Virus record (IMG/VR): IMGVR_UViG_3300025276_000167
Coordinates: 1 to 28,017 of that record
Reading direction: 5' to 3' (one strand)
Origin: a virus
DNA: 28,017 nt
The translations under genes were made by a program, and so were the position numbers. This document shows positions 1 to 28,017 of the stretch, piece after piece. The notes under the pieces were generated by a model. That model was not told the DNA's origin and did no database searches. It worked only from the letters and a program-made list of their open reading frames with translations. The number at the start of each line of letters is the position of its first letter. Within the stretch, counting starts at the first letter, position 1.

Positions 1-482
1 ACTGTATGTATGGAGGGGATAAGTTTAACTTCGTTACGCTTGCATGGCAGAACTCTTTCGGGGCTTGGGATTATCAATCTTTTAACCTACTACACCAAAG
101 AAGCACGGGAAGCATAGACCGCAAGACCTTTGAACAAGTGGCGGGCAATTGGGATACCGCAGACTCAGCCCAAGACTTTAACTACCGAGGTGACCAAGGG
201 GGAACGCGGATTTCTAAATTATCGGCTAACCAAGAGATGGTTGCAAATACCGACCTATTTAACGAAGATGAAGTTGATTTATTAGAAACCCTTTACATCT
301 CGCCCAACGTCTTTTTGATTGGGGCGTCTGGGTCTTCGATTACTCCTGTAGTAATTACAGACACCAACTTTGTAAGAAAAACAAACCTAAACGAAAGGGG
401 GCCTTTTACTTATCAAATAAAATTCAAGTACGCAAAAGAACGCCCTACGACTAAAGGGGGTACATTTCAAGGTTATTCATGA
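1..482 (+). CDS. Tail structural protein, C-terminal part (cut by window start)
   Basis: The frame is open from the window edge (first full codon at base 3) to a TGA at 480-482, so the true start lies outside. The segment carries the motif VTLAWQNSFGAWDYQSFNL, which I know from Bacteroidetes phage and prophage tail proteins, where a similar aromatic/Trp-Asn-Gly-Asp block lies in the C-terminal half. The TGA overlaps the next gene's ATG (ATGA), suggesting translational coupling. The gene cut at the other window edge (27554 onward) looks like the N-terminal half of the same family, so the two may be one gene in a circularly permuted genome. The exact structural role (tail tube, baseplate or tip) cannot be decided from sequence alone. 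Confidence 0.75.
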   Translation, partial: CMYGGDKFNFVTLAWQNSFGAWDYQSFNLLHQRSTGSIDRKTFEQVAGNWDTADSAQDFNYRGDQGGTRISKLSANQEMVANTDLFNEDEVDLLETLYISPNVFLIGASGSSITPVVITDTNFVRKTNLNERGPFTYQIKFKYAKERPTTKGGTFQGYS

Positions 483-3400
483 TTGAGCTTATAGCATACG
501 CACAAAAACCACAAGTCGCAAATGACTCAGTAGGTAAGCAGTTTGTCTTAGATGTGGCAAACCCTGGTTCGATTTCTTTAACCTACCAAGTTGGAAAGGG
601 TGACGAAGTTTTGGGGCGTTTTAGCCCTTTTACCCAGACCTTTCGATTGCCCTTTACAAATGTAAACACGCAATTCTTTGGACATTACTATGATGTTAAT
701 ATAGACCCCAAAGCGGTCAACAATGCGCAAGTGCCGCAATACAGTATCCACTACAAAGCGTATTGCGAAATACGTGTAGACGGCGTTCCAATTATTCAAG
801 GATCACTTCAATTAAAAAATATACATCTAAAGGCAGAAGAATTTGAAGTGGTGGTGTATGGCTTAGAGGCCGACCTATTCCAAGACATTAAAGACTTAAA
901 ATTAATAGACGCGTTTAAGAGTTCGGCGGGAGTGGTAGACATTAATTATGATGTACTAATGACTTCGGCTAATATAAAGTCTTCTTTTGATTTAAACAAT
1001 GACGTAACCGAAGGGGCTATTGATGCAGGCGTTGTTGTGTTTCCAATTATCGACTACGGACATACAGAGCCTTACAACTTCATTTTCTATAGAAGTGACG
1101 GTACAGGATTGGGTGGGTTAGCAACCCCAAACTATCTTCAACCGTGTGAGTTAAAACCGTCCTTTAATGTCAAACACTTATTTGAAAAGATAATAAACAA
1201 CGCAGGGTATTTTTTAGAGGATACACCTTTTTTAAATAGCACGGCTTTTACTAAGTTGTTTATGACGCTTGGTTCGGATAGGGCAAAAGTAGCTACAAGG
1301 GGAATACAAGGCGTACAAGCGGGGCGTACTGATAACGCGGTAATACAAACCTACACAAGTGCGGGAACGGGTGCAAATGACCCCGCATCCGTTGTGCCTT
1401 TAAATGTAGATTCTGGGCCTGGATTTGGAACACCCCCCAACCCTTCTTTACTTTACGATGAAGGTGACCACTACAACACAACCACGGCTTCTTTTATAGC
1501 CCCAAACGATGGTTTTTTTATTGGGGAAGTGTATGGCAGTTTTGACAGTAGCAATTGTATTACAGACTTCGGTGCAGAAGTTAGAGTTATCGCAAGAGGG
1601 GGAAGTATTGGGTCTAATAGTGGTGTTAGTGACGCGTCAGAATGGACTTCCTTGCCAGGCGCAAGCGGAACGGCTACGATATTAACTACAGTTTCCACTA
1701 CTTGGAGTGGATTTTTAGAAGCGGGGCAAGGTGTCAGGATGTTAGTTCAGGTTAGAGTTTTTGGCAGCGGGGCTATTCTTAAGCTTATGTCTTCGGGAAC
1801 TTATTTAATAGTGCAAGCGAGCCAAATGAATAACGGTTACGCAAGTATTCCGTACAATATGCCCGACATAAAACAGTCGGATTTCATCAAAGATTTAGCG
1901 GAACGATTTAACCTGTGCATCGTAAGCAATGCCGATAACCCTGCGATGCTGAGGATAGAACCTTGGCAAGATTACATTGACGATAAAGCACATAAAGACT
2001 GGACGCACAAATTAGACCTATCCCAAAGCCGCACCCTAAAAAGTACGGACACGTTAAAGAAGCAATTGATCCACTTCCACGACGCCGAAGACACCACCAA
2101 CATTAACACCAAGCAACAGGAACTTCTTGGGCATACATTGGGGGAATTTAGGCAAGAGATAGCAGGGGATTTTGTCGAAGGTACTTTAGAAAATAAAGCC
2201 ATCTTTGCACCTTTTAACGTCCAAAAGATTCCAAGGATTGACGGCGTAACAAGTGACGCAAGCGACTTTCTTGTGGCGCGGGAGTATTCACCAAATACCG
2301 AGGGCCCAGTATCGGACGCATCCCCAAAACTGTTTTATCATAACGGACTCAAAACTTTAGGGGCGCAAAATTCTTTCTTTATTGGTGAAACCGAATCTAC
2401 ATTTTACCCTTTGTGTTTACCGTTTTACAATGCGGGTAATACTATAGCAGTAGATTCCCCGATGCTTCTATGGGATTTTGCCGTACCCCCTTCTTTTTAC
2501 GGTCCTGTATTTGGAACTACCCCAAGCAACCAAGGCTATTTTGCAAGATACTACCAGCAGTTCTTATTGTCTATCTATGACGATGAAGCGCGGCTTATGG
2601 AGTGTAGTATGATGCTAAACCCTACGGATATTTTTAACTTCCGTTTTAATGATGAAATACAAATAGAGAACACCGCGTTCCGTGTTCTTAAAATCTCTAA
2701 CTATCAGCCTTTCGCAGATGTACCTTGTAAGGTTGAGCTGTTGAAGTTGGTAGAAAAACAACCATCTTTATACTTACCCGACGCAAACCAAGAATGTAAC
2801 TTAAATGTACAAGGTCTTTCCGCTAACGGTAACGTTATATTCGTAGACCCTACAACGGGAACGACTTCTTCGGGGACAGAAATATGTTGTACCGAAAATC
2901 ACTACTTTTGGAATGGTGACGATTGTCTTTGGAATACAGGCGGCGGCGGTGGGGGAGGTGGTAAGCCTACAAACAGTGACCCGAATTTAGAATGGGTACA
3001 ACCTAAAAACTATCTAACGGGTTCGGGTGGTTTTAATAGTATTATGAAGTCGGGTATTGTAGATGCAAACCCCATAATAGGGGAACATTCTATACGAGGC
3101 ATGAACGTAACAAGCCAAGCCCCATCTGTAAACAAAGAGTTTGTTTTCTATGCTACAACTTACGGAAGTGTTGCAAGGATAGCAACCGAAAACGGTGACG
3201 CAAGTCTAAACGGTAGCGGTAGTTTCAATCTACCCGAAGGGTTTATGGCTCGCTTTGTAGTTCGTGCGTTAACGATACAAACAGATTCGGGAACAACGAG
3301 TGGGGAATTTGGGGCGCAGTCGTTTAAGGTTTGGACTTTTATTGCCCGAAATGTAGGTGGAACAATTACAACGTCTGGAACGGAACAAACAGATTTTGCG

Positions 3401-3658
3401 CAAAGCAATGGCACAATAGGAACGCGAACGGTAAACGTAGCTTCTGCAAAAGGGCGTCCAGGTCAAAACACCAATAATGAAATGGGGCTTGCAATAGTGT
3501 TGACTGGAACGGCTGACACGGTTATAGCTTGGCATTTGGATTGCTCTGCCACCTTTATAGACTTATCGAGTTATGCGGCTTTCAATTCCGACTTAATCTT
3601 ATTGGAAAATATGGGATACTTAGAAACCGAAAACGGGGATTTCTTACAACAAAACTAA
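479..3658 (+). CDS. Large distal tail / tail-tip protein
   Basis: 1059 residues. The N-terminal about 150 residues contain the block GRFSPFTQTFRLPFTNVN followed by FFGHYYDV, a signature I associate with Bacteroidetes phage and prophage minor tail/baseplate proteins. The middle is long and mixed in composition. A poly-glycine tract at about residue 820-830 (bases 2938-2963) separates it from a Ser/Thr/Gly-rich C-terminal domain of about 230 residues, which looks like an added binding domain. The ATG at 479 overlaps the previous stop. Inference: it sits at the tail tip and the region after the Gly linker contacts the host surface. Family membership is fairly secure; the fine role is not. Confidence 0.75.
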   Translation: MIELIAYAQKPQVANDSVGKQFVLDVANPGSISLTYQVGKGDEVLGRFSPFTQTFRLPFTNVNTQFFGHYYDVNIDPKAVNNAQVPQYSIHYKAYCEIRVDGVPIIQGSLQLKNIHLKAEEFEVVVYGLEADLFQDIKDLKLIDAFKSSAGVVDINYDVLMTSANIKSSFDLNNDVTEGAIDAGVVVFPIIDYGHTEPYNFIFYRSDGTGLGGLATPNYLQPCELKPSFNVKHLFEKIINNAGYFLEDTPFLNSTAFTKLFMTLGSDRAKVATRGIQGVQAGRTDNAVIQTYTSAGTGANDPASVVPLNVDSGPGFGTPPNPSLLYDEGDHYNTTTASFIAPNDGFFIGEVYGSFDSSNCITDFGAEVRVIARGGSIGSNSGVSDASEWTSLPGASGTATILTTVSTTWSGFLEAGQGVRMLVQVRVFGSGAILKLMSSGTYLIVQASQMNNGYASIPYNMPDIKQSDFIKDLAERFNLCIVSNADNPAMLRIEPWQDYIDDKAHKDWTHKLDLSQSRTLKSTDTLKKQLIHFHDAEDTTNINTKQQELLGHTLGEFRQEIAGDFVEGTLENKAIFAPFNVQKIPRIDGVTSDASDFLVAREYSPNTEGPVSDASPKLFYHNGLKTLGAQNSFFIGETESTFYPLCLPFYNAGNTIAVDSPMLLWDFAVPPSFYGPVFGTTPSNQGYFARYYQQFLLSIYDDEARLMECSMMLNPTDIFNFRFNDEIQIENTAFRVLKISNYQPFADVPCKVELLKLVEKQPSLYLPDANQECNLNVQGLSANGNVIFVDPTTGTTSSGTEICCTENHYFWNGDDCLWNTGGGGGGGGKPTNSDPNLEWVQPKNYLTGSGGFNSIMKSGIVDANPIIGEHSIRGMNVTSQAPSVNKEFVFYATTYGSVARIATENGDASLNGSGSFNLPEGFMARFVVRALTIQTDSGTTSGEFGAQSFKVWTFIARNVGGTITTSGTEQTDFAQSNGTIGTRTVNVASAKGRPGQNTNNEMGLAIVLTGTADTVIAWHLDCSATFIDLSSYAAFNSDLILLENMGYLETENGDFLQQN

Positions 3659-3659
3659 C

Positions 3660-3839
3660 ATGATAAAATACATCGATAACGTAGGCAAAGCGATCCCAAA
3701 CATTTTAAAGATGGCGCAGACTAAAGAAGTAATCCGCGATACATACGGCCTTGTTTTATATGGTTACTATGAAGACACGGGAATACGTGGGTTTTTTAAG
3801 AAAGTTAAACAAGGACTAAAGGCGCGACGCAATGGCTGA
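3660..3839 (+). CDS. Small hypothetical protein upstream of tape measure
   Basis: 59 residues, beginning MIKYIDNVGKAIPN and ending in a basic tail (KKVKQGLKARRNG). It starts 1 base after the preceding stop and overlaps the tape-measure start by 8 bases, so it fits a translated link in the tail operon. The central stretch LVLYGYYEDTGIRGFF is hydrophobic and aromatic but too broken for a convincing membrane helix. I do not recognise the family. Its place between the distal tail gene and the tape measure suggests a tail assembly role, by context only. Confidence 0.6.
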   Translation: MIKYIDNVGKAIPNILKMAQTKEVIRDTYGLVLYGYYEDTGIRGFFKKVKQGLKARRNG

Positions 3840-5502
3840 TAAAATAGAAGTAGGGGTTATAATAAAGGGCGCAGACGCTGCCACTAATCAGATAAACAAA
3901 GTAGATAGCTCGACAAAGGCTTTAAGTGGCAATATTAACATGGCTACGTCTTCACTTGACAAGATGACGGGCGGGGCTATTTCCGCATTCAGAGGTATTG
4001 CAAGCGGTGTAAAGACAGGTATTGCAGGGATGAAGGGTTTTAAAATTGCGTTAGCTTCAACAGGGATAGGCTTGCTTGTTGTGGCTATGGGTTCGCTTGT
4101 GGCGTTTTTTACCAAAACCCAAAGAGGCGCAGAGATGTTAGAAATTGCAACCGCATCTTTAGGGGTAATCTTTGATAAATTAGTTGATGTTGCTTCAAGT
4201 ATGGGGGAAACCTTAATGGGGGTTTTTACTAACCCGATGGAGGCCATAAAAGGAATCGGAGGTGCTATAGAAACTTTTGTTATGGATAAGGTTAGTAAGT
4301 TAATGTCTGGTCTTGGCTTATTAGGTTCTGCGTTTAAGAAACTTTTTGAAAGAGATTTTTCTGGTGCGATGGCTGATGGTGCTGCGGGGGTTTTGAAATT
4401 AAACCAGGCTTTAAACCCAATGGTAATAGTTGGGGAGTTAGTAGTGGAAACAGTAACAAATATTGCGGGAGGTGTTAAAGAAATGGTGGGCGAAATTACC
4501 GAGGCAGTAAGCGCGGTAGATTTATTGGCAAACCGTTCTATTCAGCTACGCAAAGACCAACGCGACTTGGCTTTAGGATTTGCCGAAGGACGTGCGCAGA
4601 TAAAAGAGTACAACTTAATCGCAGAGGATGTCACGCAAACTTTAGAAGATAGGTTAGTAGCAGCGCAAAAGGCTATAGATATTGAAAAGACTTTGATGTC
4701 TGAACGCCAAAGGTTAGCGCAAGAAGAAGTAGATATTCAAAAAGGTAATATGGCTTTAACTGAATCGACCGAAGCCGATAAACAAAAGCTTGTAGACTTA
4801 GAAGTTGCGTTAATAAATATCCGTACCGAATCGGCAGAGATGCAAACGACTTTAGGTAACAAATTAAACATCATAAACGCCCAAGCCGCAGCAGAAAAAG
4901 CCGCAGATATGCAAGCCTTTTTAGATGACTTGGACGCACAAGGAAAAGCCGAAGAAGATGCGAAGCTAAAACGTTTAGCAGATTTAAAGATTTTAAGAGA
5001 TGCGGAAAAAGCAACCGCACAAGCGGTAAGGACGGCAAGGCTTGGGATTGTTTCTGCGGGATTTGACGCCTTGAAGTCTATGGCTAAAACCGAAGAAGGA
5101 CAGAAAAAATTAGCCATAGCGCAAATCTTAGTTAACCAAGGTATCGCCTTATCTAACGCTATTGCGGGAGCGCAAGCGTCAGCGTTAGGAACTGGACCAG
5201 GTGCGGTTTTTACTGCGCCAGGTTTTACGGCTTCTTTGGTCGGAATGGTTCTTAGTTCTTTTGCATCTATTAAGGGGATAATGAATCAGGCGGGCGCAGC
5301 GACGTCAGGACTTGAAACTTCGATACCAACTGGAGGCGGCGGTGGTGGCGGTGCGGGCGTACAATTAGCACTAACCCCAACACTTGAATCTTTTGGGGAA
5401 GGAACACTACAACTACCCGCCGTGCAAGCCTTTATATTACAAAACGATATTGCAGATGCAGGCGCATTACAAGCGGAACTACAGGCACAATCGTCTCTAT
5501 AA
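3832..5502 (+). CDS. Tail tape measure protein
   Basis: 556 residues. An Ala/Gly/Ser-rich N-terminal region contains the hydrophobic segment FKIALASTGIGLLVVAMGSL (about residues 69-88), typical of Bacteroidetes phage tape measures. A long charged, heptad-like Ala/Glu/Lys/Gln-rich stretch (about 225-410) is probably coiled coil, followed by another hydrophobic Ala/Gly segment (about 430-490) and a poly-Gly tract at about residues 500-510. Tape measures set tail length and often help DNA entry; 556 residues would imply a rather short tail if the usual proportionality holds. It sits directly after the tail-tip gene, whereas in most siphoviruses the tape measure precedes the tip genes. Confidence 0.85.
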   Translation: MADKIEVGVIIKGADAATNQINKVDSSTKALSGNINMATSSLDKMTGGAISAFRGIASGVKTGIAGMKGFKIALASTGIGLLVVAMGSLVAFFTKTQRGAEMLEIATASLGVIFDKLVDVASSMGETLMGVFTNPMEAIKGIGGAIETFVMDKVSKLMSGLGLLGSAFKKLFERDFSGAMADGAAGVLKLNQALNPMVIVGELVVETVTNIAGGVKEMVGEITEAVSAVDLLANRSIQLRKDQRDLALGFAEGRAQIKEYNLIAEDVTQTLEDRLVAAQKAIDIEKTLMSERQRLAQEEVDIQKGNMALTESTEADKQKLVDLEVALINIRTESAEMQTTLGNKLNIINAQAAAEKAADMQAFLDDLDAQGKAEEDAKLKRLADLKILRDAEKATAQAVRTARLGIVSAGFDALKSMAKTEEGQKKLAIAQILVNQGIALSNAIAGAQASALGTGPGAVFTAPGFTASLVGMVLSSFASIKGIMNQAGAATSGLETSIPTGGGGGGGAGVQLALTPTLESFGEGTLQLPAVQAFILQNDIADAGALQAELQAQSSL

Positions 5503-5535
5503 ATAAACAATATAACAAAGGACATTTTTAAAGAT

Positions 5536-6393
5536 ATGAGAAAGCAAGTAGAACTTTTAATAGACGAAACCGAAGAACTTACAGGAATCGAAGCGGTTAG
5601 CCTTGTGCGCTTTCCTGCCATAGAAACCGATTTCGTTTACCTATCGGCGGTAAAGGATAATAAGATGGCCTTTGCCATGGATGAAGACAAAAGGCTTTTA
5701 GTCGGCCCCGCTTTAATCCCGAATAAATTGATCCTTCGACTCGACGAAAACGACCAAGAGTACGACGTGTTCTTCTCTAAAGAAACGGTACGCCACGCGA
5801 TGGAGTTATTTATGCGCGAAGCAAGAACCAACGAACACACCTTAGAACACAATAGTAAAATCGAAGGCGTGACCGTGGTTGAGTCTTGGGTAATCGAAGA
5901 TTCTTCAAAAGACAAAAGTGCGCTTTATGGTTTTGACTTACCTGTTGGGAGTTGGATGCTATCCGTAAAAGTCAACAATTCCGACGTATGGGAAAAGGTA
6001 AAATCTAAAGAAGTTAGAGGCTTTTCGATTGAAGGTTTTTTCTCGGACAGAATTGTTGAAATGACCAAAGGCAAACTTTGCAAAAACTGCCCCGAAGACG
6101 AAGCAATTATTTCAGAGTTAAAATCTATCCTATTGGACGAGGTACAACCCACGGCGTTTTTAAACGGCCAACCGCTATTTAAGAAATCACAAGACGCACA
6201 ACTTTGGGGTGAAATGTTTTATAACGTTACGGGGTATCGAACTTTACAACTAAACGGGCAGACGTTATTTTCAGCCAAAGAAAGTTTAGAGTCTTACCCA
6301 TGGGATGAGTGTATTGCAGACCAGATAGCCGAGTACGGTTCTAAGGAAACCGCAGAAAAAATTTGTGGAATGATAAAGCGCAAATACGGTTGA
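5536..6393 (+). CDS. XkdF-like capsid maturation serine protease
   Basis: 285 residues. The core (about 45-170) matches the XkdF-like prohead protease pattern: a LEHN block with likely catalytic His105, then VESWVIEDSSKDKSALYGF, the GSWMLSVKV strand, VWEKVKSKEVRGFSIEG with likely catalytic Ser164. The C-terminal about 30 residues (YPWDECIADQIAEYGSKETA, ending KICGMIKRKYG) form a small Cys/Trp tail that I recall on Bacteroidetes phage structural and protease proteins. It lies immediately upstream of an acidic scaffold and the major capsid gene, as expected for a protease that clears scaffold from the prohead. The catalytic assignment is by pattern, not alignment. Confidence 0.85.
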   Translation: MRKQVELLIDETEELTGIEAVSLVRFPAIETDFVYLSAVKDNKMAFAMDEDKRLLVGPALIPNKLILRLDENDQEYDVFFSKETVRHAMELFMREARTNEHTLEHNSKIEGVTVVESWVIEDSSKDKSALYGFDLPVGSWMLSVKVNNSDVWEKVKSKEVRGFSIEGFFSDRIVEMTKGKLCKNCPEDEAIISELKSILLDEVQPTAFLNGQPLFKKSQDAQLWGEMFYNVTGYRTLQLNGQTLFSAKESLESYPWDECIADQIAEYGSKETAEKICGMIKRKYG

Positions 6394-6444
6394 AAATAAA
6401 CAACCAAGAAAAACTTATATGTTTTAACGAATAATTATCTCAAC

Positions 6445-7137
6445 ATGACAACTATAGAAAAAATTCGCGAAGTTATGGGGCTACCCAAAACGAAGCTCTA
6501 TGCCGAAGGTCGCTTAGACGATGGGCGTGTAATTGTAACGGAAGCCGAATCCTGGGATGTAGGTGTAGAAGTTCGTATTTTAGATGACGGCGGGAACGCG
6601 TCTGTCTTGGATGCGGGAACTTACACACTCGAAGACGGTACGGAAGTAGTCGTTAACGAAGATTCCCGACTTGCTTCTTTAGGCAATGATGAAATCGAAG
6701 TAGAAGTTGAAATGGAAGTAGAACTTGAAACGATCCCCGAAGCTGAAGAAGAAGGCTACCGCGATGGAATCGATGACGAAAAAGAAGACGTTCGCGAAGA
6801 TATGGATTACGAGAAAGTTCGTAAAGCATTGAACGAAGGATTCCCCGACCTTGAAGAAAGTGTAGTAGATGCGATTGCAGAAGTAGTAGCAAGTATCTAT
6901 TCGCCCGAAGTAGAGATAGAAATGGAAGCCGAAGAAACCAAAGAAGATATTTCTCAGGTTTTAGAAGAAGCCTTTGCATCTATCAGTAAAAGACTCGAAG
7001 CATTAGAAGACGCACCCGCATCAAAGGGGGTGACTCATTCACCAAATAAACTTTCTGCGCAGCACAAACAGAAAGACCTAATTAACTTAAACGGAGTAGA
7101 CCGTGCGCTACACATTATACAAAATTCACAAAGATGA
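6445..7137 (+). CDS. Acidic capsid scaffold-like protein
   Basis: 230 residues, very rich in Glu and Asp. The N-terminal half (about 20-75) is a short beta-type segment with a repeated 'dG..v...' pattern (GRLDDGRVIVTEAESWDVGV), followed by an acidic, low-complexity middle (about 80-125) and a predicted helical/coiled-coil C-terminal region (about 165-205). This composition and its position between protease and major capsid gene match scaffolding proteins of flavobacterial phages. Its TGA overlaps the capsid ATG (ATGA at 7134). The 51-base gap upstream contains a possible weak promoter (see rejected items). Confidence 0.75.
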   Translation: MTTIEKIREVMGLPKTKLYAEGRLDDGRVIVTEAESWDVGVEVRILDDGGNASVLDAGTYTLEDGTEVVVNEDSRLASLGNDEIEVEVEMEVELETIPEAEEEGYRDGIDDEKEDVREDMDYEKVRKALNEGFPDLEESVVDAIAEVVASIYSPEVEIEMEAEETKEDISQVLEEAFASISKRLEALEDAPASKGVTHSPNKLSAQHKQKDLINLNGVDRALHIIQNSQR

Positions 7138-8102
7138 ATAACTTATCTAAGAAGTACGACTTCGACATTCAGGTAGGAGCTAACACCTACGCGGGTGAGT
7201 TGGCCCTGCCATACGTAACCGCCGCGCTTCTTGGTGCGGAAACAATCGCAAAAGGACGATGTAGACTACTGGAAGGAATCGTTGACAAGGCGGTAATTTC
7301 TGGTCTATCTACAGGGGATACTTTACAAGCTGCTACTTGTAGCTTTGCAGGCGGCGCAAATGTTACATTAACCGAGCAAGTTCTTGACCAAACAGACTTA
7401 GCAGTAATGGAAGAAGTATGTCGTAAGACTATGTTTCCTACATGGGTTGCTGCTAACGGACGTATGCAACGCAACGGCGATTTACCTGTAGACTTTACAG
7501 ACTTTCTTTTAGGGGCAGTAGCAGAAAGAACTGGTACAAGTGTAGAAAACGCAATTTGGCAGAGTTCAGGCATCTTCGGAGTAGGTTTCCTTTCTAACGA
7601 TGGAACTATTGACGAAGCAGGTATCGACGCATCGGCTTGTAAAGATTTTATTGAGCATGGCACAGGCGCACCCGCTTGGACAAATGCAAATATTTTAGGT
7701 CACATGAGTGGCGTATTTGATGCGGCACAAGCAGTTCCAGGCATACTTCAAAAGCCTGGTTGTGGATTCTATCTTTCTTATGAAGCGTATGCTTTCTACT
7801 TGCAAGCTATGGCAGTACAAAACACAGGCCCAGGTTTTAACCAGTCTATGGACGGTGCGACTTACTTAGGCTACCCAGTATACGCTACTGCAGGTATTCC
7901 TAACGCGGTTGATGTGATGGTATTTACTTACCCAGACAACTTAGTTGTCGGAGTGAATAGCTACACCCCAGACATTTCTACTTCTTTAATTCCAACTTAT
8001 CAATACGATGGTTCTGACAATGTTAGAATCTCTATGAGGTTTGCTATAGGAGTTCAGACAGGAGTAGCGGGGGATGGTGTTGTAGGATTCAACTTCACAT
8101 AG
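7134..8102 (+). CDS. Major capsid protein
   Basis: 322 residues, a typical size for a HK97-fold capsid protein. The N-terminal stretch YDFDIQVGANTYAGELALPY and the middle FTDFLLGAVAERTGTSVENA with IWQSSG resemble capsid proteins of Bacteroidetes phages, in which a 'va.....E..iwqg' block lies near the spine helix. The protease-scaffold-this gene order also argues for it. Its ATG overlaps the scaffold stop. Codon use is clean and the protein lacks the low-complexity tracts of neighbouring structural genes. It assembles the icosahedral head shell. Confidence 0.85.
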   Translation: MNNLSKKYDFDIQVGANTYAGELALPYVTAALLGAETIAKGRCRLLEGIVDKAVISGLSTGDTLQAATCSFAGGANVTLTEQVLDQTDLAVMEEVCRKTMFPTWVAANGRMQRNGDLPVDFTDFLLGAVAERTGTSVENAIWQSSGIFGVGFLSNDGTIDEAGIDASACKDFIEHGTGAPAWTNANILGHMSGVFDAAQAVPGILQKPGCGFYLSYEAYAFYLQAMAVQNTGPGFNQSMDGATYLGYPVYATAGIPNAVDVMVFTYPDNLVVGVNSYTPDISTSLIPTYQYDGSDNVRISMRFAIGVQTGVAGDGVVGFNFT

Positions 8103-8106
8103 ACTG

Positions 8107-8721
8107 ATGCCCTGCCTCATTAGTGCCGCACGGGGTATAGATTGCCGTGATGCCATAGGTGGTTTAAAGGCCATCTTCTTCTGTAGTAGTTACTCCGCCA
8201 ATATCCTTGCTTCGGCAACGGTAGCGGCAACGGATTACACTATCACAGACGCTGATTTTGTCGACTGGGATATTGCAGGAACGCCAACAAATGCAAAAGT
8301 TACTGTTTACAAATACAACCTTGTGACGGATCTATCTTCTTTCAGCGTAGCCGTCGAAGCCGATAAAGCTACGGGGTCTGTAATGTGGAATCAAACTTTA
8401 GACGTTGTACTTCATAAAGTAGTAGCCGCAGATTTGTTCCAACTTGGGCTTATTAGTAAGAACCGTGCACAGATATGGGTGCAAGATTCTAACGATAACG
8501 TCTTTTTAATGGGAATTTCTGACGGGTGTTACCTTACAGGAGGCGATACTATCTCAACAGGTGCTAACCGTTCAGACATGAATGGGCTAACTCTTAACTT
8601 TACGGCCAAAGAGCAAAACCCAATCTACACAATCCCCGCTTCTGCGGGAGTTGGAACTGCGGGTTATCCATTCGACGGTTTAGACGATGAAGCAGGCCTC
8701 GAAATTATCGTAGCTGCTTAA
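8107..8721 (+). CDS. Conserved virion protein next to capsid gene (possible tail tube or head decoration)
   Basis: 204 residues, starting MPCLISAARGIDCRDAIGG 4 bases after the capsid stop. The N-terminal Cys/Arg/Asp pattern (CRDAIGGLKAIFF) and the later block MGISDGCYLTGGDTISTG followed by RSDMNGLTLNFTAKE are familiar to me from proteins encoded just after capsid genes in Bacteroidetes phages. The 'D.NG..lt..a.e..P' ending is reminiscent of tail tube proteins, but I cannot exclude a decoration protein. It is the last gene before a strong terminator, so it is probably made at high level from the same transcript as the capsid protein. Confidence 0.65.
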   Translation: MPCLISAARGIDCRDAIGGLKAIFFCSSYSANILASATVAATDYTITDADFVDWDIAGTPTNAKVTVYKYNLVTDLSSFSVAVEADKATGSVMWNQTLDVVLHKVVAADLFQLGLISKNRAQIWVQDSNDNVFLMGISDGCYLTGGDTISTGANRSDMNGLTLNFTAKEQNPIYTIPASAGVGTAGYPFDGLDDEAGLEIIVAA

Positions 8722-8746
8722 TCTTTTAAGAGAATAATACGAAACT

Positions 8747-8779
8747 GGGAGGGTGGCAATGCGCTATCCTCCCTTTTTT
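8747..8779 (+). terminator. Strong Rho-independent terminator after capsid cluster
   Basis: An 11-bp stem (8747-8757 with 8763-8773, two G-T pairs) closes a 5-base loop and is followed directly by six T (8774-8779). It lies 26 bases after the stop of the 204-residue virion gene and 36 bases before the adhesin start, so it should end or attenuate head-gene transcripts. Confidence 0.85.
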
Positions 8780-8815
8780 ATTTAAACAAATCCCTTACCC
8801 TTATATTGTACATAG

Positions 8816-11497
8816 ATGTTACAGATTACTTCTAACACAGGCGAAATAAATACAGGCCCCGAGCTTGTACAAAATGGGAGCTTTGACCAACTTGGAACTG
8901 ACCAAGTACAAAACGGTTCTTTTGCAGAAGTTTCTTCTACGGATGTTATCACAGACGGGGGGTTTAGTGCTACGGGTACGGAACTTGTAACGAATGGAGA
9001 TTTTGCAACAGATAACAATTGGAATAAAGGCACGGGTTGGAGTATTGCAAATGATAAAGCAATATGCAACGGTAACCAACCAGGCACAACAAATCTAAGT
9101 CCAACAGTTGCGCCTACAATTGTTAGTGGTAAAAGTTATTTACTATCTTTAGATGTTACTCTTTCAGCGGGTACATTGTCAGTCTTTGCATTTTCACAAA
9201 ATGCATTATTATTTGATTCATCAACAGGAACAAAAACTTTAACACTTTACTTTCAAAGAGGGCTTGGAGGCAATTTGTTCATACAAGGAAACGCAGACTT
9301 TGTAGGCTCAATCGACAACGTATCAATTAAAGAACTTGGTACGGATTGGACGCAAGGGCTTGGGTGGACTATAGGGGAAAACAAAGCCAATAGCGCACAG
9401 GCTTTAGGTACTCAACTTATAACGAATGGAGATTTTAGTGCTGGTACTGAGTTAGCAATAGCCTTACCAAGTTGGACTAAATATGAAACGGGTTCTTCTT
9501 ATGTTTCTTTTGTTGGAAGCACCGCCACTCTTGATACTGCTTATGCGAATGCCGATGTAGGAATTTATCAATCGGGAATTTTTGCACTTGGAAAGAGCTA
9601 TAAGATTGTATTAAATATGAGTGCTTCCTCTGCGTTCAATGCTGAAGTAGTTGAAAGTTCAGGAGCATCAACGCAACAAGTTATTGGTGAAGTTTCACTT
9701 ACTACTTCATTACAGAACTTTACATTTTATTATGTAGGAACGGGAACTTTTGATTTGTTTATACATAGACTTGATACAGGCGCGGGGGGTGCAGGTTCTT
9801 CTTCTATTATCAACATTCAATCTGTATCAGTTAAAGAACTTGGTACGGATTGGACTTTAGGAACTGGTTGGAGTATTGGAGAAGATAAAGCGGTATGCGA
9901 TGGCTCTCAAACAGCTCAAAGCGACTTAAAACAATTAGGAATTGTACCTATAAATAAATCGTACAAAGTCGTTTTTGATATTGTGGTAGATGCTGGTAGT
10001 ATGATTGTGGCGGTAGGGGGTTCTAATGCACAGCCAACAATTACATCTACCAACACATATACATATTACACTAAAGCTACTACTGGAGATTCGAATTTTT
10101 ATTTTTCTGCTGGTTCTACATTTGAAGGTTCAGTAACAAACGTATCAGTCCAAGAAATATCTACTTCGTACCTTCAACAAGACGGTGTACTTGTAGCGAA
10201 TAAGTCTTGGAAGTTTATTTACACAGTTTCAAACTATAGCGCAGGAACGGTAAGTGCTACCGATTTCGGGAAAGTTATAAGCGCGAATGGTCCAGTAGTT
10301 GACTTCGTAAACCTTGGGGCAACTTCCGACTTTAGTATTAAAAACATCGACGGCTATTTTGTAGGTTCTGTTACTGCGGTTTCCGCATTTCGTGTAGACC
10401 CAAACAACCGTTGGAGTGTCGGAACGGGGTGGGTTATTGGGGATGACGTTGCAATTAAAGGGGTAGGGGTAGGCACTTTATCCCAAGGTGTAAGTGCAAT
10501 AGCAACTAAATTTTATCGGGTAACTTTTACCGTTGTATCTTTTACTTCCGACCCATCTGCAACAGAACTCAATATAGACTTAGGCGGCGCAGCAGCGCAG
10601 CAAGTAACTTCGACAGGTGCAAAAACTTTATACTTCCGCGCAATAAATACGGCAGATTTACGGTTTTATGGTGGTGACTTTAGGGGATCAATTACAAGCG
10701 TTGTCGTAGAGCAACTTGACCCGAATAATTACTGGGTTGTTTCAACAGGTGACGGGGCGGGTATTGAATTTAATAAAGCCGTTTTTGCATTAGCATCTAT
10801 TGGGGCGAATTTTTCACAAAGTACTTTCACCATTGTTAACGGTAGGACATACCGCGCAAGCATAGCTTTATTAACTACGACAACAGGCTTTTTAGAACTG
10901 CGCACATCTAAAGCCCTTTTAATAGGTGACCAAATAAACACATCGGGGGTTAAAAGTTTTGATTTTGTCGGGGATGGTAGTACGGGCTTCAATATTAAAA
11001 CGGCTTCTATAAGTGGAAATAGCCAACAATTTACAGGCGTTTCCATTAAACAATTAGGTTCATACTCTGACCAAAGTATCTACGTGACTGTTAAGGACCG
11101 TCAAACTATTGCCTCAGAACGTGTTGTTTATTTAATAGAATTGACTTCTTTAGGATCGTTGAACTCGCTTTACTTTATCCCTTCTTCGGTCGTTGCTTCA
11201 AACGGTAGATTTACGAAAATGAATTTCACGGTAGTAAGCACAGACGCAACGCCACAACCTACCCTTGGAATAATTTCTTTTTATGACAGTACTGGGGGAA
11301 GGGATACGTACCCGATGGGATTCTACACCTACAAAATATACGAACAAACAAGTTCTACCAATTTAGACCCTACCTTAGCGACTAAACAACTACAGCAGGG
11401 AATGGCATATGTACACGATTACCTTGGTAATATGAAGGAGGTAACCCCACCTTTTAACGAGTACACCCCGACACCTATACAATACATCTATCCATAA
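8816..11497 (+). CDS. Modular repeat adhesin / tail-fibre-like virion protein
   Basis: 893 residues built from about six beta-rich modules of roughly 80-165 residues (about 36-178, 179-346, 347-444, 445-527, 528-633, 634-746). Modules tend to open with a 'W..GtGWsIg.dkA' motif (WNKGTGWSIANDKA, WTQGLGWTIGENKA, WTLGTGWSIGEDKA, WSVGTGWVIGDDVA) and close with 'G.i..Vsv.eL'. This resembles carbohydrate-binding-module-like jelly rolls seen in marine phage adhesins. The N-terminus has four short 'lv.NGsF' copies. The C-terminal block YKIYEQTSSTNLDP, ending YIYP, is a different domain that I associate with phage structural proteins. It follows a terminator, so it probably has its own promoter. Inferred role: binding host or particle-surface glycans. 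Its place between capsid and portal genes is unusual. Confidence 0.7.
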   Translation: MLQITSNTGEINTGPELVQNGSFDQLGTDQVQNGSFAEVSSTDVITDGGFSATGTELVTNGDFATDNNWNKGTGWSIANDKAICNGNQPGTTNLSPTVAPTIVSGKSYLLSLDVTLSAGTLSVFAFSQNALLFDSSTGTKTLTLYFQRGLGGNLFIQGNADFVGSIDNVSIKELGTDWTQGLGWTIGENKANSAQALGTQLITNGDFSAGTELAIALPSWTKYETGSSYVSFVGSTATLDTAYANADVGIYQSGIFALGKSYKIVLNMSASSAFNAEVVESSGASTQQVIGEVSLTTSLQNFTFYYVGTGTFDLFIHRLDTGAGGAGSSSIINIQSVSVKELGTDWTLGTGWSIGEDKAVCDGSQTAQSDLKQLGIVPINKSYKVVFDIVVDAGSMIVAVGGSNAQPTITSTNTYTYYTKATTGDSNFYFSAGSTFEGSVTNVSVQEISTSYLQQDGVLVANKSWKFIYTVSNYSAGTVSATDFGKVISANGPVVDFVNLGATSDFSIKNIDGYFVGSVTAVSAFRVDPNNRWSVGTGWVIGDDVAIKGVGVGTLSQGVSAIATKFYRVTFTVVSFTSDPSATELNIDLGGAAAQQVTSTGAKTLYFRAINTADLRFYGGDFRGSITSVVVEQLDPNNYWVVSTGDGAGIEFNKAVFALASIGANFSQSTFTIVNGRTYRASIALLTTTTGFLELRTSKALLIGDQINTSGVKSFDFVGDGSTGFNIKTASISGNSQQFTGVSIKQLGSYSDQSIYVTVKDRQTIASERVVYLIELTSLGSLNSLYFIPSSVVASNGRFTKMNFTVVSTDATPQPTLGIISFYDSTGGRDTYPMGFYTYKIYEQTSSTNLDPTLATKQLQQGMAYVHDYLGNMKEVTPPFNEYTPTPIQYIYP
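8857..9010 (+). repeat. Four short tandem NGsF-type coding repeats at adhesin N-terminus
   Basis: Four degenerate tandem copies of about 12-14 codons encode ELVQNGSFDQLG, TDQVQNGSFAEVSS, TDVITDGGFSATG and TELVTNGDFATDN. Each looks like the first strand of a binding module, with the remainder of the module present only after the fourth copy. A 17-base part of the fourth copy (8988-9004) recurs at 9420-9436. Confidence 0.75.
9320..9855 (+). repeat. Long direct repeat at adhesin module junctions
   Basis: The 32-base segments 9320-9351 and 9824-9855 are identical except for one base; both encode the module boundary V-S-(I/V)-K-E-L-G-T-D-W-T. The 504-base spacing equals exactly one module of 168 codons, so recombination between the copies would delete or duplicate one module in frame. 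Confidence 0.85.
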
Positions 11498-13515
11498 TGA
11501 AGAAGGACAATTTTAGCGTAATAAATTACACCGACCAGGAAATTCCTGTTTTTTGTGAAAAGCAAGGGCAGAAGTTTGTAACCTATGGGGCAGACGATTT
11601 GTATGGGGATTACTTGCGTGACTTATTTATTACAAGCTCAACAAATGGGGCTATAATTAACGGCGTCGCAGATATGATTTACGGCGGCGGTTTAGATGCT
11701 ACGGATAAAGACGATTCAGACGGTACAAGGGAACAATGGTTACGTCTTCAAGACCTTCTAAGAAAAAGCGACGAAGACCTTTTACAAAAGGTTGCCTTTG
11801 ATATTAAACTTTACGGTATGACATACGTAAATGTCATTTGGAACGCGTCACGAACTCGCATTGCACAACTAAAGCACTTACCCGTTCACACGATAAGAAG
11901 CGGTATAGCGGATTCTGAGGGGGTAATAAGCGAGTTTTACTATAAATCTGATTGGAGGGATAAGAGAGAGGTGGAAAAGGCTATTAAGGCGTTCTCTAAC
12001 GAAGACCGTACTACGGCTTCTACGTGTTTTCAGATTAAGAGGTACACACCTTCGTTACATTACTACGCTTTACCCGACTATGCGGGGGGAAATAACTACA
12101 TCGAACTCGACCAAGAGATAAGCGAATTTCATTTACAGGGAATACGAAGGGGCTTTTTTCCAAGTATGCTTTTATCGTTTAAAAATGGTGTGCCAACGCA
12201 ACAAGAGCGCAGAGTAATAGAACAAAAGGTAATAGATAAATTTACAGGCGCAGATAACGCAGGGCGTATCTTAATCACTTTTAACGATGGTGATGAAACT
12301 GCGCCAGAGTTTACCCCGATAACACAAAACGGGGCTGACGGGATGTACGAATACCTTTCAAAGCTCGTTAGTGAAAAAATAATAACAGCGCATCGTGTAG
12401 TTAGCCCGTTAATTTTTGGGGTACGTTCCGAAGGTGGGGGTTTTGGAAACAACGCCGACGAGTTAAGAGATTCTTACAGCCTATTTAACAACACGGTAGT
12501 CGCACCGTTTCAAGATATTCTATTAAACGCGTTTAGTAAGTTGTTTGCAATAAATGACATTGAGTTAGATATTTTCTTTATCACGGCAAAACCCGCCGAC
12601 TTCTTAGACCTTGACGTTATCGATACACTTGACGAGGGCGTGCAACAAAAAGAAGGAATAGAAAGCGAAGACGGTGTGGATAATCCAGAACAAGTAGAAG
12701 AAGTAGAAGAAGTTGCGGTTACCGCAGATAATCAGGCGTCTTATAATGGCGCACAGATTACTTCGGCCCTTGACATTATCGTTAAAGTAGGCGAAGGTTT
12801 GCTAACGTCAGAACAAGCGATAGTCTTCTTAATTCAGATGCTACAATTCGAACCATCGGTAGCGGAAGCACTTTTTACCGAGGGCAAAGACGCGGTAGTA
12901 GAAGTTGAGGCGGCAAGGTTTTCCAAGCTATCAAAAAAAAAACAGTTAAAAGTTGCGGATGCTCTGATTAAGTTAGGTGAAAAAGAAGAAGACATACTTA
13001 AAGGCTACGAAATGATAGACAAACGCAAGGTAGAAAAAGACACCGAGTCGGTTATGGATGCGCTTTTTAGTTTTGCTTCGGTCATTCCAAGCACTGGGAA
13101 CAATGGAAAAGGTGAAAGCGAACAAGATAATGAACTTATAAAAGTACGTTATAGATATGCCCCCGACAGAAACACACACAAACCGCAAAGAGATTTTTGT
13201 TCTGACATGATAAACGCGGGTTTAGTTTACACAAAGGAAAATATAATTGCGGGGTTTGGGGCAAATCCTGGCTTTGGAATTGATGGTGCGCCAACATACG
13301 ACATTTGGTTATACAAGGGCGGCCCAAATTGTTATCATTGGTTTGAGCGAGTTACCTATCTACAAAAGAACAATAAGAAAATAACAGTTACAGAAGCCCG
13401 AAGGCTGATTACATCGTTACCCCCAAGCGAACGCGATGCGGTTAGGATTCCAACTAACGACAGAAAAGTGGCAAAGCGTCCGCGCGATATGCCAAACAGG
13501 GGATACTATAACTAA
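11497..13515 (+). CDS. Portal protein with C-terminal extension
   Basis: 672 residues. The N-terminal about 400 residues have portal features: SSTNGAIINGVADMIYGGGL near the start, the VIWNASRTRIAQLKHLP region, and RVVSPLIFGVRSEGGGFGNN in the crown/stem region, all as in Bacteroidetes phage portals. An acidic linker (about 385-410) precedes a helical region, a run of ten A (12933-12942, KKK) and a C-terminal domain (about 546-672) with FCSDMINAGLVYTKENI, IWLYKGGPNCYHWFERVTYL and a basic end. I recall this Cys/His domain on portals of Bacteroidetes phages; its role is unknown to me. The portal forms the dodecameric DNA channel. Its ATG overlaps the adhesin stop (TAATG). Confidence 0.85.
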   Translation: MKKDNFSVINYTDQEIPVFCEKQGQKFVTYGADDLYGDYLRDLFITSSTNGAIINGVADMIYGGGLDATDKDDSDGTREQWLRLQDLLRKSDEDLLQKVAFDIKLYGMTYVNVIWNASRTRIAQLKHLPVHTIRSGIADSEGVISEFYYKSDWRDKREVEKAIKAFSNEDRTTASTCFQIKRYTPSLHYYALPDYAGGNNYIELDQEISEFHLQGIRRGFFPSMLLSFKNGVPTQQERRVIEQKVIDKFTGADNAGRILITFNDGDETAPEFTPITQNGADGMYEYLSKLVSEKIITAHRVVSPLIFGVRSEGGGFGNNADELRDSYSLFNNTVVAPFQDILLNAFSKLFAINDIELDIFFITAKPADFLDLDVIDTLDEGVQQKEGIESEDGVDNPEQVEEVEEVAVTADNQASYNGAQITSALDIIVKVGEGLLTSEQAIVFLIQMLQFEPSVAEALFTEGKDAVVEVEAARFSKLSKKKQLKVADALIKLGEKEEDILKGYEMIDKRKVEKDTESVMDALFSFASVIPSTGNNGKGESEQDNELIKVRYRYAPDRNTHKPQRDFCSDMINAGLVYTKENIIAGFGANPGFGIDGAPTYDIWLYKGGPNCYHWFERVTYLQKNNKKITVTEARRLITSLPPSERDAVRIPTNDRKVAKRPRDMPNRGYYN

Positions 13516-13526
13516 AAACTAATACC

Positions 13527-14096
13527 ATGAGCCAAGCACTTTTCGTATCCGCAAATAGATTAAAAAGAGATACCGCCATAGGTGGATCAGTCGATGACGA
13601 TTTAATTCGTCCGTATGTTTTCATGGCGCAACAGCGTTGGATTTTGCCAGTGTTGGGAACTAAACTTTACGACAAGATTACAACCGACATAGATGCGGGG
13701 AATGTATCGGGAAACTACGCAACGCTTTTAAACGATTATATTATACCATCGACAGTTCAATATAGCTTTGTTCAATTAGTGCCTTTTTTACGCCTTAGAT
13801 TCGTTAACAACGCCGTTGTCGTAATGAACTCCGAACAAAGTTCTGCGGCTACTTACGAAGATTTAAAACCGTTAATGGACCAGGCTTTAGACATGGCAAC
13901 ATTTTACCGTGAAAGGTTAATAGATTACATCCGAAATAACTCGACACTATTCCCTGAATACAACACAAACACGGGTGCGGATTTAAACCCTACTTCAAAC
14001 AACTACACGCAAGGGATGAATGTAGACTACAATTTTGAAGACGATTTAAAAGTTCGCGCTTTTCTTGCGGGGGCTAACCTGGGTAATTTATGCTAA
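13527..14096 (+). CDS. Head-tail connector / head completion protein (DUF6712-like)
   Basis: 189 residues. The protein begins with 'S.nrLKrdT.i.gsvDdd.i.p.v..aQ', followed by WILPVLGTKLYDKI and a series of helices with VQYSFVQLVPFLRLRF. This all-helical pattern, with a bound 'LG..Ly..i', is typical of DUF6712-type proteins from Bacteroidetes phages that I believe act like gp6/gp15-type connectors between portal and tail. The gene lies 11 bases after the portal, the usual place for a connector. The end (VDYNFEDDLKVRAFLAGANL) fits the family too. Confidence 0.75.
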   Translation: MSQALFVSANRLKRDTAIGGSVDDDLIRPYVFMAQQRWILPVLGTKLYDKITTDIDAGNVSGNYATLLNDYIIPSTVQYSFVQLVPFLRLRFVNNAVVVMNSEQSSAATYEDLKPLMDQALDMATFYRERLIDYIRNNSTLFPEYNTNTGADLNPTSNNYTQGMNVDYNFEDDLKVRAFLAGANLGNLC

Positions 14097-14159
14097 CAAG
14101 AAACCGAGGCAAATACAAACCAACTAAGAAAAACGAGTTACGACTAAAAAGATATTTAA

Positions 14160-14699
14160 ATGGCAAACAAAAAAATAACGGAATTATCGGAACTGACAAG
14201 CGCAGCATCGGACGATGTCCTTGCGATTGTGGATGTGTCGGGAACTGCGGAAACAAAGAAGATAACCGTAGCTAATTTAACAGGCGGCGGGGGCGGTGGT
14301 GATGAATTTTTTACTGTAAATGGTGCTTGTTTTATTGGACAAACAACCGAAAGGGCTATTCCGTTCGGGTCTTCAACATCCGAGTCTGCGGTTTTCACAT
14401 ACACAAATGTTTTTGCAATTCCCAAAAATTGTGTGTTAGTATCTGTCACATCAGCAAGTCAAGTAAGCGGCGGGTCTGTTGCTTTGAAACCTTACAAACC
14501 AACTACAGACAATAATTTATCTAATTACACAGAACTTGGAACTGTAACCGTAGCAAATCACACAGCGGCAGGTACTCACACTTTTACATTTGACTCAGAT
14601 ACTTACAATTATATTGTAGGGGATAGGTTCGGACTATCAGTTACACCTTCTTCAACCATGAGTGGCTTCCGTTACACTTGTTTATTTAAAATGAAATGA
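14160..14699 (+). CDS. Fibre-like structural protein with KITEL N-terminal motif
   Basis: 179 residues. The N-terminus (ANKKITELSELTSAASDDVL, then AIVDVSGTAETKKITVANL) is a widespread phage tail/fibre module that probably anchors the protein to the virion. A poly-Gly hinge (about residues 41-46) is followed by a beta-rich Ser/Thr/Tyr C-terminal domain of about 130 residues, ending FRYTCLFKMK, likely the exposed head of a fibre. The 63 bases upstream contain no obvious gene. Its stop overlaps the next ATG (ATGA), linking it to the lysis cassette. Confidence 0.7.
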   Translation: MANKKITELSELTSAASDDVLAIVDVSGTAETKKITVANLTGGGGGGDEFFTVNGACFIGQTTERAIPFGSSTSESAVFTYTNVFAIPKNCVLVSVTSASQVSGGSVALKPYKPTTDNNLSNYTELGTVTVANHTAAGTHTFTFDSDTYNYIVGDRFGLSVTPSSTMSGFRYTCLFKMK

Positions 14700-14836
14700 C
14701 AGAATACATAATTCCACAGACGATTCAAGACTTTTGTACAGAAGAAGAAATTGAAAACCTACCAAACCACGAACATCTTATGGATGTACTGGGTAGAATT
14801 TTACAAAGGTTAGACAGCCTTGAAAAAAAGAAATAA
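14696..14836 (+). CDS. Small acidic hypothetical protein
   Basis: 46 residues, starting MTEYIIPQTIQDFCTEEE and ending RILQRLDSLEKKK. The start overlaps the preceding stop (ATGA) and its TAA overlaps the next ATG (TAATG), which supports translation. It has a predicted C-terminal amphipathic helix (LMDVLGRILQRLDSLEKK) and one Cys, with no membrane segment or signal peptide. I do not recognise it. Position at the head of the lysis cassette is the only functional hint. Confidence 0.6.
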   Translation: MTEYIIPQTIQDFCTEEEIENLPNHEHLMDVLGRILQRLDSLEKKK

Positions 14837-14997
14837 TGGAAGGCGGGAAACTTTTAAGTATAAACTTTTTATGGACAGGATGGGCTTACGGAATGATTAG
14901 CGAAAACATAACCTTAACCCTTGGAGTAATAGGTGGGATAACTTTAATATGGTTAAACGTTGAAGGAATAATAACGCACCGAAAGAACCGAAAATGA
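14836..14997 (+). CDS. Small membrane protein, holin candidate
   Basis: 53 residues with one clear hydrophobic helix (about residues 26-46, TLTLGVIGGITLIWLNVEGI), a weaker hydrophobic N-terminal stretch (INFLWTGWAYGMI) and a basic C-terminus (THRKNRK). It is coupled on both sides by overlapping start/stop codons and directly precedes the amidase gene. Size, topology and position suit a small holin or another lysis membrane protein; holins share no sequence signature, so this is context-based. Confidence 0.6.
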   Translation: MEGGKLLSINFLWTGWAYGMISENITLTLGVIGGITLIWLNVEGIITHRKNRK

Positions 14998-15458
14998 GAG
15001 AGATACAAGAAGTGATTTTACATTGCACAGCAACCCCACCCGATAGGGTTTTAACCGTTAAAGAAATAAGGAAGTGGCACGTAAAAGAAAGGGGTTGGTC
15101 TGACATAGGATACCATTTCTTAATTCACCAAGATGGCACAATAGAACGCGGTCGGCATATTGGTAAAGTCGGGGCGCATACTTGGGGCAATAATTACGGA
15201 TCTATCGGCGTGGCATATTCGGGCGGCGTAGTGAAAAAGGTGAAGAAGTCTTTAGACAAAAAAAAACCGAAGTCAAAAACTACTTTAGTTTCTAAGGATA
15301 CAATGACAAAAAAACAAGAAGATTCCTTTCGTAACCTATTTACGATGTTGCAAGTAATGTTTGGGGAATTAAAGTTAACAGGACACAACGATTATAACCA
15401 AGCCAAAGACTGCCCGTCTTTTAAAGTGGGTAATAAATTTGGCGATTTAATTAAATAA
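14994..15458 (+). CDS. Endolysin: N-acetylmuramoyl-L-alanine amidase (Amidase_2, T7 lysozyme type)
   Basis: 154 residues. It follows T7 lysozyme closely in pattern: VILHCTATPP near the N-terminus (Zn ligand His10), IRKWHVKERGWSDIGYHFLI (Tyr40 and His41), GTIERGRHIGKVGAHTWGNN, SIGVAYSGG, and GHNDYNQAKDCPSF near the end (His131, Lys138 and Cys140, matching T7 His122, Lys128 and Cys130). All zinc and catalytic positions are therefore present. A lysine-rich insertion (about 80-97) is encoded partly by a nine-A run. It cuts the amide bond between muramic acid and the peptide stem. No signal peptide is visible, so it should need a holin. Confidence 0.93.
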   Translation: MREIQEVILHCTATPPDRVLTVKEIRKWHVKERGWSDIGYHFLIHQDGTIERGRHIGKVGAHTWGNNYGSIGVAYSGGVVKKVKKSLDKKKPKSKTTLVSKDTMTKKQEDSFRNLFTMLQVMFGELKLTGHNDYNQAKDCPSFKVGNKFGDLIK

Positions 15459-15459
15459 C

Positions 15460-15615
15460 ATGGATTTTATTACAACAAACTGGGTTGAGCTTTGCCTTGC
15501 CCTTATCACTTTCTTCGGAACGTACACGGCACTAACAGAAACAACAAAAGATGACAAGGTATTGGATGTGGTCCGACGAGTCCTTAACGCTGTTATTTTT
15601 GGAAGGAATAGATGA
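15460..15615 (+). CDS. Small single-span membrane protein in lysis cassette
   Basis: 51 residues: MDFITTNWVELCLALITFFG and onward gives one hydrophobic helix (about residues 7-26), followed by a charged, probably cytoplasmic tail ending VLNAVIFGRNR. I have seen similar 'W.e...a...f......lTp..kDdk' small proteins in marine phages near lysis genes. It begins 1 base after the amidase stop and its TGA overlaps the next ATG. Holin, antiholin or a spanin-like accessory are possible. Confidence 0.6.
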   Translation: MDFITTNWVELCLALITFFGTYTALTETTKDDKVLDVVRRVLNAVIFGRNR

Positions 15616-15839
15616 AGACGGTTTTAGCACTTTTATCGAAGTTGGACTTGACCGAGATTTTTCGGGATAAAGGACAGTTACGAAAGTGGTCTGCCAAGCG
15701 CACCATCGGGGGCGTAATTGTAACTTATGCACTTGCATCAATGGACGGGGAGATAGAATGGGCGGGGGTGGTGCTTTGTGTTGTAGGTATTGTTCCACTC
15801 TGCATATCATTCTTTGAAAGACGTACGCCCAAGACTTAA
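15612..15839 (+). CDS. Two-span membrane protein, holin candidate
   Basis: 75 residues with two likely transmembrane helices (about 31-44, weaker, IGGVIVTYALASM; and 49-68, WAGVVLCVVGIVPLCISFFE), a charged N-terminal segment (LTEIFRDKGQLRKWSAKR) and a basic C-terminal tail (RRTPKT). Short loop, basic tail and the position after the amidase suit a class II holin. The start overlaps the preceding stop (ATGA). It is the best holin candidate of the three small membrane proteins here, though roles could be swapped. Confidence 0.6.
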   Translation: MKTVLALLSKLDLTEIFRDKGQLRKWSAKRTIGGVIVTYALASMDGEIEWAGVVLCVVGIVPLCISFFERRTPKT

Positions 15840-15870
15840 AGGAAAAAAGCTAAAAGCTTTTCAGCATCTC

Positions 15871-16569
15871 ATGAAAAAAGAGAGGCGTTTACTTATTTGC
15901 GGGGATTTACATTGCCCATTTGATTTAGATTCGTATTTGCCATTCCTTTTAGAAACCTACGAAAAGTGGAATTGTAACCAAATTATAATGATTGGTGACG
16001 CCATAGATAATCATTATTCAAGTTTTCACCCTACCGATCCAGACGGATACGGAGGCGGGCAGGAACTGGATAGAGCGATTGCAAGACTTTCAAGATACCG
16101 CGACGCATTCGCAAAAATCTGCGATAAAAAAATTAGTATTTGCATAGGAAATCACGATAGGCTGATAATGCGTAGGGCGTTCGATTCAGATATTCCCGCC
16201 AGGTGGATCAAATCATACAATGAAGTTTTAGGTACAGACTGGAATTGGGTCGAATCTATTGTTTATGACGATGTACTTTATGAACATGGAGAGGGAGGCC
16301 AGGCAAAAAGTAAAGCGGTTAAAAATTTTATGAGTTCTGTGTGCGGTCACACACATACAGAAGCTTATGTTATTTGGAATATCGGAAAAAAACATAAGAC
16401 TTTTGGTATGCAAGTTGGTTGTGGCATAGGGGAATCTTATGCGTTTGCATATGCTAAGAACTTTAAAAAATCCGCTATTGGGTGCGGGGTTGTATTAGGA
16501 GGCCACACGGCTATTAACGTGCTGATGCCTTTGGGTAAACCTAAACCAAAGAAGGGTACAGTTTTATAA
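15871..16569 (+). CDS. Calcineurin-like metallophosphoesterase
   Basis: 232 residues from the ATG at 15871. Metal-binding blocks are in order: GDLHCPFD (Asp12, His14), GDAID (Asp43), GNHD (93-96), HGEG (His139) and GHTHTEA (159-165). This is a complete dimetal phosphoesterase site. An upstream in-frame ATG at 15790 would add 27 residues but overlaps the previous gene by 50 bases, so the later start is preferred. Substrate is unknown; phage members may act on DNA ends, nucleotides or protein phosphates. It is the last + strand gene before a convergent minus-strand cassette, a usual place for accessory genes. Confidence 0.85.
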   Translation: MKKERRLLICGDLHCPFDLDSYLPFLLETYEKWNCNQIIMIGDAIDNHYSSFHPTDPDGYGGGQELDRAIARLSRYRDAFAKICDKKISICIGNHDRLIMRRAFDSDIPARWIKSYNEVLGTDWNWVESIVYDDVLYEHGEGGQAKSKAVKNFMSSVCGHTHTEAYVIWNIGKKHKTFGMQVGCGIGESYAFAYAKNFKKSAIGCGVVLGGHTAINVLMPLGKPKPKKGTVL

Positions 16570-16626
16570 CTTTCCTTTTAAAAGTTTCACATTCTTTCAT
16601 TACCTTTCACGTTTTTTGCAATAGAA

Positions 16627-16661
16627 AACCCCCCACTTCCAATGAGAAAAAGCGAGGGGTT
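16627..16661. terminator. Possible terminator between convergent genes
   Basis: AACCCC (16627-16632) can pair with GGGGTT (16656-16661). The loop is long (23 bases). On the minus strand the stem is followed by four T, on the plus strand by no T run. It lies in the 119-base gap between the phosphoesterase and methyltransferase genes, which face each other, so a terminator is expected here. The weak stem keeps confidence low; nothing else is seen in the gap. Confidence 0.35.
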
Positions 16662-16688
16662 CCAAAAAGAATAAAAAAACATACAAGG

Positions 16689-17462
16689 CTAAGGTACAAA
16701 AGTATCTTCCATTTTCTGTATTGCTTTAAAGATTTCGTGTGCGACTTGTGGAACTATGGCGTTACCGTAGGCTTTGATTGATTCGTTTCTCCATTTTGGA
16801 AAGGTAATGCCGTCCAGTTCTTTGGGAAGCCCATCATCTCCTCCACAAATAGGGGGTTGAGTTGGGAACTCTTCCCAGCTTCTTGGCTTACTAAATGATT
16901 TAGTTCGCTCCGTCTGCTTACTCCGTCCGTCCTTTCTTTGGATGTTCCCCCTTTGTAGTCGTTTAACCTGGGTGTCGGGAGCAACAAACCAAATTCTATC
17001 CCTTCGGTGGGGAGCGTTTTTACCGCAAGCTGGAAGTAAATACGGTGTGACTTCGTAGCCTTCAACTTCCAAGTCAGAACACACTTGTTCGAATACCAAA
17101 CCCCCCGACCAATTAAGAAGCCCGCGAACGTTTTCGCCCACAACGTAGCGCGGGGAAACTTCCCGAATGATTCTAAGCATCTCTGGCCATAAGTGGCGGT
17201 CATCTTCTGTTCCTTTTCTAAGTCCTGCTGCGCTAAATGGTTGGCAGGGGAATCCCCCTGTGAGAATATCAACTCGTCCAGAGTAGCTTGATGCGTCAAA
17301 GGTTTTGATGTCTTCATATAGTTTTGAGTTTGGGAAATGGTAGTTTAAAACCTTTTGTGCAAAGGGTTCGCGTTCGCAATGAAAGACGTTTTCCCACCCC
17401 ATCCATTCGGCCGCCAGGTCAAACCCACCTATTCCGCTAAAAAGTGATCCGTGCTTAAGCAT
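16689..17462 (-). CDS. dcm: Solo DNA cytosine-C5 methyltransferase
   Basis: 257 residues. Motif I is FSGIGGFDL (8-16, SAM binding), motif IV GGFPCQPF (69-76, catalytic Cys73), motif VI ENV (110-112), motif VIII RRDRIWFV (153-160), and motif X AYGNAIVPQV (231-240). The target-recognition region between VIII and IX is only about 65 residues, so the protein is shorter than typical members (about 320-400). It transfers methyl to C5 of cytosine in an unknown target. No restriction endonuclease is adjacent, so the likely role is masking phage DNA from host restriction or regulation. It is the last gene of the minus cassette, starting 8 bases inside the previous gene. A second long frame lies inside it. 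Confidence 0.93.
   Translation of the reverse strand: MLKHGSLFSGIGGFDLAAEWMGWENVFHCEREPFAQKVLNYHFPNSKLYEDIKTFDASSYSGRVDILTGGFPCQPFSAAGLRKGTEDDRHLWPEMLRIIREVSPRYVVGENVRGLLNWSGGLVFEQVCSDLEVEGYEVTPYLLPACGKNAPHRRDRIWFVAPDTQVKRLQRGNIQRKDGRSKQTERTKSFSKPRSWEEFPTQPPICGGDDGLPKELDGITFPKWRNESIKAYGNAIVPQVAHEIFKAIQKMEDTFVP
16754..17317 (-). CDS. Nested protein in a second frame of the methyltransferase gene
   Basis: 187 residues, from ATG at 17317, entirely inside the methyltransferase gene and shifted by one base. It contains MTATYGQRCLESFGKF, CVLTWKLKATKSHRIYFQLA, FGLLLPTPRLNDYKGGTSKE and SSQLNPLFVEEMMGFPKNWT. From memory, these blocks (especially LTWK.KATK....FQL and LNP.FVE.MMGFP..WT) recur in phage and plasmid proteins annotated as hypothetical or methylase-associated, in both free-standing and overlapping genes. 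It spans methyltransferase codons 49-236. A chance open frame of 188 codons at about 40% GC is unlikely but not impossible, given constraint from the outer gene. Function unknown; if expressed it may partner the methyltransferase. Confidence 0.55.
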   Translation of the reverse strand: MKTSKPLTHQATLDELIFSQGDSPANHLAQQDLEKEQKMTATYGQRCLESFGKFPRATLWAKTFAGFLIGRGVWYSNKCVLTWKLKATKSHRIYFQLAVKTLPTEGIEFGLLLPTPRLNDYKGGTSKERTDGVSRRSELNHLVSQEAGKSSQLNPLFVEEMMGFPKNWTALPFQNGETNQSKPTVTP

Positions 17463-17814
17463 TTTGAAGTTGTTTTATTAAAGCCGTCTTAACGCTACTG
17501 ATTGAGTTAATACGTTCGGATAAAGATAGTATGTACGTATCGACTTCGTCTTTGTTAGTTGCCACGTAATAGCCTTTTGAGGTAGCAATAAGCAACGGAA
17601 CGAGGTTGTGCGTACGTATGTGATGAACAATCTTTCTTAACCTTGTGTCGGTTATCTTACATCCCCCGACTTTAAGAGCTTTACAAATATCCTTATTCGT
17701 TATGGCTTTGTCTTTGCCTACTTTATTAGATAGGCCATGCACTACAATAGGCAAAAGCGTATGTAGTTCGTAGTCGTTTAGTTCGTGGGTTTCCCGTTCA
17801 AAGTTTGTAATCAT
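17455..17814 (-). CDS. Hypothetical protein, possible winged helix
   Basis: 119 residues from ATG at 17814, chosen because that ATG overlaps the TGA of the upstream 36-residue gene (ATGA); an upstream in-frame ATG at 17838 would overlap that gene by 28 bases. The protein (ITNFERETHELNDYELHTLL, then ITNKDICKALKVGGCKITDT and RLRKIVHHIRTHNLVPLLIA with TSKGYYVATNKDEV) reads like a winged-helix DNA-binding module: helices, then a 'G.kitd.rlRkiv..ir....vP.l.as.kGYyva' wing. This form is familiar from phage proteins that sense or rearrange DNA, but I cannot name the family. It overlaps the methyltransferase start by 8 bases. Confidence 0.7.
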   Translation of the reverse strand: MITNFERETHELNDYELHTLLPIVVHGLSNKVGKDKAITNKDICKALKVGGCKITDTRLRKIVHHIRTHNLVPLLIATSKGYYVATNKDEVDTYILSLSERINSISSVKTALIKQLQNA

Positions 17815-17921
17815 TCTTCTTCGTTTAAAAATTCGCAATGCTCTAAGCAGTCGGGGCAGATGCCTAATTCAGTCATAAAGCAAGAAGCCCCACAACAATC
17901 GCTTAATGGTTCGTAATTCAT
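17811..17921 (-). CDS. Tiny Cys-rich zinc-ribbon-like protein
   Basis: 36 residues: starts NYEPLSDCCGASCF and continues ICPDCLEHCEFLNEEE. Two Cys pairs (CCGASC and CPDCLEHC) and an acidic tail look like a mini zinc ribbon. Very similar small 'LSDCCGA...D.CP.C.EHCE' proteins are common in Bacteroidetes and their phages, in my memory. Its start overlaps the upstream TGA and its TGA overlaps the next ATG, which strongly supports translation despite the small size. Function unknown. Confidence 0.75.
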   Translation of the reverse strand: MNYEPLSDCCGASCFMTELGICPDCLEHCEFLNEEE

Positions 17922-18346
17922 TTTACCCAATTTTTGAATGTGATATTTTGCGGCTTACAAAGTGGAAGGTATCTACCACGAAACCGCGTTAAATAAAGTC
18001 TATTGTCATGGTCGTTTAAACGATCCGAATAAAATTGCTTTTCGTCTTCACCCCCGCAAGCAATTAAAAGCATAGCATGGTAACGGCAATTCTTACCCGT
18101 GTTGAATGGATGCCAGTACGTTATTTCTTCAATCGAAACAATGTCTTCTTGTGCTTTTTTGAAGTGTATAAATGAAGGGGAATCCGACCATCCGACATAG
18201 TCGCCGTTTACCTTAGCAGTCACGACCTTGTTGTAGGTCTTTGCAAGGTCTTCTGCGGTACTATCTTTATAAGTTAGCACAATACCATTAACGTCATAAG
18301 TAGACGCCTTAAAACACGGCTTACCGTTACCGTCTAAACTATTCAC
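17918..18346 (-). CDS. Hypothetical protein (GTG start)
   Basis: 142 residues. The start is GTG at 18346, overlapping the TGA of the upstream gene (GTGA); no in-frame ATG exists until deep in the protein. The C-terminal end overlaps the next gene's ATG. The sequence has a Trp/Asp-rich N-terminal part (VNGDYVGWSDSPSFIHFKKA) and a Cys/His-bearing middle (WHPFNTGKNCRYHAMLLIAC). I do not recognise it. It lies within the minus cassette that ends in the methyltransferase. Confidence 0.7.
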   Translation of the reverse strand: MNSLDGNGKPCFKASTYDVNGIVLTYKDSTAEDLAKTYNKVVTAKVNGDYVGWSDSPSFIHFKKAQEDIVSIEEITYWHPFNTGKNCRYHAMLLIACGGEDEKQFYSDRLNDHDNRLYLTRFRGRYLPLCKPQNITFKNWVK

Positions 18347-18501
18347 TTTGTGCGAGCGTTTACAACTGAATCTTTAAACTTAGCCCATGCCTTCATAAAG
18401 TCAGCCTCAAAGATTTCTTCGGGTGTCATAACTTGCGCAGCGATGTACTTGCGCCATTCGTTATAGTCTTTGATTGGGTGGGTTGGTAATGTCGTTTTCA
18501 T
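18343..18501 (-). CDS. Small hypothetical protein
   Basis: 52 residues, mostly helical (KDYNEWRKYIAAQVMTPEEI, then FEADFMKAWAKFKDSVVNAR). It starts with ATG at 18501, overlapping the stop of the 67-residue gene upstream (ATGA), and its TGA overlaps the GTG of the next gene. Coupling on both sides supports it as a real gene. No motif is recognised. Confidence 0.65.
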   Translation of the reverse strand: MKTTLPTHPIKDYNEWRKYIAAQVMTPEEIFEADFMKAWAKFKDSVVNARTK

Positions 18502-18701
18502 TTGGTTAAGTTTTTGAGTTCATCAAGCGCATCAATACACCCCTTAAAATTAGGTATGTCTTCGGGTAGTTTATACGGGTTATCTGACTTGGCGTCACGC
18601 GCCGTGTAAAACGCGTCCAACTTAGTTTCCGATTCTCTAAGACGTTCTTGGTAATACTTCACGTCGATTATTGCTTTCTCTATTAAGGTATCTAAATTCA
18701 T
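18498..18701 (-). CDS. Small helical hypothetical protein
   Basis: 67 residues: NLDTLIEKAIIDVKYYQERL and RESETKLDAFYTARDAKSDN suggest a coiled-coil hairpin, with a conserved-looking end (FKGCIDALDELKNL). It is coupled downstream by ATGA and follows the first gene of the cassette by 6 bases. No known family is recognised; it could be a small anti-host or regulatory protein. Confidence 0.65.
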   Translation of the reverse strand: MNLDTLIEKAIIDVKYYQERLRESETKLDAFYTARDAKSDNPYKLPEDIPNFKGCIDALDELKNLTK

Positions 18702-18707
18702 TTTAAT

Positions 18708-18938
18708 TTAATTTATTGGTTGAAATAATTTTACCATCTGGAAGGCTTTATTTTTTCCTGAAATGGATATGCGCTGAAACTTCCAAGATAAAGATTCAAG
18801 ATATTTTTTCTCATCTAAGTTTTGGGCGCACTTGGTTACCATTTTATTTTTGTTTTCTCTATTAACAATTTGTTGTGTTGACTCCTCGTCTTTTTGTAGA
18901 CAATAGATTTCAAATTCTGTTTTGCTGGTAAAGTTCAT
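18708..18938 (-). CDS. First gene of minus cassette, hypothetical
   Basis: 76 residues from ATG at 18938 (NFTSKTEFEIYCLQKDEEST onward). The upstream in-frame ATG at 19007 would lie across the promoter boxes at 18979-18994, so the internal start is preferred. The protein is mixed, Lys/Glu/Gln-rich, ending KNKAFQMVKLFQPIN. It is the most AT-rich gene of the cassette and the first one transcribed from the minus-strand promoter, so it is probably expressed early. Function unknown. Confidence 0.6.
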   Translation of the reverse strand: MNFTSKTEFEIYCLQKDEESTQQIVNRENKNKMVTKCAQNLDEKKYLESLSWKFQRISISGKNKAFQMVKLFQPIN

Positions 18939-18978
18939 TACGTTGTTTTTTTTAATTTGTAAGTAGTTTAATGTTTTA

Positions 18979-19020
18979 CAAACATACAAACTTATTTGTA
19001 TAACCACCTAATTAAAACAA
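18979..19020 (-). promoter_or_regulatory. Bacteroidetes-type promoter for minus cassette
   Basis: Read on the minus strand, TAAGTTTG (18994-18987) and TATGTTTG (18986-18979) are two adjacent perfect matches to the Bacteroidetes -7 box TAnnTTTG. TTG at 19020-19018 lies 23 bases before the first box, at the long end of the normal -33/-7 spacing. The first gene starts at 18938, leaving a leader of about 35-40 bases. Confidence 0.6.
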
Positions 19021-19055
19021 CTTTCTTTTTATTTTTATTTATGGTTTATTTATAT

Positions 19056-19063
19056 TATCTTCG
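19056..19063 (+). promoter_or_regulatory. Possible early promoter -7 box for replication operon
   Basis: TATCTTCG matches TAnnTTTG except one base and lies 29 bases upstream of the first early gene's ATG (19093). No clear TTG is found at -33; only T/A-rich sequence is present there. Together with the minus promoter it makes a divergent AT-rich control region (about 18960-19090), which could also hold an operator or replication origin. Confidence 0.4.
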
Positions 19064-19092
19064 CGGCATTACTAATTTTAAAAATTTATATT

Positions 19093-19563
19093 ATGGGAAA
19101 CCAAGTTAAAAAAGTGACTTCTATACAGGGGTCAGGAACGTACGAAGGACAACACGGACTACTGTATTCATTCGACTACGCTTTTGAAGATGAAACAACG
19201 ATCCGCGCAAACCACAAAACAGAAACCCCGCCCTTTATTGTAGGTGACGAAGTAGAAGTTATTGTAAGAGGTTCCCGCGATGGGTTTAGTTGGGGGCAAG
19301 TTAAGCGTCCTGAGAATTTAAACTTTAGTACACCTTCTTCAAACTCAACCGCGCCTTCAAGTGTAGCCAAATTTCAAGACCGCAAAGACATTATCTTAAA
19401 CGAGTGGGCTATAGGTAGGGCGTTAGAATGGGAAATGAATAGCGCACCCCCTTCGGAAGTAAACTTAAAGCAAGCCATCGCAATGGCCCAGAAGTTAAAG
19501 TTGTACGCTTTGAATTTAGACACTCTAACTTTTGGTAATTCTTCGGACGAAATAACAGTATAA
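19093..19563 (+). CDS. Early protein, OB-fold-like N-terminal domain, possible ssDNA-binding
   Basis: 156 residues. The N-terminal about 70 residues have the pattern of a small beta barrel: YSFDYAFEDETTIRANHKTE, then PPFIVGDEVEVIVRG and GFSWGQVKRP. A Ser/Thr/Pro linker (about 78-92) is followed by a helical C-terminal domain (RKDIILNEWAIGRALEWEMN, then LKQAIAMAQKLKLYAL). It is the first gene of the early operon, a common position for single-strand DNA-binding or recombination proteins in small flavobacterial phages. The OB-fold idea is structural inference; no catalytic motif is seen. Confidence 0.65.
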   Translation: MGNQVKKVTSIQGSGTYEGQHGLLYSFDYAFEDETTIRANHKTETPPFIVGDEVEVIVRGSRDGFSWGQVKRPENLNFSTPSSNSTAPSSVAKFQDRKDIILNEWAIGRALEWEMNSAPPSEVNLKQAIAMAQKLKLYALNLDTLTFGNSSDEITV

Positions 19564-19565
19564 AA

Positions 19566-19772
19566 ATGAGAAGTTTTATAAAAAAGAATTTTGGCACTCA
19601 GTTAAATATGTCGAAAAGTTTAGGGGTATCAAATCAAACGGTTACTAATTGGATGAAGTCAAACCCGCGCGGGATGCTTAAATACATTCCCGAAATAGTA
19701 TCCAACGCAGATACAACCGAACGGCAAATAGTTTGGGAGGTTATGCACCACGAGAGATACTTAAAGGAATGA
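19566..19772 (+). CDS. Small helix-turn-helix DNA-binding protein
   Basis: 68 residues. FGTQLNMSKSLGVSNQTVTN followed by WMKSNPRGMLKYIPEI fits a Cro/C1-type HTH, with 'SLGVSNQTVTNW' as recognition turn and helix. The start ATG is 2 bases after the preceding stop, and its TGA overlaps the replication gene's ATG at 19769. Likely role: transcriptional regulation or replication start control at the divergent region nearby. Confidence 0.65.
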   Translation: MRSFIKKNFGTQLNMSKSLGVSNQTVTNWMKSNPRGMLKYIPEIVSNADTTERQIVWEVMHHERYLKE

Positions 19773-20461
19773 TTGAGTTCTTTACATTCTCAACGAAAGA
19801 CGCGAATCAGTACGGTGTGGATGGAGCTGTTGTGCTTCACCACATCCGTTACTGGATAGCAAAAAACGAAGCAAACGAAAACAACTACCACGACGGTAAG
19901 TACTGGACTTATAACAGCACTACAGCCTTTGCAAAACTTTTCCCTTTTTACTCAGCCCGAAAGATTGGTAGGATACTTACCAAGTTAGAAGACGAGGGTG
20001 TTGTAATATCGGGCAACTTTAACGGAAAAAGATATGACCGTACTAAGTGGTTTACTTTGTCGAATGCATTTACCGAAAAGGGTGACATCCATTTGACAAA
20101 AACGGTAAATGGATTTACCAAATCTGTCGAACCTATACCAGAATACAACCAGATAACAACACAGAATACAACCAAAAAGGGAATTGTGATGCCATTTGGT
20201 GGGGATCTATTTGCTGAAACATGGCAAATTTGGAAGCAATACAAGAAAGAAGAAAAGAACTTTCGTTTTAAATCATCAATTTCAGAACAAGCAAGTCTTA
20301 TAGATTTGCAAAAAATATCTAACAACAATGAAACAGACGCCATCGCAATCATTCACAAGGCCATTTCGAAGGGATGGTCAGGACTCCATGCAGATAAAAA
20401 AGCTACAGGAAAAAAAGGATTTGATAACGCAAAGTATCTCGCGCATCTCGAATCGCTTTGA
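19769..20461 (+). CDS. Replication protein with N-terminal winged helix
   Basis: 230 residues from ATG at 19769, chosen for its ATGA overlap; an upstream in-frame ATG at 19733 would overlap the HTH gene by 40 bases. The N-terminal about 110 residues (DGAVVLHHIRYWIAKNEANE, YHDGKYWTYNSTTAFAKLFP, RKIGRILTKLEDEGVVISGN, YDRTKWFTLS) match the winged-helix domain of phage replisome organisers. The C-terminal part (about 150-230) has FAETWQIWKQYKKEEKNFRF and AIIHKAISKGWSGLHADKKA, typical of DnaD-like primosomal proteins. It likely binds the phage origin and recruits the host helicase. Confidence 0.8.
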   Translation: MIEFFTFSTKDANQYGVDGAVVLHHIRYWIAKNEANENNYHDGKYWTYNSTTAFAKLFPFYSARKIGRILTKLEDEGVVISGNFNGKRYDRTKWFTLSNAFTEKGDIHLTKTVNGFTKSVEPIPEYNQITTQNTTKKGIVMPFGGDLFAETWQIWKQYKKEEKNFRFKSSISEQASLIDLQKISNNNETDAIAIIHKAISKGWSGLHADKKATGKKGFDNAKYLAHLESL

Positions 20462-20462
20462 A

Positions 20463-20948
20463 ATGACACCTGCCCAGGCGTGGGAGCATGGTAGCAATGT
20501 ACGGGAGGCTTTTAAGCACGAACCTAAGATGGTGCATATTTCGCTTATGGCTTTGCTTAAAGATGCGGTTGACTATTTAGAATACAACAAGAGCTTCCGA
20601 CACGAGGGGGATTACATAGAAGCCATCGACTATTTAATTAAGGAGTTTCCCGTGATGAAGATAGAAGAATGGAAAATTATATGCGTCAACCTAAAGGCGG
20701 GCAAATACGGCAAGATGTACGAACGCTTAAAACTTCCCGAACTTATCGAGATATTCCAAAAGTTCGAAGGGGAACGGGCAGAGATGCGTGAGAAACAAAT
20801 GCGAAGAAATAAAGACGTACCACCTTTGCCAAACATAGACCCCGAACTTATAAAGCGTTTATCTAAAGACCTGGCTTTACCCGAACCAGAAACCGACGAG
20901 AAAGGAAGATGGGATTTTATACCACATCCAAACACACCCGAACAATGA
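20463..20948 (+). CDS. Replication-associated protein, helicase-loader-like context
   Basis: 161 residues from ATG at 20463 (TPAQAWEHGSNVREAF onward), 1 base after the stop of the replication gene; ATGs at 20328 and 20388 lie inside the previous gene and are rejected. Helical, with 'yi.aIdyLi.efp.mkieEwk.i..n.kaGkYGkmYerl..peliei...fe.er'. I know this GKYGK block from Bacteroidetes mobile elements, next to replication proteins, but cannot give a verified function. A role in helicase loading or primosome assembly is inferred. It is coupled to the next gene by ATGA. Confidence 0.7.
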   Translation: MTPAQAWEHGSNVREAFKHEPKMVHISLMALLKDAVDYLEYNKSFRHEGDYIEAIDYLIKEFPVMKIEEWKIICVNLKAGKYGKMYERLKLPELIEIFQKFEGERAEMREKQMRRNKDVPPLPNIDPELIKRLSKDLALPEPETDEKGRWDFIPHPNTPEQ

Positions 20949-21787
20949 AAACTTGTACAAGCATATCAGGAGGACAAAGTTCCGCATATTTAGCAGCAAA
21001 CTACCCCACAGATTACAATGTTTTTGCTCTTGTAACTATTGAAGATCCTAAGTGTTCACCTAAAGATAAAAAATTAATTCAAATGGTTAGTGATAAAATT
21101 GGGAGAGAGTTTGTAGCGACAGTAGAAGATGATATTATACTACACACGATCCTCGATTTAGAGCAGTACATAGGTAATGAAATTGACTGGGTTAATATAA
21201 TCTCATTTGACGAGGTTACAGAAAAGAAAGGGGGGTGGCTACCTAACAAGCTCCACAGATATTGCACAGTTGAAATGAAGTTACGCGCCATATTCAGGTG
21301 GTGGAGAAGCAAAATCAATGAACCAGTCGAGATGAGAATTGGATTTAGAGGCAACGAACATAGACGAGCTACAAAGATGATAGAACGACAAAACGAGAAT
21401 GGTTTGCTTGAGTTTAAGGATATTGTAGGTCAACACAAATCAGGACGCAATAAATGGCAGACAATTGAGTGGCAAAAACCGAGCTTTCCGCTTATAAAAG
21501 ATGGTATTTTGAGGCATACAATAGTAGAGTACTGGAAAGATCAACCAGTAAGATTTGCGCCCTTAAACAATTGCGTTGGCTGCTTTCATAGAAACCCTTT
21601 ACTCTTGCGTAAAATGTGGGATTTGCACCCTGAAAAAATGGAGTGGTTCGCGTCAAAAGAAAGAATAAAAGGTAACGGACAGTGGCGAAGCGATTTAACC
21701 TATGACAAAATAAAAAAACACAAACCACAACATGAGATAAATTTTGATGATTTATCCTCTTGCGATTCAGGTTACTGTGGTCTTTGA
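20945..21787 (+). CDS. PP-loop / PAPS-reductase-family protein (IbrA-like)
   Basis: 280 residues from ATG at 20945 (ATGA overlap). The N-terminal SISGGQSSAYLA (SGGQSS at 8-13) is a PP-loop of adenine-nucleotide alpha-hydrolases, giving ATP/PAPS-type nucleotide binding. Cys107 lies in LHRYCTVEMKLRAIF, and CVGC (210-213) in LNNCVGCFHRNPLLLRKMWD suggests an Fe-S or Zn site, with further Cys at 273 and 278 at the very end. Known relatives include PAPS reductase, DndC and IbrA. The substrate is unknown: options are sulfur transfer to nucleic acid, a small molecule, or a regulatory role. A ParB-like gene lies 1.9 kb downstream. Confidence 0.85.
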   Translation: MKTCTSISGGQSSAYLAANYPTDYNVFALVTIEDPKCSPKDKKLIQMVSDKIGREFVATVEDDIILHTILDLEQYIGNEIDWVNIISFDEVTEKKGGWLPNKLHRYCTVEMKLRAIFRWWRSKINEPVEMRIGFRGNEHRRATKMIERQNENGLLEFKDIVGQHKSGRNKWQTIEWQKPSFPLIKDGILRHTIVEYWKDQPVRFAPLNNCVGCFHRNPLLLRKMWDLHPEKMEWFASKERIKGNGQWRSDLTYDKIKKHKPQHEINFDDLSSCDSGYCGL

Positions 21788-21825
21788 TAATTTAAAACAA
21801 AAGAGTAGTTGTTATATTTACAAAC

Positions 21826-21957
21826 ATGATAGGCCTTGTAATAGCCATGGTAATACTTGCGTTTGTAGATGTAGGAATAGAATACTACCTTTATGACGGG
21901 TTAAGAGTTAACGAAATGATTGTAGTACTACTTGGCATTCTTTACCTTTTATCATGA
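21826..21957 (+). CDS. Small membrane protein
   Basis: 43 residues, strongly hydrophobic: GLVIAMVILAFVDVGIEYYL (helix 1) and EMIVVLLGILYLLS (helix 2), separated by a short charged loop (DGLRVNE). The stop overlaps the NinG-like ATG (ATGA). It sits in the early operon, so it is probably not the lysis holin; superinfection exclusion or membrane anchoring of replication are possible. No family is recognised. Confidence 0.55.
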   Translation: MIGLVIAMVILAFVDVGIEYYLYDGLRVNEMIVVLLGILYLLS

Positions 21958-22340
21958 AACGATCCACTATAGTAAAAAAGTTAGATAAGGTTTTCAGTAT
22001 TTGGGTGCGCTCAAAAGACGCCGACCATACTGGGCAAGTGGATTGCTATACGTGTGGGGTTTCTAAGAATTGGAAGTATGAAATAGATGCGGGGCATTTT
22101 ATGGGAAGGGGAAAGTACTCAACCCGATGGGATGAACAAAATGTTAAGCCCCAATGTAAAAAATGTAATGGATTTCGCAGCGGTGAACAGTACCTATTTT
22201 CGAAACATTTAGACTTAGAATATGGGGAAGGCACATCTGACTGGTTAGTATTTCATAGCAACCAATTAGCTAAGTTTACTAACGATGAACTGTTAACAAA
22301 GATAAAGCACTTCGAAAATTTAGTCAAACAAATTTCATAG
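21954..22340 (+). CDS. ninG: NinG/Rap-like recombination nuclease
   Basis: 128 residues. It shows the lambda NinG pattern: DCYTCG (Cys31, Cys34), then IDAGHFMGRGKYSTRWDEQN (His48) and VKPQCKKCNGFRSGEQYLF (Cys68, Cys71). The four Cys form a zinc site, and the GHF...R....TR.....N..PQC..CN run is the diagnostic core of this HNH-related family. NinG/Rap helps process recombination intermediates in lambdoid phages. This version is shorter than lambda NinG (about 200), as is usual for compact phages. It is coupled to the small membrane protein upstream. Confidence 0.88.
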   Translation: MKRSTIVKKLDKVFSIWVRSKDADHTGQVDCYTCGVSKNWKYEIDAGHFMGRGKYSTRWDEQNVKPQCKKCNGFRSGEQYLFSKHLDLEYGEGTSDWLVFHSNQLAKFTNDELLTKIKHFENLVKQIS

Positions 22341-22348
22341 GCTTGGGA

Positions 22349-22879
22349 GTGGTACAAAAATACATAAGAGAAAACTACGGTTCTATTCTTGAGATAGCTA
22401 AAGTAATAACGAAAGGCAAAGCCCCAGACTTTGAAGACTTAGCGCACGAAGTGATCCTTATGGTATTGGAATCCGATAGGGAAAAGATGGCCAAGATAGT
22501 ATCTAAGAACCAAATGCGGTTTTGGATAATTAGGCTATGCATAAACAACTATCGAAGTGTTACGAGTCGATACCACTACAAATACCGCAAGCCAAAAGAA
22601 CGCCACAGAAACGCATCGGAACACTTAAAGCATATTCATAGCCTTGACGATATTGACCAAAAGAGATTTAACGAAAAGGTCTTAGAGTTTATAGAGCTTA
22701 AGTTACAGAACGTGCAATGGTTCGAAAAGAATTGCTTTGCCATATATTACGGGGATGAGCATAGCTTAAATTCTATGGCAAAAGAAACGGGCATAAGCCG
22801 CAATACATTGTATAGAGCAATATGCGACGTACGAAATTATTTAAAAGATGAAATCACAAAGCAGGGGTTTAGGCGATAA
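22349..22879 (+). CDS. Sigma-70-like / phage transcription regulator
   Basis: 176 residues from GTG at 22349; a TTG at 22343 is an alternative, and no ATG is suitably placed. N-terminal DFEDLAHEVILMVLE and QMRFWIIRLCINNYRSVTS resemble sigma region 2. The C-terminal SLNSMAKETGISRNTLYRAI followed by CDVRNYLKDEI is a clear HTH like sigma region 4. I know such sigma-like proteins from Bacteroidetes phages. It may direct host RNA polymerase to middle or late promoters. The 3' end overlaps the next gene by 32 bases. Confidence 0.72.
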   Translation: MVQKYIRENYGSILEIAKVITKGKAPDFEDLAHEVILMVLESDREKMAKIVSKNQMRFWIIRLCINNYRSVTSRYHYKYRKPKERHRNASEHLKHIHSLDDIDQKRFNEKVLEFIELKLQNVQWFEKNCFAIYYGDEHSLNSMAKETGISRNTLYRAICDVRNYLKDEITKQGFRR

Positions 22880-23216
22880 GATTGCAGCCGTAACGAAAGC
22901 CACAGGAATAGAGAAAGTAGTAAAGACTTTTTTCGGTGAGGATTGCGGATGTGATAAACGCCGCGAACGCCTCAACCTTATGTTCCCAAGTCGTAAGATT
23001 ACACAAATGGACGAAGACCAAAAGGCATTTTTTAAGGATACCTTAATGGTTTTGTATCGCACTTCGGGAAGTTTAGGCAGACATAAAGCAGATGAATTTT
23101 ATAAGTTATACCAAGATGTTTTTAATATAAAAAAAAATAAGACTTCTTGCACGTCTTGCAATAAGGCAATGTATATTGAACTTTTAAAAGTTTACGAATC
23201 CAGTTGCAATGAATAA
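22848..23216 (+). CDS. Conserved Cys-rich phage protein of unknown function
   Basis: 122 residues. GLGDKIAAVTKATGIEKVVK followed by FGEDCGCDKRRERLNLMFPS is a family I recall from many Bacteroidetes phages. The C-terminal part has SCTSCNKAMYIELLKVYESS. The CGC and CTSC pairs could hold a metal. The protein starts inside the preceding gene (32-base overlap), and there is no other good start. Location next to a DnaA-like and a ParB-like gene suggests DNA handling, but the function is unknown to me. Confidence 0.75.
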   Translation: MKSQSRGLGDKIAAVTKATGIEKVVKTFFGEDCGCDKRRERLNLMFPSRKITQMDEDQKAFFKDTLMVLYRTSGSLGRHKADEFYKLYQDVFNIKKNKTSCTSCNKAMYIELLKVYESSCNE

Positions 23217-23544
23217 TATTTATGAATGGATGTTGGAAAAACAACAGCCCGAAATCGAGGTAAAAAGCCCAAGAGCAAAAGCGTTAATACATTGCAAAAA
23301 TGCGGTGGGAAAAATGGGCTACACCTGGCAAGATGTGATAGCGAAAAACCGCAAAGCGAAATTGGTAGATATGCGCCGATGTATAACCAAGCATCTAATA
23401 CTTAACGGATGGACTACCGAAGCGGCAGGGGCAGCGATGAATTTGCATTACACGACCATCGTTTACCACAAAAAAAAGTTTAATCAATTACATGAAGTAG
23501 ATTTATATTTCAGGGAAACATGGCAAGAATTTCAACAAGTATGA
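23209..23544 (+). CDS. DnaA domain IV-like DNA-binding protein
   Basis: 111 residues, starting with ATG at 23209 (8-base overlap with the previous gene). The region 25-95 reads like the DNA-binding domain IV of DnaA: a helix with 'R.a...ck..vg...y..qdvi', then RCITKHLILNGWTTEAAGAA followed by MNLHYTTIVYHKKKFNQL, matching 'iG..fgrdHsTVlya...i'. There is no AAA+ ATPase domain, so it cannot be a full DnaA. It may bind DnaA-box-like sites in host or phage DNA. Residue-level homology is moderate, so this stays a fold-level call. Confidence 0.6.
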   Translation: MNNIYEWMLEKQQPEIEVKSPRAKALIHCKNAVGKMGYTWQDVIAKNRKAKLVDMRRCITKHLILNGWTTEAAGAAMNLHYTTIVYHKKKFNQLHEVDLYFRETWQEFQQV

Positions 23545-23759
23545 GTTTATCCAAAACCAAAAAGCATCTAACCAATGCACAAGATTATTTAGTTTTTACG
23601 GTAATAAAAGACACCACCTACGTAGACTACAAAGAAAATAGTTCTTTAAACATTATCGGGGATTTAGCCGTAGCTAATAAAGACTTCGCTAACTATCTCG
23701 AAGAAGTTTTAAAGGCAATTAAAAACCACAAAAATGACAACGAAGAAGGTACAAATTGA
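23541..23759 (+). CDS. Small hypothetical protein
   Basis: 72 residues from ATG at 23541, which overlaps the previous stop (ATGA); an earlier ATG at 23520 gives 79 residues and overlaps 25 bases. Sequence: basic N-terminus (SLSKTKKHLTNAQDYLVF), then DTTYVDYKENSSLNIIGDLA, then helical (ANYLEEVLKAIKNHK). The middle resembles small phage proteins with 'iiGdla.a...f...l...i', but I cannot name the family. It overlaps the ParB-like start by 26 bases. Confidence 0.6.
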   Translation: MSLSKTKKHLTNAQDYLVFTVIKDTTYVDYKENSSLNIIGDLAVANKDFANYLEEVLKAIKNHKNDNEEGTN

Positions 23760-24267
23760 AACCATAAAGTTAGACCCAAGCAATCCCCGTTCGATAACAA
23801 AAGAAAAGTTTGAAGAACTAAAGAAAAGCATAACGGACTTTCCAGAAATGCAGTCTGTCAAACCTTTGGTCGTTGCTGATGGATATGCCCTTGCAGGTAA
23901 TATGCGGTTACTGGCATATAAAGATTTAGGATACCGTGAGCTTCACGTTTTAGATGTGTCAGAATGGTCACAAGCGAAGCGCGACGAATTTATGATTAAG
24001 GATAACACGCACTACGGATCGTGGGATTACGATATGTTGGCTAACGAATGGGATACCCTACCCTTAAATGAATGGGGTGTGGCGGTTTGGGATAACGAGG
24101 TAGAAGAATTGAAAGAAGAAGCACCCCCAACTTTTTTAAGGGGAATTAACATCGACTTTATTATGGATGACTACGATGTAGCTTATGAGATTTTAGGAGC
24201 GTTAAAGAAGTCCGATACTTACATAGGTGCGATTGTATTGGAGGCACTAAGAAAAGAGTTTAAATAA
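23734..24267 (+). CDS. ParB-like (ParB/sulfiredoxin fold) protein, IbrB-like
   Basis: 177 residues. IETIKLDPSNPRSITKEKFE, KSITDFPEMQSVKPLVVADG and the core GNMRLLAYKDLGYRELHVLD (55-74; GNMR replaces the G-x-x-R nucleotide loop of ParB) identify a ParB N-terminal domain. It continues with FMIKDNTHYGSWDYDMLANE and WDTLPLNEWGV, as in phage ParB-domain proteins often fused to DNA methyltransferases; here no methylase follows. Family members bind or hydrolyse CTP/ATP or act as nucleases; which applies here is unknown. It directly precedes terS and shares the early operon with a PAPS-reductase-like gene. Confidence 0.8.
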   Translation: MTTKKVQIETIKLDPSNPRSITKEKFEELKKSITDFPEMQSVKPLVVADGYALAGNMRLLAYKDLGYRELHVLDVSEWSQAKRDEFMIKDNTHYGSWDYDMLANEWDTLPLNEWGVAVWDNEVEELKEEAPPTFLRGINIDFIMDDYDVAYEILGALKKSDTYIGAIVLEALRKEFK

Positions 24268-24284
24268 CTTGTCAAAACTTGTCA
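24266..24284 (+). repeat. Tandem 9-bp direct repeat before terS
   Basis: AACTTGTCA occurs at 24266-24274 and again at 24276-24284, with 10-base periodicity. The pair fills the gap between the ParB-like stop (24267) and the terS ATG (24287). It could be a binding site for terminase or a regulator; alternatively it encodes a few residues if the TTG at 24269 is used. Confidence 0.7.
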
Positions 24285-24286
24285 CA

Positions 24287-24631
24287 ATGAAAGTAAACGA
24301 TGCAGAGTTTTGGAGTGAACTAAGAAAGAATAAAGCACTCTATTCAAGGACGGCGAGAGCGTTAGAGTTAAAGTATAATATCACCTACACAAGACAAGCG
24401 GTAAGGGAACGAGCAGAGAAAGACTTAGACCAACTGAACGACATTGTAGAAGAGAACTTAGACGTGGCAGAAGAAGTCCATCATAAGTTAATGATGAGCC
24501 AGGACGAGAAGATTCAGATTAAGGCAACGCAGTTCTATTTGAAGAACAAAGGAAAAGGGAGAGGGTATGTGGAGAAGCAACAAATCGAGATAAACGAACC
24601 GAAGCCTTTTAAGTGGTTTGATGACGAGTGA
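24287..24631 (+). CDS. terS: Terminase small subunit (probable)
   Basis: 114 residues from ATG at 24287; TTG at 24269 would add 6. N-terminal WSELRKNKALYSRTARALEL and YNITYTRQAVRERAEKDLDQ give an HTH (variant 'ry.itytRqaV'). A long helical middle follows, and the C-terminal RGYVEKQQIEINEPKPFKWF is a segment that often contacts the large subunit. Its position directly before terL (GTGA overlap at 24628) is decisive. It would recognise the packaging site and load the large subunit. The sequence has low similarity to any specific TerS that I can recall. Confidence 0.75.
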   Translation: MKVNDAEFWSELRKNKALYSRTARALELKYNITYTRQAVRERAEKDLDQLNDIVEENLDVAEEVHHKLMMSQDEKIQIKATQFYLKNKGKGRGYVEKQQIEINEPKPFKWFDDE

Positions 24632-25782
24632 AGCAACCAACGACATACTACCAAGCCAAGAAGTCAAAGGCGAAGATTCAAGTACACCAAGGGGGTTCGC
24701 GTAGCGGAAAAACGTTTTCGCTCTGCCAGGTGCTTATAGAGCTATGCTTTAAGAATAGAGGCGCGGGTATGGTTATAACTATTGTGCGCAAAACCTTCCC
24801 CGCTTTACGTTCGTCTGTTATGCGTGACTTTATCCAAATACTAACCGAGGGGAGGAACTACCAAGAAGAAAACCACAACAAGAGCAACGCCACCTATAAC
24901 CTATTCGGTAACTTAATCGAGTTTATTTCGTGCGATATGCCCGCGAAATTAAGAGGCCGTAAAAGAAATCTACTTTACGTAAATGAAGCCAACGAATTAA
25001 GCCTTGAAGATTGGAGGCAATTACTACTTAGAACAACGGGTAGAATCTTTGTAGACTACAACCCTTCGGACGAACACCACTGGCTTTATGAACACGTTTT
25101 AGAGCGTGACGATGTAGATTTCTTTCAAACCACATACTTAGATAACCCATTCTTAGAACAATCCGTTATAGACGAAATAGAACGCTTTAAGGAAACCGAC
25201 GAGAACTTTTGGCGTATTTACGGATTGGGTGAACGTGGTGTTAATACCGCCGCAATATTCCCACAATGGCAAGTTGCTGACGCTATCCCCGAACGTGCAA
25301 AGCTGGTAGCGTATGGATGCGACTGGGGCTTTACTAACGACCCTACCGCAATCGTTTCGGTGTGGCGTGAGGACTATTCCTTATTCATTCAAGAACACCT
25401 TTACAAGACGGGATTAACGAACCAAGATATTAGTAGGGAGTTAGACGAATTGCGTTTAGATAGAACGCCAATTATTTGCGACTCCAGTGAACCCAAATCT
25501 TTGGAGGAATTACATAGGTTAGGGCATAATGTAAAACCCGCTAAGAAAGGACCTGATTCGGTAAGAATGGGAATCGACATAATGAAACGCCACAAGCTAT
25601 TCGTATTGAAGGACTCTTTAAACGCACAAAAGGAGTTTAGGAACTACCGATGGGAAACAAACAAAGACGGCGTACAACTTAACAAACCAATCGATAACAA
25701 CAACCACATAATTGACGCCGTGCGATACGTGTGTATAAACCGCATCGGAACATCTTACTCAGGCAAATACTTCATATCATGA
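24628..25782 (+). CDS. terL: Terminase large subunit
   Basis: 384 residues, with GTG start at 24628 overlapping the terS stop. Walker A: GGSRSGKT (22-29). Walker B: NLLYVNEA (114-121, Glu120). The nuclease domain has Asp232 in YGCDWGFTNDP, Asp285 in IICDSSEP and Asp363 in NNHIIDAVRYV, the three acidic metal ligands of the RNase H-like fold. A PBSX/Terminase_3-type subunit is suggested by VDYNPSDEHHWLYEHVL and DENFWRIYGLGERGV. It pumps DNA into the prohead and cuts it. It is somewhat short (about 400-450 is usual), but no motif is missing. Confidence 0.95.
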   Translation: MKQPTTYYQAKKSKAKIQVHQGGSRSGKTFSLCQVLIELCFKNRGAGMVITIVRKTFPALRSSVMRDFIQILTEGRNYQEENHNKSNATYNLFGNLIEFISCDMPAKLRGRKRNLLYVNEANELSLEDWRQLLLRTTGRIFVDYNPSDEHHWLYEHVLERDDVDFFQTTYLDNPFLEQSVIDEIERFKETDENFWRIYGLGERGVNTAAIFPQWQVADAIPERAKLVAYGCDWGFTNDPTAIVSVWREDYSLFIQEHLYKTGLTNQDISRELDELRLDRTPIICDSSEPKSLEELHRLGHNVKPAKKGPDSVRMGIDIMKRHKLFVLKDSLNAQKEFRNYRWETNKDGVQLNKPIDNNNHIIDAVRYVCINRIGTSYSGKYFIS

Positions 25783-26336
25783 AAATAACCGTACCCGATT
25801 CCCTTGCTGACATTTCCGTTAAGCAATACAAAGACTTATCTGCAATCACATTCAAAGAAGATTCTACCGAGTGGATAATTGAGAGCATTTGCATAATGTG
25901 TAAAATGACACAAGAAGAAGCCAAGCAACTAACGATCCCCGAAGTCGAAAAGATAAGCGGGATAATTAACCGCATGAATGACGAAGACCAGAACGACCAA
26001 AAGCTACAGTCTAAGATTGAATACAAGGGCAAGCGGTACGGGTTTCACCCTAACCTTAGCAAGCTCACAGTGGGGGAATTTGCAGACTTAGAGTCTTTAT
26101 GTGCGGGCGGCTTTTTCGATAACCTTAACGACATTATAAACATCCTTTACAGACCGATAAAAACCGAAGGGGGTGACTTTTATACCATAGAGAAATACAA
26201 GGGGGAAGTATTCCCCAATCACTGGGATGACTTAAAAATGGACGTTGTACTGGGTGCGGTCAATTTTTTTTTGTCTATAGGCGTAATCTTAACGACAGAT
26301 TTAGCCAACTCTTTAGCGGAAGCGGAAGCAACTTAA
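25779..26336 (+). CDS. Probable tail assembly chaperone (G-like)
   Basis: 185 residues from ATG at 25779, overlapping the terL stop (ATGA). It resembles small chaperone-type proteins of Bacteroidetes phages: IPEVEKISGIINRMN, YGFHPNLSKLTVGEFADLES, ILYRPIKTEGGDFYTIEKYK and MDVVLGAVNFFLSIG. A nine-T run at 26264-26272 lies at codons 162-165. The -1 frame from there is open through to the stop of the next ORF, so a frameshift would give a G-GT style fusion of about 242 residues. Such chaperones coat the tape measure during tail assembly. Here the tape measure is not adjacent but about 6 kb away on a circular map. Confidence 0.65.
   Translation: MKITVPDSLADISVKQYKDLSAITFKEDSTEWIIESICIMCKMTQEEAKQLTIPEVEKISGIINRMNDEDQNDQKLQSKIEYKGKRYGFHPNLSKLTVGEFADLESLCAGGFFDNLNDIINILYRPIKTEGGDFYTIEKYKGEVFPNHWDDLKMDVVLGAVNFFLSIGVILTTDLANSLAEAEAT
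26264..26272 (+). promoter_or_regulatory. Candidate -1 ribosomal frameshift site (T9)
   Basis: In the chaperone frame the codons are aaT TTT TTT TTG, giving a T-TTT-TTT heptamer in the right phase for simultaneous -1 slippage. The -1 frame matches the frame of the ORF at 26336, and no stop codon occurs in it between 26261 and 26504. A weak 5-bp hairpin (26285-26289 with 26297-26301) lies downstream. Confidence 0.55.
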
Positions 26337-26506
26337 TGGCTGACAAGTGGGGGTGGTATGTAATTATTCACAACCTGGCAGGGGGTAACCCTTTGCATAT
26401 TGAGGCCGCAACCGAAATTGAGATAGAAACGGCGTTTACATATTTAGCATATGAACAAGACACCAACCGCCAAGACAAATCCCCCAACATAGAGCAATTT
26501 AGATGA
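26336..26506 (+). CDS. Small ORF, probable GT-part of tail chaperone fusion
   Basis: 56 residues if started at its own ATG, which overlaps the previous TAA (TAATG): starts ADKWGWYVIIHNLAGGNPLH and ends QDKSPNIEQFR. It lies in the -1 frame of the preceding gene, and the frame is open back to the T9 run, so it may be made mainly as the C-terminal part of a frameshift fusion; reinitiation at the overlapping ATG is an alternative. Helical segment IEIETAFTYLAYEQDTN. Its TGA overlaps the next gene's ATG. In lambda the comparable T domain binds the tape measure. Confidence 0.6.
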   Translation: MADKWGWYVIIHNLAGGNPLHIEAATEIEIETAFTYLAYEQDTNRQDKSPNIEQFR

Positions 26507-26964
26507 AGTCATACATTCAAATAGTAGACACCTTGCAAGCGATTGCAAACAAGCACCTAATCATTCAGCACTTTCATGCAGGCCCATTGGATGAAGTAGA
26601 CATAGGGAAGTTAGACCAACTGCAATACCCGTTTTTATACTGCGAAATTTTAGGGGTTTCAATAGATAACGGGATACTGTCTTACGATATTGAACTACTC
26701 GTAGCGGATATGATTAAACCCGACTTAACAGACCGCAACCAGGTCTATAGTGACACGCTACAAATGCTTCACGATGTCCTCGATATGTTTATCCAATCCT
26801 TAGCCGACACAAATACAACGGTAGACGATGACTACAAAGCAGAACTACCCTTAACGTGTACACCGTTTACGGTTCGATTTGACAATGAACTTACTGGTTG
26901 GAGTGGTTCTTTGACCCTTGAAGTTTCAAACTCGAATAACCTTTGTATCGCACCCTTTAACTGA
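26503..26964 (+). CDS. Tail completion / tail terminator-like protein
   Basis: 153 residues starting KSYIQIVDTLQAIANKHLII. The middle LQYPFLYCEILGVSIDNGIL and YDIELLVADMIKPDLTDRNQ, then YSDTLQMLHDVLDMFIQSLA, is typical of Bacteroidetes phage neck/tail proteins with an alpha-beta fold like tail terminators ('yP....e........l.y.iei.v.D......n..e..sd....l.d...'). The end (FDNELTGWSGSLTLEVSN, ending CIAPFN) is also characteristic. It sits directly before the gp10-like gene and starts within the previous stop (ATGA). It likely caps the tail where it joins the head. Confidence 0.65.
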   Translation: MKSYIQIVDTLQAIANKHLIIQHFHAGPLDEVDIGKLDQLQYPFLYCEILGVSIDNGILSYDIELLVADMIKPDLTDRNQVYSDTLQMLHDVLDMFIQSLADTNTTVDDDYKAELPLTCTPFTVRFDNELTGWSGSLTLEVSNSNNLCIAPFN

Positions 26965-27554
26965 TGGCAAAACCTACTATTAAAATAGGGTCGGTAGAGT
27001 ACCCTATGACTTTGACTAAAAAGACCCTTGAAAAAATAGGTAAAATCTGGCGCAAGAACGCACGCATATCTTTACGTATGCAAGACAAAGTAAACACGGG
27101 CGCACTGTATAATTCCATGGAGGTTAAAGTAGGGGCTAACCAGTACGCGATGTATGTAAACATAACCCCACAAGTTCACTACTGGGATTTTGTAGATAAG
27201 GGGGTACAAGGTGCAAGCCGAAACATATTTAAGAGGCAGTCGGAATCCCCCTTTAAATTTGGAAGCGGTAAAGGCCCAAGGGGTTTGCGTGGTGCTATTG
27301 ATAAATGGGTAGTACAAAAGAACCTACAAGGCACACGCGACGAGCAAGGACGATTCACTTCCAGAAAGTCTATGGTGTTCCTTATTTCAAACGCAATCTA
27401 TAACCGTGGACTAAAACCTACCTTCTTCATTTCGGACACCTTAAAACGGCTTAAACCTAAAGCGATGCAATGGTTGTCTATTTCGGTAGGTGAAGACGTA
27501 GCGAACGCAATACGAGCATCCCTTAGCCTCAACAAAAACTTAGACGTGAAATAA
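26964..27554 (+). CDS. HK97 gp10-like neck protein
   Basis: 196 residues. It has basic helices near the N-terminus (KKTLEKIGKIWRKNARISLR), VNTGALYNSMEVKV, then the 'yw.fvdkGvqG' block (HYWDFVDKGVQGASRNIF) and the C-terminal YNRGLKPTFFISDTLKRL. This combination (a 'tGaL..S' segment, a 'y....e.Gt' segment, a 'pq.Fi......' segment) is the HK97 gp10 pattern. These proteins work at the head-tail interface. ATG overlaps the previous stop (TGATGG), and the next gene starts directly at its TAA. Confidence 0.75.
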   Translation: MAKPTIKIGSVEYPMTLTKKTLEKIGKIWRKNARISLRMQDKVNTGALYNSMEVKVGANQYAMYVNITPQVHYWDFVDKGVQGASRNIFKRQSESPFKFGSGKGPRGLRGAIDKWVVQKNLQGTRDEQGRFTSRKSMVFLISNAIYNRGLKPTFFISDTLKRLKPKAMQWLSISVGEDVANAIRASLSLNKNLDVK

Positions 27555-28017
27555 TGGCAATGACAATACAACAACAACCAAGCACAAGCAACGTGCATGG
27601 TGCATTTGAGCAACTTATGTACGTAGTAACTTCGACGAACCAAGCTGCGGCGTTTAAGTTTCGATACATTGCCGACTTGTACGTAGGGGGTATATTGGTT
27701 TCACGTGTTAAGGTTTACCCGAACGCATCGGGCGCGGGAGTCTTTAGAGTGGATAAGCTTATACAGGACTGGATGGCTGCAACTAAGGCAGACCAAAACG
27801 TTATTGTAAATGAAGTTTATGATAAAAGCATCCATAACTTAGGGATCAATTCAACGACTAAATTGTACTCAAATAACAACGGGGAAAATTATAGAAAGGT
27901 CGGCGTAAAATTTGGTCAAGAGTTTGCCGTAAACGCAACAACAAACCCCACCGTATTCCCTAACGTAATCCCCGAAGTATTTATTTCGTGTATTATGTCG
28001 GCAGGGTTACGAAGACC
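27554..28017 (+). CDS. Tail structural protein, N-terminal part (cut by window end)
   Basis: At least 154 residues, starting at ATG 27554 (TAATG) and still open at the window edge. IQQQPSTSNVHGAFEQLMYV, then RYIADLYVGGILVSRVKVYP, GVFRVDKLIQDWMAATKADQ and FGQEFAVNATTNPTVFP match the beginning of a family of Bacteroidetes phage tail proteins ('tiqqqPs..nv.....y.v.s.......f.Yv.diy..g......k.ypn..g.gvf....i..dy'). The C-terminal half of this family looks like the segment at 1-482. Joining the ends directly leaves a one-base frame mismatch, so a piece is missing between them. Confidence 0.75.
   Translation, partial: MAMTIQQQPSTSNVHGAFEQLMYVVTSTNQAAAFKFRYIADLYVGGILVSRVKVYPNASGAGVFRVDKLIQDWMAATKADQNVIVNEVYDKSIHNLGINSTTKLYSNNNGENYRKVGVKFGQEFAVNATTNPTVFPNVIPEVFISCIMSAGLRR

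Follow-up and report, generated by a model that had tools for sequence, protein, structure and literature searches.

A phage gene whose two overlapping reading frames very probably specify the two subunits of a split C5-cytosine methyltransferase

The multispecific C5-cytosine DNA methyltransferases (MTases) of Bacillus phages, such as M.SPRI and M.phi3T, are single chains that carry tandem recognition modules of ~40 residues between motifs VIII and IX. For M.EcoHK31I, Lee, Kam and Shaw reportedly described in 1995 a small polypeptide whose coding sequence lies within the large gene, in a different frame. M.EcoHK31I is made up of a larger polypeptide that holds motifs I-VIII, motif X and the predicted target-recognition domain (TRD) and a smaller one that holds motif IX only, and M.AquI is also split, with motifs IX and X in the smaller polypeptide (PMC3404938). 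A 4.3-kb Escherichia coli plasmid encoding an MTase and a neighbouring hypothetical gene was considered as a source of the M.EcoHK31I sequence and set aside, as it has no annotated nested gene.

The window, that is, the whole 28,017-nucleotide stretch of virus DNA analysed here, also encodes terminase, head protease-like and amidase genes. Its outer open reading frame (ORF), alpha (16689-17462, minus strand), encodes a C5-cytosine DNA MTase of 257 amino acids (PF00145, E = 4.7e-46), residues 5-161 of which align to M.HhaI (phmmer). On the basis of sequence and this alignment, the hallmark motifs are all present: motif I (SLFSGIGGFD, 17418-17447, upstream of the nested ORF), motif IV with PCQ and the catalytic Cys (GGFPCQPFS, 17232-17258), motif VI (ENV, 17127-17135) and motif VIII with RxR (PHRRDRIWFVA, 16980-17012), all on the minus strand. 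Motif X follows (GNAIVPQV, 16743-16766, minus strand) and motif IX is missing. Nested in the +1 frame relative to alpha is a second ORF, beta (16754-17317, minus strand), with an ATG start and 187 codons plus a stop, exactly where a sequence-only reading had placed it. Beta spans the DNA between alpha motifs IV and X; its N-terminus overlaps motif IV, its LLLPTP overlaps the end of motif VIII and its stop lies just inside motif X. The same reading had held that the DNA of the beta C-terminus also encodes the alpha target-recognition region and motif X; the overlap with the ‘target-recognition’ stretch stands, and motif X is reached only by a non-conserved beta tail. Elsewhere in the window, positions 20909-21787 hold a phosphoadenosine phosphosulfate reductase-like gene, and two Bacteroides phages (L001 and L005) likewise have such genes close to their MTase.

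Beta gave no significant match to Pfam or NCBIfam, and its identity comes from profile comparison. The terminal part of the protein is motif IX, SQLNPLFVEEMMGFPKNWT, with the motif itself, QLNPLFVEEMMGFPKNWT, at 16811-16864 on the minus strand. The beta segment SQLNPLFVEEMMGFPKNWTA aligns to motif IX of single-chain enzymes, PRLNPAFSEWMMGWPAGWVT (probability 96.5), and the beta C-terminus matches motif IX only, whereas the alpha C-terminus, RNESIKAYGNAIVPQVAHEIF, matches motif X only (probability 93). A model of the single-chain enzyme aligns over residues 4-466 to M.HhaI residues 10-326 (Z = 24.6), and it is through this model that beta motif IX is equated with that of M.HhaI. In a PDB sequence search the beta profile had no match and a motif IX-X profile only chance matches; an AlphaFold model of beta alone had a mean pLDDT of 55 and Foldseek returned no fold match (best E = 0.41). 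Both the nested protein and its relatives match PHROG 1008 (E = 4.5e-19 to 3e-44), which is labelled ‘DNA methyltransferase’ despite nested members without a significant Pfam MTase match; the label appears to have been transferred from the overlapping alpha gene. Beta is best read as the second subunit of a split C5 MTase, and structural features support assigning the pair to the M.EcoHK31I type. Compared by described layout rather than by sequence, M.EcoHK31I (YGGCCR) shares an alpha with motifs I-VIII and X but not IX, with motif IX in beta and, reportedly, a beta that is read in a different frame within the large gene. It differs in that the window system is phage-borne, and in that its TRD is predicted in the large subunit whereas the variable modules of the window type evolve in the beta frame.

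Relatives of the pair fall into three architectures. In architecture A, found in the window and in Bacteroidota and Firmicutes loci, with tblastn matches also in a Nostoc and a Leptospira plasmid, beta is wholly nested and alpha carries motifs I-VIII and X. In architecture B, exemplified by viral contigs L240-L294 and Mycobacterium phage Murai, alpha ends after motif VIII and beta starts inside alpha (+1) and extends beyond it with modules, motif IX and motif X. The N-terminal domain of the window beta matches that of these partly overlapping, AquI-like betas (E = 8e-18). The motif split of architecture B is similar to that of M.AquI (CYCGRG), which shares with the window a two-polypeptide design divided between motifs VIII and IX but has both IX and X in its small subunit; the window instead has X in alpha, with a beta that lies entirely inside it. 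Several LPTP modules are present in beta of L240-L294, some of which carry one more module after motif X. Architecture C, found in actinophages, is one chain in one frame. Single-chain MTases of the Mycobacterium phage Fancypants type share LPTP-type modules and a motif IX of the form PRLxPxFxEWMMGWPxGW with the window system, and differ in having modules, IX and X in frame with motifs I-VIII. Five actinophage single-chain MTases (L215, L216, L219, L230 and L232) still have, across motifs IV-VIII, a +1 ORF with a match to the N-terminal domain of beta, with modules and motif IX nonetheless in the alpha frame; this +1 frame may be a relic, a functional small protein or forced by alpha and base composition. 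The MTases of E. coli phage Bas75 (L166) and Klebsiella phage KpV2811 (L168) have a divergent C5 MTase N-terminus, with the Pfam match starting from about residue 67, and also carry an open nested beta-like frame. The module and motif IX half of beta thus has homologues outside any overlap, in architectures B and C, which bears out part of the earlier expectation of free-standing copies; no fully free-standing beta without alpha was found, and all non-nested copies partly overlap alpha or are fused to it. The suggestion that beta is an unrecognised partner or specificity protein is likewise supported as to a partner or specificity protein and only in part as to the lack of recognition: the kind of enzyme is already known from the two-polypeptide design of M.EcoHK31I, and the frame had been noticed in PHROG 1008 and as the ‘g62 internal gene’ of Paenibacillus phage Lily. 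What is new is the breadth of the split layout across phages, prophages and several phyla; a search of one literature library for phage occurrence of the nested layout found nothing.

Between the first LLPTP and motif IX, betas carry 1-7 modules of ~35-45 residues, most of which start with [LMI]xTP. The window beta has one, a putative target-recognition module (LPTPRLNDYKGG...SELNHLVSQEA, 16877-16981, minus strand) delimited by module comparison and codon phase. Module families are shared between loci, and matches to modules of architecture B or C proteins were obtained for 26 of 175 nested modules. Across 206 ungapped module pairs, differences per beta codon position were 0.24/0.17/0.49 (positions 1/2/3). 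Substitutions therefore follow the beta codon phase, indicating that selection in the middle of the gene is dominated by beta and not by alpha. A new finding suggested by these comparisons is the assignment to beta of the 35-45-residue modules located between motifs VIII and IX, and for this reason beta is probably the specificity subunit, with the modules as putative TRDs. The likeness to M.SPRI and M.phi3T is one of module layout only, as the arrays here are on a separate nested subunit. Beta could instead supply motif IX and structural support only, with the target-recognition region in alpha. The TRD of M.EcoHK31I is predicted in the large subunit (PMC3404938), and almost every locus has an alpha frame without stops across the variable DNA. 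We consider this arrangement unlikely, as the modules change mostly at third positions of beta codons (0.49) and seldom at third positions of alpha codons (0.17), and members of the same module families are found in architectures B and C, with a single frame in use.

The initiation region of beta is conserved. An ATG lies within 4 codons of the position of the window's beta ATG in 69 of 72 loci, against a background of 24% in other stretches of nine codons. In four clostridial loci a Shine-Dalgarno sequence, AAAGGAGG, stands inside alpha six bases 5′ of the beta ATG; no such site precedes the beta start in the window. Alpha itself starts within the upstream phage gene phrog_2113 (17455-17838, minus strand; function unknown), 8 bases from the end of that gene, and this overlap of stop and start suggests coupled translation. 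Programmed frameshifting from alpha could in principle reach the +1 frame and join alpha and beta in one fused chain, with no separate subunit, and the same domain is indeed in frame in the single-chain enzymes. However, ribosomes would have to shift twice to make a complete enzyme, first into +1 and then back for motif X, constraint on beta already acts 5′ of any junction that could follow motif VIII, and the start codon is kept at one place, with Shine-Dalgarno sites before it in clostridia. Fusion by frameshifting is very improbable and was rejected on the two shifts required, the upstream constraint and the conserved start.

Eight copies from Bacteroides/Parabacteroides (L190, L192, L193, L195, L201, L202, L203 and L212) have 2-3 TGA codons in the alpha frame, mostly at conserved Trp positions, and a nested frame that stays open over ~290-350 codons; L085 has one such in-frame stop, at a glycine. 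Phage stop-codon recoding is an unlikely cause of these TGA codons, since the one record examined in full carries ordinary chromosomal genes and gives no sign of it. An open beta beside an interrupted alpha is unexpected for a subunit that depends on its own alpha, and would fit a separate protein with no part in methylation, such as a regulator or anti-restriction factor, that merely overlaps alpha. Against such a protein stand the motif IX of beta, which is missing from alpha, and homologues of beta that are continuous with motif X or with a whole enzyme; we hold it to be highly unlikely.

Conservation of the nested frame was examined with two sets of loci and with synonymous-site counts. 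An IMG/VR search with the nested protein as query returned 80 loci, in all of which (80/80) the nested frame is open in +1 of an MTase. As this set is biased towards the nested frame, the search was repeated with the alpha protein alone; a nested match was again present in 80/80 loci, with an uninterrupted +1 frame of 172-280 codons in 78/80 and the same nested gene with a single stop in the remaining 2. In these alpha-found loci the +1 frame had a median of 226 codons, compared with a median longest run of 39 in +2. Shuffling of synonymous codons in 73 MTase genes gave a mean longest +1 ORF of 94 codons, compared with the observed median of 226; no shuffle (0/500) reached the observed length in 56 of the 73 genes, and 1/500 did so for the window gene. 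The +2 frame had no excess in this test (40 observed, 46 expected). Alpha synonymous diversity relative to saturation is 0.92 over codons 1-48, 0.64 over codons 49-236 and 0.92 over codons 237-257. Within the overlap the ratio falls to 0.47 over SDLEVEGY (LTWKLKA in beta), part of a conserved beta block, CVLTWKLKATKSHRIYFQLAV, that is predicted to form a two-strand hairpin (17021-17083, minus strand), and ranges from 0.17 to 0.37 over motif IX, with the minimum of 0.17 over DDGLPKEL, which corresponds to beta motif IX and the conserved C-terminus. A separate Firmicutes set gave 0.53 inside the overlap and 0.80 outside. These values are counts over sequence pairs that ignore kinship, and the region outside the overlap serves as an internal control for relatedness. 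Codon phase changes along the gene: upstream of beta, differences by alpha position 1/2/3 are 0.19/0.12/0.51, mostly at position 3, and in the motif IX stretch they are 0.31/0.17/0.24, with most variation at the first position of alpha codons, equivalent to the third of beta codons. On these comparisons the nested frame is a real gene and not a chance opening. The sequence-only reading is upheld here on two points, the true gene, as stops are absent from 78/80 alpha-fetched relatives, and the synonymous sites, as alpha variation is strongly depressed only inside the overlap, again in the Firmicutes set. A chance frame kept only through alpha conservation has a negligible probability and was rejected: alpha motifs do force some nested residues (LLPTP opposite motif VIII, MMGFP opposite DDGLP) and codon-shuffled genes still have ~94 open codons, but synonymous constraint bounded by the overlap, the codon-phase flip, start-codon conservation and homologues outside the overlap all speak against it.

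It is very likely that alpha and beta are the two subunits of a split C5-cytosine methyltransferase and that a single gene specifies both in two frames. In the proposed scheme, frame 0 would yield alpha, with S-adenosylmethionine (AdoMet) binding, the motif IV catalytic Cys and motifs VI, VIII and X but not IX, and a second start inside alpha would open the +1 frame in the window phage to yield beta, with its N-terminal domain, module or modules and motif IX, ending before X. The two subunits would assemble into one enzyme with the M.HhaI motif set, in which beta would contribute the small domain that reads DNA, and the modules of beta would determine which sequence is targeted. A phage would in this way mark its own DNA, most likely against host restriction. 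The pair may have arisen from C through B to A, motif X having gone back to the alpha frame; the alpha stretch from VIII to X would then have been overprinted on ancestral beta modules and motif IX, and the beta N-terminus on ancestral alpha. The reverse order, A to B to C, may also describe the origin. We lean slightly towards the fuller reading in which beta is an exchangeable specificity subunit with 1-7 modules and the pair was born by reciprocal overprinting in two directions.

At each base of the DNA that they share, two subunits of one enzyme would here act as a constraint on each other, and this in phages and prophages from several phyla. The nested gene is mostly unannotated or filed as ‘DNA methyltransferase’. 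Architectures A, B and C make overprinting traceable in both directions. Many phage C5 MTases that are tested as single proteins may look inactive, because recoding of the gene has removed the nested partner. If the modules set specificity, beta would be a natural kit of target modules.
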